Assembly (NCBI RefSeq): GCF_001889265.1
Contig: NZ_CP018151.1
Location: 2,790,001 to 2,854,000, forward strand
Direction of reading: 5' to 3'
Length of the DNA stretch: 64,000 nt
DNA from: Microbacterium sp. 1.5R
GTDB taxonomy: Bacteria > Actinomycetota > Actinomycetes > Actinomycetales > Microbacteriaceae
Both the position numbers and the translations under genes were made by a program. Below, in pieces: positions 1 through 64,000 of the stretch. The notes under the pieces are model-generated. The model did not search any database. It was given only the letters and a program-made list of their open reading frames with translations, and was not told the DNA's origin. Within the stretch, counting starts at the first letter, position 1. The number at the start of each line of letters is the position of its first letter.

Positions 1-554
1 ACGACCGACGCCTCGCCGCGGGACCAGAGCTCCCACTCCAGCACCTGCAGGTTCTCCATGCGGTCGGCGAGTCTGTTGCGGGCGTCGTGCCCGCCGTCGC
101 GCAGGTGGGGCACGATGCGATCCGAGCCGAGCAGCCTCGCGTTCTGATCGAGATGGAGAAGGACGTTGTACTCCTCGGCATCCTGGATCGGACTCATCCG
201 CAGCACGGCTGCCTTGGATGCCGGCGACAGATCGATGTAGCGCACGCGCAACGGCTCGCCCTCGACGCGCCCCGAGCGGAACACCCGGATGTCGGAGTCC
301 GCGATGCGCTGGGCGTGATGCGGGGCCGCGGACGGCCGCGTGCTCTGCAGCCGCACGAAGTCGGCGTTCGGGTCGAGGATCAGCATCGGCAGCTCGGTCT
401 CGAGCAGGAGCTGCTCGAGCACGACGCCCAGCGCGTAGGTCTTGCCGCTGCCGCTCTGGCCGCACCAGAAGGTGTGCCGGTTGAAGCGCCGCGGATCGAG
501 GGTGACGGTTCCGAGCCCGCTGTCGAGAGGCGTGCCGATGGTGAGTGCGGTCAT
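1..554 (-). CDS. HerA/DUF87-like ATP-binding protein (3' end outside window)
   Basis: The N-terminal 184 residues of a P-loop ATPase, reading off the left edge. The frame opens MTALTIGTPLDSG and has a Walker A motif GQSGSGKT at about residues 33-40. A hydrophobic strand ending in LILDPNADFV follows, as in HerA/VirB4-type DNA-translocating ATPases (DUF87). The family couples ATP hydrolysis to pumping or processing DNA or to membrane machinery. The catalytic C-terminal part is missing here, so the exact subfamily cannot be fixed. It lies 67 bp upstream of arfB on the same strand. The start is the first ATG of the frame, before the conserved beta-strand region. Confidence 0.72.
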   Translation of the reverse strand, partial: MTALTIGTPLDSGLGTVTLDPRRFNRHTFWCGQSGSGKTYALGVVLEQLLLETELPMLILDPNADFVRLQSTRPSAAPHHAQRIADSDIRVFRSGRVEGEPLRVRYIDLSPASKAAVLRMSPIQDAEEYNVLLHLDQNARLLGSDRIVPHLRDGGHDARNRLADRMENLQVLEWELWSRGEASV

Positions 555-621
555 GAACTCAGAGTGCCCGCAGAGGGCGGGTGGCGAAAGCGGACCTCAC
601 CTTGTCGGTGCGATGCGCGGG

Positions 622-1059
622 TCAGTCGCTCGGGCGCCTGCGCAGCTGCTTGACATCGGTGCGCCGCTGCTTCGCCTTGAGCCGCCGCTCTTTCGACCCT
701 CGACTCGGCTTGGTCGCGCGGCGCTGCGGTGCCGGCGGACGCAGCGCCTCGGCGACGATGCTCGCGAGTCGTTCACGTGCAGCGTCACGGTTGCGCAGCT
801 GGGCGCGGTGCTCGGATGCGGCGATGGTCAGCACGCCGTTCACGAGACGCCCGCTCAGCCGATCGAGGAGGCGATCCCGCTGGTGCGGGGTGAGCGCCGT
901 GCTGCCCGCGGCATCCCAGAGGAGTTCGACCCGCGAGTCCGCCGTGTTCACACCCTGTCCGCCGGGGCCCGACGACCGCGAGAAACGCCATGACAGCTCG
1001 GCCTCGGGGATCGTGAGACCCGACGAGACCCGCAGACCGGGGCGATGAGGACTGGGCAT
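622..1059 (-). CDS. arfB: Alternative ribosome-rescue factor / peptidyl-tRNA hydrolase ArfB
   Basis: A 145-residue protein with one release-factor catalytic domain: GPGGQGVN places the GGQ tripeptide at residues 33-35. The C-terminal tail is long and rich in Arg and Lys (about residues 110-145). Both are hallmarks of ArfB/YaeJ, which enters stalled ribosomes, places the basic tail in the empty mRNA channel and hydrolyses peptidyl-tRNA. Length matches the family (about 140 aa), well short of RF1/RF2. The ATG at 1059 is chosen because homologous sequence starts just after it; longer readings run into the neighbouring MFS gene. It acts in the cytosol. Confidence 0.9.
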   Translation of the reverse strand: MPSPHRPGLRVSSGLTIPEAELSWRFSRSSGPGGQGVNTADSRVELLWDAAGSTALTPHQRDRLLDRLSGRLVNGVLTIAASEHRAQLRNRDAARERLASIVAEALRPPAPQRRATKPSRGSKERRLKAKQRRTDVKQLRRRPSD

Positions 1060-1093
1060 GTATCCATCATCCCCCGGCTGCGGAGCCTGCGTC

Positions 1094-2407
1094 TCAGCTG
1101 CGGGCGTCAGTGACCGCGACCGGGACGTCCCTCGCGTCGGTCTCGACCTCGGCCCCTGCATCGTGCGTCCGCGCGTCCTTCTTCGCCGTGTTCGCGATGT
1201 GCGCACGGGACACGACGATCACGGCGACGATCATCAGCGCGACGCCGAGCCAGTAGGGAGCCGCATGGCTGACCGTGACATAGAGCGCACCGGCGATCAG
1301 AGGGGCCGCCGTGTTCATCGCGGCGTTGAGCGACTGCGTCGCTCCGCCCAGCCAGCCCTGCTCGTCGTCGCCGACCGCGTTCGACATGGCTCCGTCCATC
1401 GCCGCGGTCGAGGCGCCCTGCCCTGCGGCGAGCATCAGCGCACCGACGATGAACACCCACGGCTGCGCGAAGATCGACGCGACGACAGCGAGCCCGGCCA
1501 GTCCGATCGCCTGCGCCACGATACCGCTGATGATCACGCCCCGCTCGCCCATGCGAGGAAGCAGGATGCCGAGCAGCACGCCCTGGATGAGGATGTCGAT
1601 GATGCCGACGCCTGCCGTGAGCAGACCGATCTGCGTCGGCCCCCACTGGATCGAGTCCAGCGCGAGCACGCTGAAGTTGTTGACGAAGAAGCCGAACGGG
1701 AGCGCCAGGAGGCCGAATCCGATCATCAGACCACGCAACTCCTTGCGTCCGAACGCTTCCTTGAAGACGCCGAACGGCTGGATCTCGCGCACCGAGATGC
1801 GCTCGATCCGGTTCTCGGGCGCGAGGCTCTCGGGCAGCAGGAAGATGCTGAGGATCGCGATCACGAGGGCGACGGCTGCGGTGAGGAAGACCGGCAGCTG
1901 CAGGCTGACGGCCGCGAGCAGTCCGCCGATCGCGGGTCCGATCATCATGCCGATTCCCGAGAGCGCACCGAGCAGACCGAACCGCTGAGCGCGCTTCTCG
2001 GGCGGCGTGATGTCGGCGAGGTAGGCGAAGAGGGCCGGAAGGTCGCCGGCGGTCAGTCCCTGGATGACACGCGCGAGCACGAGCACCCAGATCGCTCCCC
2101 CGATGCCGAACAGCGCCATGGCGAACGCCGCTCCGAAGGCGGCGGCGATGATCACCGGTCGTCGCCCGAAGCGGTCGGACAGGCGACCGAGGAAGGGGGC
2201 GACCAGGAAGGCGCACAGGCCGTTGATCGCTTCGAGGATGCCGACCCAGATGGCGAGGTCGCCTTCGTGCGACACGTACTGCAGCACGACGAACGGCAGG
2301 ACGGGAAGCACGACGGTCATGCCGACGACGGTGAGCATCGTCAGCACGATGAGCATGGTCCAGGCGCGCTTGTCGCTGCGCGCGAGCGATGTGTTTAGTG
2401 AAGTCAC
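1094..2407 (-). CDS. MFS drug/metabolite exporter (TetA-like)
   Basis: A 437-residue membrane protein with about 12 hydrophobic segments and the MFS loop signature GRLSDRFGRRPV between helices 2 and 3 (about residues 74-85). LARVIQGLTAG resembles the helix 4 region of TetA-type proton-coupled exporters. It probably exports a small toxic compound; the substrate cannot be read from sequence. It is divergent from a TetR gene starting 71 bp away, and their shared promoter carries a palindrome, so the TetR protein is the likely repressor. The GTG at 2407 is chosen because a TACAGT -10 box lies exactly 6 nt upstream, the leaderless pattern of this genome. A GGAG directly abuts the GTG, too close to act as a ribosome binding site. 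Confidence 0.85.
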   Translation of the reverse strand: MTSLNTSLARSDKRAWTMLIVLTMLTVVGMTVVLPVLPFVVLQYVSHEGDLAIWVGILEAINGLCAFLVAPFLGRLSDRFGRRPVIIAAAFGAAFAMALFGIGGAIWVLVLARVIQGLTAGDLPALFAYLADITPPEKRAQRFGLLGALSGIGMMIGPAIGGLLAAVSLQLPVFLTAAVALVIAILSIFLLPESLAPENRIERISVREIQPFGVFKEAFGRKELRGLMIGFGLLALPFGFFVNNFSVLALDSIQWGPTQIGLLTAGVGIIDILIQGVLLGILLPRMGERGVIISGIVAQAIGLAGLAVVASIFAQPWVFIVGALMLAAGQGASTAAMDGAMSNAVGDDEQGWLGGATQSLNAAMNTAAPLIAGALYVTVSHAAPYWLGVALMIVAVIVVSRAHIANTAKKDARTHDAGAEVETDARDVPVAVTDARS

Positions 2408-2411
2408 TCCG

Positions 2412-2441
2412 AAACTGTATCAATACCAGTTTTGTTGTCAA
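2412..2441. promoter_or_regulatory. MFS promoter with overlapping TetR-type operator
   Basis: On the minus strand TTGACA (2436-2441) and TACAGT (2414-2419) are separated by 16 bp and form a good sigma-70-type promoter. A 21-bp inverted repeat at 2412-2432, with arms AAACTG and CAGTTT around a 9-nt centre, covers the -10 box and half the spacer. A repressor bound here would block the MFS promoter. The TetR gene's own -10 (TATCGT, 2466-2471) lies 33 bp further out. The assignment to the adjacent TetR protein is inferred from position. Confidence 0.7.
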
Positions 2442-2477
2442 GCCAGTTCCGGATCGGGTTCGCGATATCGTGGACAC

Positions 2478-3089
2478 ATGACGAACGCTGAGCCGATCGG
2501 TCGCCGCGAGCGCAAGAAGGCCGCGACGCGCAAGAACATCTCCGACGTCGCGACGATGATGTTCCTCGAGCGCGGGTTCGACAACGTCAGCATCCGCGAG
2601 GTCGCGGACGCAGCCGACGTCTCCCCGACGACGGTGTTCGCACACTTTCCGCAGAAGGAGGCGCTCGTCTTCGACGAGGACGACGAGCAGCGGGACCGGC
2701 TCGTCTCCGCCGTTCGCGACCGCGCCCCGGGCGTCACCATCAACCGCGCGATCCACGACTTCTACACGGCCGAGGTGCACGCGAACCTCGCCGAGCACGG
2801 CGCGGAGGTGTCGCAGGTCTTCTCGCGGTTCCTCAACGAGACACCGGCGCTGCGTGAGTACGCCGCCCGGATGTGGCTGCGACACGAGGACGCGCTCGCG
2901 GATGCGATCGCGGTCGAACTGGGACTGACCCTGGCCACCCCGGAGATCCGCGTGTACTCGCGGTTCGTGCTGCAGATGCAGCTGCTCGTCAACGAGAGCG
3001 ACGACCAGCTCGGGATCCTCGCCGCCGGATTCACCGTGCTCGAGAACGGATGGGCGCCGGTCGAAGCGCGGATCACCGGCGAGGACTGA
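2478..3089 (+). CDS. TetR-family transcriptional regulator
   Basis: A 203-residue protein with an N-terminal TetR helix-turn-helix: about residues 13-60, running ATRKNISDVATMMFLERG through VADAADVSPTTVFAHFPQKEAL. The C-terminal ligand-binding helical domain is variable, as usual. It lies divergent to the MFS exporter with a palindrome between them, the standard arrangement for a local repressor of an efflux gene. The ATG at 2478 is preceded by TATCGT at 6 nt (leaderless signature) and has no Shine-Dalgarno. Longer upstream frames would cross the exporter promoter. Confidence 0.88.
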   Translation: MTNAEPIGRRERKKAATRKNISDVATMMFLERGFDNVSIREVADAADVSPTTVFAHFPQKEALVFDEDDEQRDRLVSAVRDRAPGVTINRAIHDFYTAEVHANLAEHGAEVSQVFSRFLNETPALREYAARMWLRHEDALADAIAVELGLTLATPEIRVYSRFVLQMQLLVNESDDQLGILAAGFTVLENGWAPVEARITGED

Positions 3090-3106
3090 CGGCGTCACCG
3101 GTGAAG

Positions 3107-3182
3107 TGGACGCGACGGCGGGAGTCGAACCCGCAACGCCATCAGGTATGAGCTGAGGCCCGGGACCGCCCGGATCGCCGCG
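3107..3182 (-). tRNA. Atypical tRNA-Met-like sequence (CAT anticodon), possibly a pseudo-tRNA
   Basis: The minus strand folds as a 76-nt cloverleaf. The 7-bp acceptor is CGCGGCG/CGTCGCG with one G-T pair. The T arm is perfect, GCGGG-TTCGACT-CCCGC. The anticodon loop CTCATAC (anticodon CAT, U33, A37) sits on four paired bases plus a C-T mismatch. The 3' end is T-CCA. The D arm is abnormal: CCGG-GCGGTC-CCGG has a very short loop, and positions 8-9 read AT instead of the near-universal U8. No integrase is nearby, though tRNA 3' halves often mark attachment sites. It may be a divergent tRNA-Met/Ile2 or a decayed gene. Confidence 0.5.
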
Positions 3183-3318
3183 ATGGGAATGACGCTACCC
3201 GGCCCCGACCGGGAAGACCAGGAACGTTGCGGGGATTGACAGAGTGAGTCCGCGCATGACAAGGACCGTCGCGGGGCGTCACACGTCGGCGTCGGCCCGG
3301 CGGTGTACCGTCACGATC

Positions 3319-4254
3319 ATGGCAGCCGCAGACGCCCCCGTCACGACCGGACAGAAGACGCATCGCTACCTGCGTCTGGCGCTGGTTCTCATCGTCGTCG
3401 CGCTGATCCTCGCTGTCGTGCTGCAGAGCGTCGTCGTGTCGTGGAACCCGTTGATCTTCGGCTGGAACCCGCTGCCCTCGATCAGCCATGCCTTCTACAC
3501 ACCGGTCCGCGACGTCTTCGTCGGCACCCTGATCGCGGCATCCGTGGCCCTGCTCGCGCTCTCAGGACGCAGTCGCGCGACGACCCTGCTCGACGTGTGC
3601 GCGGTGTTCGCGCCGCTCATCGCGATCGTTCCCGTGGGCATCGCCGATCCGCGCGCGGTCGACCGGATGCCGTGCCCGACGGCGCAGGAGTGCATCCCCG
3701 TCGACGCCGTCGCAAGCGCGAAAGCGGGAATCGCCGTCTACGCCGTGGTGGTCGTGGCGGTCGTGGTCACGATGGCGCTGATCCGTCGCCGCACCCGCAC
3801 CCCGAATCGCTCGGCGACGCTCGTCTCGATCATCGCGCTCGTGACCGCGGTCGTGGTCGTGGCGCTCGCATTCGCTCCGGCGGTCAACGAGCACTTCCCG
3901 TTCAACTTCTGGCCGGTCAACAGCATCCACTTCGCAGCGACCCTGTTGTTCTTCGGAGTGTTCGCAGCCGTCCCGATCCTCTACGCGGGAGGGCCACTCG
4001 ACCCGGACGAGACGCCACCCACGCCCCGACAGCGCACGATCTATCGGTGGATCTCGGGGCTGATGATCGCCGACCTCGTGCTGCTGGTGGTGGCTCTGCT
4101 CTTCCGTCAGGCCTTCGGTGAGACTCCGGTCGTGCTGATCGGCGAGGCCGTCGCGCTGATCCTGTTCGCCACGTTCTGGTGGGTGCAGACCTTCCAGCGG
4201 TGGAACGACCCGAACCCGCCGTCGATCGCCGCGCCTCGACCGTCCGCCGCGTGA
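3319..4254 (+). CDS. Polytopic membrane protein of unknown function
   Basis: I do not recognise the family. The 311-residue protein has about eight hydrophobic segments. The first (LALVLIVVALILAVVLQSVVV) directly follows a short cytoplasmic N-terminus. Acidic/Pro-rich LDPDETPPTP precedes the last two segments, and the tail is Pro/Ser-rich. Two cysteines (MPCPTAQECIP) lie in an apparent extracytoplasmic loop and could form a disulfide. The ATG at 3319 is chosen because TACCGT ends 7 nt before it (leaderless pattern); an in-frame ATG 75 bp upstream would add an uncharacteristic Arg/Thr-rich extension. It stands alone between the tRNA-like sequence and the convergent surface-polymer operon. Confidence 0.7.
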   Translation: MAAADAPVTTGQKTHRYLRLALVLIVVALILAVVLQSVVVSWNPLIFGWNPLPSISHAFYTPVRDVFVGTLIAASVALLALSGRSRATTLLDVCAVFAPLIAIVPVGIADPRAVDRMPCPTAQECIPVDAVASAKAGIAVYAVVVVAVVVTMALIRRRTRTPNRSATLVSIIALVTAVVVVALAFAPAVNEHFPFNFWPVNSIHFAATLLFFGVFAAVPILYAGGPLDPDETPPTPRQRTIYRWISGLMIADLVLLVVALLFRQAFGETPVVLIGEAVALILFATFWWVQTFQRWNDPNPPSIAAPRPSAA

Positions 4255-4288
4255 GGGCACTCAGCCGTGCGAGGGGTCGGCAGCGCCC

Positions 4289-5680
4289 TCAGCGCCGGAT
4301 CGAGTCGTGGAAGGGGTTCGGCTCGAGCGTGAAATCGGTCGACGCGTCGGCCCAGGTGCCGCTGCCCGCCGACGATCGACCCCGCCGCAGAGCGCCGAGC
4401 AGCGCCGTGGCGGGCACGCCGACCACGAGCGCCGCGGTTCCGCGGAGTGTGCGGTCGTTCGCCCCGAGCACACTCGCGCGATGCCACGCCTCGTGCATCG
4501 CGCCACCGCGGGCCGCCGGCACGCGCTTCGCCGGGAGTCCCCCGGCGCGGCGCAGCGCGACGAGCTGTTCGACGTGCTCCCACCAGGTCGATTCGGCCGA
4601 GGGGTGGAAGTAGTTGTCACGCAGCCAGACGGGGTGCGGATGCCGGAAGCGCCCGGCCACGACCTCGCTGCGCCCGCCCAGCAGACCGCTGCCGACGAAC
4701 ACTGTGTTCAACAGGCTCTTGCTCACTCCGAACGAGTCGAGGGCGATCACGGGCACCCCCTGCGCCACCGCCTCGACCGCCGCGGTGGAGCTGACCGTGA
4801 CGAGTCCGGCCGCCGTCGACAGCGCCTGTGCCATGGATCCGTACGAGACGACGAGGTTCTCCGGACGCCTCGCAGGGAGCAGATCGAGGTACGCGTCGCG
4901 TTCGAGATGCGTCTCCGACTCACCGGGCCGCGACCGCAGCTTGACCACCACACGGCGGTTCGGGTCCGCTTCGGCCGCGCGCACGAGGGTGGCCGCGATC
5001 TCGGCCCGCTCCTCCCGGTCGGTGGGCACGAGGGCCTGGGCCGCGAACACGATGTCGGTCGCCGGCATCCGCACCGCCCGGGGCTCGGCCGGCCTCTCGG
5101 CGACGAGGGTTCCGGACGATCCTCCGGACTCGGCCGCGATCACCCGTGCCCGATCAGCCGCCACCATCCGCGATCGGGATCTCGCGAACGGCAGGGTCGC
5201 GAGCGCCGTCGGCACCTGCACGCCGATCCGGCGACCGAGCTCGGCGAACGCGCGCTCCTCCCGATGCGAGTGCACGACGAGCAGATCTGCGTTCCGCCGG
5301 TACTCGAGGGCACCGCGCTGTGCGGGAACGGCCATGCCCGGAAGTCCGGCGACGACGACCGGTCGCACGGTGAGCCCGTCGACGACCCGGCCCAACAGGC
5401 GAACGAACGGGCCGCGGCCGGCGAGCAGCACGACGTCAGGACGCTGCCCCTCGAGCCAGGCGCTCACGCGCGCGAAGGACAGGCGGGTCACATCGTCGGA
5501 CAGCATCCCCGTGCCCGCCAGCGCACTCCGCTGCTGGTCGAGGCTGGCGGTCAGCGGCGTCTGCACGAGCAGCAGGTGCGGACGGATACCGGGCACGCTG
5601 CCGAGCAGCGACGCCGACCATTTCACGAACGAGTCGGCGTCGGCGATCGCGACGACCCGCAGCGAGCCGGATCCGCTCAT
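4289..5680 (-). CDS. Putative glycosyltransferase, DUF6716-like
   Basis: A 463-residue cytoplasmic protein at the 3' end of the nonulosonate operon. The sequence alternates Rossmann-like strands and helices (LRVVAIADADSFVKW at the N-terminus, VVLLAGRGPFVRLLG, VVVAGLPGMAVP). Its C-terminal half contains SYGSMAQALSTAAGLVTVSSTAAVEAV and GVPVIALDSFGVSK, resembling the nucleotide-sugar side of GT-B enzymes. From memory it fits DUF6716 putative glycosyltransferases of Microbacteriaceae. Its ATG overlaps the stop of the NeuB gene by 4 nt, so the two are translationally coupled. It probably adds a sugar to the nonulosonate-containing polymer; donor and acceptor are unknown. Confidence 0.75.
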   Translation of the reverse strand: MSGSGSLRVVAIADADSFVKWSASLLGSVPGIRPHLLLVQTPLTASLDQQRSALAGTGMLSDDVTRLSFARVSAWLEGQRPDVVLLAGRGPFVRLLGRVVDGLTVRPVVVAGLPGMAVPAQRGALEYRRNADLLVVHSHREERAFAELGRRIGVQVPTALATLPFARSRSRMVAADRARVIAAESGGSSGTLVAERPAEPRAVRMPATDIVFAAQALVPTDREERAEIAATLVRAAEADPNRRVVVKLRSRPGESETHLERDAYLDLLPARRPENLVVSYGSMAQALSTAAGLVTVSSTAAVEAVAQGVPVIALDSFGVSKSLLNTVFVGSGLLGGRSEVVAGRFRHPHPVWLRDNYFHPSAESTWWEHVEQLVALRRAGGLPAKRVPAARGGAMHEAWHRASVLGANDRTLRGTAALVVGVPATALLGALRRGRSSAGSGTWADASTDFTLEPNPFHDSIRR

Positions 5681-6549
5681 GCCGGGATGCGGCGCAGCTT
5701 GGCCATCGGCGCCCGCTCGCTGTCGAACACGCGCTTGACGCCGTCGCCCAGAGCCATCTCGATCACGCGGATGTCGCGCACGAGGTGCTCGAGTCCGGTG
5801 GGTTCGAGGGATGCCGCATGGTCGGAGCCCCACATCGTGCGGTCGAGCGTGATGTGGCGTTCGACGGCCACCGCTCCGATCGCGACGGCGGCGAGCGAGA
5901 TCTGCAGCCCCCGCTCGTGGCCCGAGTATCCGACCGGAACACCGGGGTAGCGGTCGCGCAGGGTGGCGATCGCGCGCAGGTTGGCCTCTTCGGGCTCGAG
6001 CGGATACGTCGAGGTGGCGTGCATCAGCACCACCCGGTCGGTGCCGAGGGTCGTGAGGGCACGATCGATCTGCTCGATCGTCGACATGCCGGTGGAGAGG
6101 ATGACGGGCTTGCCGGTCTCGCGCAGCGCGACGAGCAGCTCGGTGTCGGTCAGGCTCGCGGAGGCGACCTTGTGCGCCACGACATTGAGGTCTTCGAGGA
6201 AGGCGACGCTCGGCACGTCCCACGGCGACGCGAACCAGTCGAGCCCGAGCATCGTGGCGTGATCGCCGATCGCGATGTACTCGTCACGGCCGAACTCGAC
6301 GCGGCGGCGGTAGTCGAGGTAGCTCATGGTGCCCCATGGCGTCTCGCGCGGAACATCGCGCATGTGCTCGGGGGTGGAGATCTCGGGGGTGCGCTTCTGG
6401 AACTTCACGGCGTCGGCTCCCGCCTTCGCCGCGACGTCGATCAGGCGCTTGGCGAGGTCGACGTCGCCGTTGTGGTTGAGGCCGATCTCCGCGATGACAT
6501 AGGCGGGGTGACCGCCGCCGATCACGCGTGAGCCGATGCTGACAGTCAT
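5677..6549 (-). CDS. neuB: N-acetylneuraminate/nonulosonate synthase family protein (NeuB/SpsE-like)
   Basis: A 290-residue TIM-barrel protein with the NeuB hallmarks IAEIGLNHNGDVDLAKRLID (about 19-38), GADAVKFQKRTPE and the C-terminal GYSGHE. The family condenses phosphoenolpyruvate with ManNAc, mannose or their 6-phosphates to give a nine-carbon nonulosonic acid. Typical sialic acid synthases are about 340-350 aa with a C-terminal antifreeze-like SAF domain; this one ends right after the barrel, so SAF is absent. Downstream of it lies the DUF6716-like gene, upstream the cytidylyltransferase-phosphatase fusion. The fused phosphatase suggests that the product may be a 9-phosphate (Kdn or Neu5Ac type). 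The substrate is inferred. Confidence 0.85.
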   Translation of the reverse strand: MTVSIGSRVIGGGHPAYVIAEIGLNHNGDVDLAKRLIDVAAKAGADAVKFQKRTPEISTPEHMRDVPRETPWGTMSYLDYRRRVEFGRDEYIAIGDHATMLGLDWFASPWDVPSVAFLEDLNVVAHKVASASLTDTELLVALRETGKPVILSTGMSTIEQIDRALTTLGTDRVVLMHATSTYPLEPEEANLRAIATLRDRYPGVPVGYSGHERGLQISLAAVAIGAVAVERHITLDRTMWGSDHAASLEPTGLEHLVRDIRVIEMALGDGVKRVFDSERAPMAKLRRIPA

Positions 6550-6634
6550 GGTTCCTCCGGTCGTCGAAATGGCCTTCTCTCCTGAGTACGCGCCGGGGGT
6601 GAACGCCGAACGACAGGAGGGTTACCGGCACCGG

Positions 6635-7843
<1,209 letters not shown>

Positions 7844-7882
7844 GCCGCTCGTCCCCTCGCCGTCATCGCCCGTCATCGTCCG

Positions 7883-9241
7883 TCATCGCCCTCTGAGCAC
7901 GCGCCAGGCACGCGAGAGTCTGCGCCGCGCGGCGAGCACGGTGAGCCGCACCTGCTCGACTCGACCGATGCCGCCCACCGGGCGCAGCACGCGACGGATC
8001 GCCGTCTCGCGCGGGGCCCCGGGCAACCGCAGTTCGATCAGCCTCTCGGGCGCGAAGTAGCGATCGCGATCGGACGGGCGGATGCCGGAGAGCAGCTGCT
8101 CGGCACGCTCGCGGAGGTGTGCGGCGACGACGGGCTGCATGACGTAGCCGACCGCGTCGATCAGGAGCTGCATGCGCGCCGGATCGCGATACGGGGAGTC
8201 CGGCCTGGTCAGCGCGTCCACGATCGTCGCAGGCACCCGGTTGCTGTTCTCGTACGGGGTCAGACGTGCGAGCACGGTGTCGGTGCCCACCGCCTCGATC
8301 TCTCGACCGAACAGGGCCTGGACGGTCGGCAGCGCCGTCGAGAACCCGGCGATGACGGCCCTGGCATCGACCCGCTCCGCCAGCGCCTCTGCGGCGAGCG
8401 CGCCGCGGTAGTCGCGGAAGTCGACGCCGTGGACCGCTGCTCGGTCGCGCAGCGCGTCGCTGAGCCGAGGCGGCGCCGACGGGTGCGGCTTGAAGACGAT
8501 GTGCTGTGGTCGCCGGCCGGCCGCACGATCGATCATCTCCTTCTGCAGCGCGATCTCCTCGCGCTCGCCGACCAGGCCGAGGGCGGACAGGTACTGGCCG
8601 AGAACGAGCACTGTCGGCTCTCCGTCGAGCGCGCTCTCGAGCTCCGCCGTGTCGTCGACCGCCTCGGCGGTCTCGGCGAGCACCGCCCGGAACAGATCGG
8701 GTGAGACCGGCACCGGCGTCGCGACGGGCGAACCCACCAGCGGTGTGACCCCCGGCACCACGTCGACGTGCACGACGCGGCCGATCCGAGCGGTGATCGT
8801 GTGCGGCATCCGCACCCGCATCGGCGAGTACGTCATGAGCCCGTCGCCGATGATCGTGAGACGCGCATGAGGGAAGATCTGCATCAGGACGCGCGCCGGG
8901 GCGACCTGCGGGCTCTGCACGAGCAGTTCGAGGTCGCCGGGGTCGATCCCCCATGCCCTCGTCAGCAGTCGCCGCAGCAGCGGCAGGTCGGCGGCATCCG
9001 GCTTCCAGGAGCTCGGATGCAGCGGACCGAGCAGCGCGTCGAGATCCTCGATCCGGTCGAACCGGTCGCGGAGGCTCGCGAGCGCCGGGTCGGCGACGAT
9101 GCCCACGGACGTCTCGGGCACCCGCGAGGACACGAACGGCACGAGCACGCGCTCGCCATGCTCGCCGAGCAACCCGCCGTCGAGCGCGGCGGCGACGGTG
9201 GCGAGCCCATAGGCGCTGTGCACCGCGAAGAGCTGGGTCAT
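7883..9241 (-). CDS. Polysialyltransferase-family protein (alpha-2,8-type)
   Basis: A 452-residue protein resembling bacterial polysialyl/sialyltransferases of the PF07388 group. It opens with LFAVHSAYGLATVAAALDGG, contains IIGDGLMTYSP, and has VLVLGQYLSALGLVGEREEI and the key FKPHPSAPPRLSDAL (about 250-266), matching the HP motif that binds the CMP moiety. The C-terminal half is Arg-rich and probably membrane-peripheral. It should transfer nonulosonic acid from the CMP-sugar made by the next gene to a growing surface glycan. It overlaps the upstream GT2 gene by 4 nt (ATGA). Linkage and acceptor are inferred from family only. Confidence 0.8.
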   Translation of the reverse strand: MTQLFAVHSAYGLATVAAALDGGLLGEHGERVLVPFVSSRVPETSVGIVADPALASLRDRFDRIEDLDALLGPLHPSSWKPDAADLPLLRRLLTRAWGIDPGDLELLVQSPQVAPARVLMQIFPHARLTIIGDGLMTYSPMRVRMPHTITARIGRVVHVDVVPGVTPLVGSPVATPVPVSPDLFRAVLAETAEAVDDTAELESALDGEPTVLVLGQYLSALGLVGEREEIALQKEMIDRAAGRRPQHIVFKPHPSAPPRLSDALRDRAAVHGVDFRDYRGALAAEALAERVDARAVIAGFSTALPTVQALFGREIEAVGTDTVLARLTPYENSNRVPATIVDALTRPDSPYRDPARMQLLIDAVGYVMQPVVAAHLRERAEQLLSGIRPSDRDRYFAPERLIELRLPGAPRETAIRRVLRPVGGIGRVEQVRLTVLAARRRLSRAWRVLRGR

Positions 9242-10218
9242 GCCGCACGTCCGACCGCACGCAGCAGCGGGGCGAGCACTCGGCGACGCGGTCCGTCGAG
9301 GCGCGACAGCACGGCCGTCGTCTCACTCTGGGGCAGGCGGGCCAGCAGCCCGCGGAGGCCGGCGCGCATCTCGGCGCGCAGCGACGGCGTCATCCGCCTC
9401 GATCGCACCAGGTGCCGGGACGAGAGGGCCATCACGCTCCACACCGCCTTCGGGAGGAAGCGGTCGGCCTCGGCATCCGCCTCGACGATGTCGAGCACCT
9501 CGCCCATCGCCCGCACGAAGTCCAGTTGGCGGCGATCGCGCACCTGGGTCAGCGATGTCGACACCCCCCGGCGGTAGAGCAGGGCAGGAGCGTCGACCAC
9601 CGCGAACGACCGGGCCTGCAGATGCAGACGCCAGATCCACGGACGATCCTCGGCGGTGAACAGGCCGGGTGTGAACCCCGCGATTCCCTCGTCGATCAGG
9701 CGACGGTGCAGGACGCCGGCCCACGCGAACGGATAGTCGACCATGGTCGGCTCGTTCTCGGGCAGGATCGCGTCGCGCGGAGAGCCGACCGCCTCGCGCC
9801 ACGGGTGAGGCGCCGGCACCAGGGTGCGCACGCCGTCCTTCACCGTGACGTGATCGGTGCGGAGCATGTCGCAGCGCAGCTCATGCAGTCGGCGCACCAG
9901 CACCGAGAGCCGCCCCGGCTGCATCCAGTCGTCGCCGTCGAGAAAGCAGAATGCGTCGCCGTCGACCCGCTCGAGCCCCTGATTGCGGGCGCTCGCAAGC
10001 CCCTTCGGCCGGGCGTTGACGATGACCTCGGCGTGCGGGAAGCGCTCGGCGTAACGTCGCATGAGCATGCCGGTGTCATCACGGGAGCCGTCGTCGATCG
10101 CCACCAGCTTGAGCGCGGCGGGATCGTCGAACTGCCGTGTCAGCGTCTCGAGCGTCGTGCCGATGTAGGCGCCTGCGTCCTTGGCGGGCAGGATGACGGT
10201 CACGAGCGGTGTGCGCAC
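9238..10218 (-). CDS. Glycosyltransferase family 2
   Basis: A 326-residue GT-A glycosyltransferase. The N-terminal domain starts PLVTVILPAKDAGAYIGTTLETL and carries VAIDDGSRDDT (about 38-48), NARPKGLASARNQGL and the metal-binding FLDGDDWM. TAEDRPWIWRLHLQA provides the ED acceptor-side motif. First gene of the nonulosonate operon, followed with a 4-nt overlap by the polysialyltransferase-like gene. It probably adds the priming or linker sugar. GTG 10218 is selected because GGGGGAG lies 5 nt upstream and the family's first strand follows at once. The 153-bp gap to the divergent gene at 10372 should contain its promoter, but I see no clear -35/-10 pair. Confidence 0.87.
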   Translation of the reverse strand: MRTPLVTVILPAKDAGAYIGTTLETLTRQFDDPAALKLVAIDDGSRDDTGMLMRRYAERFPHAEVIVNARPKGLASARNQGLERVDGDAFCFLDGDDWMQPGRLSVLVRRLHELRCDMLRTDHVTVKDGVRTLVPAPHPWREAVGSPRDAILPENEPTMVDYPFAWAGVLHRRLIDEGIAGFTPGLFTAEDRPWIWRLHLQARSFAVVDAPALLYRRGVSTSLTQVRDRRQLDFVRAMGEVLDIVEADAEADRFLPKAVWSVMALSSRHLVRSRRMTPSLRAEMRAGLRGLLARLPQSETTAVLSRLDGPRRRVLAPLLRAVGRAA

Positions 10219-10371
10219 AGAACTCCCCCGGGTCGACGGTGTCGGAATGCTCTCAGGCGCTCCTTGCCGGTCGGCGGCCTGCGGGTGAACGCGCGGTGAC
10301 GTGATCTCGGTCGACCCCGGCGTGGCGATGCCGGATTCGCACCGCGCCCGGGGATCGGCGACGATGGGAGC

Positions 10372-11265
10372 ATGCTCTGGCCGTTCGGAACGACGTGGCG
10401 CCCGGTGCGGCAGAAGCGCCGCAGCACGGTCGACCTGCGGTGGCTGAGCGCCCGCACCTGGACCCGCCGCTGGTACCCGCAGGGCATCGACCTGGGCCTG
10501 TGGCAGGGCCGTCGGACTCTCGCCGTGAGCTGGTTCCGGCAGCAGCTCGACGGACACCATCTGGCATCGCGGGTCGCGTTCGTCGACCTCGAGCGCTCCC
10601 GACATCTCGACGTGCTGCTCGCGATCGACGAGGACGGCGAGCTCCAGCCCGCCCGGATCCACGCCGGCGGACTCGCGTGGTTCGACGACCGCCTGTTCGT
10701 CGCAGCCACCGGCCGTGGCATCTGGGAGTTCGACCTCGCCGACATCCGGCGCGTCCGCGGCCCGGAGGCGCGACGCCTCGCCGGCGCGCGGGGACGCGGT
10801 CTGCGGGCCACCGCGCTCGTCGCGGTGCGCACCCGCGTGCACCCGCTCGACCTCCGCTGCTCGTACCTCGGCCGCGTCTACGACGACGAGGGAGTGCCCC
10901 TGCGGAGGGTGCTCATCGGCGAGTACACCCGCGACGACGAGGGACGCATCGGCGAGTTCTCCGTGCCGGACGGCGATGGCGACGAGTTCCGCGAGATCAG
11001 CCGTTTCTCGCCAGGCATCACGCACATGCAGGGCGCCGTCCGCTGGGGTGACCGGCACTTCGTCTCGCAGTCGGATCACATGCGACCCGGCGTCCTGTGG
11101 ACGGGGAACCGCGATTCGCTGGCACGCGACCGGGTGCCGCTGCCCGTCGGCTGCGAGGACCTCGCGCTCGACCTCGACGAGAAGCTGCTGTGGTCGCTCG
11201 GCGAGCACCCGTGGAAGCGCGTCGTGCGCGGCATCCCGTTCCGGACGCTGGGCATCGACGGCTGA
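10372..11265 (+). CDS. Hypothetical protein, beta-rich, next to the nonulosonate operon
   Basis: A 297-residue protein that I cannot assign. It has no signal peptide or transmembrane segment. The sequence is dominated by short strands with turns such as RIHAGGLAWFDDRLFVAATGRGIWEFDLADI and QGAVRWGDRHFVSQSDH, which looks like blades of a beta-propeller. It is rich in Trp and Arg (LWPFGTTWRP, WTRRWYPQGIDLGLW). It is divergent from the GT2 gene and could serve the same surface polymer, but nothing in the sequence proves this. The ATG at 10372 is the first in frame; upstream CGATGG AGC gives only a weak leaderless signature. Confidence 0.65.
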   Translation: MLWPFGTTWRPVRQKRRSTVDLRWLSARTWTRRWYPQGIDLGLWQGRRTLAVSWFRQQLDGHHLASRVAFVDLERSRHLDVLLAIDEDGELQPARIHAGGLAWFDDRLFVAATGRGIWEFDLADIRRVRGPEARRLAGARGRGLRATALVAVRTRVHPLDLRCSYLGRVYDDEGVPLRRVLIGEYTRDDEGRIGEFSVPDGDGDEFREISRFSPGITHMQGAVRWGDRHFVSQSDHMRPGVLWTGNRDSLARDRVPLPVGCEDLALDLDEKLLWSLGEHPWKRVVRGIPFRTLGIDG

Positions 11266-11268
11266 CAG

Positions 11269-11296
11269 CTGACCCCTCAGGTCGCGAACGTAGACT
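11269..11296 (+). promoter_or_regulatory. Promoter of the DUF4229 gene (leaderless)
   Basis: CTGACC (11269-11274), a 16-bp spacer and TAGACT (11291-11296). The GTG start is 6 nt after the -10, so transcription should begin at or near the start codon. Confidence 0.6.
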
Positions 11297-11302
11297 GGGC
11301 AG

Positions 11303-11587
11303 GTGAAGAACCGTGCACCTTTCCTCGTCTACACCGTGCTGCGTCTGCTGGCCTTCCTCGTGCCGCTGGCGATCATGTGGTTCTTCTTCCCGATCTTCCG
11401 CGAGTACTGGTGGCTCGCCGCGATCTTCGCCGCGCTCATCGGCGTGAGCATCTCGATGCTGTTCCTGCGCCGGCCGCTCACCGACGCCTCGGCCCGGATC
11501 GTCGAGCGCCGCGAAGGCAAGAGCTCCGCCGCGCAGAAGGACGCCGACGTCGAAGACGACGCGATCGACGGCGCCGAGAGGGCCTGA
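11303..11587 (+). CDS. Small DUF4229-type membrane protein
   Basis: A 94-residue protein with two hydrophobic helices (FLVYTVLRLLAFLVPLAIMWFFF, about 7-29, and WWLAAIFAALIGVSISMLFL, about 36-55) and a charged cytoplasmic tail ending DVEDDAIDGAERA. The pattern fits DUF4229, a small actinobacterial membrane family of unknown function commonly found beside menA, as here (convergent, 30 bp apart). A role linked to quinone or membrane metabolism is only suggested by that neighbourhood. GTG 11303 is chosen from the leaderless -10 box TAGACT located 6 nt upstream. Confidence 0.8.
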   Translation: MKNRAPFLVYTVLRLLAFLVPLAIMWFFFPIFREYWWLAAIFAALIGVSISMLFLRRPLTDASARIVERREGKSSAAQKDADVEDDAIDGAERA

Positions 11588-11617
11588 CGCACAGCGCCAG
11601 CCGGTTCGATCGGCGGC

Positions 11618-12595
11618 TCAGCCGGCGAGGGCCCAGAAGAACGCACCGGCATAGAGCAGTGCGGTCAGCGATGTCAGCGCCAGGGCCGTGACGAGCTCCT
11701 TCGCCTGACGATAGGTCCAGACGATCAGGATGGCCGGGAGCCCGGCGAGCAGCGCGAGCAGCCCGATCCACGCGATCGGGTACAGCAGCGCGATGAACGC
11801 GAGGATGCCGAAGGGCACGATCACGAACAGCGTGAAGAGCACCTGGGTCGCGCGCTTGCCGATCAGCACCGTCAGCGTGCGCTTGCCGACCAGGCGATCC
11901 TGATCGATGTCGCGCAGGTTGTTGGCGAGGAGCACGGCGCAGGCGAAGAGGCCCGCCGCGATCGCCCCGAGCCACGCCTGCTGGGGCAGTTCGAACGCCT
12001 GCACCCACGTCGTGCCGAGCGTCGCGACGAGGCCGAAGAAGATGAAGACGAACACCTCGCCGAGAGCGTTGTACCCGTAGGGCCTCTTGCCGCCGGTGTA
12101 GAACCACGCGGCGATGATGCACGCGGCGCCGATGGCCAGCATCCACCACTGCTCGGTGCGGACCACGATCGCGACCCCGACCGCCGCAGCGAGTGCGAAG
12201 AAGACCAACGCGGCGACGAGCACGGTGCGGGGCTTCACCCGACCGGATGCCGTCAGGCGGGCCGGGCCGACGCGCACGGCATCGGTGCCCCGGATGCCGT
12301 CGCTGTAGTCGTTCGCGAAGTTGACGCCGACCTGCAGCAGCACGGCGACCGCGAGGCACGCGAGCGCGATCACCCAGTGGAACTCCGGACCGGTGCTGCG
12401 TGCGGCGCCGGTGCCGATGACGACGGGGGCGACGGCGAGCGGCAGAGTGCGCAGCCGTGCGGCGCCGATCCAGTCGCGGACTGTGACGGGCCCGGCGTCG
12501 ATGGCGGTCTGGGTCGCCGGATTGCCGCTCGCCCGCTTCGCGGGATTGCCGCTCACACGGGGCTGATTCTTCTTGCGCTTCGAGGATGCTGCCAC
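11618..12595 (-). CDS. menA: 1,4-dihydroxy-2-naphthoate polyprenyltransferase
   Basis: A 325-residue UbiA-superfamily membrane enzyme with about eight helices. It transfers a polyprenyl chain to dihydroxynaphthoate in menaquinone biosynthesis. The two Asp-rich prenyl-diphosphate/Mg sites are visible: NFANDYSDGIRGTD (about 92-105) and NNLRDIDQDRLVGKRTLTVLIGK (about 216-238). MenA-specific features include LPLAVAPVVIGTGAA near the N-terminus. A basic 30-residue extension precedes the catalytic region. GTG 12595 is preceded by TAGGAT at 7 nt, another leaderless start. It is convergent with the DUF4229 gene, a common actinobacterial arrangement. Confidence 0.92.
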   Translation of the reverse strand: MAASSKRKKNQPRVSGNPAKRASGNPATQTAIDAGPVTVRDWIGAARLRTLPLAVAPVVIGTGAARSTGPEFHWVIALACLAVAVLLQVGVNFANDYSDGIRGTDAVRVGPARLTASGRVKPRTVLVAALVFFALAAAVGVAIVVRTEQWWMLAIGAACIIAAWFYTGGKRPYGYNALGEVFVFIFFGLVATLGTTWVQAFELPQQAWLGAIAAGLFACAVLLANNLRDIDQDRLVGKRTLTVLIGKRATQVLFTLFVIVPFGILAFIALLYPIAWIGLLALLAGLPAILIVWTYRQAKELVTALALTSLTALLYAGAFFWALAG

Positions 12596-12640
12596 GCAGG
12601 GAATCCTACTGGGGGCGTCGATGGACGCCCCCTCCGCGCC

Positions 12641-13285
12641 TCAGTCTCGGCGGAAGTTCAGATGGATGACACCGCTCTCGGCCACCTCGGAACGCAGCTC
12701 GTAGTCGTTCTCGATGCCGCGCAGTCCGTCCCAGATGCGCTGCCCGCTGCCGATCACGAGCGGGTTGACCGCAAGGTGCAGCCGGTCGACCAGGCCCCTG
12801 CGCAGGAACTGCCGCACGACGTCGATGCCGCCGCCGACGCGCACGTCCCGGTCGCCGGCCACCGCGGCAGCCCGGGCGAGCGCCTCCTCCGGGGTCGTCT
12901 CGAGGAAGTGGAAGACGGTCCCGTTGGCGAACTCGATCGGCTCGCGCCGTGCATGCGTGAGCACGAAGACCGGCACCTCGAACGGCGGCTCGTCGCCCCA
13001 CCATCCGCGCCACTCGGTGTCATCGGGGTTCTGGTGCAGACCGAACATCCCGGCACCCATGATCTCGGCGCCGACGCCCTCGAAGTACTCCTGGGCGTAT
13101 CTCTCGTCGACGCCGGTCGTGCCGGCACCCGACGTGTCGCCGAGCACGCGGCTGCGGAACGTCCGCGTCGCGGTGTACGCCGCGACCAGACGCGACCAGT
13201 CCTCGCCGAACGGATTCTCGGGTGATTGGTCGGTGGTCGTCGCGAATCCGTCGAGAGAGACGTTGAGATCGACGCGGACTGCCAT
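12641..13285 (-). CDS. Dihydrofolate reductase-family protein (RibD C-terminal-like)
   Basis: A 214-residue protein with the fold signature of the RibD_C/DHFR superfamily: VDLNVSLDGFATT at the N-terminus, VFVLTHARREPIEF in the middle and DVRVGGGIDVVRQFLRRGLVDRLHLAVNPLVIGSGQRIWDGL near the C-terminus. The GGGIDV loop would bind the NADPH phosphates. These proteins reduce pteridine-like or unknown substrates; true folate reduction is not implied. ATG 13285 has a GAGGAG ribosome binding site 7 nt upstream. The adjacent DUF4287 gene starts upstream on the same strand, so the two may be co-transcribed with the cupin gene. Confidence 0.85.
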   Translation of the reverse strand: MAVRVDLNVSLDGFATTTDQSPENPFGEDWSRLVAAYTATRTFRSRVLGDTSGAGTTGVDERYAQEYFEGVGAEIMGAGMFGLHQNPDDTEWRGWWGDEPPFEVPVFVLTHARREPIEFANGTVFHFLETTPEEALARAAAVAGDRDVRVGGGIDVVRQFLRRGLVDRLHLAVNPLVIGSGQRIWDGLRGIENDYELRSEVAESGVIHLNFRRD

Positions 13286-13341
13286 ACGGGCTCCTCGGTG
13301 CGGTGTTCTGGGTGTTCTCGGTCGTGCGGTGGCGGGCGGGA

Positions 13342-13632
13342 TCAGCCGTCGGGGTTGGTGTCCTTGCCGTCGAGCCAGAGCGTGTCGGACGCATCGCCGT
13401 GCGCGCCGCCCTTGCCGACGTGCTTGTCGCTGATCTTCGGCCCCTTGAGTATCACGTGGACCATCGCCTGGGCATGCCCGTGCCCGAGGCCGTAGTCCTG
13501 CTTGAGCCAGTTGAGGACGACGGTGGACTTGGTCGTCTCGTCGAAGCCCTGCTCCTTCGCCAGTTCGATGAACTGCCGCGGGGTGAGGCCGGTCTGCGTC
13601 TCGACCTTGTCGAGGTATGCCTGGAAGGACAT
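13342..13632 (-). CDS. DUF4287-family small protein
   Basis: A 96-residue soluble protein, MSFQAYLDKVETQTGLTPRQF followed by FDETTKSTVVLNWLKQDYGLGHGHAQAMVHVI. This helical pattern with GLGHGHAQAM fits DUF4287, small bacterial proteins of unknown function often encoded with DUF5655-type domains. The C-terminus is Gly/Asp-rich and probably flexible. It lies between the cupin and DHFR-like genes on the same strand with gaps of 23 and 56 bp. A ribosome binding site GGAGCAC precedes the ATG. No active-site residues can be pointed out. Confidence 0.78.
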   Translation of the reverse strand: MSFQAYLDKVETQTGLTPRQFIELAKEQGFDETTKSTVVLNWLKQDYGLGHGHAQAMVHVILKGPKISDKHVGKGGAHGDASDTLWLDGKDTNPDG

Positions 13633-13655
13633 GAGTGCTCCTGGTGTGTCGTGGG

Positions 13656-14018
13656 TCAGTCCTCGGAGAGGAAGGTCTGGATGATCGTGGCGGACGCATG
13701 GATGCCGATGAGGCGCAGCGTTCCGCGACCGATGTTCGTGAAGGAGTGTGGCACGAAGGCCGGGCCCGTGGCCGTGTCACCGGCGGAGGCGACGATCGTG
13801 TCCGCGCCCACCGTGATGCGCGCCGTGCCTTCGAGCACCACCCACGTCTCGGGGTAGGGATGCCAGTGCAGCCCGGGCCCGTCGCCGGGCTGATTCTCGA
13901 CGTAGAAGTAGGAGATGGCCGCACCGTGATCCGCGCCGACGAAGCGTCGGCTGTTCCCGGTTCCGATGCGGATGTCCGCTGCGGCGACGGCTGCGAGAGC
14001 AGATGACATGGTGTTCAT
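13656..14018 (-). CDS. Cupin-domain protein
   Basis: A 120-residue single-domain cupin. The metal-binding motif 1 reads GPGLHWHPYPETWVVLEG (two His plus Glu, about 48-65), and motif 2 is PAFVPHSFTNIG (about 88-99). Such small cupins bind a metal and act as enzymes, sensors or binding proteins; nothing fixes the ligand. It is divergent from an ArsR-type regulator with only 45 bp between them, making it a likely target. ATG 14018 is preceded by GAGACT at 6 nt, compatible with leaderless expression. An ATG three codons later is an alternative. Confidence 0.82.
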   Translation of the reverse strand: MNTMSSALAAVAAADIRIGTGNSRRFVGADHGAAISYFYVENQPGDGPGLHWHPYPETWVVLEGTARITVGADTIVASAGDTATGPAFVPHSFTNIGRGTLRLIGIHASATIIQTFLSED

Positions 14019-14028
14019 GAGCCCAGTC

Positions 14029-14057
14029 TCGACAGGCCGTGATGAACGACCTAGAGT
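14029..14057 (+). promoter_or_regulatory. Promoter of the ArsR-like regulator gene
   Basis: TCGACA (14029-14034), a 17-bp spacer and TAGAGT (14052-14057). The GTG start at 14064 is 6 nt downstream, so the transcript is probably leaderless. The promoter overlaps the upstream region of the divergent cupin gene, allowing joint regulation. Confidence 0.62.
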
Positions 14058-14063
14058 TTCGAT

Positions 14064-15107
14064 GTGTATCGAAACTCTGTCGTCGCAGGTGCCGACACGC
14101 CACGAGAGGGCGTCGAGCATCCCGACCACCGCGTGGAGTTCCTTCTGAGCCCCGGAGACATCCAGGCGGTGCGATTCGGCATATCCCCCGGGCATGAGCT
14201 CGCCCACGCCGTGCGCGTGCTGCTGCGGCCGGCCCAGCATCCCCTGCAGTGGGGATGGCTGCGCGCCGTGCGCGATCGGCTGCCTCGCGAGAGCTTCCGC
14301 CTGCTCGCCGTCGTCGTCGGCGATGACGGCTATCTTCCCGACTTCTTCACGACCGCCCCCGCATGGGACATGACACCGGAGACCGAGCTGTCGGCGCTGC
14401 GCAGCGCACCCCTCGATCCACTGCGCGTCGACCTCGGCAAGATGGTCATCCGCTCGACCGGCGCTCGCCGACGCGCACTGCGCGACATGCAGCAGCAGCC
14501 CGAACGAGCGCGGGCGATGATCGCAGACGCCTGGTCGGAGATGTGGGATGCCGCACTGGCGCCGGTCTGGCCGCAGCTGGATCGGCTGCTGCGAGCCGAC
14601 ATCGCGGTCCGATCGCGAGTGATCGCCACGTCGGGGATCAGAGAGATGGCCGGGGGCCTCCACCCGAAGGTGACCTGGGGCGACGGGGCCGTGCGCGTCT
14701 CGCTGCGCCGCCACAGCGAGGTCGTCGACTGCCACGGGAGCGGGCTGGTGCTCGTTCCGTCGGTGATGTCGACATGGGGGTGCATGGTGCTCACCGAGCC
14801 GCCGGCGCAACCCACGCTGTTCTACCCGGCGCGCGGGGTGACCGCCGGCTGGTCGAGGGACGCCGCCGAGATCTCCGGGGCGCTGGGCGCCCTCCTCGGC
14901 CCCGCTCGCGCCGGCATCCTCCTGGGAGCCGGCACGTCCCGCACGACCTCGCAGGTCGCTCAGGACGCGGGAATCGCGGTGTCGACCGCATCCCACCACC
15001 TCACCGTGCTGCGCGACGCAGGACTGATCTCGAGCGAGCGCGACGGCGCGAGGATGCTGCATCTGCGCACGCCCCTCGGCGAGGCAATGGTCGGCGCCGC
15101 CCTGTGA
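14064..15107 (+). CDS. ArsR-type winged-helix regulator with large N-terminal domain (DUF5937-like)
   Basis: A 347-residue protein whose C-terminal 75 residues form an ArsR winged helix: AGILLGAGTSRTTSQVAQDAGIAVSTASHHLTVLRDAGLISSERDGARMLHLRTPLGEAMVG. The N-terminal 250 residues (VEFLLSPGDIQAVRFGISPGHELAHAVRVLLRP onward) match the actinobacterial DUF5937-HTH pattern and presumably sense an unknown ligand. No metal-binding Cys cluster is visible, so metal sensing is unlikely. It is divergent from the cupin/DUF4287/DHFR-like group. GTG 14064 is set by the leaderless promoter 6 nt upstream. Confidence 0.82.
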   Translation: MYRNSVVAGADTPREGVEHPDHRVEFLLSPGDIQAVRFGISPGHELAHAVRVLLRPAQHPLQWGWLRAVRDRLPRESFRLLAVVVGDDGYLPDFFTTAPAWDMTPETELSALRSAPLDPLRVDLGKMVIRSTGARRRALRDMQQQPERARAMIADAWSEMWDAALAPVWPQLDRLLRADIAVRSRVIATSGIREMAGGLHPKVTWGDGAVRVSLRRHSEVVDCHGSGLVLVPSVMSTWGCMVLTEPPAQPTLFYPARGVTAGWSRDAAEISGALGALLGPARAGILLGAGTSRTTSQVAQDAGIAVSTASHHLTVLRDAGLISSERDGARMLHLRTPLGEAMVGAAL

Positions 15108-15123
15108 GCACCGCGCGTCCGCG

Positions 15124-15588
15124 CTATGCGGATGCGTCCGGCGCGACCGAGATGATCGGCCGGTGCTCGTAGTAGGTCTGCAGCACGACCGTGGTGCGGG
15201 TGCTCACGTTCGCGGCCAGCCGGATGTCGCGCACGAGCTCTTCCAGCGCGCGGGGCGAGGCGACCCGCACGAACAGCATGTAGCTGGCGTCTCCCGCGAT
15301 CGAGTGGCACGCCTCGATCGCGTCGAGGTGTTCGAGAAGCTCGGGGGCGTTGTCGGGCTGCGCCGGGTCGAGCGGCGTGATCTCGATGAAGGCGGACAGG
15401 GGCGTGCCGACGAGTTCGGGGTCGAGGATCGCGCGGTAGCCGGTGATGATCCCGCGCGTCTCGAGGCGACGCAGACGTGACTGCACGGCCGACACGGAGA
15501 GGCCGACAGCATCGGACAACTGGGACAGTGTCGCACGGCCGTCTCGTGAGATCTCGGCCAGGATCGCGCGGTCGACAGAGTCATCCAT
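15124..15588 (-). CDS. Lrp/AsnC-family regulator
   Basis: A 154-residue protein with an N-terminal HTH (AILAEISRDGRATLSQLSDAVGLSVSAVQSRLRRLETRGIITGYRAILDPE, about 8-58) and a C-terminal RAM/AsnC ligand domain (IEACHSIAGDASYMLFVRVASPRALEELV). These proteins form octamers and respond to amino acids. It is divergent from the DUF6421-SDR pair, and a palindrome lies between the two starts, so it probably controls that operon and itself. ATG 15588 follows TAATAT by 7 nt (leaderless). Confidence 0.9.
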   Translation of the reverse strand: MDDSVDRAILAEISRDGRATLSQLSDAVGLSVSAVQSRLRRLETRGIITGYRAILDPELVGTPLSAFIEITPLDPAQPDNAPELLEHLDAIEACHSIAGDASYMLFVRVASPRALEELVRDIRLAANVSTRTTVVLQTYYEHRPIISVAPDASA

Positions 15589-15608
15589 AGATGTAATATT
15601 ATCGTCAG

Positions 15609-15629
15609 GATTCCGTATATGCCGGAATC
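15609..15629. promoter_or_regulatory. Candidate Lrp/AsnC operator
   Basis: A 21-bp inverted repeat with perfect 7-bp arms GATTCCG and CGGAATC around an AT-rich 7-nt centre. It sits in the 72-bp gap between the divergent Lrp and DUF6421 genes. Binding by the neighbouring Lrp protein is inferred. Confidence 0.55.
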
Positions 15630-15660
15630 TTTCCGTCAAACTCTCCGATCGGAGGTCCCG

Positions 15661-17100
15661 ATGTCCATCATTTCTGCCCACAGCACCGCTGTTCAGGCCA
15701 TCGTCGGCGAACCCGAGGTCGTCGAGGACGCATCGATCGCCGAGCAGAGCGTCGCCTGGGCTCAGCTCAAGGACGCCGCGATCGCGATCCGCGAGATGCA
15801 GATCAAGGACGGATCGATCCCGGATGCCGCGCACCACGCCGCGGCGCGCGACCTCGTCGCCGCGATCACCGCCGGCATCCGCGCACTCGCTCCCGCCTTC
15901 CCGCACGACGCCGAGTACCTCGCCGCCTCCGTCGTCGACTTCGACCGCTGGGTCTCGGAGGGCTTCGGCGTGCCGGACTTCCTCGACTCGCTCCTGGCGT
16001 TCCAGCCGCAGCAGCACCGCGTCGACGGCATCCGCCACCTGGTCGTCTTCCCGATGTACACGCAGAACGGATCGAGCGACCGACTCGTCGAGGCGCTGAT
16101 CGTCGAGACGATCTGGCCCGAGTTCATCGCCGCCCTCGAGGCCGGCGACTACGGCAACAAGCTGTTCGTCTCGCTGCGTCTGGTCGACTTCACGCCCGGC
16201 TACGACACCAACTCGGCCGTGCTGTTCCCCGAGACCGTCGCGATGCGCGAGATCCCCTCGTTCACATGGGGCGCGATCTTCCAGGACCGCGAGGCCGCAC
16301 GCTACCGCCGGGTCACCCGCGCCGCTGCCGCGATCACCAACCTCGACCTGCCTGAGCGCGCGAGCGCGATGCTCGACGATCAGCAGGTGGCTGAGAAGAC
16401 CTTCGTCATGTGGGACATCATCCACGACCGCACCCACATGCGCGGCGACCTGCCCTTCGACCCGTTCATGATCAAGCAGCGGATGCCGTTCTTCCTCTAC
16501 TCGCTCGAGGAGATGCGCTGCGACATGACGGCGTTCCGCGAGTCGGTGAACATCGAGCGCACCCTCGCGGCCCGCATCGCCGCGGGTGAGGAGCTCACCG
16601 AGACCGAGCAGGAGATGCACGACTACGCGCACCTCGTGCAGTACGCGGTGATCTTCGACCGGATCTTCCGCTTCTCGATCACCGGCACCCGCACGCGCAA
16701 CTACGACGCCGTCGGCGGACAGCTGCTGTTCGCCTGGCTGCACCAGCGCGGCGTGCTGCACTGGACCGACACGGCGCTCACCTTCGACTGGGACAACGTG
16801 CCGGATGCCGTCGTGGCTCTGGGCGACGCGATCGACGACCTGTACTGGCACTCGATCGACCGCCCGAAGGTCGCGCACTGGCTCGCCGCGTACGACCTCG
16901 TGCGCGGCACGCTCACGCCGCACCCGGCATCGCAGTGGGCCCGCGGGTTGTCGGACGAGATCCTCGCCGGCGCGCCGAAGGGTTACACGGATGCCGTGAT
17001 GGACGACGAGTTCCCGCTGTCGATGTTCTTCGAGACCCTCGACAAGAAGATGAAGGCGGTCATCGAGTCGACCGTCGGCATCCGGGGCACCGACGACTGA
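15661..17100 (+). CDS. DUF6421-family protein
   Basis: A 479-residue soluble, largely helical protein. I recognise it from memory as DUF6421, a family of unknown function found in high-GC Gram-positives. Recognisable stretches are VFPMYTQNGSSDRLVEALIVETIWPEF, VMWDIIHDRTHMRGDLPFDPFMIKQRMPFFLYSLEEMRCD and LYWHSIDRPKVAHWLAAY. The HDRTH and EEMRCD segments are rich in His, Asp and Glu and could coordinate a metal, but this is unproven. GGAGG lies 6 nt before ATG 15661. It is followed by an SDR gene after a 111-bp gap containing a stem-loop, and divergent from Lrp/AsnC. Confidence 0.8.
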   Translation: MSIISAHSTAVQAIVGEPEVVEDASIAEQSVAWAQLKDAAIAIREMQIKDGSIPDAAHHAAARDLVAAITAGIRALAPAFPHDAEYLAASVVDFDRWVSEGFGVPDFLDSLLAFQPQQHRVDGIRHLVVFPMYTQNGSSDRLVEALIVETIWPEFIAALEAGDYGNKLFVSLRLVDFTPGYDTNSAVLFPETVAMREIPSFTWGAIFQDREAARYRRVTRAAAAITNLDLPERASAMLDDQQVAEKTFVMWDIIHDRTHMRGDLPFDPFMIKQRMPFFLYSLEEMRCDMTAFRESVNIERTLAARIAAGEELTETEQEMHDYAHLVQYAVIFDRIFRFSITGTRTRNYDAVGGQLLFAWLHQRGVLHWTDTALTFDWDNVPDAVVALGDAIDDLYWHSIDRPKVAHWLAAYDLVRGTLTPHPASQWARGLSDEILAGAPKGYTDAVMDDEFPLSMFFETLDKKMKAVIESTVGIRGTDD

Positions 17101-17152
17101 CTCGAATCGCGCATTTCTGGGGTCCGATCGTGTGGTGCGACCGGACGCAGCG

Positions 17153-17185
17153 TCTGCGGCCATTCCTGCCCGGGGTGGCCGCAGA
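17153..17185 (+). terminator. Stem-loop between DUF6421 and SDR genes (attenuator or processing site)
   Basis: A perfect 10-bp inverted repeat TCTGCGGCCA / TGGCCGCAGA with a 13-nt loop, followed by ACTGTTTCTTC. The weak T run suggests partial termination or mRNA processing between the two genes. No other gene was seen in this 111-bp gap. Confidence 0.5.
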
Positions 17186-17211
17186 ACTGTTTCTTCACGA
17201 GAGTTGAGCAC

Positions 17212-17853
17212 ATGAGCGTCACCGACCGCACGATCCTCCTCGCCGGAGCCACCAGCCCGTCTGGCCTCGCCCTGGCGCGAGCACTCGTCGACGCCGGGGC
17301 GCGCGTCGTCGCCACCGGCCGATCTTCAGAACGGCTGCACGCGCTCGACGCACTCGGCGCACAGGTCGAGGTGGCCGACGCGACCTCGCTGGCGTCGATG
17401 ACGGAACTCGCTTCCCGCCTGCAGGCGATCGACGCCGTGATCCCGCTGGTCGGCGGCTGGCGCGGCGGAGGGGGCCTCGCCGGACAGACCGACGACGACC
17501 TGCACGCGCTTATGCCCGCGTTCGATGCGGTGCGCGCCACCAGCCGCGCCTTCGACTCCCTGCTGCGGGCCTCTGACGCCGGACGCTTCGCGATCGTCTC
17601 GTCGACAGCGGTCGGTCGCCCTCTGGCGGGAGGCGCGAACTATGCCGCCGTCAAGGCCGCGAGCGAGGCGTGGACGCGCGCGGTGGCGCAGGGCTTCGCG
17701 AAGGCAGCGCGGGATGCCGTCGAGCCCCTGCGCGCGGCATCGGTCGTCTTCCGCGCCAAGGCACTGGACCCGGACTCACTCGCGCCGCAGGTGCTCACAC
17801 TGTGGGATGCGGACGCCGCCGATCTCAACGACCGGATCATCACGCTCGACTGA
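17212..17853 (+). CDS. Short-chain dehydrogenase/reductase (SDR)
   Basis: A 213-residue Rossmann protein beginning ILLAGATSPSGLALARALVDAGARVVATGRSSERL, the SDR cofactor motif with a GATSPSG variant of TGxxxGIG and an Arg after strand 2 favouring NADP. The catalytic Ser and YxxxK are present in IVSSTAVGRPLAGGANYAAVKAASE. It follows DUF6421, a recurring pair that suggests a shared substrate or pathway, but the substrate is unknown. The ATG at 17212 is preceded by GAG-rich sequence 9-12 nt upstream. Shorter than most SDRs (about 250 aa), lacking part of the C-terminal substrate loop. Confidence 0.84.
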   Translation: MSVTDRTILLAGATSPSGLALARALVDAGARVVATGRSSERLHALDALGAQVEVADATSLASMTELASRLQAIDAVIPLVGGWRGGGGLAGQTDDDLHALMPAFDAVRATSRAFDSLLRASDAGRFAIVSSTAVGRPLAGGANYAAVKAASEAWTRAVAQGFAKAARDAVEPLRAASVVFRAKALDPDSLAPQVLTLWDADAADLNDRIITLD

Positions 17854-17904
17854 ACGCCGCAGCCCGTTCCGCTGCCGACGCGTTCGGCTGGTGACGCCGT
17901 TCCG

Positions 17905-19443
17905 CTAGCGGCGCGCCTCCGGCACCTCAGGAGGGAGCCCTCGGAGGGGCGGCGGAGCATCCGCGACGCGCGCATCGACGCTGCGGTCCTCCGCGGAATC
18001 CGCTCGGCCCTCGGCCACCGCGTCCGCGTTCCACTCGGCGCCGGTGCCCGTGCCGCCGCCCGTGTTCTCGCCTGCGTCGTCCGGTGCGCCGTCGCCGTCG
18101 CCGTCGGGTTCGCCGTCGCCGGGATTCTGCTCCGGCGCGTTCGCGTAGAGCTCGGTGAGCTTGCGATACGACTTCGTGAAGAAGGCCAGCGTCGCGGCGA
18201 TCACCATGATGATGCCCGCGAACAGGCAGATCAGGGCGATGCCCCGAGCCTCACCCTCACCCAGCAGCCATTCCCACTGCTGCTGCCCCTCGGGGGTTCT
18301 CATGTACGGGATGATCAGGAACTCCGCGATCGGCGCGATGAGGAATGCCGTGATCGGAGCGGCTGCGGCCTCCATCGCCGCGGCGACGCCGAACACACGC
18401 CCCTGCCTGTCATAGCGGACGACCTTCTGGATGATGGTCTGCTCGGCCGCCTCGACGGGCGGCACGAGGGCCATGTAGATCCACATGCCGACGACGTAGA
18501 GCGGCCACCATTCGCGCAGCATGAACACCGACCCCAGGATGCCCATCGCGATCACGACGAGCAGCAGGGTGCGCATGGGTTTCGCCCCGAGGCCGAACTT
18601 CGCCACGAGCCCGCCGCCGATCAGGAACCCGGTCGACGCGAACGCCAGCGCGAAGCCCCACATCTGCGCGTCGAAGAGCGTGAGACCGTACGGATCCATC
18701 AGCGCCATGTACACGCCGCCGATGAGGTTGTTGAACGTCGAGAAGATGATCAGCGCGAACAGTCCGGGGGCCAGCCGGATCGCCGCCACACTGCCGCGGA
18801 AGTCGAGGGCGCTCTTCGCATCGGGGTCTGGCTGCGGCGCCCCCTCGGGGATGCGGATGAAGAGCAGGTGCACGAAGGTCAGCACCATCGCGCCGATCGC
18901 GATCGCGAGCGTCCACCCCATGCCCAGGAAGCCGATGGACAGCCCGGAGAAGACGCTGGTCACGAGGAAGGCCAGACCCTGCACCGTGCCGACCAGGCCG
19001 TTGGCGTTGGCCCGTCGATCTTCGGGGATGAGCAGCGTGACGGTCGTCGAGAGCGCGATGTTGCGGAGCTGCTCGATCACCCCGCCGAACAGGATGATCG
19101 CCGAGAACAGCCAGAACCACGGACCGCCGAGGTCGAGCAGCGCCGCCTCCGGCTGCCAGACGTAGAGAACGCCTGCGATCAGGAAGGCGACCGCCGAGAT
19201 GACGCTCGAGAGCAGCATCACCGTGTGTTTGCGATTGCGATCGACGATGGTGCCGAAGATCATCGCGAAGAAGGCGATGAACAGCATGTACGCGCCGCCG
19301 ATGACGCCGGTCGCGAGCACGGACTGCGTCTCGATGTAGACCCAAAAGGTCAGCGCGAACCACAGAAAGCTCGTCGTCACGTTCGCGATGAGCGTGTTGA
19401 CGAGGACGTTCGCGAAGGCGGTCTTCGCAGCGCTGCGCTCCAT
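17905..19443 (-). CDS. MFS transporter (macrolide-efflux-like) with acidic C-terminal tail
   Basis: A 512-residue membrane protein with 12 predicted helices, starting FANVLVNTLIANVTTSFLWFALTFWVYIETQSVLATGV, as in MefA-type MFS exporters. The motif A region is FGTIVDRNRKH. An unusual cytoplasmic tail of about 80 residues is made of Gly/Asp/Pro/Glu (for example DGEPDGDGDGAPDDAG) and ends Pro/Arg-rich; this is beyond the transport core. The substrate is unknown. ATG 19443 has TACCCT 7 nt upstream (leaderless). Divergent from the threonine aldolase gene with 92 bp between starts. Confidence 0.83.
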   Translation of the reverse strand: MERSAAKTAFANVLVNTLIANVTTSFLWFALTFWVYIETQSVLATGVIGGAYMLFIAFFAMIFGTIVDRNRKHTVMLLSSVISAVAFLIAGVLYVWQPEAALLDLGGPWFWLFSAIILFGGVIEQLRNIALSTTVTLLIPEDRRANANGLVGTVQGLAFLVTSVFSGLSIGFLGMGWTLAIAIGAMVLTFVHLLFIRIPEGAPQPDPDAKSALDFRGSVAAIRLAPGLFALIIFSTFNNLIGGVYMALMDPYGLTLFDAQMWGFALAFASTGFLIGGGLVAKFGLGAKPMRTLLLVVIAMGILGSVFMLREWWPLYVVGMWIYMALVPPVEAAEQTIIQKVVRYDRQGRVFGVAAAMEAAAAPITAFLIAPIAEFLIIPYMRTPEGQQQWEWLLGEGEARGIALICLFAGIIMVIAATLAFFTKSYRKLTELYANAPEQNPGDGEPDGDGDGAPDDAGENTGGGTGTGAEWNADAVAEGRADSAEDRSVDARVADAPPPLRGLPPEVPEARR

Positions 19444-19535
19444 GAATTAGAGGGTAGGCGGGGCCTCGGACATTCGCTAGAGCGGTATGCCGGCCGGGGG
19501 ACGCCGGGCTCGGCATCCGCCCGTAGGCTTGTGCG

Positions 19536-20603
19536 GTGACTATTCAGCATGACCCCGCGGTCCGGGGCTTCGCCAGCGACAACTATTCCGGCGTCCACCC
19601 CGAGGTCCTCGCGGCCATCGCAGCGGCGAACGGCGGCCACCAGGTCGCGTACGGCGAGGACGCCTACACCGCACGTCTGCAAGAGGTGTTCCGCGCCCAC
19701 TTCGGCGAGGGCGTCCAGGCGTTCCCGGTGTTCAACGGCACGGGTGCGAACGTCACCGGCCTGCAGTCGATGCTGCCCCGCTGGGGAGCCGTCATCGCGG
19801 CATCCTCCGCGCACATCAACGTCGACGAGGGCGGAGCGCCCGAGAAGATCGGCGGATTCAAGATCCTCGCCGTCCCGACCGACGACGGCAAGCTCACGCC
19901 CGAGCTCGTCGACCGCGAGGCCTGGGGCTGGGGCGACGAGCACCGCGCGCAGCCGCTCGTGGTCTCGATCACGCAGTCGACCGAGCTCGGCACCCTCTAC
20001 TCCGTCGACGAGATCCGGGCTCTCGCCGATCACGCGCACGAACGCGGCATGACCCTGCACCTCGACGGCGCGCGCATCTCGAACGCGGCCGCAGCCCTCG
20101 ACGTGCCGCTGCGCGCGTTCACCCGCGACGCCGGCGTCGACGTGCTCAGCTTCGGCGGCACGAAGAACGGCGCCATGCTCGGCGAGGCCATCGTGGTGCT
20201 GAACCCCGAGGCATCGAACGGACTGCAGTACTCCCGCAAGTTCAACATGCAGCTGTCGTCGAAGATGCGCTTCGTCTCCGCCCAGCTCATCGCGCTGCTC
20301 GAAGGAGACCTGTGGCTGCGCAACGCCCAGCACGCGAACGCGATGGCGCAGCGGCTGCGCGGGGCGATCGAGGCCGGCATCGCGGCCGGTGAGATCACCG
20401 GCGTCTCGTTCACGCAGCCGACCCAGGCGAACGGCGTGTTCGCGCAGCTGCCCGATGGCATCGCCGACCAGCTGCGCGAGAAGTTCCGCTTCTACGACTG
20501 GGATGCCGCGCGCAACGAGGTGCGGTGGATGTGCGGCTTCGACACCGAGGAGTCCGACGTCGACGAGTTCGTCGCAGAGCTCGCGCGCCTCACGACACGC
20601 TGA
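19536..20603 (+). CDS. ltaE: Low-specificity L-threonine aldolase / beta-eliminating lyase family
   Basis: A 355-residue fold-type I PLP enzyme. The N-terminal FASDNYSGVHPEVLAAI matches the threonine aldolase start. The substrate/PLP region includes FNGTGANVTGLQ and HLDGARISNAAAAL, and the Schiff-base lysine is in SFGGTKNGAMLGEA (about residue 209). The enzyme splits L-threonine/allo-threonine into glycine and acetaldehyde. Length fits the family. GTG 19536 has TAGGCT exactly 6 nt upstream (leaderless). Members also act on other beta-hydroxy amino acids, so specificity is inferred. Confidence 0.88.
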   Translation: MTIQHDPAVRGFASDNYSGVHPEVLAAIAAANGGHQVAYGEDAYTARLQEVFRAHFGEGVQAFPVFNGTGANVTGLQSMLPRWGAVIAASSAHINVDEGGAPEKIGGFKILAVPTDDGKLTPELVDREAWGWGDEHRAQPLVVSITQSTELGTLYSVDEIRALADHAHERGMTLHLDGARISNAAAALDVPLRAFTRDAGVDVLSFGGTKNGAMLGEAIVVLNPEASNGLQYSRKFNMQLSSKMRFVSAQLIALLEGDLWLRNAQHANAMAQRLRGAIEAGIAAGEITGVSFTQPTQANGVFAQLPDGIADQLREKFRFYDWDAARNEVRWMCGFDTEESDVDEFVAELARLTTR

Positions 20604-20627
20604 GCTGAGCGGAACTGAGCTGAGCGG

Positions 20628-21227
20628 CTAGCGCAGCAGACCGAGGTTCGCGAGCGCCAGGCGGATGAGGGTGCCTCGCCCGCCCTCCATCTCGGCGGCG
20701 ACGGCGTCCGATGCCGCGGCCTCGGGCGAGAACCACGTGACCTCGAGTGCATCCTGGCGCGGCTCGCACGTGCCGGTGACCGGCACCACGAATGCGAGCG
20801 AGACGGCATGCTGACGGTCATCATGGTAGGCGCTGACCCCCGGGATCGGGAAGTACTCGGCGACCGTGAAGGGCAGCGGCTGCGGCGGCAGCAGGGGGAA
20901 CGCCATCGGGCCCAGATCGTTCTCGACATGGCGGAACAGCGCATCGCGGATCGTCTCGCCGAACCGCACTCGGCCCGAGACGATGGTGCGCGTCATCTCG
21001 CCCATGGGCGTCGAACGCAGCAGGATGCCGATCTCGGTCACCTGCCCGGAGCCATCGGTCCTCACCGGGATCGCCTCGACGTAGAGCATGGGCAGATGGC
21101 GTCTCGCCTCCGCCAGCTCGAAGTCGCTCAACCACCCCGGGTTGGAGTCACGCGAGGGCTGTGCGGCGCCGAAGCCCTCCATGCCGTCGTCGGGCTCGGG
21201 GTCGGGATCAGGTGTGCGGACGGCCAT
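20628..21227 (-). CDS. NUDIX-fold family protein (DUF4916-like)
   Basis: A 199-residue protein with an N-terminal Pro/Asp-rich stretch and the NUDIX-like core MLYVEAIPVRTDGSGQVTEIGILLRS ... GRVRFGETIRDALFRHVENDLG. The NUDIX box is degenerate: G, E and R landmarks remain, but REUXEE appears as RHVEND, so catalysis on nucleoside diphosphates is doubtful. It fits DUF4916, a family typical of Actinobacteria. ATG 21227 has AAAGGAG directly 3-5 nt upstream. Convergent with ltaE. Confidence 0.75.
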   Translation of the reverse strand: MAVRTPDPDPEPDDGMEGFGAAQPSRDSNPGWLSDFELAEARRHLPMLYVEAIPVRTDGSGQVTEIGILLRSTPMGEMTRTIVSGRVRFGETIRDALFRHVENDLGPMAFPLLPPQPLPFTVAEYFPIPGVSAYHDDRQHAVSLAFVVPVTGTCEPRQDALEVTWFSPEAAASDAVAAEMEGGRGTLIRLALANLGLLR

Positions 21228-21340
21228 GTCTCCTTTCTACCAGCAGCGCCCTCCGGCGAACACCGACTTGAGGCCACGACCGGCATACGATCCGATGATC
21301 GTCTCCTGCGGGTGTCGGACGGCGCTGGCAGGATGGGACC

Positions 21341-21997
21341 GTGAGCGAAGAACTGATGATCGACGGGCTCCTCACGCGCTGGTCGACGGAAGATCGCGCG
21401 GGGATGCCGCTGCTGGTGCTGCTGCACGGATACGGCGCCGACGAGCACGACCTGTTCGGTCTCGTCCCTTACCTGCCGGACGGCATCGTGGTCGCGTCCG
21501 TCGCCGCCCCGCTCGCTCCCCCGTGGCCGATGCCCGGGCGCTCGTGGTACGCCATCGAGGGTCTCGACGGCCGCAGCTCGACATCCGTCACCGTCGCGGC
21601 AGAGGCGTTCCTGCGCTGGCTCGACGATGTCAGGGCCCACGCCCCTGCCGTGGCCCTTCTCGGGTTCTCGCAGGGTGCCGCCGTCGCCCTGCAGGCCATG
21701 CGACTCGCGCCCGGGAGCATCGACACCGTGGTGGCCCTCAGCGGTTACGCCGCGCCCGGCGAGCTGCCGGGCGACGATGCGCTGACCGAGGCGCGACCGC
21801 ACGTCTTCTGGGGCCGAGGCACGAACGACCAGGTGATCCCCCAGGCGCTGGTCGCGCACACCGCCGAGTGGCTTCCGGCGCACTCCGAGTTGTCCGGACG
21901 CGTCTACACCGGGCTCACGCACAGCATCTCGGAGGAGGAGCTCCGAGACGTGCGCGCGTTCCTCACGAAGTGGTTGGAGCGCGCCGTCGAGGCGTGA
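21341..21997 (+). CDS. Phospholipase/carboxylesterase-type alpha/beta hydrolase
   Basis: A 218-residue serine hydrolase. The oxyanion loop is LLHGYGADEHDLFGLVPYL, the nucleophile elbow LLGFSQGAAVALQAM (GFSQG, Ser about 110), an Asp appears in GTNDQVIP and the His in GLTHSISEEEL. This order is that of the YpfH/carboxylesterase group, which cleaves short acyl esters or lysophospholipids. GTG 21341 is preceded by CAGGAT at 6 nt, a weaker version of the leaderless box. It lies upstream of the ABC-F gene but is separated by a 258-bp leader with its own promoter. Confidence 0.86.
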   Translation: MSEELMIDGLLTRWSTEDRAGMPLLVLLHGYGADEHDLFGLVPYLPDGIVVASVAAPLAPPWPMPGRSWYAIEGLDGRSSTSVTVAAEAFLRWLDDVRAHAPAVALLGFSQGAAVALQAMRLAPGSIDTVVALSGYAAPGELPGDDALTEARPHVFWGRGTNDQVIPQALVAHTAEWLPAHSELSGRVYTGLTHSISEEELRDVRAFLTKWLERAVEA

Positions 21998-22016
21998 CCG
22001 CCCCCGCACGCAGCCG

Positions 22017-22255
22017 CGACACGCCCGGGGTTGCGAAACTCCGACACGCCCGGGTATCGTCGTTGAGTCCTGTCCGCCGTGTCTGGAAGTCCTTTGATCT
22101 GATCCGTCGCCTCCGCGCTCATCTTTCCGCGCGCTGACCCGACGATCGCCGACTCCACGGCAGACCACCGCCCGCTGTCCTTCGACAGCGACCCGCTCAG
22201 ACGGGCCCATCGGGCGACCGGTGTCAGTGCACCCTCGCACTGGACAGGAGACACC
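22017..22255 (+). promoter_or_regulatory. Promoter and structured leader of the ABC-F gene (attenuator candidate)
   Basis: A 13-bp direct repeat CGACACGCCCGGG (22017-22029 and 22042-22054) flanks a TTGCGA -35 (22031-22036); the -10 is TATCGT (22055-22060), spacer 18. The leader is about 190 nt. A perfect hairpin CGCTGTC-CTTC-GACAGCG lies at 22173-22190. A second fold at 22220-22255 pairs GGTGTC with GACACC around an inner AGTGC/GCACT stem and encloses the AGGAG ribosome site (22246-22250) just before ATG. A short frame GTG-TCT-GGA-AGT-CCT-TTG-ATC-stop in the leader could be a control peptide. Such leaders are typical of antibiotic-inducible ABC-F genes; induction is inferred. Confidence 0.6.
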
Positions 22256-23929
22256 ATGTCAGTCCCCACTCTTCATTCATCGGTCACCCTCGATCGACTC
22301 ACCTTCACCTGGCCCGACGGCACGTCAGCGCTCGACTCGGTCTCCGGATCATTCGGCTCCGGTCGCACCGGCCTCGTCGGTCGCAACGGCGCCGGCAAGT
22401 CCACGCTGCTGCGGCTGATGGCGGGCGAGCTGACCCCGACGGCCGGGCACCTCACCACCACCGGCGAGGTCGCCTACCTGCCGCAGCAGCTCACACTCGA
22501 CGTCGACCGCCGGGTCGCCGATCTTCTCGGAGTGGCTCCCGCCCTCGATGCCGTCCGTGCGATCGGCGCGGGCGACGTCGATCAGGTGCACTTCGACACG
22601 GTCGGCGACGAGTGGGACATCGAAGCGCGCGCCGAGATGTCCCTGGCAGACGCCGGGCTCGCCCCCGAGTTCCTCGACCGGAGGGTCGGCGAGCTGTCGG
22701 GTGGTGAGGCCGTGCTGGTCGCGATCGCCGGCATCCGTCTCCGGCGCGCGCCGATCACCCTGCTCGACGAACCGACCAACAATCTCGACCGCGACGCCCG
22801 CGCGAGACTCGCGGCGATGGTCCGCTCGTGGAAGGGCACACTCATCGTTGTCAGCCACGACCTGTCGCTGCTCGAACTGATGGACGACACCGCCGAGCTC
22901 TACGCCCAGACGCTGAGCGTGTTCGGCGGGCCGTACTCCGAATGGCGCGCCTGGTTGGACGCCGAGCAGGATGCCGCGAGGCAGGCGGAGGTGACGGCGA
23001 AACAGGAGTTCCGCAAGGAGAAGCGCCAGCGCATCGAGGCCGAGGTCAAGCTCGCCCACCGAGCGCGCACCGCCAAGAAGGCCGAGATCGAGAAGCGCGT
23101 GCCGAAGATCGTGGCCCACGGGCGCAAGATGGCGGCCGAGGTGTCGGCGGGCAGGCTGCGCACGGAGGTCGGGGCGAAGGAGGATGCCGCCCGCACCGCG
23201 CTCGACGAGGCGGGGCGGCGCCTGAGGTCCGACGCGTCGATGAAGATCGAGCTGCCGGATCCGCAGGTGTCACGCAGTCGTCGCATCGCGACGATCGGCG
23301 ACGGCGAGAGGTCGTGGATCATCCAGGGTCCCGATCGGGTCGCGCTGATCGGGCGCAACGGCGCCGGAAAGACCACGCTGCTCGAACGGCTCGTGGCCGA
23401 CGTCGGCCACGACTCCGGAGAAGCGCCGCCGCTCGACGCGGATCGGCCCGATCCGTCGGGTGACGGCGCGGGTCTCCGGAGTTCCGGAGCGCGCCTCGTC
23501 GCGACAGCTCTCACCGACCGGATCGGCTACCTGCCGCAGCGCGTCGACGGGCTCGACGAGAACCGGTCGGTGTTCGAGAACATCGCGGATGCCGCACCGC
23601 AGGTGCCCGAGAAGGAGCTGCGCAATCGCCTCGCACGGTTCCTCATCCGAGGGGCCACCGCGGAGCGACATGTCGCCGCTCTGTCAGGCGGCGAGCGGTT
23701 CCGCGTGGCTCTGGCGAAACTGCTGCTCTCGGACCCCGCACCCCACCTCGTGGTGCTGGACGAGCCGACGAACAACCTCGACATCGACACGGTCGATCAG
23801 CTGGTCGAGGCGCTCCGGGCATACCGCGGGGCGGTGCTGGTCGTGAGTCATGACGATGCGTTCCTCGCGCGTCTCGACCTGGGACTCACGCTCGAGATCG
23901 ACGTCGACGGCTCACTGACCGCGAGGTGA
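22256..23929 (+). CDS. ABC-F ribosome-protection-type ATPase
   Basis: A 557-residue soluble protein with two ABC ATPase domains and no membrane segment. Domain 1 has [27 protein letters not shown] and [11 protein letters not shown]; domain 2 has [28 protein letters not shown] and [12 protein letters not shown] charged linker of roughly 90 residues ([22 protein letters not shown] onward) would reach the ribosomal P site/tunnel. ABC-F proteins modulate translation and some displace macrolide, lincosamide or pleuromutilin drugs. The long structured leader favours an inducible resistance-type role, but the drug cannot be named. ATG 22256 has AGGAG 5 nt upstream. Confidence 0.9.
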
Positions 23930-23931
23930 GC

Positions 23932-24342
23932 TCACGCCCGTCGGCTCCGCATCGCCCGGGTATGGGCGATCGCGGGGTCGGCGGCGAGCAGGGTGTAGTC
24001 CTCGGATTCTCGAGGGACGAGCGCGACCCGCCCCTCGGCGTCGTGGGCGATCCCCCACCCGTAGCGTTTTCCCAGCGGTGATGAGCGCAGGCAGGGCTGC
24101 CCCTTCGAGAAGAACGCCTCGCGTGCGGCGGAGTCGTCGGGGTCGATCCCGGCACGCAGCGCATGGGTGGTGAAGATCACGTCGTCGGAGGTGCGCGCAT
24201 ACGGCTCTTCCGCGATCAGTCGATAGTGCAGTGCGGCGATCGTGGGCCTCTCACCCGTCGGCGGCTCTTCGGCGTGGTCGACGGGACAGTCTTCTGCGAC
24301 CTCGATGAACGTGCTCGCGTAGTTCGTGGTGTGCGTCGCCAT
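23932..24342 (-). CDS. DUF6157-like small protein
   Basis: A 136-residue soluble protein: MATHTTNYASTFIEVAEDCP at the start, then YRLIAEEPYARTSDDVIFTTHALRAG and FFSKGQPCLRSSPLGKRYGWGIAHDAEGRVALVPRESEDY. The block with TSDDVIF and SPLxKRYGWGIH-like sequence fits DUF6157, whose function is unknown. The product is Cys-poor and lacks targeting signals. Its stop is 2 bp from the end of the convergent ABC-F gene, and its start lies 69 bp from that of the divergent helicase gene. ATG 24342 begins the conserved block. Confidence 0.75.
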   Translation of the reverse strand: MATHTTNYASTFIEVAEDCPVDHAEEPPTGERPTIAALHYRLIAEEPYARTSDDVIFTTHALRAGIDPDDSAAREAFFSKGQPCLRSSPLGKRYGWGIAHDAEGRVALVPRESEDYTLLAADPAIAHTRAMRSRRA

Positions 24343-24411
24343 GCCTACAGCATGCCCGCACCCTCGGACAATGCCGACCCCGATGTCGGTGGCACGGGTG
24401 ATGATGGAGGG

Positions 24412-27400
24412 ATGAGCGACGTGCTCGAACGCTTCACCCCTGCCACGCAAGACTGGTTCCGGGGTGCGTTTCCCGAACCCACGCCCGCCCAGTCGGGCGC
24501 CTGGAATGCGATCTCTGCCGGAAAGCACGCGCTCGTCGTCGCACCGACCGGCTCGGGCAAGACGCTCTCGGCCTTCCTCTGGGCGATCGACAGCGTGTTC
24601 CGCGAGCGCATCGAGCAGCCCACCCCTCCCGCGAAGCGCGCGAAGGCCGCCGACGCCTCGCGCACGCGCATCCTCTACATCTCGCCGCTGAAGGCGCTCG
24701 GCGTCGACGTGGAGCGCAACTTGCGCTCGCCCCTCATCGGCATCGGCCAGTCGGCCAGGCGACTGGGTGTGGAGGCCCCTTCGGTGACGGTCGGCGTGCG
24801 CTCGGGCGACACGACCTCGAGCGATCGCCGCAAGCTGGTCTCCGATCCGCCCGACATCCTTATCACGACCCCCGAGTCGCTGTATCTGATGCTCACCAGT
24901 CGCGCCGGCGAGACGCTGCGCGATGTGCACACGGTCATCATCGACGAGGTGCATGCGGTCGCCGCGACCAAGCGCGGAGCCCACCTCGCGGTGAGCCTCG
25001 AGCGGCTCGATGCGCTGCGTCGCACCCACGGCCACGACCAACCCGCACAGCGCATCGGACTGTCGGCCACCGTGCGTCCGATCGACGAGGTCGCGCGGTT
25101 CCTCGGCGGCGCGGCCCCTGTCGAGATCGTCGCGCCGCCGGCGTCCAAGACGTTCGAGCTGGGCGTCGTGGTGCCGATGGACGACATGACCAATCCGCCA
25201 CCCCCTCCCGGCGCGCCGAAGGACGCGGGAGACGCGGCGGATGCGGAGTACACCGAGGTCACCGGCTCCGTGTGGCCCCACGTCGAGGAGGCGATCGTCG
25301 ATCGCATCCTGCAGAACAAGTCGACCATCGTGTTCTCCAACTCGCGTCGCCTCGCCGAGCGCCTCACCGGGCGACTCAACGAGATCTACTCCGAGCGCAT
25401 CGGCGTCGCACTGCCCGAGGCCTCCGTGCCGGCAGCCATGATGGCGCAGGCAGGTGCCACCGCCGGAGCAGACCCCGTGCTCGCCAAGGCGCACCACGGG
25501 TCGGTCTCGAAAGAGCAGCGCGCCCAGGTCGAAGAAGAGCTCAAGTCCGGTGTCCTGCGCTGCGTCGTCGCGACGAGCAGCCTCGAGCTCGGCATCGACA
25601 TGGGTGCGGTCGACCTGGTGATCCAGGTCGAGGCTCCGCCGTCCGCGGCCTCCGGTCTGCAGCGCGTCGGGCGAGCAGGTCACCAGGTCGGCGAGATCAG
25701 CCGGGCCGCCCTCTTCCCGAAGCACCGCGGCGACGTGCTGCACACCGCGATCGTCACCGAGCGGATGCTGGCGGGCAAGATCGAGGCGATCCAGGTGCCC
25801 CGCAATCCACTCGACATCCTCGCGCAGCAGACGGTCGCCGCCAGCGCCCTCGGCGAGATCAGCGTCGAGGAGTGGTTCGAGACCGTGCGTCGCTCGGCTC
25901 CGTTCCAGTCGCTCCCGCGATCGGCCTACGAGGCGACGCTCGACCTGCTCGCCGGACGGTTCCCCTCCGATGAGTTCGCCGAGCTCCGCCCGCGGCTGGT
26001 GTGGGACAGAGACGCCGGCACCCTGACCGGACGTCCGGGCGCGCAGCGCATCGCCGTCACGAGCGGGGGCACGATCCCCGATCGCGGACTCTTCGGGGTC
26101 TTCGTCGCCGGCGAGTCGACCGGCGCCCGCGTCGGCGAGCTCGACGAGGAGATGGTCTACGAGTCGCGAGTGGGCGACGTCTTCACGCTCGGCACGACGA
26201 GCTGGCGGATCGCCGAGATCACCCATGACCGGGTCAACGTCATCCCCGCCTACGGCCAGCCCGGCAAGGTGCCGTTCTGGCACGGAGACGGCATCGGCCG
26301 ACCGTTCGAGCTCGGCGAGGCGCTGGGGAGGTTCTCGCGAGAGGTCTCCGCCGCGACTCCCGAGAAGGCCGCCCAGCGACTGATCGAAGCCGGACTCGAC
26401 GCGCAGGCGCGGATGAACCTGATGGCGCACCTGACCGAGCAGCGCGAAGCGACCGGAACGCTGCCGACCGATCGCACTCTGACGGTCGAGCGCGGGCGCG
26501 ACGAGGTCGGCGACTGGCGGGTCATCCTTCATTCCCCGTACGGCATGAAGGTGCATGCACCGTGGGCGCTGGCGATCAACGCCCGCATCCGCGAGCGACT
26601 CGGAGTCGAGGGCTCTGCGGTCGCGAGCGACGACGGCATCATCGTGCGCATCCCGGATGCCGAGGCCGAGCCGCCCGGGGCCGAGCTCTTCGTGTTCGAC
26701 CCGGATGAACTCGAGCAGCTCGTCACCCAGGAGGTCGGCGGCTCGGCGCTGTTCGCGTCGCGCTTCCGCGAATGCGCGGCGCGCGCGCTGCTCATGCCGC
26801 GCACCAACCCCAACCGGCGCACCCCGCTGTGGCAGCAGCGTCAGCGTTCGGCGCAGCTGCTCGAGGTGGCGCGCCGGCACCCGACGTTCCCCGTGATCCT
26901 CGAGACGCTCCGTGAGGTCCTGCAGGACGTCTACGACCTGCCCTCGCTGCGCACGCTGGCGGTGTCGATCGCCGACCGGCGCATCCGGCTCGTCGAGACG
27001 CAGCCGTCTCAGCCCTCGCCCTTCGCCCGCGACCTGCTGTTCGGCTACGTCGGCGCCTTCATGTACGAAGGGGACTCCCCCCTCGCCGAGCGCCGGGCGG
27101 CCGCCCTCTCGGTCGACCCCGCGCTGCTCGGCGAGCTGCTCGGCACAATCGAGCTCCGCGAGCTGCTCGACCCCGACGTCATCGCCCAGTTCGAGAGAGA
27201 AGCGCAGCGCCTCGACCCCGAGCGACGAGCGCGAGGTCTCGAAGGCGTCGCCGATCTGCTGCGGATGCTCGGTCCGATGGATGCCGCCGAGATCGACGCA
27301 CGACTCGACCCGGAGACGGGGTCCGCGTCCGACCACCTCGACGCGCTGATCGCCGCCCGCCGCGCGATCCCCGTCACCGTCGCCGGCACCACGCGCGTCG

Positions 27401-29004
27401 CAGCCATCGAGGACGCCGGTCGGCTGCGTGACGCACTCGGTGTCGCGCTGCCCACCGGCATCCCCGTCGCATTCCTCGAACCGCTCGCCGATCCGCTCGG
27501 CGACCTCATCGCGCGCTATGCCCGCACGCATGGTCCCTTCACGACGGATGCCGTCGCGACGCGATTCGGGCTCGGCGCCGCCGTCGCGCGGCATACCCTG
27601 CAGCGGCTCGAGCACTCGGGCAGACTGACCAGCGGTTACTTCCTGCCCGAGGCCTCGGGCACGGGGAACGAGACCGAATGGTGCGACACCGAGGTGCTGC
27701 GCCGCCTGCGGATGCGGTCGCTCGCCGCGATCCGAGGCAGCGTCGAGCCCGTGTCACCCGAGGCGTATGCGCGCTTCCTGCCGGACTGGCAGCACCTGGG
27801 ACGCCCGCTCGAGGGACTCGACGGGGTGCTCGCGGTGATCGAGCAGTTCGCCGGGGTGCCCGTGCCCGCGAGCGCGTGGGAGTCGCTCGTGCTGCCCTCT
27901 CGGGTGCGCGACTACTCCCCCGCCCTGCTCGACGAGCTCACTGCCTCGGGAGAGGTCATCTGGTCGGGCCACGGCACGCTGCCGGGGCGCGACGGCTGGG
28001 TCTCGCTGCATCCCGCAGACCTCGCGCCGTTCACGCTGCCCGAGCCCGACGACGAGATCGCCGCCGACTCGCTCGAGGCCCGAGTGCTGATCGCGCTGGA
28101 TGCGGGTGGCGCGTACTTCGCCGGTCAGCTGAAGGACATGACCGGCGCCGAGAACGAGCAGTCCGTGCTCGAGGCGCTGTGGGCGCTGACGTGGGGCGGC
28201 CGGGTCACCAACGACACCTTCGCCCCGATCCGCTCGCTGCTGGCCGGTGGTTCCCAGGCGCACCGGGTCACCCGACGCGCTCCGCGCACGCGCACCTATC
28301 GGGGGATGTCGCTGGCACGGACCGCGCCCCGACCGACGTCGATCGGCGGGCGCTGGTCGCTGCTGCCCACCGTCGACACGGATGCCGCTCGTCGTGCGAC
28401 CGTCACCGCAGGGCTGCTCCTCGACCGCTACGGCGTGGTCACCCGCGGAGCCGTGCAGGCCGAGGGCGTGCCGGGCGGGTTCGCGCAGACATACCGGGTC
28501 CTCGCCGGCTTCGAGGAGGCTGGGCACTGCCGCCGCGGCTATGTGATCGAGAGGCTCGGCGCGGCGCAGTTCGCGGCATCCGCCACCGTCGACCGACTTC
28601 GCACGTTCGCCGGGCTCGCCGATCCGCCGCCTCGCAATGCCGTCACGCTCGCCGCGACAGATCCCGCCAACCCCTACGGCGCGGCGCTCGGATGGCCCAA
28701 GCGCGACGAGGTCTCGCATCGCCCCGGGCGCAAGGCCGGAGGCCTGGTGGTGATCGTCGACGGATCGCTCGTCCTCTACCTCGAACGCGGGGGACGCACG
28801 GTGCTGTGCTTCACCGACGACGCCGAGGTGCTGCGCGCGGCAGCGACCGACCTCGCAGCGACCGCCCGTGCGCGGCGCCTCGACACCCTCACGGTCGAGA
28901 AGGTCAACGGCGAAGGCGTGTACGGCACCGAGCTCGCCCTCGCTCTGCAGGAGTCCGGATTCGTGGCCACCCCCCGCGGCTACACGCTGCGCAAGGCGAT
29001 CTGA
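24412..29004 (+). CDS. lhr: Lhr-family ATP-dependent DNA helicase (long form)
   Basis: A 1530-residue superfamily 2 helicase. Motifs in order: Q-like FTPATQDWFRGAFPEPTPAQSGAW, motif I APTGSGKTLSAFL, II (Walker B) VIIDEVHAVA, III LSATVRPIDEV, then RecA2 with FSNSRRLAERL, ATSSLELGIDMGAVDLVIQ and QRVGRAGH. A WH and Lhr-core region follows, and a large C-terminal part (about 850-1530) characteristic of bacterial Lhr long forms. Lhr translocates 3'-5' on single-stranded DNA and acts in repair with nucleases or glycosylases. ATG 24412 is preceded by GATGAT at 6 nt. nei lies two genes downstream, giving a DNA-repair neighbourhood. Confidence 0.93.
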   Translation: MSDVLERFTPATQDWFRGAFPEPTPAQSGAWNAISAGKHALVVAPTGSGKTLSAFLWAIDSVFRERIEQPTPPAKRAKAADASRTRILYISPLKALGVDVERNLRSPLIGIGQSARRLGVEAPSVTVGVRSGDTTSSDRRKLVSDPPDILITTPESLYLMLTSRAGETLRDVHTVIIDEVHAVAATKRGAHLAVSLERLDALRRTHGHDQPAQRIGLSATVRPIDEVARFLGGAAPVEIVAPPASKTFELGVVVPMDDMTNPPPPPGAPKDAGDAADAEYTEVTGSVWPHVEEAIVDRILQNKSTIVFSNSRRLAERLTGRLNEIYSERIGVALPEASVPAAMMAQAGATAGADPVLAKAHHGSVSKEQRAQVEEELKSGVLRCVVATSSLELGIDMGAVDLVIQVEAPPSAASGLQRVGRAGHQVGEISRAALFPKHRGDVLHTAIVTERMLAGKIEAIQVPRNPLDILAQQTVAASALGEISVEEWFETVRRSAPFQSLPRSAYEATLDLLAGRFPSDEFAELRPRLVWDRDAGTLTGRPGAQRIAVTSGGTIPDRGLFGVFVAGESTGARVGELDEEMVYESRVGDVFTLGTTSWRIAEITHDRVNVIPAYGQPGKVPFWHGDGIGRPFELGEALGRFSREVSAATPEKAAQRLIEAGLDAQARMNLMAHLTEQREATGTLPTDRTLTVERGRDEVGDWRVILHSPYGMKVHAPWALAINARIRERLGVEGSAVASDDGIIVRIPDAEAEPPGAELFVFDPDELEQLVTQEVGGSALFASRFRECAARALLMPRTNPNRRTPLWQQRQRSAQLLEVARRHPTFPVILETLREVLQDVYDLPSLRTLAVSIADRRIRLVETQPSQPSPFARDLLFGYVGAFMYEGDSPLAERRAAALSVDPALLGELLGTIELRELLDPDVIAQFEREAQRLDPERRARGLEGVADLLRMLGPMDAAEIDARLDPETGSASDHLDALIAARRAIPVTVAGTTRVAAIEDAGRLRDALGVALPTGIPVAFLEPLADPLGDLIARYARTHGPFTTDAVATRFGLGAAVARHTLQRLEHSGRLTSGYFLPEASGTGNETEWCDTEVLRRLRMRSLAAIRGSVEPVSPEAYARFLPDWQHLGRPLEGLDGVLAVIEQFAGVPVPASAWESLVLPSRVRDYSPALLDELTASGEVIWSGHGTLPGRDGWVSLHPADLAPFTLPEPDDEIAADSLEARVLIALDAGGAYFAGQLKDMTGAENEQSVLEALWALTWGGRVTNDTFAPIRSLLAGGSQAHRVTRRAPRTRTYRGMSLARTAPRPTSIGGRWSLLPTVDTDAARRATVTAGLLLDRYGVVTRGAVQAEGVPGGFAQTYRVLAGFEEAGHCRRGYVIERLGAAQFAASATVDRLRTFAGLADPPPRNAVTLAATDPANPYGAALGWPKRDEVSHRPGRKAGGLVVIVDGSLVLYLERGGRTVLCFTDDAEVLRAAATDLAATARARRLDTLTVEKVNGEGVYGTELALALQESGFVATPRGYTLRKAI

Positions 29005-29037
29005 CCGGCCCATGACCACTGCTTCTAGGCTGGACGC

Positions 29038-29877
29038 ATGATCGGGGAGTTCATCAGCGGCGTCCGCACCCTGCTGCGCGGTTTCGGCACATGGCGGCGC
29101 CGACCGGGGCTCATGGCCCTCGGTCTCGTACCGGGCTTCATCGCCGCGCTGGTGCTGCTCGCCGGACTCGTGCCGCTCGCGCTCGCTCTCGGGCCGATCT
29201 CCGACGGTCTCACCCCCTTCGCCGACGGCTGGATCCCGGCCTGGCGCTCGGTGCTGCGCGCTGCCGTGGGCATCGTGATCTTCGCCGCGGCGCTCGCACT
29301 CGCGAGCGCCGTGTTCAGCGCCCTCGCCCTGACGATCGGCGACCCGTTCTACCAGCGCATCTGGCGCGCTGTCGAGGCCGATCTCGGCGACGCCCCGCCC
29401 TCGGACGGCGGCGGATTCTGGATGGCGGTCGGCGAGGGCCTGAGACTCGTGGTCCTCGGCATCCTGATCGCGATCGCCGTGCTGCTCCTCGGTCTCATCC
29501 CTCTCATCGGCGGATTCCTCGGTGCGGTGGGCGGCGTCGTGCTGTCGGGACGGATGCTCGCCCGCGAGCTCACCGGGCGGGCCTTCGACGCCCGCGATCT
29601 CAGCCCTGCCGACCGGGCGGTGCTGTTCCGCGGCAGCCGCGCGCGCGTGCTCGGCTTCGGTGTCGCCACGCAGCTGTGCTTTCTGATCCCCGGCGGGGCT
29701 GTCGCGGTCATGCCCGCCGCTGTCGCGGGTGCCACTGCCCTCGCGCGCACCATGCTGCAGCGCACGCCGCTGCCACAGCACACTCCGCAGCACGCTCCAC
29801 AGCACACTCCTCCGCCTCCCCCGCCGGGCAGCGTCTCGGCGCCGCTGCCGCCACCCCCCGGGTCAGGGCACGCCTGA
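29038..29877 (+). CDS. EI24-domain (CysZ-like) membrane protein
   Basis: A 279-residue protein with about four to five hydrophobic helices: FIAALVLLAGLVPLALALGPI near 35-55, VGIVIFAAALALASAVFSALALTI, then LRLVVLGILIAIAVLLLGLIPLIGG. It matches the EI24/CysZ family, the E. coli member of which imports sulfate; in actinobacteria the role is unknown. The C-terminus is unusual, a Pro/His/Gln-rich tail (PLPQHTPQHAPQH then poly-Pro) that the core family lacks. ATG 29038 has TAGGCT 6 nt upstream (leaderless). Its stop overlaps the nei start (TGATG), so the two genes are coupled. Confidence 0.85.
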   Translation: MIGEFISGVRTLLRGFGTWRRRPGLMALGLVPGFIAALVLLAGLVPLALALGPISDGLTPFADGWIPAWRSVLRAAVGIVIFAAALALASAVFSALALTIGDPFYQRIWRAVEADLGDAPPSDGGGFWMAVGEGLRLVVLGILIAIAVLLLGLIPLIGGFLGAVGGVVLSGRMLARELTGRAFDARDLSPADRAVLFRGSRARVLGFGVATQLCFLIPGGAVAVMPAAVAGATALARTMLQRTPLPQHTPQHAPQHTPPPPPPGSVSAPLPPPPGSGHA

Positions 29878-30650
29878 TGCCCGAGGGCGATACCGTCTTC
29901 CGCACCGCCAGACGTCTCGACGAGGCGCTGGTCGGCGGCGAGGTGGCGCGCTTCGACCTTCGGGTGCCGCGATTCGCGACGCTCGATCTGACGGGTCAGC
30001 CGATCCTCTCGTCGATCGCGCGCGGCAAGCATCTGCTGCTGCGGATCGGCGACAGCACGCTGCATTCCCATCTGCGCATGGACGGCGCCTGGCTCGTCTA
30101 CCGGGCGGGTGAGAAGTGGCGGCATCCGGCGTTCAAGGTCCGCGCGATCGTCGGCACGGCGCAGCGCGAGGCGGTGGGCATCGACCTCGCCGAGATCGAG
30201 GTCGTTCCGACCCGCGACGAGGACGAGCTCGTCGGCCATCTCGGCCCCGATCCGCTCGGCCCGGACTGGGATGCCGTCGAGGCCGCCAGACGCGTGAGCG
30301 CCGACACCCGCAGCATCCACGTCGCCCTTCTCGACCAGCGGAACGTCGCGGGGTTCGGCAACGAATACGCCGCGGAACTCCTGTTCCTCCGCGGAATCCT
30401 GCCGACGACCCCCGCACCGGAGGTCGACGTTCCCGCACTGCTCGACCTCGGCGTGCGCACGATCCGCGCGAACCGCGATCGTCGCCATCGCACCTTCACC
30501 GGAGTCGATCGCCCCGGTCAGGGGACGTGGGTGTACGGACGTGCCGGACGCCAGTGCCGCCGCTGCGGAACCCCCATCAGACGCGGCGAGCAGGGCGCGG
30601 ATCCGACCCGCGAGAGGATCACATTCTGGTGCCCCGTGTGTCAGCGGTGA
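29877..30650 (+). CDS. nei: Endonuclease VIII / formamidopyrimidine-DNA glycosylase family
   Basis: A 257-residue base-excision glycosylase/AP-lyase. It begins MPEGDTVFRTARRLDEAL: after Met removal Pro is the catalytic nucleophile and Glu the general acid, and GDTV is typical of the actinobacterial Nei branch rather than Fpg (PELPEV). The H2TH part has ALLDQRNVAGFGNEYAAELLF. A C-terminal zinc finger is present: CRRCGTPIRRGEQ ... FWCPVCQR. It removes oxidised pyrimidines from DNA. The ATG overlaps the EI24 stop (29875-29879). Confidence 0.92.
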   Translation: MPEGDTVFRTARRLDEALVGGEVARFDLRVPRFATLDLTGQPILSSIARGKHLLLRIGDSTLHSHLRMDGAWLVYRAGEKWRHPAFKVRAIVGTAQREAVGIDLAEIEVVPTRDEDELVGHLGPDPLGPDWDAVEAARRVSADTRSIHVALLDQRNVAGFGNEYAAELLFLRGILPTTPAPEVDVPALLDLGVRTIRANRDRRHRTFTGVDRPGQGTWVYGRAGRQCRRCGTPIRRGEQGADPTRERITFWCPVCQR

Positions 30651-30701
30651 CCCGCATCCATGCTCGGGAATGAATCCGGCACCCCCGTGGTTATTGATAT
30701 A

Positions 30702-30717
30702 TCCGGAGAACTCCGGA
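30702..30717. promoter_or_regulatory. 16-bp palindrome at the promoter of the hexapeptide-repeat gene
   Basis: TCCGGAG-AA-CTCCGGA, with perfect 7-bp arms, lies next to a TATATC -10-like box and 15 nt before the GTG at 30732. It could be an operator, or a hairpin in the short leader. The binding protein is unknown. Confidence 0.45.
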
Positions 30718-30731
30718 ACACGGGAGGAATC

Positions 30732-31139
30732 GTGGGAAAGAACTACGTCGACATCGAGAACGACCAGGGCGCCACGCTGCGATACCGCAAGCACGCCAAC
30801 GGTCGCGGTCTCGTCGCGCACGGCGCGAAGGTCCATCCGAAGGCGCACATCGAAGCGGGCGCCTACATCGAACCCGGCGCCCGTATCGGCGCGGGGGCGA
30901 CCATCGCCCGCGGCGCATGGATCGAACCGGATGCCGTGATCGGCGAGGGTGCGCACGTCGACGCGCACGCACACATCGGCCAGGGTGCCGCCGTCGGAGA
31001 CGGCGCGCACATCGGCGTCCGCACCGAGGTCGGCGCGGGAGCGCGGATCGTCCGCGGTGCGCGCATCGGCGACGACGAGACGGTCGCGGCCGGACTGACG
31101 GTCGCCACCGACCCGAAGGGGCTGTGGCTCGCGGCCTGA
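30732..31139 (+). CDS. Hexapeptide-repeat (left-handed beta-helix) protein
   Basis: A 135-residue protein. From residue 37 on it is built from about ten repeats of the [IV]xxGA type: AHIEAGAYIEPGARIGAGATI, AWIEPDAVIGEGAHV, AHIGQGAAVGDGAHI. These coil into a left-handed beta-helix as in acyl/acetyltransferases and gamma-carbonic anhydrases. It is too short for a full transferase and shows no clear catalytic His triad, so the function is open (trimeric scaffold or minimal transferase). GGGAGGAAT precedes GTG 30732 with good spacing. Confidence 0.75.
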   Translation: MGKNYVDIENDQGATLRYRKHANGRGLVAHGAKVHPKAHIEAGAYIEPGARIGAGATIARGAWIEPDAVIGEGAHVDAHAHIGQGAAVGDGAHIGVRTEVGAGARIVRGARIGDDETVAAGLTVATDPKGLWLAA

Positions 31140-31191
31140 TCGGCCGCGCTCTCAGAACGTCTCACCGCATCCGCCGGGTACCCTGGAGCAC

Positions 31192-31932
31192 ATGGCGACT
31201 CAGGGACGACGACCGGCAGGACGTGCCGGCAAGGGCTCGCCCGTGCGGCGCAACAAGGCCGCACCGGCTCAGCGGTTCCCGCCGCCCAAGCCTCCGAAGA
31301 AGACCGCCAAGGTCGTCTTCGACGCGCCGGACACCGAATCGGAGCAGCCGCGTACATTCCGTCTCGGGGTCGTCCCCGGCGCGACACCGGGCAAGTGGAT
31401 CGATGCCTGGAAGCAGCGGATGCCGCATGTACCCATCGAGCTGGTGACGATCGAGGTCGCCGATCAGCGAGAGGCGATCGGCGACCTCGATGCGGCCCTC
31501 GTGCGCCTGCCGCTGTCGGATGAGAACCTGCACATCATCACGCTGTACAACGAGGTGCCGGTGGTGGTCGCATCGATCGAGTCGCACCTCCTCGCGGCCG
31601 ACGAGTTGACCGTCGCCGATCTGTCGGGCGAGATCGTGATGGTCCCGACCGACGATGCGCTCGGTCCGATCGACATCCCGGGTGCCGTCGCGCCGACCTT
31701 CGCACGGCTGTCGGTCGCGGACGCCATCGTGACCGCCGCCACCGGAACGGGCATCGTGATCGTCCCCATGTCGCTCGCACGCCTGCACCACCGCAAGGAT
31801 GTCGGCCACCGGTCCCTGGCCGACGGCCCCACCTCGACGGTCGCCCTGGCTTGGCGCCGCGATCACACCACCCCCGACGTCGAGACGTTCATCGGGATCG
31901 TGCGCGGCCGCACGTCAAACTCGTCCCGATGA
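31192..31932 (+). CDS. LysR-type substrate-binding domain protein lacking the HTH
   Basis: A 246-residue protein. The first 60 residues are basic and Pro-rich (QGRRPAGRAGKGSPVRRNK, PPPKPPKKTAKV), then a periplasmic-binding-like domain follows: TFRLGVVPGATPGKWIDAWKQRMPHVPIELVTIE, DAALVRLPL, VVVASIESHLLA, VADAIVTAATGTGIVIVPMSLARL. This is the co-inducer domain of LysR regulators without the DNA-binding HTH. It may be a ligand-binding partner, an anti-regulator or a DNA-binding protein via its basic arm; none is shown. ATG 31192 lies 7 nt after TACCCT (leaderless). Confidence 0.75.
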   Translation: MATQGRRPAGRAGKGSPVRRNKAAPAQRFPPPKPPKKTAKVVFDAPDTESEQPRTFRLGVVPGATPGKWIDAWKQRMPHVPIELVTIEVADQREAIGDLDAALVRLPLSDENLHIITLYNEVPVVVASIESHLLAADELTVADLSGEIVMVPTDDALGPIDIPGAVAPTFARLSVADAIVTAATGTGIVIVPMSLARLHHRKDVGHRSLADGPTSTVALAWRRDHTTPDVETFIGIVRGRTSNSSR

Positions 31933-32032
31933 CGCGAGCGTGCCGCCACCGCGACGGCTCCGCGGCGGCTCCTTGATGTGGTCGGAGTCGGCGGCGACGT
32001 CGACCGTGTCCCGTCGTCGTTAGACTCTCGTG

Positions 32033-32755
32033 GTGGTCTCGCTTCTCTACGTCTGTGTGCGCCCCGAACTCGGGGCGGCGGATGCCGAGCACGCCTCGTT
32101 CCGACGGGCGCTCGGCGTCGACGTCGTCGACCGCCTCGACCTGCTCACCGAGCGCCTCGACCCCGCGCGCCTCGCGCGATACAGCGGCGTCGTCGTCGGC
32201 GGCTCACCGTTCAACGTCAGCGACGTCGAGAAGTCCGCCGTGCAGCTGAGGGTCGAAGCGGATCTCGAGCACATCGCGCGGCTGGCGATCGACTCGCAGG
32301 TCGCCGCCTTCTTCACCTGCTTCAGCATCGGCGTGGTGACGCGGATGCTCGGCGGCCAGGTCACGTCGGACACCCCCGAGTCGGCGAGCGCCACCGTGAT
32401 CGAGACCACCGCCGCCGGCGCCGCGGACCCCGTCTTCGGTCCGAGCTCCCCCGCGCTCACCGTCTTCACCGCTCACAAGGAGAGCGCTGCGGCTCTGCCG
32501 GAGGGCGCGGTGCTGCTCGCCACGAACGACACCTGTCCCGTGCAGGCGTATCGGGTGGGCACCCACCTTTACACGGCGCAGTTCCATCCGGAGCCGACTC
32601 CGCGGGACTTCGCCGATCGGATGACGTTCTATCGCACCACCGGGTACTTCGACCCCGACGAGTTCGACGCCGTGCAGGGGCAGGTGCTGTCGGCATCCGT
32701 GACGGAGGGTGCGGCGCTGCTGCGCCGTTTCGCGCAGACGTTCGCGGCAGCCTGA
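32033..32755 (+). CDS. Class I glutamine amidotransferase-like protein
   Basis: A 240-residue protein with the triad of class I glutamine amidotransferases: Cys in AAFFTCFSIGVV (about 101), His and Glu in QFHPEPT (about 183-185). The nucleophile elbow is variant (TCFSIG instead of GICFGxQ). Other markers are VVVGGSPFNVSD and FTAHKESAAALP, as in the GMP-synthase-like hydrolases that act alone on gamma-glutamyl bonds. GTG 32033 is chosen over the adjacent GTG 32030 because TAGACT is then exactly 6 nt upstream, the pattern seen throughout this window. Confidence 0.83.
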   Translation: MVSLLYVCVRPELGAADAEHASFRRALGVDVVDRLDLLTERLDPARLARYSGVVVGGSPFNVSDVEKSAVQLRVEADLEHIARLAIDSQVAAFFTCFSIGVVTRMLGGQVTSDTPESASATVIETTAAGAADPVFGPSSPALTVFTAHKESAAALPEGAVLLATNDTCPVQAYRVGTHLYTAQFHPEPTPRDFADRMTFYRTTGYFDPDEFDAVQGQVLSASVTEGAALLRRFAQTFAAA

Positions 32756-32810
32756 CGCCCGCGGGCTCAGCCTGACCCGCGGGCTCAGCCGGTCAGGCGT
32801 GCCCGTCGCC

Positions 32811-33269
32811 TCAGCCGCGCAGCAGCTCGACCCGTTCGCGGAGGTATGCCTCGAGCGGCATCCAACCGCCTGCCGTGCTCCATCGCACGGATGGCACCGT
32901 GTCGACCATCGCCAGAGGCCCGGATGCTCCGCCCGCGTCCACGACGGCGAGGTCGATCACCGACCATCCGACGTGCACGACATCGCCCTCGTCGAACCCG
33001 CCCCGCAGTGCCAGAGCACGTCGTTCTGCGCGCTCGCGCGCGGACTCCGCCGTGTAGCCGCGGCGCCCCGGATCGGCGGCCCTCAGCACCTCGGCGGTCG
33101 CCAGTGCGTGCGTCTCGGTGAGCAGCAGCACCCCGAGGTGCCACGCCTCGCCCACCCGCACGATGCGGCGTCCGCGCCACCGCGATTCGCGCTCTTCACC
33201 GAGTCCCTCCTTGGGAAGGCCGGCGAGCGCACGCAGCGCGTCGGCGACGAGCGCGGACGCGGCCGTCAC
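32811..33269 (-). CDS. Hypothetical protein coupled to the cation/proton antiporter
   Basis: A 152-residue soluble protein that I do not recognise. Visible features are KEGLGEERESRWRGRRIVRVGEAWHLGVLLLTETHALATAEVLRAADPGRRGYTAESARERAERRALALRGGF in pieces: an Arg-rich centre followed by a beta-rich C-terminal part (VVHVGWSVIDLAVV, VDTVPSVRWSTAGGWMPLEAYLRERVELL). It starts with GTG 33269 overlapping the antiporter stop by 4 nt, so the two are co-translated. A regulatory or accessory role for the transporter is suggested only by that coupling. Confidence 0.75.
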   Translation of the reverse strand: MTAASALVADALRALAGLPKEGLGEERESRWRGRRIVRVGEAWHLGVLLLTETHALATAEVLRAADPGRRGYTAESARERAERRALALRGGFDEGDVVHVGWSVIDLAVVDAGGASGPLAMVDTVPSVRWSTAGGWMPLEAYLRERVELLRG

Positions 33270-34480
33270 AGCTCCCCCTGCGGTGTCTCGCGGACGAGCG
33301 CCGGGTCGACGAGTCGTGCCGCCTCGCCGCGGATCAGCATCCCGATCAGGGGGAACAGCAGCACCGACAGCATCCCGGCCCCGACGAGTGCTGCCGCCGT
33401 GCCGGTGTCGATCATCTTCTGATCCACCCCGATCGCCGTCACGGCGACGATGATGGGCAGCCCGGTGGCGGCCAGCAGCCCGATCGCGGTGCGGTCCCTG
33501 GCGCTCGCGCCCGTCGGCGCGGAGAGCTGCGCGGTCGTGCCGCGGAGCACGAGCAGCGCGACGAGGAACAGCGGAAGCATCAGCATCGCCGACGACGAGC
33601 CGGTGAGCGCCTGCAGGTCGAAGTTCACGCCCGTGTAGAGGAAGAAGATCGGTACGAGGAAGCCGAACGCGATGGCCTCGAGCTTCGTCTCGACCGCCTC
33701 GGCGTCCTTCTCGGGCGCGCGCGCCATGATGATGCGCCACACCGCTCCGGCGACGAATGCACCCAGCAGCATGTCGAGGTCGAGCACGACGCTGAGGCCG
33801 ACCAGCGACGCGATGAGCAGCAGCACGAACCGCACGCCGAACTGGTCGGAGGTGTGCAGGGTCGCACGCACGAACGAGTGGAGGCGCCCGTGCGGCATCC
33901 TCCGAGCCATGAGCACGGCGAGCCCCGCGAGCACGACGAAGGCGAGCAGCACCGCGGTGGCGAGCGGGGTGGTGCGGGTGCTGAGGAAGAGCGAGATCGC
34001 GATCAGCGGCAGGAACTCGCCGACCGCGCCGATCACGGTGACCGCACGTCCGAACGGGGTGTCGGTCTCCTGCGCATCCCTGAGGATCGGCATCAGCGTG
34101 CCGAGTGCGGTGGAGCTGAGGGCGATCGCGATCACGACCATCCCCTCGCCCGGGGCGAGGAGGAAGCCGATCCCGATGCCCAGCACCACGCTGATGGCCC
34201 ACCCGATCGAGGCGCGGACGAGGGGCCGTCCGGCGACCGCCCGGAAGTCGATCTCGGAGCCCGCGATGAAGAACAGCATCGCGAGACCGAAATCACTGAG
34301 CTTCTCGAGGATGGGCGTCGGCTCGACCCAGCCGAGCATCGCGGGCCCCGCGAGAATCCCGAGGACGAGCTCGAACACGATGATCGGCACGCGGATGAGG
34401 GGTCGGATGCCGCGCGCCAGCAGCGGCGCTGCCACGGCGAGCAGCGGGATCAGCACCAGTCCGAGATCGCCCGCGTCCAC
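33266..34480 (-). CDS. CPA2-type cation:proton antiporter
   Basis: A 404-residue membrane protein with about 12 helices. It starts LGLVLIPLLAVAAPLLARGIRPLIRVPIIVFELVLGILAGP, the typical N-terminus of KefB/NhaS3-like antiporters, and includes LAMLFFIAGSEIDFRAV and IALSSTALGTLMPILRD. It lacks the C-terminal RCK/TrkA-N domain of Kef channels. It should exchange Na+ or K+ for protons at the membrane. GTG 34480 is preceded by TACTCT at 6 nt (leaderless). Its last codons overlap the start of the 152-aa hypothetical gene. Confidence 0.88.
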   Translation of the reverse strand: MDAGDLGLVLIPLLAVAAPLLARGIRPLIRVPIIVFELVLGILAGPAMLGWVEPTPILEKLSDFGLAMLFFIAGSEIDFRAVAGRPLVRASIGWAISVVLGIGIGFLLAPGEGMVVIAIALSSTALGTLMPILRDAQETDTPFGRAVTVIGAVGEFLPLIAISLFLSTRTTPLATAVLLAFVVLAGLAVLMARRMPHGRLHSFVRATLHTSDQFGVRFVLLLIASLVGLSVVLDLDMLLGAFVAGAVWRIIMARAPEKDAEAVETKLEAIAFGFLVPIFFLYTGVNFDLQALTGSSSAMLMLPLFLVALLVLRGTTAQLSAPTGASARDRTAIGLLAATGLPIIVAVTAIGVDQKMIDTGTAAALVGAGMLSVLLFPLIGMLIRGEAARLVDPALVRETPQGEL

Positions 34481-34573
34481 GCTCCCAGAGTAGCGACCCG
34501 TCGTCGCGATGCGTCCGATTCGCCCGGTGGTCGCATCCACGGCAGAATCGATGCACACCCCCGAGGAGCCCTC

Positions 34574-35425
34574 ATGTCTCAGCCCGACACCGCCCGCCTG
34601 CTGATCGCCTGCGATGATCAGCCCGGCATCGTCGCCGCCGTCGCCGGCGTGCTCTCCGTCCACGGCGCGAACATCATCTCGCTCGACCAGCACTCCACCG
34701 ACTCCGAGGGCGGCCGGTTCTTCCAGCGCACGGTGATCCACCTCCCCGGGCTCTCTGCGGCGCGCACGGCTCTCGAAGCCGATCTGGCTCAGGTCTCCGA
34801 GCGGTTCGGCATGGAGTGGTCGCTGCACGACACCGCGCGGCGCAAGCGGGTCGCGATCTTCGTCTCGAAGTACGACCACTGCCTGATGGAGCTGCTGTGG
34901 CGCACGCAGCGAGGCCAGCTCGACATCGACGTCACGATGGTCGTCTCGAACCACCCCGACCTCGCCGAGTCCGTACGCTCGTTCGGGGTGCCGTTCGTGC
35001 ACATCCCCTCAGGCGACAAGCAGACGATGGAACAGCGTCAGCTCGAGCTCCTGCGCGGCAACGTGGATCTGGTGGTCCTCGCCCGGTACATGCAGATCCT
35101 CACCGACGACTTCATCGAGGGTCTCGGCGCCCCGATCATCAACATCCACCATTCCTTCCTCCCCGCGTTCATCGGGGCGAACCCGTATGCGAGGGCGAAG
35201 GACCGCGGTGTGAAGCTGATCGGAGCCACCGCGCACTACGCGACGGCGGATCTCGATGAGGGACCGATCATCGAGCAGGACGTCACCCGTGTCACGCACT
35301 CGGAGTCGGCCGCCGATCTGCAGCAGCGCGGCGCCGACGTCGAACGTCTCGTTCTCGCCCGCGCCGTGCAGTGGCATGCCGAGGACCGTGTGATCGTCCA
35401 CGGCCGGTCCACCGTCATCCTCTGA
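34574..35425 (+). CDS. purU: Formyltetrahydrofolate deformylase
   Basis: A 283-residue enzyme that hydrolyses 10-formyl-THF to THF and formate, balancing one-carbon pools. The N-terminal ACT domain runs about 7-85 (RLLIACDDQPGIVAAVAGVLSVHGANIISLDQHS). The formyltransferase-like catalytic domain carries VSNHPDLAESVRSFGVPF, then INIHHSFLPAFIGANPYARAKDRGVKLIGATAHY and ATADLDEGPIIEQD, giving the Asn/His/Asp set. Length equals E. coli PurU (280). ATG 34574 is preceded by GAGGAG at a 6-nt spacing. The 98 bp after the stop hold nothing recognisable. Confidence 0.93.
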   Translation: MSQPDTARLLIACDDQPGIVAAVAGVLSVHGANIISLDQHSTDSEGGRFFQRTVIHLPGLSAARTALEADLAQVSERFGMEWSLHDTARRKRVAIFVSKYDHCLMELLWRTQRGQLDIDVTMVVSNHPDLAESVRSFGVPFVHIPSGDKQTMEQRQLELLRGNVDLVVLARYMQILTDDFIEGLGAPIINIHHSFLPAFIGANPYARAKDRGVKLIGATAHYATADLDEGPIIEQDVTRVTHSESAADLQQRGADVERLVLARAVQWHAEDRVIVHGRSTVIL

Positions 35426-35523
35426 CCCGGGGCGCTCAGAGGGGTGCGACGCCTCTAGCCGATGACGTCGACGGCGAGCCCCCGGGACCTGGCCAGCTTC
35501 ATAGCCCGGATCGACAACGACGC

Positions 35524-36570
35524 TCACCAGGCCTCCGGCACTCCCGCCAGCAGTTCGGCGAAGGCCTCGGCCGCGGTCGCATGACCGGCCAGCGCCGCGC
35601 CCTGACCCATCCAGAGCGACTGCAGCTCGCCGAGGTTCTGCTCGCCCGCTGCCGCGCGGAATCGGCCGGTGAGCCAGTTCTGCATCGGGAACGGGGCGAT
35701 CGTCCCGCTCGCCTCGATCGCCCGCACCGCGCGGTTGCGGGTGCCGCGGGCGAGGCGTCCGCTCATCGCCTTCGTGAGAACGGTGCCGTCGGCGGCGGTG
35801 GAGCGGATGGCGTCGCGATGCGCCTGGTTCGCCGCCGACTCCGCCGTCGCGAGGAAGGCCGTGCCGACCTGCACGGCTGACGCTCCGAGCGCGAACGCGG
35901 CGGCGACGCCGCGCCTGTCGGCGATGCCGCCGGCCGCGATGACCGGCACATCGACGGCATCCACGACTTGCGGCACGAGTGCGAAGGTCCCGACGAGCGA
36001 TTCCTCGGCCGGACGGAGGAACGACACCCGATGGCCGCCGGCCTCGAAGCCGGTCGCGACGACGGCGTCGACCCCGGCGCCCGCGAGTGCGACGGCTTCG
36101 GCGACGGTCGTCGCGGTTGCCACGACACGGATGCCGCGGCGGTGCGCCTCGTCGACGACGGCCCCGGACGGAACCCCGAAGACGGTGCTCAGCACGGGTG
36201 GTGCCGCTTCGAAGATCGCGTCGAGCTGCTCGTCGAGGGGAGGCAGGTAGCGCTCGGGGCGGGCGGGCACCTCGAGTCCGACCGCGTCGTAGAACGGCTG
36301 CAGCGCCTGCGCGAACACGGTGTGCTGCGGATTCGGCTCGACCTCGTCGCCGGTCGGCAGCCAGATGTTCACCGCGAAAGGACGCGAGGTCGCCTCCCGC
36401 AGAGACGCGATCGTCGCGCCGATGCGGTCGGCGTCGTAGCCGTAGAGCCCATAGCCGCCGAGGCCGCCGGCCTCGCTGACCGCCGCCGTGAGCCCGACGG
36501 AGGAGAGCCCGCCGAACGGACCGAGGATGATGGGGTGTTCGATGCCGAGCAGTGCGCGCAGATCACTCAT
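35524..36570 (-). CDS. Nitronate monooxygenase family flavoprotein
   Basis: A 348-residue FMN-dependent TIM-barrel protein: LRALLGIEHPIILGPFGGLSSVGLTAAVSEAGGLGGYGLYGYDADRI at the N-terminus, ATGFEAGGHRVSF with the catalytic-type His, VPVIAAGGIADRRGVAAAFALGASAVQVGTAFLAT binding the FMN phosphate. It should oxidise nitronates (2-nitropropane dioxygenase family) or a related alpha-carbonyl substrate. ATG 36570 has TAGCCT 6 nt upstream (leaderless). It stands as a single gene, divergent from the DUF6412-YidC pair. Confidence 0.9.
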   Translation of the reverse strand: MSDLRALLGIEHPIILGPFGGLSSVGLTAAVSEAGGLGGYGLYGYDADRIGATIASLREATSRPFAVNIWLPTGDEVEPNPQHTVFAQALQPFYDAVGLEVPARPERYLPPLDEQLDAIFEAAPPVLSTVFGVPSGAVVDEAHRRGIRVVATATTVAEAVALAGAGVDAVVATGFEAGGHRVSFLRPAEESLVGTFALVPQVVDAVDVPVIAAGGIADRRGVAAAFALGASAVQVGTAFLATAESAANQAHRDAIRSTAADGTVLTKAMSGRLARGTRNRAVRAIEASGTIAPFPMQNWLTGRFRAAAGEQNLGELQSLWMGQGAALAGHATAAEAFAELLAGVPEAW

Positions 36571-36673
36571 GCTTCGAGGCTATCTCCGCTCCCCTGCCCC
36601 GAGGCGGGCGCGCGACCGATGCCGCACTCGGATGCCGGTGATAATCTCGGCGTGAGGGATCAGGGAGGCGCGC

Positions 36674-36946
36674 ATGAGCGAATGGTTCGGGCAGATGCTC
36701 GGCTTCGTCGCGGCCGCGCTCGGGGTCATCGCGGTGCCGGATGCCGCGGCACTCGGTGTCGCGATCGCGCTGATCGCCCTGACGACCCTCACGATCGCCG
36801 TGGCGCTGAGCGTCGCACCGCCCTCTCCACGCAGCGCCCCGCACCCGCTGCGGGCGATCGACGTCTCGACCCTGCTCGCCCAGAGCGATCCTGACGCCGC
36901 CGGTCACCCGCGTCCTCGTGCGCCGGGAGTCGCCGTCTCCGCGTAG
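36674..36946 (+). CDS. Small DUF6412-like membrane protein
   Basis: A 90-residue protein with two hydrophobic helices (FGQMLGFVAAALGVIAVPDAAALGVAIALIALTTLTIAVALSV in pieces, about 5-47) and a Pro/Ser-rich C-terminal part. From memory it fits DUF6412, a small actinobacterial family. It sits 62 bp upstream of a YidC-like insertase on the same strand, suggesting a functional pair. GGGAGG lies 6 nt before ATG 36674. No residues suggest catalysis. Confidence 0.72.
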   Translation: MSEWFGQMLGFVAAALGVIAVPDAAALGVAIALIALTTLTIAVALSVAPPSPRSAPHPLRAIDVSTLLAQSDPDAAGHPRPRAPGVAVSA

Positions 36947-37008
36947 TCCGTCCTCGTACGGGACTGCGCGGCTTTCGCCGACCCTTCCCGACACACGAAC
37001 GGACTTCC

Positions 37009-37770
37009 ATGGACATCTTCGCCTTTCCACCCCTGACCTTCCTGCTCGACGCGGCGTACGGCGCCCTTGCCGGGCTCTCCGCACTGCTCGAACCGCTCGC
37101 CGGAGCATCCGCCGCCGCACTCGCCGTGGTGCTCGTCACGCTTCTCGTGCGCGCCCTGCTGATTCCCGTCGGCGTCTCGCAGGCGAAGGCCGAGCAGACC
37201 AGAGCGCGCCTGGCTCCTCGGCTGCGCGAACTGCAACGCCGGCACAAGAAGAATCCCGAGCGCCTGCAGAAGGAGATGCTCGAGCTCTACCGCTCCGAGA
37301 ACACGTCTCCGTTCGCCGGGATGCTGCCGGTCCTCGCTCAGGCGCCGGTCGTCGGCATCCTGTACACGCTGTTCATCCGCCCCGATATCGCCGGGCACCC
37401 GAACGACCTGCTCACGCACGACCTGTTCGGTGCACCGCTGGGCACCAGTTTCGTCTCCGCCGTCTTCGGCGGCACGGCGACGCCGGAGACGCTGTGGGTC
37501 TTCGGTGCGCTGATCGCCGTGATGATCGTGGTGGCCGAGATCACACGACGGGTCTTCCGGCCGGCCGTGGTCGACGACGACTCGCCGCTGAACTCGCCGA
37601 CGATGCTGCGTGTGACCAGCGCTCTGCACTATCTGACGGCCGTCTTCGCGATGTTCGTGCCGCTCGCCGCCGCGCTGTATCTCACCGTGACCGTGGTCTG
37701 GACGCTGGTGCAGCGGATGCTGCTGCGGCGCCGCTATCCGCTGCCCGTGCCTGCTGCGGTCAGCGCCTGA
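37009..37770 (+). CDS. YidC/Oxa1-family membrane protein insertase (second-copy type)
   Basis: A 253-residue membrane protein with five helices in the YidC core arrangement. ALAVVLVTLLVRALLIPVGVSQAKAEQ has the conserved positive residue in the first core helix, next comes a cytoplasmic coiled hairpin LAPRLRELQRRHKKNPERLQKEMLELYRSENTSP, and then FAGMLPVLAQAPVVGILYTLF. It inserts membrane proteins with or without Sec. It is short and not in the rpmH-rnpA-yidC context, so it is likely an accessory paralogue in the DUF6412 operon, with specialised clients. ATG 37009 begins the first hydrophobic helix. Confidence 0.86.
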   Translation: MDIFAFPPLTFLLDAAYGALAGLSALLEPLAGASAAALAVVLVTLLVRALLIPVGVSQAKAEQTRARLAPRLRELQRRHKKNPERLQKEMLELYRSENTSPFAGMLPVLAQAPVVGILYTLFIRPDIAGHPNDLLTHDLFGAPLGTSFVSAVFGGTATPETLWVFGALIAVMIVVAEITRRVFRPAVVDDDSPLNSPTMLRVTSALHYLTAVFAMFVPLAAALYLTVTVVWTLVQRMLLRRRYPLPVPAAVSA

Positions 37771-37782
37771 CGGGTCGGCCGG

Positions 37783-38754
37783 TCATTCGGGCAGCGGGAT
37801 CGGCGCGGTGAAGGGACCGGGCTCGTCGTCGCGGCGGGCGCCGTCGGGCGCGGTCCCGACCTCTCGGGCTGCGGCCGCATCGTCTCGACGACGCTGACGT
37901 CGCACGCCGAGCGTCGTGCCGACGCTCGCCGCCACCACCAGGGCGATCGCGAGCATCCGCAGCGGAGTCGCCGACTGCCCGAGGATCAGCCACCCGGCGA
38001 GCGTCGCGAATGCGGGCTCGAGGCTCAGGAGCACGCCGAACACGCGTTGCGGCAGGCGACGCAGCGCGGCGAGCTCGAAGCTGTAGGGGATCACCGACGA
38101 CAGCACGGCGGTGACCGCGGCGAGTAGCAGCAGCTGCATGTCGCCCGCGACGGTGACCGCGGCCGGCACACCGACCGGGATCAGCAGGATCGCGGCCACG
38201 ACCAGGCCGACCGCGAGTCCGCTGCTGCCGGGGATGATGGCACCCACCCGGGCACTCATCCGGATGTACATGGCCCAGAAGCCGGCGGCGATCAGGATGA
38301 AGACGATCCCGAGCGGATCGAGGGGCTCGGCGCCGATCAGTCCGTCGACGCCGAGCAGCACCATCCCGAGCAGCGCGACCCCCACCCAGGCGGCATCGAC
38401 GAGGCGCCTGGTCAGCACGGCGGCGAGGACGAGCGGCCCGAGGAACTCGATCGCGACGGCCGGACCGAGCGGGATGCGGTCGATCGCGGCATAGAAGAAG
38501 CCGTTCATCGCGGCGAGCGAGACCCCGAACAGCACGGCGGCGAGCCACTGCGACTTCGACCACCGGAATGGTCTCGGGCGCACGATGACGACCAGCAGCA
38601 GCGCCGCGATCGCCACGCGCAGCGAGGTCACACCCCACGGGCCGAGCACCGGGAAGAGCTGGGCCGCGACCGCGGCCCCGAACGGCAGCGACAGACACGA
38701 GCAGACCACGAGCACGACGCCCACGAGCGGACGGGACGGCGTGGACTGCTTCAC
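37783..38754 (-). CDS. EamA/RhtA-like DMT-superfamily exporter
   Basis: A 323-residue membrane protein with ten helices in two EamA repeats (about 10-150 and 160-290). Sequence such as GAAVAAQLFPVLGPWGVTSLRVAIAALLLV and AIDRIPLGPAVAIEFLGPLVLA resembles RhtA, the threonine/homoserine exporter. The second repeat ends LLSLEPAFATLAGWLILGQ. The hydrophilic tail of about 45 residues is Arg/Asp/Pro-rich. Export of amino acids is likely, but the substrate is inferred. GTG 38754 has TAGGCT 6 nt upstream (leaderless). Convergent with the yidC-like gene. Confidence 0.87.
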   Translation of the reverse strand: MKQSTPSRPLVGVVLVVCSCLSLPFGAAVAAQLFPVLGPWGVTSLRVAIAALLLVVIVRPRPFRWSKSQWLAAVLFGVSLAAMNGFFYAAIDRIPLGPAVAIEFLGPLVLAAVLTRRLVDAAWVGVALLGMVLLGVDGLIGAEPLDPLGIVFILIAAGFWAMYIRMSARVGAIIPGSSGLAVGLVVAAILLIPVGVPAAVTVAGDMQLLLLAAVTAVLSSVIPYSFELAALRRLPQRVFGVLLSLEPAFATLAGWLILGQSATPLRMLAIALVVAASVGTTLGVRRQRRRDDAAAAREVGTAPDGARRDDEPGPFTAPIPLPE

Positions 38755-38798
38755 CCAGCCAGCCTACGGCGCGCGCGGATGCCGACGAACCGGCCCCG

Positions 38799-39683
38799 TC
38801 AGAGGTGCTTGCCGCCGGTGACCGCGAGCACGGCGCCGGAGGTGTACGACGACTCCGCCGACGCGAGGTACACGTAGGCGCCGGCGAGCTCTGCGGGCTG
38901 TCCGGCCCGGCCGAGAGGCGTGTCGGATCCGAAGGTCTTCACCCGTTCGTCCGACCAGCCGGTGGCCGGGATCAGCGGCGTCCAGATGGGGCCGGGAGCG
39001 ACGGCGTTCACGCGGATGCCGCGCTCTCCCGCCTCCTCGGCGAGCGCCTTGACGAACGCGACCTGCGCCGCCTTGGTCATCGCGTAGTCGATGAGGTTGG
39101 GCGACGGCTCGAAGGCCTGCACGGACGACGTGACGATGATGCTGGAGCCGGACTCCAGATGCGGGTACGCGGCCCTGGCCGAGTACAGCAGGCCGAAGAG
39201 GTTGGTCTCGAACACGCGGCGGAGGCGGTCGGTCTCGAGATTCTCGAAGCCGTCGATGTCGTGCTGGTACGCGGCGTTCAGCACCAGGATGTCGAGGCCG
39301 CCGAGGGCGCTCCGCGTCTCGGTCACCACCTCGGTGGCGAAGGCCTCGTCGCGGACGTCGCCGGCGAGGCTCAGCCCCTGGCGGCCTTCCGCGCGCACGA
39401 GGTCGATGGTCTCGTCGGCATCCGCCTGCTCCTCCGGCATGTGCACGATCGCCACGTCGGCTCCCTCGCGGGCGAAGGCGATCGCGACGGCTCGGCCGAT
39501 TCCGGAATCCCCGCCGGTGATCAGGGCTCGCCGCCCCTCGAGACGCCCGTGGCCCACGTACGACTCCTCGCCGTGGTCCGGAGTCGGGCGCATGTCGTCG
39601 GTCAGTCCCGGCTGGTTCTGCTGCTGACCGGGGAATTCCTCGTCGCGGTGCTGGCTGCGGGGGTCGGGGGTGCTGTCTGCCAT
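38799..39683 (-). CDS. SDR-family oxidoreductase (YhdF-like)
   Basis: A 294-residue SDR with a 45-residue hydrophilic N-terminal extension (RDEEFPGQQQNQPGLTDDM) typical of the YhdF/YtiB stress-type group. Cofactor motif ALITGGDSGIGRAVAIAFAREGADVAIVH, then LVLNAAYQ, catalytic IIVTSSVQAFEPSPNLIDYAMTKAAQVAF (Ser, YxxxK), and the C-terminal GAVLAVTGGKHL. It reduces an unknown aldehyde/ketone with NAD(P)H. ATG 39683 is preceded by GAGGAGACACC, giving the ribosome site; a longer frame would add about 35 unrelated residues. Confidence 0.88.
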   Translation of the reverse strand: MADSTPDPRSQHRDEEFPGQQQNQPGLTDDMRPTPDHGEESYVGHGRLEGRRALITGGDSGIGRAVAIAFAREGADVAIVHMPEEQADADETIDLVRAEGRQGLSLAGDVRDEAFATEVVTETRSALGGLDILVLNAAYQHDIDGFENLETDRLRRVFETNLFGLLYSARAAYPHLESGSSIIVTSSVQAFEPSPNLIDYAMTKAAQVAFVKALAEEAGERGIRVNAVAPGPIWTPLIPATGWSDERVKTFGSDTPLGRAGQPAELAGAYVYLASAESSYTSGAVLAVTGGKHL

Positions 39684-39836
39684 GGTGTCTCCTCTTCCTC
39701 GCGACTCGCCATCATCGTGCGTGGCCTGAGTCGGGCGTCCAACGAGACTCGCGGCCCGTCGGCGCCCTCGGGAGGGGGTTGACAATCGACACCTCGATCG
39801 ACGATCGGAGTGCGACAGGTGAATGGCTCAGGCCGC

Positions 39837-40187
39837 TCAGGCCCCGGGAGCGGTAGGCTCGTCGTCGGCCGGCGCGACGGGGCCGGACGTGTCCTGTGGC
39901 TCGGGAACGAGATACAGCCCGCTCGGCGCGTTCGCGGTGAAGGCGAGCGCCTCGATCCAGGCGCGGTTGATCGACGGCTGCCTGCTGCCGAAGTACTTGA
40001 AGACGAGCGAGCTGCCCGGCTGCACCCACACCGTCGTGCGGCCGCCGCCGACGCTCGCGTCTTCGCGCCAGCTGAACGGGAACGGCTCGGCGCGTCGCAG
40101 CTTGGCGGTCATCACGAGCTGCAGGTGGGTGAGGGCGCGATCCTCGATCTCGGTCTTCACGCTGCCCTCGTAGATGAACTTGCCCAT
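39837..40187 (-). CDS. DUF7882-like small protein
   Basis: A 116-residue protein: MGKFIYEGSVKTEIEDRALTHLQLVMTAKLRR in pieces, followed by PFPFSWREDASVGGGRTTVWVQPGSSLVFKYFGSRQPSINRAWIEALAFTANAPSGLYLVPEP. I recall this as a Microbacteriaceae family formerly mislabelled ATP-dependent DNA ligase and now DUF7882; no ligase motif (KxDG) is present. Function is unknown. GAGGAGAGGGCGA precedes the ATG. It lies between the SDR gene and the divergent FHA gene; the 171-bp gap holds both promoters, but no clear boxes were found. Confidence 0.75.
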   Translation of the reverse strand: MGKFIYEGSVKTEIEDRALTHLQLVMTAKLRRAEPFPFSWREDASVGGGRTTVWVQPGSSLVFKYFGSRQPSINRAWIEALAFTANAPSGLYLVPEPQDTSGPVAPADDEPTAPGA

Positions 40188-40358
40188 TCGCCCTCTCCTC
40201 TGGTGTGCAGGTCTTCGTCATGCAGTTTATGGGACCGCAGGCCCTCGATGCGTCGGCCCGAGCGGGCTGTCCAGACGGGGTCGGAGCGGGCCGAAGTCAA
40301 CCCCCTGCGTGCGGATCCCTTCGCCGATATCCTGGCAGGAACCGCGAGGAGACCCACC

Positions 40359-40880
40359 ATGAACGCACGACACATCGACGACCGTTCCGATGAGGGCTAC
40401 ACCCCCACGACCACTCACGCCGAGTTCGGCGAGGGCAACCCGCGCCTGCGCGTCACGCGCGACGGCGAGCGCGCCGAGTTCGCCCTCGAGGTCGACGTGG
40501 TGCGCATCGGCTCCGCTGCCGACAACGAGCTGCGGCTCGACGGCGCCGACCCCGTGCACGCCACGATCACTCACGACGACCGTGACGAGTACGTCCTCGA
40601 ACTCCACGGCGAGGGCGAGATGAACAGCAACCCCGACGCCACCGCCACCCACCCCGGCGATCGCACCCAGACGCTGCGCACCGGCGCACGCTTCACCGTC
40701 GGCGAGTGGGAGCTGGTCTACGCACGCGACGAGTTCGCCGACCACGGGCGCCCGTACGGCGGACGCCTCGGCGGCGAGTACTCCGACCAGCCGTTGCAGC
40801 CCCCGCGGCCCGACTACTCCGACGAGGCGACCATCGAGTCCGACGCCCCGACGCACGCGGACTCCGCCGAAGAGAAGTGA
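40359..40880 (+). CDS. FHA-domain-like protein
   Basis: A 173-residue protein with an FHA-like core at about residues 26-110: LRVTRDGERAEFALEVDVVRIGSAADNELRLDGADPVHATITHDDRDEYVLELHG in pieces. The RIG and VHATI elements align with the phosphothreonine-binding loops, but the usual Ser of the SxxH loop is a Pro here, so binding may differ. The C-terminal tail is Asp/Glu/Pro-rich. It probably links to Ser/Thr kinase signalling. GAGGAGACCCACC precedes ATG 40359. Its stop overlaps the cinA GTG by 4 nt. Confidence 0.8.
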   Translation: MNARHIDDRSDEGYTPTTTHAEFGEGNPRLRVTRDGERAEFALEVDVVRIGSAADNELRLDGADPVHATITHDDRDEYVLELHGEGEMNSNPDATATHPGDRTQTLRTGARFTVGEWELVYARDEFADHGRPYGGRLGGEYSDQPLQPPRPDYSDEATIESDAPTHADSAEEK

Positions 40881-41455
40881 CAGCAGAGCAGTCACCGCTG
40901 GACCGCGTCAGCGACGTCGCCGCTGAGCGCGGACTGCGCATCGCCGTGGTCGAATCCCTGACCTCGGGACGTCTGGCGAGCACGATCGGCGCGGGCGCCG
41001 ACGCCGGTTCGTGGTTCGCCGGCGGCATCGTGGCCTACCTCACCGATGTGAAGGAGAGCCTGCTCGGACTCACGCCCGGAACGGATCCGTGCTCCCCCGA
41101 GTGCGCCGAGCATCTCGCCGCGAGCGCACTGCGGCTGTTCGACGCCGACGTCTGCATCTCGACAACGGGGGTCGGCGGGCCCGATCCTGAAGGCGGGCAC
41201 GAGCCCGGCACCGTCTACGTCGGATGGGCCACGGCCGACGGGGTCGGTCACCGCAGGCTGGCGCTCAGCGGCGATCCGCAGGAGGTCCTCGACGAGACGG
41301 TCGACACCGCCATGCGGCTGCTCGCGTTCCATGCCGAGGGCATCCGCCCTGCGGGACCGCGGCGCTCGGGACCGGAGTCTTCGGCATCCGCGGCTGCCGA
41401 AGACGACGCCGAAGACGACGCCGAGGAAGGTGGCGCGGCAGAGCCCACGGCCTGA
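40877..41455 (+). CDS. pncC: CinA C-terminal domain nicotinamide-nucleotide amidohydrolase
   Basis: A 192-residue stand-alone PncC domain: RIAVVESLTSGRLASTIGAGADAGSWFAGGIVAYLTDVKESLLGL, then VCISTTGVGGPDPEGGHEPGTVYVGWA. It deamidates NMN to NaMN in pyridine-nucleotide recycling. The N-terminal MoCF-like domain of full CinA is absent. The last 30 residues are an Asp/Glu-rich tail (AAEDDAEDDAEEGG). The GTG start overlaps the FHA stop, so the genes are coupled. Confidence 0.9.
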   Translation: MTAEQSPLDRVSDVAAERGLRIAVVESLTSGRLASTIGAGADAGSWFAGGIVAYLTDVKESLLGLTPGTDPCSPECAEHLAASALRLFDADVCISTTGVGGPDPEGGHEPGTVYVGWATADGVGHRRLALSGDPQEVLDETVDTAMRLLAFHAEGIRPAGPRRSGPESSASAAAEDDAEDDAEEGGAAEPTA

Positions 41456-41488
41456 GCCCTGGCTCTTCTGCGCTCGACCCGTCTCCCG

Positions 41489-42577
41489 TCAGCGTCCGGG
41501 TACGACGCCGATGCGCAACGGCGCGCCGGGAGCGGATGCCGCGGTGATGGCCTCGTCGAGGTCGGCGAGCTGCCGCACTTCGCCGACCGCGTCCACGAAC
41601 GGGTAGGCGCGTCCTCGTCCTGCGAGGAATGCGACAGCCTCGGCGAGCTCCGATCCCGTGTAGTTGTGCACGCCGGTGACGGTCACCAGCCGGCGAACGA
41701 TGCTCTCGGCGTCGAGGGGCACCGGCTCGGCAGGGAAGACGCTCCCGACCAGCACGACCGTGCCCCCGGTGGCGACGCCGGTGAGCGCCTCGGCCACGGC
41801 ATGCCCCGAGGCCTCGATCACGACATCCGGATCACGATCGATCGGACCGGCGCCGAAGCGTGCGGCCAGAGCCAGCCGTTCGGGTGCGGGGTCGAGCACC
41901 TCGACCGTCGCGCCGTGCTCCACCGCGATCGCCGCGGCCGAGAGCCCGACGAGTCCGGCTCCGTGGATGTGGACGGTCGCGCCGTCGAGGTCGTGATCGC
42001 GCGCAGCCCGGGCGACGGCGGCCCAGGCGGTCGCGGTCGCGCACGATGCCGGAGCGAGCACCGCGGCCGGCAGGGACTCGGGCACCCGCACGATCGCCGT
42101 GCCCGCCCGCACCTGGACGTGCGAGCCGAACGCGCCGGTGAGGTCGCCGTGCACGCCGATGCGGTCATGACCGTACTTGCCGAGCGTGCGGCACTTCTGC
42201 GGCACACCCTGGGCGCACCTGTCGCAGGTGCCGCACGAGATCGTGACCGACCAGACGATCCGATCCCCGATGCGCACGGGGACGCCGTCGACCGTCGAGG
42301 CCCCGCCGTCGCCCAGGGCGATCACACGTCCGACGCTCTCGTGTCCGAGCACCAACGGCACCGGGGCGGACCGACGTCCGTGCACGGTGTGGACGTCGGA
42401 CCCGCAGATCGTCGACATCTCGACGGCGACGAGCACGTCGTGCTCACCGAGCGCGACACCGGGCACGGCGATCATCTCGTGCGGGTGGCCCTCACCGATC
42501 CACACCATCGCTGTGGCCGCGGGCCGCAGGGCCACGTCGCGACGGTGGCCGGGAGGACGGATCAGCAGAGTTCCCAT
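41489..42577 (-). CDS. Zinc-dependent alcohol dehydrogenase of the phosphonate operon
   Basis: A 362-residue MDR dehydrogenase. Catalytic zinc ligands are in MSTICGSDVHTVHG and VLGHESVGRV; structural zinc is held by the four-Cys lobe CGTCDRCAQGVPQKC. The Rossmann part has VHIHGAGLVGLSAAAIAVEHGATVEVLD. It belongs to the type seen with PhnCDE transporters (TIGR03366-like, from memory). As the last gene of the phn operon, 9 bp after the HAD hydrolase, it probably oxidises or reduces the aldehyde released by C-P cleavage, or a hydroxy-phosphonate. Substrate inferred. Confidence 0.87.
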   Translation of the reverse strand: MGTLLIRPPGHRRDVALRPAATAMVWIGEGHPHEMIAVPGVALGEHDVLVAVEMSTICGSDVHTVHGRRSAPVPLVLGHESVGRVIALGDGGASTVDGVPVRIGDRIVWSVTISCGTCDRCAQGVPQKCRTLGKYGHDRIGVHGDLTGAFGSHVQVRAGTAIVRVPESLPAAVLAPASCATATAWAAVARAARDHDLDGATVHIHGAGLVGLSAAAIAVEHGATVEVLDPAPERLALAARFGAGPIDRDPDVVIEASGHAVAEALTGVATGGTVVLVGSVFPAEPVPLDAESIVRRLVTVTGVHNYTGSELAEAVAFLAGRGRAYPFVDAVGEVRQLADLDEAITAASAPGAPLRIGVVPGR

Positions 42578-42586
42578 GTCAGGGCC

Positions 42587-43318
42587 TCAGACCGTGGGCA
42601 CGAGAGGGAGCAGCCCGCGCTCGGTGAGCGTGCCGCGAAGATGCGTCACGTCCTCGAGCACGACGTCGGCACCGGCGAGCTCGAGCGCGCCCGCGTCGTG
42701 GGCGCCCGTCAGGACGCCGGCGACGAGACCGGCGCCTGCGCGGCGGCCCGACTCGACGTCGCTGATCGTGTCTCCGGCGACAGCGACAGCGGCGACCGAC
42801 GAGGTCTGCGTGCGGATCAGCGCCGCGAGCACGAGATCGGGTGCCGGACGCCCGCGCCCGGCGTCGACCGGCGAGAGGGCGAGGTCGATGAGCCCGCGCC
42901 AGCCCAGACCGTCGATCAGCGCATCGCGGGTGACCGGCGCGAATCCCGTCGTGAGCACGACCCTCAGACCGGCGTCCTTCAGCCCCTGGATCGCATCGGC
43001 CGCCCCGGGGATCTCGGTGACCCCCTGCTCGGCCACGATCTCGGCGTAGGCGCCTTCGAATGCGGCCGTCGCGCGCTCGGCGGCGGCACGGTCTCCTCCC
43101 GCGAGGTGCGTGAAGACCTCGATCTTGGACTGCCCCATGGTGGCGCGCACGTGCGCGAGCGCGTCGTCCCACGGCATCCGATCGGCGACGCCGGTGCGTT
43201 CGGCGGCGCGCTGGAACGCCGTCTCGACGACCCCGTCGTCGAGCACCGTCGTGCCGGCCATGTCGAGCACGATGAGTTCGAGCGCCGGTGCCGGAGCTGC
43301 GTCGAGCTGAGTGGTCAT
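42587..43318 (-). CDS. Phosphonatase-like HAD hydrolase (PhnX-related)
   Basis: A 243-residue HAD enzyme. The nucleophile loop is LIVLDMAGTTVLDDGVV (Asp in DMAGTT, as in PhnX DxAGTT). In the cap, ATMGQSKIEVFTHL keeps the MGxxK lysine that forms the Schiff base with phosphonoacetaldehyde. VVLTTGFAP is motif II and VAVAGDTISDVESGRRAG motif IV. It should split phosphonoacetaldehyde (or a close relative) into acetaldehyde and phosphate. It overlaps the FAD oxidoreductase gene by 4 nt. It fits the TIGR03351 phosphonatase-like group. Confidence 0.88.
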   Translation of the reverse strand: MTTQLDAAPAPALELIVLDMAGTTVLDDGVVETAFQRAAERTGVADRMPWDDALAHVRATMGQSKIEVFTHLAGGDRAAAERATAAFEGAYAEIVAEQGVTEIPGAADAIQGLKDAGLRVVLTTGFAPVTRDALIDGLGWRGLIDLALSPVDAGRGRPAPDLVLAALIRTQTSSVAAVAVAGDTISDVESGRRAGAGLVAGVLTGAHDAGALELAGADVVLEDVTHLRGTLTERGLLPLVPTV

Positions 43319-44463
43319 GGGGTTCCTTCCATTGCAGTTGTCCACCCGAAGGCGGCGGTGAGATTCTCTTCGGCGAGCCCCAGACCCGTGGTCATTCCGA
43401 TGCCGGTGGTCGCGGCGAGCACCAGCACCCCCTCGTCGACCGTGTCGATGAGGAAGTCCTTCGACGCCTTCGCATACACGCCCTGCCAGCGCTCCAGCAC
43501 CCGTGGGGTCGGCATCTCGAACAGCGCCTCCGCCTCGGCGAGGAACGCCGTGAACGCGGCCTCGGGTTGGAACGGCTCCGGCGCGGTCGATGTGGCGTGC
43601 GAGTCGCCGATGATGAGCGTGCCGTCCGGCAGCTGCGTGTACATCTGATTGAGATCGAGCGCGGCGAGGTCCGGACGCTCCGAATGCAGGCGATCGCGGA
43701 GCGCGGCGGTGGCGGCACCGTCGGCGAAGCGTCCGTAGCGGACGAGCGACCACCCGGTCAGCAGCGGGGCGGAGAGCGGATGCCGGAGACTCACCGCTGC
43801 ACGCATCATGTCGAGAGCGCACCGGACGACGCCTGACCGTTCCGCCACCTCCGGCAGCAGCTGGTCGATGTCGTGATTCGCCGCGACGACGACCGCGCCT
43901 GTGGTGATCGCGCCTCTCGTCGTCTCGACGCGGCGTCCGGCGACGGAGGTCGCCGCCGTGCGGAAGCGGAAGTCGACGCCCAGTCCTGTGAGGTGCCGCA
44001 CGATCGCCGCGGCGGCGGTGCGCGGATCGGTCTGCAGGTCGGTCTCGATGTGCGCTCCGCCGAGGAGTCCCCGGCGACGGAGCGGGGCGAGGCGCAGCAG
44101 CGCATCCGCATCGAGCATCCGGATGCCGCCATCGGCCGCCGCCTGCTCGAGCACGGCGATCTCGTCGGCGTGGCGGGCGGCGACCAGCGTCCCCGACTCG
44201 CGGATCCAGAACCCTGCATCCTGAGCGAGGCGCAGCCACAGGTCTCTGGACAGGTCCGCGTAGCGCCGGGCCTCCCCCGTCTGCGCGCCGATGCAGAGGT
44301 GGCCGAAGTTGCGGATCGTCGCGCCGACGGGAGCATCCGCTCTGTCGACGACGATGACGCTCAGACCCCGTCGCACCGCCGCGTACGCGGCGCCGAGGCC
44401 GATGATCCCCGAGCCGACGACCACGAGGTCGACGGAGTCGGTCGAGCCGGCGCGGCCGCTCAT
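43315..44463 (-). CDS. FAD-dependent oxidoreductase of phosphonate clusters (TIGR03364-like)
   Basis: A 382-residue DAO-type flavoprotein. The dinucleotide-binding VDLVVVGSGIIGLGAAYAAVRRGLSVIVVDRAD is at about 11-43, followed by ATIRNFGHLCIGAQTGEARRYADLSRDLW. The C-terminal ATTGIGMTTGLGLAEEN closes the FAD site. Relatives (glycine oxidase-like) oxidise amines to imines with O2. In this operon it is the natural candidate to convert 2-aminoethylphosphonate or its N-methyl form to phosphonoacetaldehyde, replacing PhnW. ATG 44463 overlaps the phnE stop by 4 nt. Confidence 0.87.
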   Translation of the reverse strand: MSGRAGSTDSVDLVVVGSGIIGLGAAYAAVRRGLSVIVVDRADAPVGATIRNFGHLCIGAQTGEARRYADLSRDLWLRLAQDAGFWIRESGTLVAARHADEIAVLEQAAADGGIRMLDADALLRLAPLRRRGLLGGAHIETDLQTDPRTAAAAIVRHLTGLGVDFRFRTAATSVAGRRVETTRGAITTGAVVVAANHDIDQLLPEVAERSGVVRCALDMMRAAVSLRHPLSAPLLTGWSLVRYGRFADGAATAALRDRLHSERPDLAALDLNQMYTQLPDGTLIIGDSHATSTAPEPFQPEAAFTAFLAEAEALFEMPTPRVLERWQGVYAKASKDFLIDTVDEGVLVLAATTGIGMTTGLGLAEENLTAAFGWTTAMEGTP

Positions 44464-46196
44464 CGGAACACCTTGCGCATCCACATCGCGAGCCCTTCGA
44501 CGACGAGCACCGTGACGAGGATCATCAGTACGATCGCCGTCACGGTCTCATAGCGCGAACCCTGGCTGGCGTTGAGCAGGTAGTACCCGACACCGCCTCC
44601 GCCGACGATGCCGAGGATGGTCGCGGCGCGGATGTTCGTGTCGAGCATGTAGAAGCTGTGCCCGATGAGGGCCTGCATGCCCTGCGGCACGGTCGCCGAG
44701 GCGTAAGTCTGCAGCCGGGTGGCGCCGACCGCCCGCAGGGCCCGCTCGGGCCCACGGTCGACCTCCTCGAGGGAATCGGCGATCAGCTTGCCGAGCAGAC
44801 CGATGCCGCCGATGGCCAGCGCGATGACTCCCGCCTGGGCGCCGAGGCCGGTGATGACGACGAGTACGATCGCGAGGATCAGCTCGGGAATGCCGCGGAT
44901 GCCGACGAGCAGGAAGCGCGCGATGCCCCGCGCTCCCGCTCCGGGTGCGACGTTGCTCGCGGCGAGGGAGCCGAGGATCAGCGACGGCAGCAGCGTGAGC
45001 ACCGTCGCCGCGAGTGCGATCGCGACCGTGTCCCGCATGGCCGCGATCATCGCCGACGCCTCATAGCTGCCGAATGACGGCGGCCAGAACTTCGCTGCGA
45101 CCTCGGGGAGCTTGGCCCAGAAGGTGAAGAAGTCCATCCAGTTGATCTGGCTGACGACGACGCTGCCGATGACGACGAGCACCGCCGTCCCGATGCCGAT
45201 CGTGTTGCGCACCCGCTCCGCGGTCCACGGTCGACGCACGGCGGTCTGCGGGCTGGCCGCCCACTCCGGGCGCTCCGTCGTCGCCGCGCCCGTCGCCCCG
45301 CGCAGTCGCGGGTGGATGATGCGGTCGATCCACGACCGCGTCTGCCGCTGCTGGCCGAGCATTGCCCCGCGCACCAGGCTCGACACGATCTCCATCACGA
45401 CGCACAGGACGAAGATGACCAGGGCGATGCCGAGGCCCTTGCCGTAGTTCAGCGACTTGAAGGCGTAGGACATCTCGAGTCCGAGGCCGGCCACGCCCAC
45501 GTAGCCGAGCACGACGCTGCCGCGCAGGTTGATGTCGTTGCGGTGCAGCACCGTCGCGACCCAGCTCGGCAGCACCTGGGGAAGGATTCCTGAGGCGAAC
45601 TCCTGCATCTTCGATCCGCCCGCGGCGCGGATCGCGAGCCGGGGGCCCTCGTCGATCTGCTCGATCGCGTCGGCGAACATCTTCGAGATCATCCCGATCG
45701 AATGGATGCCGATGGCGAGGATGCCGGGCAGGGTGCCGAGCGAGAACATGAGAACGAACGCCATCGCGAGCACGACGTCCGGCAGCGCTCGGGTGAGCAC
45801 TCCCACGAACCGCGCGGCGGCACGCCATCCGTTGCCGGGGGTCGTGTTGGAGGCTGCGAGGTAGGCGATCGGCACCGACAGGGCGGCGGCGAGCAACGTG
45901 CCGACGAGCACGAGCCCGACGGTGAGGGCGATCAGCCAGGCGAGGTCGGCCGGTTCAGGGAACGAGAGGCCGCCGACTCGGGCCATGAAGTTCTCGGCGT
46001 TGCCCCAGCTCTGCACCATCGCCGGGATCGAGATGCCGACCTCGTCGACCGCGAGGATGCCGAGCACCAGGAGCGCCAGCAGCGTCAGCCCGGCGGCGAT
46101 GCGCTCGGCGGAGATCGGGCGGCGAGGAGCTCGATCGGCGACACTCGTGCGTGCGGGGGTCGCGTGCCCCCGCGGCGGGTCCGAGAGGACGGTCAT
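44460..46196 (-). CDS. phnE: Phosphonate ABC transporter permease, two PhnE units fused
   Basis: A 578-residue membrane protein made of two homologous permease halves (about 40-290 and 340-578), each with about six helices and the EAA-type coupling loop. Compare FADAIEQIDEGPRLAIRAAGGSKMQEFASGILPQVLPS with IADSLEEVDRGPERALRAVGATRLQTYASATVPQGMQA. PhnE normally dimerises; fusion gives the same pore from one polypeptide. A charged linker of about 50 residues joins the halves. ATG 46196 overlaps the phnC stop (ATGA). Confidence 0.92.
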   Translation of the reverse strand: MTVLSDPPRGHATPARTSVADRAPRRPISAERIAAGLTLLALLVLGILAVDEVGISIPAMVQSWGNAENFMARVGGLSFPEPADLAWLIALTVGLVLVGTLLAAALSVPIAYLAASNTTPGNGWRAAARFVGVLTRALPDVVLAMAFVLMFSLGTLPGILAIGIHSIGMISKMFADAIEQIDEGPRLAIRAAGGSKMQEFASGILPQVLPSWVATVLHRNDINLRGSVVLGYVGVAGLGLEMSYAFKSLNYGKGLGIALVIFVLCVVMEIVSSLVRGAMLGQQRQTRSWIDRIIHPRLRGATGAATTERPEWAASPQTAVRRPWTAERVRNTIGIGTAVLVVIGSVVVSQINWMDFFTFWAKLPEVAAKFWPPSFGSYEASAMIAAMRDTVAIALAATVLTLLPSLILGSLAASNVAPGAGARGIARFLLVGIRGIPELILAIVLVVITGLGAQAGVIALAIGGIGLLGKLIADSLEEVDRGPERALRAVGATRLQTYASATVPQGMQALIGHSFYMLDTNIRAATILGIVGGGGVGYYLLNASQGSRYETVTAIVLMILVTVLVVEGLAMWMRKVFR

Positions 46197-47038
46197 GAGG
46201 CCCGCGCCTTGTCGAGCTGGGCGACGTCGACCGTGATCTCGGTGAGTTCGTCCTGCACGGCGCGGATCTCTGCGGTGGTCGTGGCGACGCGGCCGTAGAT
46301 CTCCATGACCTCGGCCTTGGTCAGGTCGCCGGTCGGGGTGTCGAGCACGATCTCGCCGTGGCGCAGCCCCACGATGCGGTCGGCCCACGAGATCGCGAGG
46401 TCGACCTGGTGCAGGCTGCAGACGACCGTGAGCCCCTCGTCGGCGGCGATCTCACGGATCAGCGCCATCACCTGGTCGCTGGACTCCGGGTCGAGGGATG
46501 CGACGGGCTCGTCGGCGAGCAGGATGTCGGGCTTCTGCATCAGCGCGCGGGCGATCGCCACGCGCTGCTGCTGGCCGCCGGAGAGGGTGTCGCTGCGCTG
46601 ATAGGCCCGGTCGAGCAGCCCGACGCGATCGAGGTGCTCGAGGGCGCGCAGCTTCGCCGCCTTCGAGTAGCCCCAGAGGCCGAGCCGCGGGCCGCGGACC
46701 TCCGACAGAGATCCGGTGAGCACGTTCTCGAGCACCGTCAGCGAGGGCACGAGCTCGAACTGCTGGAAGATGAATCCCACCCGGCTGCGGAGGGCGCGCA
46801 GCGCCTTGCCCTTGAGCGTCGGGACCTTCGCGCCGAGCACCTCGATCTCACCCGAGGTCGGCACCTCGAGACCGTCGAGGTGGCGCAGCAGCGTCGACTT
46901 GCCCGAGCCGGAGAGCCCGAGCAGCACGACGATCTCGCCGCGTGAGACCTGCAGCGATGCGTTCTTCAGCGCGGTGGTCGAGCCGAAGGTCTTCGTCACA
47001 CCGTCCAGGCGGATGAGGGCATCGGTTGCCGTGTTCAT
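46193..47038 (-). CDS. phnC: Phosphonate ABC transporter ATP-binding protein
   Basis: A 281-residue ABC ATPase with Walker A LLGLSGSGKSTLLRHLDGLE, Q-loop FIFQQFELVPSLTVLENVL, signature TLSGGQQQRVAIARALMQ, Walker B ILLADEPVASLD and H-loop CSLHQ. The C-terminal 40 residues extend beyond the core, as in PhnC. It energises import with the fused PhnE and PhnD. GGAGAA is 6 nt before ATG 47038. A 129-bp structured gap separates it from phnD, so it may be made at a lower level than the binding protein. Confidence 0.93.
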   Translation of the reverse strand: MNTATDALIRLDGVTKTFGSTTALKNASLQVSRGEIVVLLGLSGSGKSTLLRHLDGLEVPTSGEIEVLGAKVPTLKGKALRALRSRVGFIFQQFELVPSLTVLENVLTGSLSEVRGPRLGLWGYSKAAKLRALEHLDRVGLLDRAYQRSDTLSGGQQQRVAIARALMQKPDILLADEPVASLDPESSDQVMALIREIAADEGLTVVCSLHQVDLAISWADRIVGLRHGEIVLDTPTGDLTKAEVMEIYGRVATTTAEIRAVQDELTEITVDVAQLDKARAS

Positions 47039-47082
47039 GTCAGTTCTCCAGGGTCGTGGCGTCGAGCGTGATTCTTGCGGGT

Positions 47083-47173
47083 GAGCGCCCCGCGCTCCGC
47101 TGCCCCGGGGTGGGAGCACACTGCGGAACGGGGGCGCTCGGCTGACGCTGCGGTCAGCGATCGGGCGTCAGCC
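47083..47173 (-). promoter_or_regulatory. Two intercistronic stem-loops between phnD and phnC
   Basis: Stem 1 at 47140-47173 pairs GGCTGACGC with GCGTCAGCC (9 bp, 16-nt loop) and includes the phnD stop codon. Stem 2 at 47083-47139 pairs GAGCGCCCC with GGGGCGCTC (9 bp) around a GC-rich interior. No T run follows. The likely role is mRNA stabilisation of the phnD part or partial termination. Confidence 0.6.
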
Positions 47174-48097
47174 CTGGCACTGCTCCGCTTCGGTCTCCTT
47201 GCAGATGTCGCGGATCAGGTCGTAGTACGCGTCGTCGACGGGCTTGGTGGCGTAGAACACGCTGCGGAACGCATCAGTGTCCGCGCCCTCGATGCCGGCG
47301 GCGATGATGTCGTCGATCGTGATCTCGGAGAGTCCGTCGATGAGCTCCTGCGCGACGTCGTCCGGCAGTGTCGACGAGTAGACGAGCGGCGCTCCGGGGA
47401 CCATGGTCTCGTCGATGACCTTGACGGCATCCGACTTCTCGACCTCGGAGTCCTCGGCGAATCCGACCTCGCACTCGACGCCTTCGCCGACCTTCTGCAC
47501 GCTCACGTCATGCTTGCCCGCGAAGACGGGCGTGATGTCGGCCTTGGGGTCGATGCCCGCCTCGAGCAGGTTGTAGGAGGGGAAGAGGTATCCCGACGTC
47601 GACGAGGGATCGACGAAGCAGACCTTCTTGCCGGCGAAGTCCTCGATGCTCGAGATGTCGCTGTCGGCAGGCACGATGGCCTGGGAGTAGTACCCGGGCT
47701 CCTGGCCCTCCTCGGTCACGATCGAGGAGATCGGGGTGAGCTTCGCGCCGTTGTTCGTGGCGGTGACGTAGGTGAAACCGGAGAACGAGGCGACATCGAC
47801 CTTGCCGGCGACGGCTGCCTCGATGAGCGCCGCGTAGTCGGTGGACTCGTGGTACTCCACCGTCTTGCCGGTGATCTCGGCGATGTAGTCCATGAGCGGC
47901 TGGTAGTTCGTCTCGGTGTCGACCGAGTCGGGCACGACGCCGAAGACGAGCGTGTTCTCGTCGACGGCGAATCCGCCGGCGGCCGATGATGCGTCGGCAC
48001 CGGACGCGCCGGTGGCCTCTGCGGAGCCGGAGCAGGCGGCGAGGCCGAGCGCGAGGATCGCGGCGCCGGCGAGTACGGGGAGAGCGCGGAGCTTCAT
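47168..48097 (-). CDS. phnD: Phosphonate ABC transporter substrate-binding lipoprotein
   Basis: A 309-residue protein with a lipoprotein signal peptide: MKLRALPVLAGAAILALGLAAC, cleavage before Cys22 in LAAC. The mature part is PhnD-like: TLVFGVVPDSVDTETNYQPLMDYIAEITGKTVEYHESTDYAALIEA, then DVASFSGFTYV, and FVDPSSTSGYLFPSYNLL with the SSTSG phosphonate-binding loop. It captures aminophosphonate outside the membrane for PhnCE. First gene of the operon. AAAGGTCC precedes the ATG. Confidence 0.93.
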   Translation of the reverse strand: MKLRALPVLAGAAILALGLAACSGSAEATGASGADASSAAGGFAVDENTLVFGVVPDSVDTETNYQPLMDYIAEITGKTVEYHESTDYAALIEAAVAGKVDVASFSGFTYVTATNNGAKLTPISSIVTEEGQEPGYYSQAIVPADSDISSIEDFAGKKVCFVDPSSTSGYLFPSYNLLEAGIDPKADITPVFAGKHDVSVQKVGEGVECEVGFAEDSEVEKSDAVKVIDETMVPGAPLVYSSTLPDDVAQELIDGLSEITIDDIIAAGIEGADTDAFRSVFYATKPVDDAYYDLIRDICKETEAEQCQG

Positions 48098-48152
48098 GAG
48101 GACCTTTCAGAGTGGGAGGGGTGATCCACGAGCCACTCTGACAGGGCAACAG

Positions 48153-48184
48153 CCAAGATATGTACCTAACTTGGAAGAGTTCAA
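48153..48184 (-). promoter_or_regulatory. phnD promoter with 22-bp near-palindromic operator
   Basis: On the minus strand TTGAAC (48179-48184), an 18-bp spacer and TATCTT (48155-48160) form the promoter. At 48153-48174 the halves CCAAGATATGT and ACCTAACTTGG form a 22-bp palindrome with 18 of 22 symmetric positions and a GTAC centre. It covers the -10 and most of the spacer, so a bound repressor would block transcription. The divergent GntR/UTRA gene starts 94 bp away and is the likely binder. Confidence 0.75.
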
Positions 48185-48267
48185 GGTCCGTTCACCCGGT
48201 CTTTCCTCGGATGAACATCGAGGGAACGCGCAACCGTTCCACCTCGGTAGCGAAGTAGTATGCCTAT

Positions 48268-49011
48268 GTGGCCGAAGCTGTATACACCCAGATCGCAGAC
48301 GACCTCCGCGCGCAGATCGCGGCGGGCACCCTGCGCCCCGGCGACGACGTGCCGACCGAGGCGGAGCTCGCCGAACGGTGGCGCACCTCGCGGGGTCCGA
48401 TCAGGAACGCCCTCGCCGCCCTGCGCGGAGAGGGCCTGATCGAGACGGGGCGGGGACGCCCCGCGCGGGTCGTGTCGCGCAAGGCCAGCCAGGCGGTCGA
48501 TGTGTCGGTGCCGTTCACTCGCTGGGCCCGCGATCTCGGGGTGACTCCGGGCGCGCAGACGCAGGAGTTGAGCCTTCGCAGGGCCGGTGACCGCGCAGAA
48601 CTGCTCGGAGTGTCGCCCGAAGACACGATCGTCAGTGTCGTGCGACTGCGCCTGCTCGACGGCAGGCCGACGATGCTCGAGCGGCTCTTCTACACCGAGG
48701 CAGTAGGACGACGACTGCTCGACGTCGACACGGACGAGGTCTCGATCACGGAGTACCTCGGGTCGGTGGGACACCCGATCGTCGGGCTCGAGCACCAGAT
48801 CGACGCCGTCGCCGCCGACGAGCAGGATGCCGCCCTGCTGCGCGTGCCGCAGGGAACGCCGATCCTTCGACTCAGCCGCATCTCCCGTGATGCGAGCGGG
48901 CGCATCTTCGAGGCGTCCGAAGATCGCTACCTCAGCGAGGTGGTGCGGTTCACGGTCGCGGCGTCGGGGATCTCGACGGACGGGCACTACATGCGTGCAG
49001 TGGGCGGCTGA
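48268..49011 (+). CDS. GntR/UTRA-family regulator of the phosphonate operon
   Basis: A 247-residue protein. The GntR winged helix is at about 1-70: YTQIADDLRAQIAAGTLRPGDDVPTEAELAERWRTSRGPIRNALAALRGEGLIETGRGRPARV in pieces. The C-terminal UTRA effector domain runs about 90-240, with DTIVSVVRLRLLDGRPTMLERLFY and PQGTPILRLSRISRDASGRIFEASEDRYL. This is the PhnF/HutC branch. Divergent from phnD across a 170-bp gap with a clear operator; likely a repressor relieved by a phosphonate-related ligand. GTG 48268 follows TAGTAT at 6 nt (leaderless). Confidence 0.88.
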   Translation: MAEAVYTQIADDLRAQIAAGTLRPGDDVPTEAELAERWRTSRGPIRNALAALRGEGLIETGRGRPARVVSRKASQAVDVSVPFTRWARDLGVTPGAQTQELSLRRAGDRAELLGVSPEDTIVSVVRLRLLDGRPTMLERLFYTEAVGRRLLDVDTDEVSITEYLGSVGHPIVGLEHQIDAVAADEQDAALLRVPQGTPILRLSRISRDASGRIFEASEDRYLSEVVRFTVAASGISTDGHYMRAVGG

Positions 49012-49065
49012 GAGCCGGCCTGTCGATCGGCATCGATTCCTCGAGGTGACTCGTCGGAGGAAGCC

Positions 49066-49113
49066 GATCGCGAGCGCGATGGGGATCAGATTCCAAAGAC
49101 CGCGCTCGCGATC
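49066..49113. repeat. 13-bp perfect inverted repeat in the 315-bp gap after the GntR gene
   Basis: GATCGCGAGCGCG (49066-49078) and CGCGCTCGCGATC (49101-49113) are perfect complements separated by 22 nt. No T run follows, so this is not a classic terminator. The gap 49012-49326 has no gene that I can support; AT content rises in its second half. Confidence 0.7.
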
Positions 49114-49260
49114 ACAGCGCTGGGGATGCGCTATTTCTGGGGTATACCCAATGTAAGCGCCCGGCTACACCATGGAACACGGTCTATAGTCGAGATCTAC
49201 CCTGGACTTTCGTCTAGGTTTCACGGCGAAAACCCCGGAATTCCGCGGATCTGGCTCCCA

Positions 49261-49282
49261 GCGTACCGGAATACCGGTACGC
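49261..49282 (-). terminator. Hairpin downstream of the histidine kinase gene
   Basis: GCGTACCGG-AATA-CCGGTACGC, 9-bp perfect stem with a 4-nt loop, 44 bp after the histidine kinase stop. It lacks a run of U, as many actinobacterial terminators do. It also serves as an end for the opposite strand after the GntR gene. Confidence 0.5.
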
Positions 49283-49326
49283 AATCCCTGCCATTTTCAA
49301 GCCGGGATGCTGGGATGCCGGAGGCG

Positions 49327-50469
49327 TCAGACGATCGGCAGCAGCGCCGAGACGACCCAGCGGCCGTCGACTTCGCCGGCGCTGAATTCGCCGCTGGCAC
49401 CGAGAACTCGTTCGGCCATGCGGCCGATGCCCGTGCGGCTCGAGGAGAGCTCTCGACGCGGCGTGACGGAGAGCGGACTGCTCACCGCCATCTTCGCGGC
49501 GTCGTCGTCGATGTCGAATCGGATCTCGACTTCGCCCGCGCCGGCGTACTTGAGGACGTTGGTGGCGGACTCTCGCATGATGCGCGCGAGGATGATCTCG
49601 GCGGCCCGCGGGACGCGCTCATCGGAGGGGTCGCCGATGACGGCCACGGCATGGCCGGCGGCTTCGAACTCCTGCGCGGCCTCCTCGACGGAGGCCACCA
49701 GATCACCGGAGGGCATTCCCTCGGAGCGGGGTCCGTCGTCTGCGAGGTCGATCACGAAGCGGAGGTCGGTCATCGCCTTGCGTGCGGCGATGCGAATCGC
49801 CTCCTGCGAATCTCTGCTCGTGCGATCGTCGTCGAGCATCTGCACGTGCAGCGCCACCACGGTGAGGTGGTGCGCGATGCTGTCGTGCAGCTCGCCGGCG
49901 ATCCAGCGCCGCTCAGCGAGTACTGCCTGGCGTTCCTGCTCGGCCTTCTCGGCCAGTTGCATCTCGAGCGTCCGCCCTCGAGCGAATGCCAGGCGAAGCG
50001 CATAGCCGACGGCTCCGGATACTGCGGCGCCGACCAGGAAGATGCCGATGTTGAACGCATCCGTCGAATCGCCCATGGCGACCAACGCGGATGCGACGAG
50101 GAAGACTCCGACATAGGACAGGACCAGTGAGGTCCACCCCAGGCGCACGATCAAGCCGGCCGCGAAAGCGGCGACGGTCAGCACCTGGGCTTCGATGCCG
50201 GGGATGAAGGATAGGGCGAACACGACGCCGAGGGCGTATGTCGCGATGAATGGCGACCAGAGGAAGAGGCCGAGGACTGCAGTGGATGCGATCCCGATTG
50301 CCGCTGTCAGAGGTTCGAGCCCCGGAGGGAGGAACAGTCCGACGATGTCGAAGATGACGATGGTCCCGACGACCGCCAAAACGGCGATGCGTTCTATCGT
50401 GCTGAGCTTCTCGCCCCTGCCGAGTCGGGTGACGTCAGAGCGGTCACCCGTCGAAAGACTTGAAGCCAT
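49327..50469 (-). CDS. NarL-type sensor histidine kinase
   Basis: A 380-residue membrane kinase. About five or six helices (35-170) with almost no extracytoplasmic loop form the sensor. The dimerisation region is ERRWIAGELHDSIAHHLTVVALHVQML, phospho-acceptor His in ELHDSIAHH. The N-box is ESATNVLKYA. The expected DxGxG box is missing (KMAVSSPLSVTPRRE), whereas the GIGRMAERV segment is kept, so ATP binding is atypical or weak. It is divergent from its response regulator. AAAGGAG lies upstream of ATG 50469 at a 10-nt spacing. A 15-codon ORF with a perfect ribosome site ends 29 nt before the start. Confidence 0.88.
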   Translation of the reverse strand: MASSLSTGDRSDVTRLGRGEKLSTIERIAVLAVVGTIVIFDIVGLFLPPGLEPLTAAIGIASTAVLGLFLWSPFIATYALGVVFALSFIPGIEAQVLTVAAFAAGLIVRLGWTSLVLSYVGVFLVASALVAMGDSTDAFNIGIFLVGAAVSGAVGYALRLAFARGRTLEMQLAEKAEQERQAVLAERRWIAGELHDSIAHHLTVVALHVQMLDDDRTSRDSQEAIRIAARKAMTDLRFVIDLADDGPRSEGMPSGDLVASVEEAAQEFEAAGHAVAVIGDPSDERVPRAAEIILARIMRESATNVLKYAGAGEVEIRFDIDDDAAKMAVSSPLSVTPRRELSSSRTGIGRMAERVLGASGEFSAGEVDGRWVVSALLPIV

Positions 50470-50498
50470 ACTTCAGTATCTCCTTTTCGCCATATAGA

Positions 50499-50546
50499 TT
50501 AGCGGTAGAAGCCGAAGAAGTGACCAACCTGGTTCCAGAAAGACAT
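50499..50546 (-). CDS. Candidate 15-residue aromatic peptide upstream of the sensor kinase
   Basis: The minus strand reads AAAGGAGGTGA (50553-50563), a full-length complement of the 16S 3' end and the strongest ribosome site in the window, then 6 nt, then ATG and 15 codons giving MSFWNQVGHFFGFYR and TAA. Seven residues are aromatic (four Phe, Trp, Tyr, with His), with a single Arg at the end. No signal peptide or cleavage motif is visible. It lies in an AT-rich gap, 29 nt before the kinase gene. It may be an autoinducer sensed by the kinase, a membrane-active peptide, or a translational leader. No match is recalled; the ORF is too short for gene finders. Confidence 0.6.
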   Translation of the reverse strand: MSFWNQVGHFFGFYR

Positions 50547-50695
50547 ATACGTTCACCTCCTTTATTGCACTTTTGACTAGCGATGTACTCATCTTCTCGG
50601 TGATCTGCGAGCGGCACATCTGTCTCACGGCTACACCTCGATAGCCAAAGGTCTAATACCTCGCGCCGCAGGTAGACCCCGGTTAGGCTTCCTCC

Positions 50696-51349
50696 ATGTC
50701 CCAAATCCGCGTCGTGATCGTCGATGACGATCCCCTGGTGCGCTCAGCGCTCTCTCACTTCGTCTCCCGCGACCCGGAGATCACGGTGATCGCCGAGGCG
50801 GAGTCCGGGCTCGAGGGCATCGAGGTCGTGGAACGCGAGCGTCCCGACGTCGTGATGATGGACGTGCAGATGCCGGAAATGAACGGCATCGAGGCGACGG
50901 CGGTGATCAGCGAACGCTGGCCTGAGATCAAGATCCTCGCGGTCACCACGCTGGACGGCAGCGACACCGTGCTTCCGATGCTCAGCGCAGGTGCGTCGGG
51001 CTATCTGCTGAAGGACTCGAGCGCGGCGAGCATTCTCGAGGGTGTGCGAGAGGTGTACAGCGGAGCGAGCTCGCTGTCGCCGCGGATCGCGTCGCTGCTG
51101 ATCAAGCACGTGCGGGATACGGAGCCCGTCGGGGGCGACGACACCCTGGAGGCGCTCACGGATCGCGAGCAGGAGGTGCTGCAGCGACTCGCGCAGGGGA
51201 TGTCCAACGCCGAGATCGCGCGCACACTGATCGTGTCGGAGGGAACCGTGAAGGCCCACCTCGGCCGCATCATGTCGAAGTGGCACGTGCGCGATCGCGT
51301 GCAGATCCTCGTCACGGCAGCGCACGCCGGGCTGGTCGACTTCCGCTGA
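50696..51349 (+). CDS. NarL/LuxR-type response regulator
   Basis: A 217-residue protein. The receiver domain is at 1-120, with IVDDDPLVRSAL (acidic pocket), VVMMDVQMPEMNGIE (phospho-acceptor Asp about 55), VTTLD and YLLKD (switch Thr and Lys). The C-terminal LuxR HTH reads LTDREQEVLQRLAQGMSNAEIARTLIVSEGTVKAHLGRIMSKW. It is the natural partner of the divergent kinase and probably controls the peptide/kinase promoter in the 226-bp gap. ATG 50696 is preceded by TAGGCT at 6 nt (leaderless). Confidence 0.92.
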   Translation: MSQIRVVIVDDDPLVRSALSHFVSRDPEITVIAEAESGLEGIEVVERERPDVVMMDVQMPEMNGIEATAVISERWPEIKILAVTTLDGSDTVLPMLSAGASGYLLKDSSAASILEGVREVYSGASSLSPRIASLLIKHVRDTEPVGGDDTLEALTDREQEVLQRLAQGMSNAEIARTLIVSEGTVKAHLGRIMSKWHVRDRVQILVTAAHAGLVDFR

Positions 51350-51358
51350 GGCGGGACC

Positions 51359-51422
51359 CCTGACCGGCGAGACCGCTGACCGGCGGGATCGCTGACCGGC
51401 GGGATCGCTGACCAGCGGGATC
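51359..51422. repeat. Four tandem 16-bp repeats after the response regulator
   Basis: Unit GCTGACCGGCGGGATC, four copies (the first and last with substitutions), filling the 71-bp gap to the convergent HNH gene stop at 51421. Similar GCCGGGCAC-type repeats continue into the HNH gene's C-terminal codons. It may act as a bidirectional transcription end or recombination site. Confidence 0.85.
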
Positions 51423-53136
51423 ATTGGAGTGAGACTGTTGAGGCGCGTCCATTGAGCCGGGCACGGCGAGACGGGCCCGTTGAGCCGGGCACTGTGAGTC
51501 CGGCCCGCTGGGGCTGGCTCGCTGAGTCTGGCCGGCTGTTCGGGATCAGCAGCACTTGCCGTGAGGATGCCGCCGCGTAGCACCCGGTTCGAACGAGGCA
51601 CCTTCGGTCACGGTCCGCGGGGAGGCTGTGTTGTGGGGTGCGCCAGCGTTGGTCGGGGTCCCACCAGTTCGGTCCACGGACTTCGGGGAGCCCGTTGTTC
51701 ATACGGATCTCCCACTGCGAGGTGCCCAGGGATCGGTGGTGCCACCAGCACAGCGGCACACCGTTGTCGGTATGGGTCGGCCCACCGCGGGCGTGTTCGG
51801 TGACGTGATGGATCTCGCACCAGGATGCGGGCACGTGACACCCGGGGATGAGGCATTCCTTGTCGCGGACGATGATCGCCCGGCGTTGATGCACGGTGAA
51901 CACGCGGTCGGTGGTGCTGATCCCGATGATGCGCCCCTCGTCCAGGAGCACCCGTTGGATCGCCCCCGCACATGCGGTCTGCGCCGCGACGGACACAGGC
52001 ACATGCGCACCGGATCCGGGGATCGTCGCCCACCCGCCATTGCCCGCACCACCACCCGCGCCGGCGATGCCCGCACCGAAGGCAGAACCTTCCGCATGAT
52101 GGGCGAGGTCTGTCGCGTCGACGGTGACGACGAGCACCGGGGATGCACCACCGAGCGTGGGCATGTCCTTGTGACGGGCGGCTATCGCGAGAGCGGCGGC
52201 GAGAGCATCGTGGCGTTTCTGCGACGCCGTGCGATCATCGAGCACGCTGCGCTCATCCACATTGAACGGATCAACACCCGGGTCAGCACCGGTGTCTGTG
52301 TCTGTGTCTGTGTCTGTGTCTGTGTCTGTGTCTGTGTCTGTGTCTGTGTCTGTGTGACCGGTGTCACCGCTGGGGGTGAAGAACACTCCCGGCATGGGCG
52401 GGCCGTCACCCTTCGGGTTCAGCATCGCGTCCAGGATCAGCTGCAACTGGGCCGCGGCATCCGGAGTCAGATACCCCCGGATCGCATGCATCCCGTCCGT
52501 GAGACGACCGATCGTGATCCCGCGCTTGCGCCGCGCGTCCTCATCCTTCGGCTCCTCCCCGTCCGGGTCGAACATCGAGGCGAGATCCTCCGCAAGAGAT
52601 TTCAAATCCTGCACCGTCGGCGCCGGACCAGAATCCGAGCCCCCGCCGATCCCGTGCCCGCGGGCGCACCCCGCCAACGCCACATCCGCCGCCAGCCGCT
52701 GATCCGAGCTCAATCGGTCCCACACCCGCTCGATCGGGCCCGTCGCCGCCAGAAACCCCGCCACACCCACCACACCATCCAACAAGGCCACGCGCATCTC
52801 CGACCACCGCGCCGGCATCCGCTCCCCCGCCAGACTCACCGGCCGGCGCACCAGATCGACGACCCTGTCGACCCGGGACGCACCCCGCACATCCACGCCC
52901 ACCATCCGCTGCACCAGCTCGTTCACCCCGCGACACCCTGCCGCATGCGGAAAATCCACAGGATCCCCGGTCGCCACGGTCTCCACGATCACCGCCTCGG
53001 CCCGCCGGAACACGGCCCCCGCCGCCTGCAGCACCGCGACACGCTCCGCATCGCTCAACCCCGCCAACGCGTCATCACACAGCACCGCATCAAGGTCAGT
53101 GACGACCCGACCCAGACGCTCCACGATGCTGTTCAT
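51421..53136 (-). CDS. DUF222-HNH endonuclease-like protein
   Basis: A 571-residue protein. An N-terminal DUF222 helical region (about 1-330) is followed by an HNH nuclease domain (about 440-500): RDKECLIPGCHVPASWCEIHHVTEHARGGPTHTDNGVPLCWWHH has paired Cys, the catalytic HH and the terminal WHH. Between them (about 265-300) lies a Thr-Asp dipeptide run encoded by a hexanucleotide repeat. These proteins occur in many copies in Microbacteriaceae; substrates are unknown. The last 45 residues (Ser/Arg/Gln-rich) are encoded by repetitive DNA and probably not part of the fold. The ATG 53136 is the first in frame. Confidence 0.88.
   Translation of the reverse strand: MNSIVERLGRVVTDLDAVLCDDALAGLSDAERVAVLQAAGAVFRRAEAVIVETVATGDPVDFPHAAGCRGVNELVQRMVGVDVRGASRVDRVVDLVRRPVSLAGERMPARWSEMRVALLDGVVGVAGFLAATGPIERVWDRLSSDQRLAADVALAGCARGHGIGGGSDSGPAPTVQDLKSLAEDLASMFDPDGEEPKDEDARRKRGITIGRLTDGMHAIRGYLTPDAAAQLQLILDAMLNPKGDGPPMPGVFFTPSGDTGHTDTDTDTDTDTDTDTDTDTDTGADPGVDPFNVDERSVLDDRTASQKRHDALAAALAIAARHKDMPTLGGASPVLVVTVDATDLAHHAEGSAFGAGIAGAGGGAGNGGWATIPGSGAHVPVSVAAQTACAGAIQRVLLDEGRIIGISTTDRVFTVHQRRAIIVRDKECLIPGCHVPASWCEIHHVTEHARGGPTHTDNGVPLCWWHHRSLGTSQWEIRMNNGLPEVRGPNWWDPDQRWRTPQHSLPADRDRRCLVRTGCYAAASSRQVLLIPNSRPDSASQPQRAGLTVPGSTGPSRRARLNGRASTVSLQ
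52292..52355 (-). repeat. Hexanucleotide repeat encoding a Thr-Asp tract
   Basis: About ten and a half perfect copies of GTGTCT on the plus strand (ACAGAC on the coding strand) encode a Thr-Asp run in the linker of the HNH protein. Unit length 6 keeps the frame when copies are gained or lost. Confidence 0.95.
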
Positions 53137-53269
53137 ACCCTTGAGTCAACACGGGGCCACCGACATTCGACCCCCGAAACCAGTCCGATTTATCCCAGAT
53201 CACAGCACGTATTCCAATCTCCCGGAATGCCGCACAACGCAGGCACAGGAGGAGCGGAGAGACCAGTCG

Positions 53270-53355
53270 ACGAGGGCAGAAGAGACAAGAGGAGCGAGAA
53301 ACGAGGAACGAGAAACGAGGAACAAGGAACAAGGACCCAGACACGAGGAACGAGA
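53270..53355. repeat. Purine-rich degenerate repeat between HNH and GNAT genes
   Basis: On the plus strand the region is nearly all A and G with units such as ACGAGGA and GGAACAAGGAAC, and a 13-mer ACGAGGAACGAGA seen twice. The 252-bp gap 53137-53388 shows no gene. On the HNH-coding strand the tract is pyrimidine-rich and lies upstream of its start. Confidence 0.75.
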
Positions 53356-53388
53356 CCCCAGACCGAGCACCCGTCACGGGGCACCCGA

Positions 53389-53850
53389 TCAGCGCCGGAG
53401 CGGCTCGGCCTTCATGAAGACGTCGACCGCGTCTTCGCTCTCGAGCTCGAAGCCGTGCCTCTCGTACAGCCGTCGCGCCGGACTGCCCTGCAGCACATTG
53501 AGGCGGAACGGCCGGTCATCGCCCGCATGACGCGTCTCCAAGGCGTCCGCCAGCACCGCGGAGCCGAGGCCGCGGCCCTGCTGAGCGGGATCGAGGTAGA
53601 AGTGCTCGATCCACACCGCGTCGCTCTCGGGCCTCACCGCGATGAGGCCCACGTCCTGTCCGGCCACCACGATCACTCGCGTGTTCTGCGGGACGAACCC
53701 ATCGAGGAACCGCTGCCGCACACGCACCGGGTCGAAGCGTCCGAGACGCTCCAGATCGGCGCGCATGACGATCGCTCGCAGCTCCGACATCCAGTGCGCA
53801 TCCGACGGACTGCTCTCTCGAAGACTCCACCCGGCGCACACAGCATCCAT
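53389..53850 (-). CDS. GNAT-family N-acetyltransferase
   Basis: A 153-residue protein with the GNAT core: WSLRESSPSDAHWMSELRAIVM at the N-terminus, VAGQDVGLIAVRPESDAVWIEHFYLDPAQQGRGLGSAVL with the acetyl-CoA pyrophosphate loop QQGRGLG (about 92-98), and the C-terminal NVLQGSPARRLYERHGFELES. Acceptor unknown. ATG 53850 is chosen because the fold starts about 8 residues later; a longer reading adds a Trp-Ser repeat encoded by (CGACCA)n DNA, which is unlikely to be translated. No strong ribosome site is visible. Confidence 0.84.
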   Translation of the reverse strand: MDAVCAGWSLRESSPSDAHWMSELRAIVMRADLERLGRFDPVRVRQRFLDGFVPQNTRVIVVAGQDVGLIAVRPESDAVWIEHFYLDPAQQGRGLGSAVLADALETRHAGDDRPFRLNVLQGSPARRLYERHGFELESEDAVDVFMKAEPLRR

Positions 53851-53876
53851 ACAATCACGCAGGCCACGCACCCGGA

Positions 53877-53932
<56 letters not shown>

Positions 53933-53934
<2 letters not shown>

Positions 53935-54796
53935 ACAGCGCGAGCAGCACGATCCCGCCGGCGACGACCGCGGACGCGGCGAGACGCCATCCGGGCCTGC
54001 TCTCCTTCAGGGCGAAGACACCGAACAGGCTGACCAGCACGACGCTGACTTCGCGCAGCGGCGCGACCAGTGCGACCGGAGCGATCTGGATGGCCGTGAG
54101 CACCAGGATGTACGAGAGCGGCGACAGGATACTGAAAGCCACGATGCGCTTCCACTGCGTGCGGCCGAGCGCGCGAACGGCCGCCCATCGGCCTCGGACG
54201 CCGAGCGAGTAGAACGGGATCTCGAGCAGCATCGTCCCGACCATGAAGGCGACGGGCGAGAGGTTCCACGTGCGCACGGCGTTGGCGTCCCAGATCGTGT
54301 AGACCGCGATCGCGACGCCGGTGAGCAGACCGAACACGAGCCCGGGATCCAGGCGACGCGACCGGTCGGCGCGTCCTCGGTCGACGAGACCGATCGCGAC
54401 GACTCCGAGGATGATCGCCGCGACGCCGGCGAGCGCGAGGGCCGACGGACGCTCCCCGAGCACCAGCACGGCGACGATCACAGAGAGGAACGGCCCGGTG
54501 CCCCGAGCCGTCGCGTAGACGGTCGAGAGGTTGCCTTCGCGATATCCGCGTTGCAGCACCGCCATGTAGGCGACGTGCAGCACACCGGAGACTCCGACGC
54601 CGAGCAGGAACGCCAGAACGTCGTCGGTGCCGAGCCCGCCGGTGAACGGCACGACCCCGATCCAGACGGCGGTTCCTCCGACGGCCCCCCACCAGAGGAA
54701 CGGCGTCCCTGCGCGGCTCACGCCGTGGGCGATGATGTTCCATGCGGCGTGCGTGACGGCTGCGGCGAGGACGAGAGCGAAGGCGAGAGCGGACAT
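53933..54796 (-). CDS. EamA-family (DMT superfamily) transporter
   Basis: A 287-residue membrane protein with ten helices in two EamA units. It begins LAFALVLAAAVTHAAWNIIAHGVSRAGTPFLWWGAV; the first unit ends STVYATARGTGPFLSVIVAVLVLGERPS and the second VALVAPLREVSVVLVSLFGVFALKESRPGW. This is the drug/metabolite exporter pattern with unknown substrate. ATG 54796 is placed at the first hydrophobic helix. A GGAAGGG ribosome site lies within a strong hairpin immediately upstream, suggesting controlled translation. Confidence 0.87.
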
Positions 54797-54800
54797 CAGA

Positions 54801-54837
54801 GACCCTTCCGTTCTTCGCGGGCGCGACGAACAGGGTC
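54801..54837 (-). promoter_or_regulatory. Long hairpin directly before the EamA start codon
   Basis: On the transcript, helices GACCCT/AGGGTC, GTTC/GAAC and TCGC/GCGA stack to a hairpin with a 4-nt loop and small internal bulges, ending 4 nt before ATG and containing the GGAAGGG ribosome site. A second hairpin GCTCCT-CCGC-AGGAGC lies upstream (54868-54883). This looks like translational control, but it matches no riboswitch class that I know. Confidence 0.5.
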
Positions 54838-55058
54838 CTCCGGGCTTTTGTCCTGTCAGATGACGGCGCTCCTGCGGAGGAGCACCGTGGCGCCGCTCGG
54901 ACCAGACGGGACGAACCCCGGAACCCTAGGCGCTATCGAGATCGACCGTACCGGCCGATGGTGACGAGAAGGTGAACGACCGCCATCCGACCGTCGCGGA
55001 GATCGCGCATCGAGTCGCCGATTACGATCGAAGGACCGCCCCTGCAGGAAGGTCGCTC

Positions 55059-56342
55059 ATGCCCGTCACCCCGGACGCTCTCGCCCACGCCGAGGATCTC
55101 GCCGACTTCGTCGCCGCCTCGCCTTCGAGCTATCACGCCGCCGCCGAGGTGGCCAGGCGCCTCGAGGATGCCGGTTTCGCGCGTCTCGAAGAGGATCAGG
55201 CCTGGGATGTCGCCCCCGGCGGACGCTACGTCGTCGTGCGAGACGGTGCCGCGATCGCGTGGACGGTTCCGGGGGACGCCACCGCGACCACGCCCGCTCA
55301 CATCCTGGGTGCTCACACCGACTCCCCCGGCTTCAAGCTCAAGCCGCAGCCGACGACCGGTTCGAGGGGCTGGCTGCAGGCGGCCGTCGAGGTGTACGGC
55401 GGTCCGCTGCTGAGCTCGTGGCTCGACCGCGAGCTGCGTCTCGCCGGACGGCTGGCCCTCGCCGACGGACGCGTGGTGCTCGCCGACACGGGAGCGCTGC
55501 TGCGGCTTCCCCAGCTCGCGATCCACCTCGACCGCGAGGCGAACACGGGCCTCGCGCTCGACAAGCAGTTCCAGACGCAGCCGGTCTGGGGCCTCGGCGA
55601 CCCGACCCAGGAGGACATCCTGGCCGAGCTCGCCGGTTCGGCCGGCGTCTCGGCATCCGACATCCGCGGTTACGACGTCGTGATCGCCGACACAGCGCGC
55701 GGCGCGATCTTCGGCAAGGACCGCGCGTTCTTCGCTTCCGGCCGACTCGACGACCTCGCCTCGGTGCACGCCGGCGTCGTCGCGCTCGAGAAGATCGATA
55801 CGGCAGTCAGCGGACCGATCGCGATCCTCGCGGCGTTCGACCATGAAGAACTGGGCTCCAACTCCCGCTCCGGCGCGGGCGGCCCCCTGCTCGAAGACAT
55901 CCTCGGCCGCGTCTACGACGCGCTCGGCGCCGACGCCTCCGAGCGTCGACGCGCGTTCTCCGCGTCGTGGTGCCTGTCGAGCGACGTGGGCCACTCGGTG
56001 CACCCGAACTACGTGCACAAGCACGACCCCGTCGTGCAGCCGGTGCTCGGCTCGGGACCGATCCTCAAGCTCAACGCCAACCAGCGCTACGCGACGGATG
56101 CCGTCGGCTCCGCCGCCTGGCGCGGCTGGTGCGACACCGCCGACGTGGTCACGCAGGAGTTCGTGTCGAACAACAACGTGCCGTGCGGCTCGACGATCGG
56201 CCCGATCACGGCCACGCGTCTCGGCATCCGCACGGTCGACGTCGGCATCCCGATCCTGTCGATGCACTCGGCGCGCGAGCTCGCCGGCGTCTCGGACCTG
56301 CACGACCTCACCCGCGTCGCCGGAGCTTTCTTCGCCGGCTGA
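55059..56342 (+). CDS. apeB: M18-family aminopeptidase (aspartyl aminopeptidase type)
   Basis: A 427-residue dizinc exopeptidase. Metal ligands and catalytic residues appear in LGAHTDSPGFKLKPQP (His, Asp), AAFDHEELGSNSRSGAGGP (Asp/Glu-Glu) and SSDVGHSVHPNYVHKHDP (His), in the M18 order. It cleaves N-terminal acidic or other residues from peptides in the cytosol. ATG 55059 has GCAGGAAGG upstream; an in-frame ATG 87 bp earlier adds an unconserved Arg-rich stretch. The 222 bp between the EamA and M18 starts hold the two hairpins and no gene. Confidence 0.92.
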   Translation: MPVTPDALAHAEDLADFVAASPSSYHAAAEVARRLEDAGFARLEEDQAWDVAPGGRYVVVRDGAAIAWTVPGDATATTPAHILGAHTDSPGFKLKPQPTTGSRGWLQAAVEVYGGPLLSSWLDRELRLAGRLALADGRVVLADTGALLRLPQLAIHLDREANTGLALDKQFQTQPVWGLGDPTQEDILAELAGSAGVSASDIRGYDVVIADTARGAIFGKDRAFFASGRLDDLASVHAGVVALEKIDTAVSGPIAILAAFDHEELGSNSRSGAGGPLLEDILGRVYDALGADASERRRAFSASWCLSSDVGHSVHPNYVHKHDPVVQPVLGSGPILKLNANQRYATDAVGSAAWRGWCDTADVVTQEFVSNNNVPCGSTIGPITATRLGIRTVDVGIPILSMHSARELAGVSDLHDLTRVAGAFFAG

Positions 56343-56389
56343 GCCCTGCCGACGCCCTCGCGGGCCCTGCGCAGTGCCAGGATGATGGC

Positions 56390-57835
56390 ATGACGGACAT
56401 CAAGCCTGCTCTCATCGAGCGCGCGGGCATCGAGATCATCCCCGAATCCGAGCGCACCGCGAAGCCGAGCGACCTCTTCTGGCCGTGGTTCGCGGCGAAC
56501 GTCTCGGTGTTCGGCATGTCGTACGGCTCGTTCGTGCTGGGCTTCGGCATCTCGTTCTGGCAGGCGACCCTCGTGTCGATCATCGGCATCGTCGTGTCGT
56601 TCCTGCTGTGCGGACTGATCGCGATCGCCGGCAAGCGCGGTTCGGCGCCCACCATGGTGCTGTCCCGTGCGGCGTTCGGCGTGCAGGGGCAGAAGGTTCC
56701 GGGCATCGTCTCGTGGCTGACGTCGATCGGCTGGGAGACGTTCCTCGCGATCATGGCCGTGCTCGCCACGGCCACCGTCATCACGCAGCTCGGCGGTGAC
56801 GGCGACAGCATCGCGCTGAAGATCACCGCCACCGTGATCGTCGCCGCGCTCATCGTCGCGGCATCCGTGCTCGGCTATCACACGATCATGAAGCTGCAGT
56901 CGGTGCTCACCTGGGTCACCGGCATCGTGACGGTGCTCTACATCGTCCTCGCCGCTCCGAGCATCGACATGGCGGCCGTCCTCGCGCGTCCGGACGGCGG
57001 GATCGGCCAGGTCACCGGCGCTCTCGTCATGGTCATGACCGGCTTCGGCCTCGGCTGGATCAACATCGCCGCCGACTGGTCGCGGTACCAGAAGCGCACG
57101 GCATCCGACGGAGCGATCGTCCTGTGGAACACGATCGGCGGCTCGGTGGCTCCCGTGATCCTCGTCATCTTCGGTCTGCTGCTCGCCGGATCCGACGACG
57201 AGCTCAGCGCGGCGATCGCCGCCGACCCGATCGGCGCGCTCGCGACGATCCTGCCCATCTGGGTGCTCGTTCCTTTCCTGCTCACCGCCGTGCTGGCGCT
57301 CGTCTCCGGCGCAGTGCTCGGCATCTACTCCTCGGGCCTCACGCTGCTGAGCCTCGGCATCCGCATCCCCCGCCCGTCCGCGGCGGCGATCGACGGCGTG
57401 ATCCTCACGATCGGCACGATCTACGTCGTGTTCTTCGCGACCGACTTCCTCGGTCCGTTCCAGAGCTTCCTCATCACGCTGGGCGTGCCGCTGGCGTCAT
57501 GGGCCGGCATCCTGATCGCCGACATCCTGCGCCGCAAGAAGGACTACGACGACGAGGCGCTCTTCGACAGCCGCGGCCGCTACGGCGCGTGGGACTGGAT
57601 CTCGATCGGCACCATGGTGATCGCGAGCGTGATCGGCTGGGGCTTCGTGCTCAACGGATTCGCGGATGCGGCGCCGTGGAACAACTGGCAGGGCTACCTG
57701 CTCGGCCTCGTCGGGGGTGTCGACGGCGACTGGGCCTATGCCAACCTCGGGGTCTTCTTCGCCCTCGTGCTGTCGTTCGTCGTGACCTGGTTCGCCCGGG
57801 CCGGAAAGATCCGCGCGCAGGAGGCTTCGGCGTGA
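56390..57835 (+). CDS. NCS1-family purine/cytosine permease
   Basis: A 481-residue membrane protein with 12 helices, starting RAGIEIIPESERTAKPSDLFWPWFAANVSVFGMSYGSFVLGFGISFWQA, the NCS1 N-terminal pattern. It continues with GSAPTMVLSRAAFGVQGQKVPGIVSWLTSIGWE and ITLGVPLASWAGILIADILRRKKDYD. It takes up a nucleobase or related compound with a cation. Its stop overlaps the start of the isochorismatase-like gene by 4 nt (GTGA), so the imported compound may be that enzyme's substrate. ATG 56390 begins the conserved extension. Confidence 0.9.
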   Translation: MTDIKPALIERAGIEIIPESERTAKPSDLFWPWFAANVSVFGMSYGSFVLGFGISFWQATLVSIIGIVVSFLLCGLIAIAGKRGSAPTMVLSRAAFGVQGQKVPGIVSWLTSIGWETFLAIMAVLATATVITQLGGDGDSIALKITATVIVAALIVAASVLGYHTIMKLQSVLTWVTGIVTVLYIVLAAPSIDMAAVLARPDGGIGQVTGALVMVMTGFGLGWINIAADWSRYQKRTASDGAIVLWNTIGGSVAPVILVIFGLLLAGSDDELSAAIAADPIGALATILPIWVLVPFLLTAVLALVSGAVLGIYSSGLTLLSLGIRIPRPSAAAIDGVILTIGTIYVVFFATDFLGPFQSFLITLGVPLASWAGILIADILRRKKDYDDEALFDSRGRYGAWDWISIGTMVIASVIGWGFVLNGFADAAPWNNWQGYLLGLVGGVDGDWAYANLGVFFALVLSFVVTWFARAGKIRAQEASA

Positions 57836-58383
57836 GCGCCGGTCCCTGGCTGATCGTGATCGATCCTCAGCAGATCTTCGCGTCGCCCGGATCTGCGTGG
57901 GGATCGCCGTTCTTCGCCGACACGATGCCGCGCATCCGCGAGCTGGCCACGGCTTTCGGCGACCGCGTGATCGTCACGCGCTGGATGCCGACGGCAGACC
58001 GCTCGACCTCGTGGGGCGCCTACTTCGCCGCGTGGCCGTTCGCCGACCAGCCACCGACGGATCCGCTGTTCGACCTCGTCCCCGACGCGGCCGGGCTGTC
58101 GCCGCATCCGACTCTCGACCTGCCGACCTTCGGCAAGTGGGGCACAGAGATCGAGGCGGTCGTCGGCCGAGGGGCGCACGTCGTGCTGACGGGTGTCGCG
58201 ACCGACTGCTGCGTCATCTCGACCGCACTGGCCGCAGCGGATGCCGGAGCGCACGTCACCGTGGTCGGCGATGCCTGCGCGGGATCGACGGCGGAGAATC
58301 ATGCGGCCGCGATGCAGGTGATGGGTCTCTACCCGCCGCAGATCACGATCAGCGACACCGCCTCCGTGTTGTCGGGGCTCTAG
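57832..58383 (+). CDS. Isochorismatase-family cysteine hydrolase
   Basis: A 183-residue alpha/beta hydrolase with the Asp-Lys-Cys triad: Asp in WLIVIDPQQIF (about 11), Lys in TFGKWGTEIE (about 103) and Cys in VLTGVATDCCVISTALAA (about 124-125). The cis-peptide GVAT motif is present. Family members hydrolyse N-carbamoyl compounds, nicotinamide or isochorismate. Coupling to an NCS1 permease favours an imported ring-opened pyrimidine/purine or amide, which is inference. Confidence 0.88.
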   Translation: MSAGPWLIVIDPQQIFASPGSAWGSPFFADTMPRIRELATAFGDRVIVTRWMPTADRSTSWGAYFAAWPFADQPPTDPLFDLVPDAAGLSPHPTLDLPTFGKWGTEIEAVVGRGAHVVLTGVATDCCVISTALAAADAGAHVTVVGDACAGSTAENHAAAMQVMGLYPPQITISDTASVLSGL

Positions 58384-59090
58384 CTCCCCGCGCGCACCGC
58401 GGCCGCGATGTCGGCGGGCGACCCCCGCCACGGGGCTCCGTGCCCGGGCAGCACCCATGATGCCGACACGGCAGCCAGCCTGTCGAGAGACGCGATGGCC
58501 TCGGTCGGCTCATCCGTGAATGGCGCGGGCTGAGGACCGACCTGCCCCGTCAGCACATGGCGCGTGGTGAGGGCGTCGCCGACGAACACCGCGTCCGCTG
58601 CGGGAATGTGCACCGCGATGCTGCCCGGCGAGTGTCCCGGCATCCCGATGATGACCGGAGATCCCGGCAGGTCGAGCACCTCGCCGTCGGCGACCGTCAT
58701 GACGTCGGTGACATGGCGCGTGCGCAGCCCCTTCTTGCGCACGCCATAGGCGAGGAAGCCGAGCAGTGGACCGACGCGAGCGGGTCCCATCGGGGTCTTC
58801 GGCTTCTCACCCGTGCGCACGCGGTGCGCGTCGGCGCTGTGGATGAAGATCGGCACGTCTGCTTCGCTGTGCAGCCGCTCGGCGAACCCGATGTGGTCGC
58901 TGTCGCCGTGGGTCAGGACGAGACCCCGGATGTCGGAGAGCGGGCGCCCCAGTTCTGCGAGGGTGCGCTGCAGATCGTTCCAGTGGCCGGGCAGCCCGGC
59001 GTCGACGAGCGTGATCCCCTCGGGCAGATCGATGAGATATGACGCGACGATGTCGTTGCCGAGTCGATGCAGGTGCGGTGCGAGCTTCAT
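58380..59090 (-). CDS. MBL-fold metallo-hydrolase
   Basis: A 236-residue metallo-beta-lactamase-fold protein: LVDAGLPGHWNDLQRTL, then LTHGDSDHIGFAERL. The usual HxHxDH is HGDSDH, with Asp in place of the second His, so metal binding is altered. IGMPGHSPGSIAVH gives the next His, VFVGDALT the bridging Asp and WVLPGHGAPW the last His. Its substrate is unknown. It is divergent from a TetR gene with a strong operator between. GAAGGGAACGG precedes ATG 59090. Its end overlaps the convergent isochorismatase stop. Confidence 0.85.
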   Translation of the reverse strand: MKLAPHLHRLGNDIVASYLIDLPEGITLVDAGLPGHWNDLQRTLAELGRPLSDIRGLVLTHGDSDHIGFAERLHSEADVPIFIHSADAHRVRTGEKPKTPMGPARVGPLLGFLAYGVRKKGLRTRHVTDVMTVADGEVLDLPGSPVIIGMPGHSPGSIAVHIPAADAVFVGDALTTRHVLTGQVGPQPAPFTDEPTEAIASLDRLAAVSASWVLPGHGAPWRGSPADIAAAVRAGS

Positions 59091-59112
59091 GGCCGTTCCC
59101 TTCGCGGTGGCT

Positions 59113-59152
59113 TATGATGGCTAGACTACGTAGCTATCATAGCTAATGTCAA
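59113..59152 (-). promoter_or_regulatory. MBL-hydrolase promoter with 29-bp TetR-type operator
   Basis: TTGACA (59147-59152), 18-bp spacer and TAGTCT (59123-59128) on the minus strand form a near-consensus promoter. A 29-bp inverted repeat at 59113-59141 has 11-bp arms TATGATGGCTA and TAGCTATCATA with one mismatch and a 7-nt centre, lying over the spacer and -10. A further half-site follows near 59140-59160. The adjacent TetR protein is the likely repressor of both directions. Confidence 0.8.
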
Positions 59153-59172
59153 TAGCCATGAAGGAGACCCGG

Positions 59173-59697
59173 ATGCCGACCCCCGAACGAACCTCGCTGG
59201 CGGCCATCATCGACGCCGGTCGCGACATCCTCGAATCCGCCGGACCCGCGGGACTCACCATGCAGGCGGTCGCCGAGCGGGTGGGCGTCCGCGCACCTTC
59301 CCTCTACAAGCGGATCCGCGATCGTGACGCTCTGCTCTCCGCAGTGGCGGAGGCCTCGGCCGACGCGCTGACGGTCAGGCTCGACGCCGCAGGCGACGAG
59401 CTCCCCCTCCTCGCCACCGCCTACCGCACCTTCGCGCACGAGCGCCCGCACGCGTTCCGCCTGCTGTTCACCGCCTCCGCGCCCGAAGACGCCCTGCACC
59501 GGACGTCTGTTCCGGTGCTGCGCTCATGCGCCGCTCTCGTCGGGCCGGATCGGGCGCTCGATGCGGCCCGGCTCTTCACCTCCTGGGCGACCGGGTTCCT
59601 GCAGATGGAACTCGCCGGAGCCTTCCGTCTGGGCGGCGACGTCGACGAGGCGTTCGACTACGCGGTGGAGCGCATACTCGCGGGACTGAGCGCCTGA
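59173..59697 (+). CDS. TetR-family regulator (TetR_C33/WHG-like)
   Basis: A 174-residue protein with the HTH at about 8-55: SLAAIIDAGRDILESAGPAGLTMQAVAERVGVRAPSLYKRIRDRDALLSAVAEA in pieces. The C-terminal ligand domain includes ATAYRTFAHERPHAFRLLFTA and LFTSWATGFLQMELAGAFRLGG, as in WHG/TetR_C_33 regulators. It probably represses the divergent MBL hydrolase gene via the 29-bp operator. ATG 59173 has AAGGAG 7 nt upstream; two earlier in-frame ATGs (59146, 59158) lie inside the operator region. Confidence 0.87.
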   Translation: MPTPERTSLAAIIDAGRDILESAGPAGLTMQAVAERVGVRAPSLYKRIRDRDALLSAVAEASADALTVRLDAAGDELPLLATAYRTFAHERPHAFRLLFTASAPEDALHRTSVPVLRSCAALVGPDRALDAARLFTSWATGFLQMELAGAFRLGGDVDEAFDYAVERILAGLSA

Positions 59698-59805
59698 GAG
59701 GTCGGAGCACCGCGCTCGGTGGCCTGCCGATCTCGCCGCTCCGCGAGCGGCTGCGTCGAAGAGCAACCGGAATACTGCCAAGATGATGCGCGGAGAGGGG
59801 TTTCC

Positions 59806-60858
59806 ATGATCGCGAGCGCGCACGACGACGGATCCGTCCACCCGAAGGGTCGTCGCCCCTGGCATCGCACGAAGGTGGCGGTCGGAATCGTGCTGATCGT
59901 CGTCGCCGTGGTGGCGATCATCGGCGCGCTCACCCCCTGGCCGTCCGCGATGGTCATCCGCGCGGTGTTCACCCGGGGCGGCGACGAGACTGCCGCCGAG
60001 ATGGACAAGCACGTGCCCGACACCGAACTCACCGAGAAGCTCGATCTCGCGTATGCGGACGGCGGCGCCGACACCACGATGGACGTCTTCACACCGGCAT
60101 CCGCCACGGGCCCGCTTCCGACCGTCGTCTGGATTCACGGCGGCGCCTGGATCTCGGGATCGAAGGAGAACGTCGACCCGTACATGCGGATCCTCGCTGC
60201 GGAGGGCTACACGACCATCGCCGTGAACTACACCATCGGACCCGAAGGGGTGTATCCGCTCGCCGTGCACCAGCTCAACGACGCGCTCGCCTACATCGAC
60301 GCGCACGCCGACGAGCTGGGCGTCGACCCGACCCAGATCGTGCTCGCGGGCGACTCCGCCGGAGGTCAGCTGGCCAGTCAGATGGCGACGCTCATCACGA
60401 GCCCCGACTACGCCGACATCATGGACGTCACCCCGGCGCTCGAGGCCGAGCAGGTGGTGGCGACCGTGCTGAACTGCGGCGTCTACGACCTGGCCGCACT
60501 CGCGACGCTCGACGGCATCGCCGGCTGGGGGCTGAAGACCTCGATGTGGGCGTACTCAGGCACCAAGACCTGGGCCGAGGACTCGACCGGTGCCACGATG
60601 TCGACGATCGACTGGGTCACCGAGGACTTCCCGACGACCTACATCTCGGGCGGCAACGGCGACGGTCTCACCTGGCTGCAGTCGATCCCCATGGCCCAGC
60701 GGCTCGACGCGCTCGGCGTCGACATGACGACCCTCTTCTGGCCTGCGCCGCACGAGCCGCAGCTGCCCCACGAATACCAGTTCCATCTCGACATGCCGGA
60801 TGCGCAGACGGCCCTGCAGAAGACCATCGACTTCCTGGACGCGCACACCACCCGCTGA
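59806..60858 (+). CDS. Membrane-anchored alpha/beta hydrolase (esterase/lipase, HSL-like)
   Basis: A 350-residue protein with one N-terminal transmembrane helix (VAVGIVLIVVAVVAIIGALT, about 24-43), so the hydrolase domain faces outside. The oxyanion motif is PTVVWIHGGAWISGSKE (HGGAW), the nucleophile elbow LAGDSAGGQLASQM (GDSAGG), Asp is near SGGNGDG and His in HEYQFHLD. This is the hormone-sensitive-lipase/esterase D group acting on short acyl esters. A GGAGAGGGG ribosome site precedes ATG 59806. Confidence 0.86.
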   Translation: MIASAHDDGSVHPKGRRPWHRTKVAVGIVLIVVAVVAIIGALTPWPSAMVIRAVFTRGGDETAAEMDKHVPDTELTEKLDLAYADGGADTTMDVFTPASATGPLPTVVWIHGGAWISGSKENVDPYMRILAAEGYTTIAVNYTIGPEGVYPLAVHQLNDALAYIDAHADELGVDPTQIVLAGDSAGGQLASQMATLITSPDYADIMDVTPALEAEQVVATVLNCGVYDLAALATLDGIAGWGLKTSMWAYSGTKTWAEDSTGATMSTIDWVTEDFPTTYISGGNGDGLTWLQSIPMAQRLDALGVDMTTLFWPAPHEPQLPHEYQFHLDMPDAQTALQKTIDFLDAHTTR

Positions 60859-60900
60859 CGGGGGCGGAGTCGGCGTGGGCCGTCTTTCGTGTCCCGCTGC

Positions 60901-62274
60901 CTACTTCATCGTGTCGAGGATGCCGACGAGGTCGTCGAACGTGGTGAGCGGGTTGAGGATCGCGAAGCGGGTGTTCGGGCGGCCCCCGTGCGAGCTCGGC
61001 ACGACGAACGCACGCTGCGAGTCGAGGAGCTCGTCGGACCACCGGTCGTAGTCGCCGCGTTCCCAGCCCTCGCGTTCGAAGACGACGACCGACAGCTGGG
61101 GGTCGCGCACGAGACGGAGCTCGGGCCGCGCGGCGATCTCGGCGGCGATCCGCTGCGTCAGAGCGAGCGTCGCGCTCACGGCCTCGCGATACGCCGTCAC
61201 CCCGTACGTCGCGAGCGAGAACCAGAGCGGCAACCCCCGGGGGCGCCGGGTGAGCTGGATCGAGTAGTCCGACGGGCTGAAGTCGCCCGCGTCGGTGAGC
61301 GTGTCGAGGTATTCGGCGTGCTGGGTGTGCGCGCGACGACCCGCATCGGGGTCGCGGTAGATCAGCGCGCAGCAGTCGAAGGGCGCGAACAGCCACTTGT
61401 GCGGATCGACGATCACCGAGTCGGCTCGCTCCACCCCGGCGAAGACACCCCGAGCCTCGGGGGCCAGCATGGCGGTCAGCCCATACGCGCCGTCGATGTG
61501 CAGCCAGAAGTCGAACTCGTCCTTCAGCGCGGCGATGCCGGCGATGTCGTCGACGATGCCGAAGTTGGTCGAGCCGCCGGTGGCGACCACCGCGCAGATC
61601 TCGTCGCCGTGCTCGGCGAGTGCGTCGCGCACCGCGTCCGCCCTCAGCACGCCGTCGTCTCCGGCCGGCACGAGCAGCACGTCGGCGTCCATGACCTTCG
61701 CCGCCGACTTGTTCGAGGAGTGCGCCTCGACGCTGCACACGATCTTCCAGCGACGAGGCAGCTCCTTGCCCGCGTCGAGCAGCTTCGCCTTCGCCGCCTC
61801 GCGCGCCGCGACGAGTGCCGACAGGTTGCCGATCGTGCCGCCCTGCACGAACACCCCACCCGCGGTGTCGGGAAGGCCGAACTCGGAGGCGAGGAACGAC
61901 AGCACCTCGTTCTCGGCATGCACGGCTCCTGCGCCCTCGAGCCAGCTGCCGCCATAGAGGCCGGATGCCGAGACCACGAGGTCGAACGCGATCGACGCGA
62001 TGGTCGGCGCCGTCGGGATGAACGACAGATACGCCGGGTGGCTCGTCGTCAGGCAGGCGGGAGCGAGGATGTGCTCGAACACGCTGAGCGCCCGCTGCGA
62101 TCCGAGACCCGCATCGGTGATCGTCGTGCCGACCAGACGGTCGAGCTCGGCGGGCGACTGGGGCTTGTCGAGCGGCACATCGGCCGCGAGCATCCGCCGG
62201 CGCGAGTAGTCGAGCACTGCATCGACGATCGCCGTCGATTCGGCCGAGGCCGCGTGCATGCGTTCTGCTCCCAT
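60901..62274 (-). CDS. PLP-dependent group II (aromatic/aspartate-type) decarboxylase
   Basis: A 457-residue fold-type I PLP decarboxylase. It contains HPAYLSFIPTAPTIASIAFDLVVSASGLYGGSW, FVQGGTIGNLSALVAAREA and CSVEAHSSNKSAAKVM for cofactor contact, WLHIDGAYG, and the Schiff-base Lys in SVIVDPHKWLFAPFDCCAL (about residue 303). It resembles aromatic amino-acid/diaminobutyrate decarboxylases; the substrate is inferred only to be an amino acid. It is followed upstream by a TetR gene (9 bp) and then the divergent agmatine deiminase, so a link to amine metabolism is likely. Confidence 0.88.
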   Translation of the reverse strand: MGAERMHAASAESTAIVDAVLDYSRRRMLAADVPLDKPQSPAELDRLVGTTITDAGLGSQRALSVFEHILAPACLTTSHPAYLSFIPTAPTIASIAFDLVVSASGLYGGSWLEGAGAVHAENEVLSFLASEFGLPDTAGGVFVQGGTIGNLSALVAAREAAKAKLLDAGKELPRRWKIVCSVEAHSSNKSAAKVMDADVLLVPAGDDGVLRADAVRDALAEHGDEICAVVATGGSTNFGIVDDIAGIAALKDEFDFWLHIDGAYGLTAMLAPEARGVFAGVERADSVIVDPHKWLFAPFDCCALIYRDPDAGRRAHTQHAEYLDTLTDAGDFSPSDYSIQLTRRPRGLPLWFSLATYGVTAYREAVSATLALTQRIAAEIAARPELRLVRDPQLSVVVFEREGWERGDYDRWSDELLDSQRAFVVPSSHGGRPNTRFAILNPLTTFDDLVGILDTMK

Positions 62275-62283
62275 GAGCTGTCC

Positions 62284-63012
62284 TTACCTGAGGGTTTCTG
62301 CGGGCTGTGCGGGCTGTGCGGGCTGTGCGGGCTGTGCTGCCCGTCGTGCTGCGCCGGGCTCGAGATCGTCCGACACCGGAGCGGAGGGCTCCGGAACGTC
62401 CGTCACGGGGACATCGAGCACGGCGGAGAGGGTGCGGCGAGCGAGTGCCGCCCGATCGCGCGGTGCCCAGTGCACGAGCGAGTGGGCGCTCATCCCGTCG
62501 ACCATGGCGAGCAGCATCCACGCCGACGAATCGGGATCGACCCGCACTGCCGGATCTTCGGCGATCGCCCGGGCGATGAGGTCTTCGAGGGCGCTGTGCC
62601 AGAGGTCCATCTCGGTGCGCACCCGGGTGCCGAGCGCCTCGTTGCGGGCTCCGAGCGCCCACGACTGCACCCACACCATCGCCACGTCGTCGCGCGAGTC
62701 GTCGAGCAGCGTCTCGATGAGACGCAGCAGATTCGTGCGCAGGTCGACAGTCGGGTCGTAGGAGGAGATGACCTCTTCGCGCTCGGCCGCGACGATCGTC
62801 GTGAAGACCTCGGCGACGAACGACTCCATCACGGGCCGGTAGTGGGCGACGAGAGCGGGTGTGACGCCGACCCGCGCAGCGACGGCGCGCACGGTGAGGG
62901 CCTCGAGGCCGCTCTCCGAGGCGAGCGATACGGCGCCGTCGAGGATCGAGCGTTCGCGCTCCTCCGGCGGCAGCCTGCGCGGTGCGGCGGCTCTTGACGT
63001 GGTCTTCATCAC
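62284..63012 (-). CDS. TetR-family regulator with repetitive C-terminus
   Basis: A 242-residue regulator. HTH at about 15-62: PPEERERSILDGAVSLASESGLEALTVRAVAARVGVTPALVAHYRPVMESF. The ligand domain resembles BetI-type C-terminal regions (MVWVQSWALGARNEALGTRVRTEMDLWHSALEDLIARAIAED). The tail ends in Ala-Gln-Pro repeats from a 9-bp DNA repeat. It is co-directional with the decarboxylase gene 9 bp away and divergent from agmatine deiminase, so probably controls both. GTG 63012 (or ATG 63009) lies just after the promoter. Confidence 0.86.
   Translation of the reverse strand: MMKTTSRAAAPRRLPPEERERSILDGAVSLASESGLEALTVRAVAARVGVTPALVAHYRPVMESFVAEVFTTIVAAEREEVISSYDPTVDLRTNLLRLIETLLDDSRDDVAMVWVQSWALGARNEALGTRVRTEMDLWHSALEDLIARAIAEDPAVRVDPDSSAWMLLAMVDGMSAHSLVHWAPRDRAALARRTLSAVLDVPVTDVPEPSAPVSDDLEPGAARRAAQPAQPAQPAQPAETLR
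62301..62336 (-). repeat. Four tandem CGGGCTGTG units encoding Ala-Gln-Pro repeats
   Basis: Four perfect 9-bp copies in the 3' end of the TetR gene encode its AQP-type tail. Copy-number change would alter the tail in frame. Confidence 0.93.
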
Positions 63013-63017
63013 GGGTT

Positions 63018-63046
63018 ACCGTATCACTCGTTGATCGCGTGTTCAA
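63018..63046 (-). promoter_or_regulatory. Promoter of the TetR-decarboxylase operon
   Basis: TTGAAC (63041-63046), 17-bp spacer and TACGGT (63018-63023) on the minus strand. The GTG at 63012 follows after 5 nt, so the transcript may be leaderless. TTGA/TCAA (63031-63046) and TCACT/AGTGA elements around it form an imperfect inverted repeat that may be the TetR operator. Confidence 0.6.
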
Positions 63047-63100
63047 TAGTGACGGCGACTCTCGTTGCCGAGGTCGTGATCAGCAGCGAGGGAGACAACC

Positions 63101-64000
63101 ATGGCCTGGCACATGCCCGCCGAGACCGCACCGCACGACCGCACCTGGATGGCGTTCCCCGCCGAGGGGCCGACGCTCGGCGAGACGGCGACCGAGCGCG
63201 ACGAGGGCTACGAGACCTGGACCGCCGTCGCCCATGCGGTCGCCGAGTTCGAGCCGGTCACGATGATCGTCGACCCGGCGGAGATCGCCCGCGCCCGGCG
63301 GATGCTCAGCGGTGCCATCGACATCGTCGAGGCGCCGGTCGACGAGTTCTGGATGCGCGACTCCGGGCCGACGTTCGTCATCGACGACGAGCGACCCGGC
63401 GTGCTCGGCGCGGTGGACTGGATCTTCAACGGGTGGGGCGCACCGGCCTGGGCGCAGTGGCAGAAGGCGGCGCAGCACGCGCGCATCATCGCCGGGGCCG
63501 TCGACGCCGAGCTCGTGAGCTCGACCCTCGTCAACGAGGGCGGCGGAATCCACGTCGACGGCGAGGGCACCGTGCTGCTCACCGAGACCGTGCAGCTCGA
63601 TCCGCGCCGCAATCCCTACGCCGACAAGGCCCGCGTCGAGGCCGAGATGGCCCGCACTCTCGGCACCTCGAAGGCCGTGTGGCTGCCCCGGGGCCTGACC
63701 CGCGACTACGACGACTTCGGCACGAACGGCCACGTCGACATCGTCGCGACGATCGTCTCCCCCGGTCGGCTGCTGCTGCACGATCAGCAGGATCCCGCGC
63801 ACCCCGACCACGAGGTCACCCGCGAGCTGCGCGCGCACCTCGGCGATCAGACCGATGCCGCCGGTCGCCGCTTCGAGATCGTCGACCTGCCCGCGCCCGC
63901 GACCCTGCGCGACGGCGAGGGCTTCGTGGACTGGAGCTACGTCAACCATCTGGTCACCAACGACGGCGTCGTCGCGTGCGGGTTCGGCGACGAGAAGGCG
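63101..64000 (+). CDS. aguA: Agmatine deiminase (3' end outside window)
   Basis: The first 300 residues of a peptidyl-arginine-deiminase-type agmatine deiminase: MPAETAPHDRTWMAFPAEG, DEFWMRDSGPTFVIDD with the substrate-binding WMRDSGP (about 86-92), LVNEGGGIHVDGEGTVLLTE and TNGHVDIVATI. The catalytic Cys lies beyond the edge. It converts agmatine to N-carbamoylputrescine and ammonia in putrescine synthesis. GAGGGAG is 6 nt before ATG 63101. It is divergent from TetR and the PLP decarboxylase, which could make an amine in the same metabolism. Confidence 0.9.
   Translation, partial: MAWHMPAETAPHDRTWMAFPAEGPTLGETATERDEGYETWTAVAHAVAEFEPVTMIVDPAEIARARRMLSGAIDIVEAPVDEFWMRDSGPTFVIDDERPGVLGAVDWIFNGWGAPAWAQWQKAAQHARIIAGAVDAELVSSTLVNEGGGIHVDGEGTVLLTETVQLDPRRNPYADKARVEAEMARTLGTSKAVWLPRGLTRDYDDFGTNGHVDIVATIVSPGRLLLHDQQDPAHPDHEVTRELRAHLGDQTDAAGRRFEIVDLPAPATLRDGEGFVDWSYVNHLVTNDGVVACGFGDEKA

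Follow-up and report, generated by a model that had tools for sequence, protein, structure and literature searches.

A conserved 15-codon gene in the gap separating divergent DesK-type kinase and NarL-type regulator genes of Microbacterium, and a candidate family of actinobacterial peptide signals

The region under study belongs to a 64,000-nucleotide stretch of the Microbacterium sp. 1.5R genome (hereafter the window), in which the gap separating a divergent DesK-type histidine kinase gene and a NarL-type response regulator gene harbors a short open reading frame (ORF), MSFWNQVGHFFGFYR (Table 1). An earlier note on this DNA had drawn attention to the ORF of 15 codons, to its Shine-Dalgarno (SD) sequence upstream of the kinase, and to the low GC content of the gap; all three observations hold, with 50% GC in the gap against 69.5% in the window and AAAGGAGGTGA present as a single copy in the window when one mismatch is allowed. 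The motif GGAGGT-N5-10-ATG occurs once in the window compared with 2.2 occurrences expected by chance, so the SD alone is no proof of a gene and the case rests on conservation. The window peptide contains no Cys, no signal sequence, and no double-glycine leader, and eight short peptides compared with NCBIfam gave no match up to E 1. The same note had suggested that a second mini-ORF, MAKRRY, might couple translation to the kinase. This frame does exist, with 3 nt separating its end from the ATG of the kinase, but the coupling role was rejected, since a corresponding ATG is found in just 2 of the 47 orthologous linkers; it looks like an incidental product of the stretch holding the kinase's own ribosome binding site, whose GGAGAT is present in 41 of these 47 linkers. 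A known RNA element in the gap was likewise rejected, as no Rfam match within 50300-50900 reached the gathering score, and a scan of the gap for sigma-70 promoters and T-tailed terminators found none.

Table 1. Features of the kinase-regulator gap and its two flanking genes (window coordinates).
Feature	Position	Strand	Remarks
15-codon peptide gene, MSFWNQVGHFFGFYR	50499-50546	minus	ATG at 50546, TAA end at 50499; counterpart in 47/47 intact kinase orthologs
Peptide-gene Shine-Dalgarno, AAAGGAGGTGA	50553-50563	minus	5-10 nt SD match in 47/47 orthologs
29-nt peptide-kinase linker with kinase Shine-Dalgarno, AAAAGGAGAT	50470-50498	minus	MAKRRY frame inside, at 50473-50493
DesK-type histidine kinase, HisKA_3, six predicted membrane helices; proposed receptor	49327-50469	minus	Profile domain, PDB match, AlphaFold2 model
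NarL/LuxR-type response regulator, Response_reg + GerE	50696-51349	plus	Divergent from kinase
Candidate regulator operator AGACCT-N10-AGGTGT, consensus AGACCTTTGGCCANNAAGGTCT	50633-50654	minus	Three mismatches in window; gap alignment

The kinase core matches the DesK kinase core in the PDB with an E-value of 9.5e-23. An AlphaFold2 model of the kinase (pLDDT 75, pTM 0.44) agrees with the multi-helix sensor with minimal loops described in the earlier note, and places six N-terminal helices, joined by short connecting loops, at 24-46, 53-68, 73-87, 93-110, 113-133, and 135 onward. Of 48 named loci, a set that includes one from Leucobacter, 47 have a regulator of the same family oriented divergently to the kinase.

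Kinase orthologs were collected by protein search of 198 Microbacterium genomes, which yielded 47 intact kinases with 58-100% identity and a broken one (G034), in which the peptide frame is shifted as well. The peptide ORF and its SD (longest match 5-10 nt) are present at all 47 intact orthologs, 71-91 nt upstream of the kinase start, and the ORF comprises 15 codons in 45 cases and 13 codons in the other 2. The 36 distinct peptides, encoded by 43 distinct DNA sequences, follow the consensus M[TS]FW[QE]Q[VL][GA][KR]x[FL]G[LI]xR; among the 45 full-length peptides, W4 and G12 are invariant, the latter with its codons split 24/21 between two, and Cys occupies position 8 in four. Parsimony changes across codons 2-15, mapped on the kinase tree, number 74, 35, and 110 at codon positions 1, 2, and 3, a low-second/high-third pattern that is absent from the flanks (169/179/189 in the 60 nt upstream and 53/70/45 in the 26 nt downstream). 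The median pairwise dN/dS is 0.36, based on 754 of 990 pairs, the remaining pairs being identical or beyond the dS limits and the two 13-codon genes being excluded. The earlier note had suggested looking for the short frame ahead of orthologous kinases and running a dN/dS test, and both turned out in favor of the gene; judged by its substitution pattern, the ORF evolves as a protein-coding gene.

A strict SD-ATG-[ST]FW pattern, too narrow to catch 15 of the 47 orthologs, was matched in 35 of the 198 genomes of the genus; 33 of these matches lie at the kinase locus (32 intact plus G034), and the two elsewhere come from genomes without a kinase ortholog (G110 and G191). The named Microbacterium loci (L154-L196), many of which derive from the same genomes as the ortholog set, carry the peptide ORF in 43 of 43 cases. 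In Microbacterium sp. NIBRBAC000506063, the peptide MTFWNQLAKFFGVGR is intact and the kinase and regulator each match in three pieces of different frames, as frameshifts or sequencing errors would produce; this record (L215) either reflects faulty sequencing or contradicts the idea that peptide and kinase decay together. Two loci, L036 and L038, contain orthologous peptide genes without the last two codons, which encode the 13-mers MTFWQMMAKAFGL and MTFWQMMAKAFGF; the C-terminal Arg is hence dispensable in that lineage.

Beyond this genus, kinase orthologs were detected in records of Leucobacter, Propionibacterium, Actinomyces, Ancrocorticia, Ruaniaceae, and Tessaracoccus; the named-genome scan retained 80 loci, with several of the records being metagenome-assembled. 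The first 14 gaps read, 11 of them outside Microbacterium, all contain a peptide ORF, the products including MTFWNHVARLLGIR, MTFWQQLAKLLGITR, MTFWSSLARFLGFR, MSFWSTVAYIFGIGR, MYIWRQLGIFFGFIR, MLWYQLARILGLRP, MSFWRAVGYFLGIFH, and others. In a Leucobacter metagenome contig (L203), five peptide genes, all with an SD of their own, stand in tandem ahead of the kinase; all five encode MTFWNALAYFLGFR and differ by synonymous changes only. Tessaracoccus caeni similarly has five related peptide genes in a row, one of which is cut by N and one of which has a TTG start.

Association of the short ORF with gene order was assessed on a set of 153 loaded loci, from which 4 without a kinase or regulator match, 12 duplicates, and 3 without a regulator in range were removed. 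Two patterns were scored, namely a C-x5-C end or an early Trp in ≤17 codons, and an SD was required. A short ORF fitting either pattern was found in 84 of 97 divergent pairs versus 0 of 37 tandem pairs, counts that are descriptive, as most loci were already known when the patterns were drafted and the Microbacterium orthologs make up 47 of the 97 divergent pairs; shuffled gaps of divergent pairs gave about 0.006 and 0.027 pattern matches per locus. The 13 divergent pairs that fit neither pattern comprise three with Trp-less relatives (L064, L084, and L085), six with Sec-type precursors, and four without an intact peptide (L048, which is broken, L056, L066, and L093). Two later searches (L234-L289) gave pattern matches at 11 of 18 divergent loci and at 0 of 32 tandem ones, although most of these divergent loci had been fetched before; the new ones, L241 and L238, both have the peptide, and the kinase stretch of L238 is identical to an earlier one.

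More distant kinases are accompanied by more diverse peptides. At 20 loci whose kinases are 29-44% identical, a related short ORF was read in 16 and none at L054, L056, L058, and L066. The C-terminal parts of these peptides include GIWDSLCRLLGLCS, IWTALCRLLGLCS, PFTELCKLLRICQG, WTTLCEVLGLCK, VWTWLCQQLGVCSN, and WEDICRILQFCS, with MWYWLGQVLRIWK representing the Cys-less types, and further peptides from other genera and families are DLGDWLCQMLGICA, FFEWLCQMFGICS, FLDDLCRYLKICQ, and GFWTWLCEASGFCK. In more distant divergent pairs, the peptides are mostly 12-36 residues long, often with a C-terminal C-x5-C. Furthermore, the gap gene of six divergent pairs belonging to other families within the order or class (L089, L090, L092, L094, L096, and L110) encodes a precursor of 51-114 residues that has a hydrophobic N-terminus and, at its C-terminal end or close to it, a C-x5-C or C-x6-C core. 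Assessed by eye and hydropathy, this N-terminus is an apparent Sec signal peptide in all six. The L094 precursor has 16 database homologs that share the leader and a W-x-C-x2-Y-G-x2-C core and vary in the middle; the named ones are hypothetical proteins of Glutamicibacter, with the exception of one Arthrobacter protein labelled as copper-binding CopC. For five of the six precursors, NCBIfam and Pfam returned only matches below the cut-off, including lactococcin 972 at E 0.06. Placing the window peptide in one family with the precursors and the Cys-type peptides would rest on their position, their partner genes, and a short core, without a significant sequence match.

Within the Microbacterium set (45 sequences), peptide divergence follows the membrane domain of the kinase far more than its catalytic domain. 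With the kinase domain and regulator controlled, the partial correlation between peptide and membrane-domain distances is 0.50, with 0 of 2000 permutations as high, in Mantel tests that remove shared ancestry in part only; the same test gives -0.002 for the kinase domain and 0.11 (P 0.06) for the regulator. When the kinase subdomains and both DNA flanks are controlled, the membrane domain retains a partial r of 0.45 (0 of 1000 permutations), and neither DNA flank correlates with peptide distance. Weak correlations with the membrane domain are seen for both flanks (0.17 and 0.19; P 0.012 and 0.028), which indicates that shared history partly remains. Along the kinase, the correlation peaks at helices 4-5 (0.47) and is missing for helix 6 (0.10, P 0.057) and the phosphotransfer helices (-0.007), while the catalytic subdomain shows a slight one (0.135, P 0.018). 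Co-divergence with the peptide extends to the N-terminal tail (partial r 0.44), so that a contact inside the cell is conceivable.

Alignment of the orthologous gaps revealed a conserved palindrome, AGACCTTTGGCCANNAAGGTCT, upstream of the peptide gene. With up to three mismatches, it was found at the locus in 19 of 20 genomes searched, with a sole second site in G128. Most simply, this palindrome would be the putative operator of the regulator, and its placement upstream of the peptide gene suggests autoregulation. A regulon defined by the palindrome was rejected, given the one extra site in 20 genomes and a looser form that was no commoner than its control (34 forward matches versus 37 for the reversed control in 15 genomes). 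Downstream of the peptide, a GC hairpin directly behind the stop codon was seen in 4 of 17 linkers examined (L050, L051, L060, and L067), with whole-linker energies of -33 to -63 kcal/mol and no T run, so the peptide gene looks like an independent cistron there; neither of the two window-clade linkers examined has such a hairpin. At nine loci (L057, L060-L064, L068, L084, and L085), a GATAAT- or CATAAT-like stretch lies just before the kinase start and suggests a separate, possibly leaderless, kinase transcript.

Taken together, these data lead us to consider it probable, with considerable room for doubt, that the ORF truly encodes a 15-residue peptide and that this peptide serves as an autoregulated signal and as the cognate ligand of its neighbor, the six-helix DesK-type kinase. 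In the proposed mechanism, the peptide would be translated from its strong ribosome binding site and leave the cell, presumably exported in leaderless form; the membrane domain of the kinase would bind and sense it, and the kinase would phosphorylate the divergent NarL-type regulator. The regulator would then bind the palindrome between the genes and may raise expression of both peptide and kinase, in keeping with autoinduction and quorum-sensing logic, and there may be outputs beyond the locus itself. Secretion is suggested by the Sec-like relatives together with the arrays, with the Sec-like leaders occurring in six distant systems and none in the window clade. The earlier note had envisaged either a peptide-signalling or a peptide-immunity system: the signalling half is favored by the co-divergence with the membrane domain, the tandem arrays, and the Sec-like precursors, whereas the immunity half is not, as a scan of seven neighboring genes recognised no immunity, peptide-exporter, or modification family. 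Points that count against the signal reading are the missing signal sequence of the window peptide, the failure to recognise a peptide exporter or signal-processing protease among the seven neighbors, the lack of any further established palindrome target, the co-divergence of the N-terminal tail, and the four divergent pairs without an intact peptide; the L215 record and the weak flank correlations lower its odds slightly.

Several alternatives have to be weighed against this reading. A rather unlikely one sees the peptide as a small regulator inserted in the membrane, a miniature counterpart of MgrB or SafA, which acts on the kinase inside its own cell and is never an intercellular signal. 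Such a role would agree with the absence of a leader in the window clade and of a recognised exporter nearby, and also with the co-divergence of the kinase N-terminal tail, which is presumably cytoplasmic; it fits poorly with distant relatives at the same position that have apparent Sec signal peptides and conserved C-terminal cores, and with copy arrays, which suggest dosage of a released product. It is improbable that the peptide is instead an antimicrobial or surface-active effector, which the two-component system senses for feedback or self-protection. Although the peptide is hydrophobic and aromatic with a net charge of +1 or +2, the arrays could raise its dose, and no further palindrome target was established, the seven neighbors scanned include no immunity or peptide-export family, and peptide divergence tracks the receptor domain. 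A surface-active amphipathic helix in particular was rejected, as helical amphipathicity is not above that of shuffled peptides (median P 0.28 for 51 peptides, with P < 0.1 in three). Less likely still is a cis-acting leader peptide whose translation controls the downstream kinase: the kinase does follow the ORF after 29 nt, and the linker between them is likewise conserved, but this idea is opposed by the stable GC hairpins between peptide stop and kinase at the four loci noted above, the five complete identical cistrons before the kinase in L203, the amino-acid-level conservation that tracks the kinase membrane domain, and the distant counterparts, which are 51-114-residue precursors with hydrophobic leaders. 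Finally, a chance ORF in AT-rich regulatory DNA, to which the expectation of about two SD-ATG combinations per window might point, is already refuted by the presence in 47 of 47 orthologs, the frame-preserving coding substitutions, and the occurrence in other genera.

On the broader scale, the balance tilts slightly toward an undescribed actinobacterial family of peptide signals, in which every signal has its own divergent pair of DesK-type kinase and NarL-type regulator, is encoded in the gap of that pair, and is sensed by it; the precursors would form a reductive series. This series might begin with Sec-secreted propeptides with a C-x5/6-C core (in relatives from Glutamicibacter and others), pass through peptides of 12-36 residues mostly with a C-x5-C end, and finish with the leaderless, mostly Cys-less 13-15-mers of Microbacterium, Leucobacter, and their kin, sometimes in arrays.

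Comparison with known systems places the candidate near several of them. Mature ComX arises by cleavage of a longer precursor and carries a prenyl group added by ComQ. The locus resembles ComX-ComP-ComA (ComQXPA) of Bacillus in having a short Trp-containing peptide gene adjoining a multi-helix HisKA_3 kinase with a polytopic sensor, together with a NarL/LuxR-type regulator, and differs from it in that the regulator is divergent, the peptide is unlike ComX, and no ComQ-like gene or polyprenyl synthetase is present among the seven neighbors scanned. Agr (AgrBDCA) and FsrABDC combine a peptide signal, a membrane kinase, and autoinduction with a LytTR-type regulator, the AgrB membrane peptidase, and a thiolactone precursor; the peptide and membrane kinase scheme is similar here and the Cys-type relatives could form a ring, but the regulator is of the GerE (NarL) type, the window peptide is Cys-less, and no AgrB-like peptidase was recognised among the seven neighbors. 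The double-glycine pheromones of ComCDE and BlpCHR are of similar length and sensed by a polytopic kinase, unlike which the window peptide has no double-glycine leader, nor is there a C39 peptidase-type transporter among the seven neighbors. Membership of ComQXPA, Agr, and ComCDE therefore fails because the maturation or export genes are not among the scanned neighbors, and for Agr also on regulator class. DesK is a membrane-fluidity thermosensor with no known peptide partner; the kinase core here is of the same family, with DesK structures matched, but a peptide gene accompanies it. Judged on gene content, the system works like ComX-ComP-ComA in kinase and regulator class and is not a member of it. 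Two traits of autoinducing-peptide systems in general are found, namely a conserved peptide gene paired with its own kinase and, within the limits of the Mantel tests, co-divergence of peptide and sensor domain. In the SHP/Rgg systems of streptococci, a tiny hydrophobic peptide gene likewise adjoins its regulator, but SHP is re-imported and binds Rgg intracellularly, whereas the candidate receptor here is a membrane kinase. The Com pathway has been placed in bacilli and clostridia (PMC8895600).

Genes of 15-codon size fall under the usual length limits of gene finders, so such systems may have escaped annotation in numerous sequenced genomes, also of named species. To our knowledge, peptide signalling via membrane kinases is known chiefly from Firmicutes, and no description of such a peptide family was found in a literature search whose coverage excluded most subscription journals and preprints. 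According to a 2016 review of quorum sensing in Actinobacteria, no evidence for it exists in Microbacterium, not even bioinformatic (PMC4748050). If the signal reading holds, the locus would represent a form of bacterial messaging not yet described for this genus of soil bacteria; it would also offer a compact receptor-ligand pair for testing, a natural progression that runs from a secreted precursor to a leaderless 15-mer, and a sensor on whose membrane helices ligand specificity can be mapped.

The surroundings of the locus show some further features. Phosphonate-type ABC transporter genes and a GntR-UTRA regulator gene adjoin the kinase (44460-49011), and within flanks of up to 4 kb at the 48 named loci, GntR and phosphonate-type ABC genes recur in 31-33 and EamA-type genes in 28. 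An M18 aminopeptidase gene (54972-56342), conceivably a peptide-trimming enzyme, lies about 3.6 kb past the regulator and is found near 16 of the 48 loci. In addition, a DUF222 gene (51421-53136, minus strand) contains a run of TGTGTC units at 52296-52357 that encodes an Asp-Thr repeat and is a possible variable tract, and the called N-terminus of a GNAT acetyltransferase ORF (53389-53916) is a WSWSWSWS run derived from a short DNA repeat, so its true start may be downstream.
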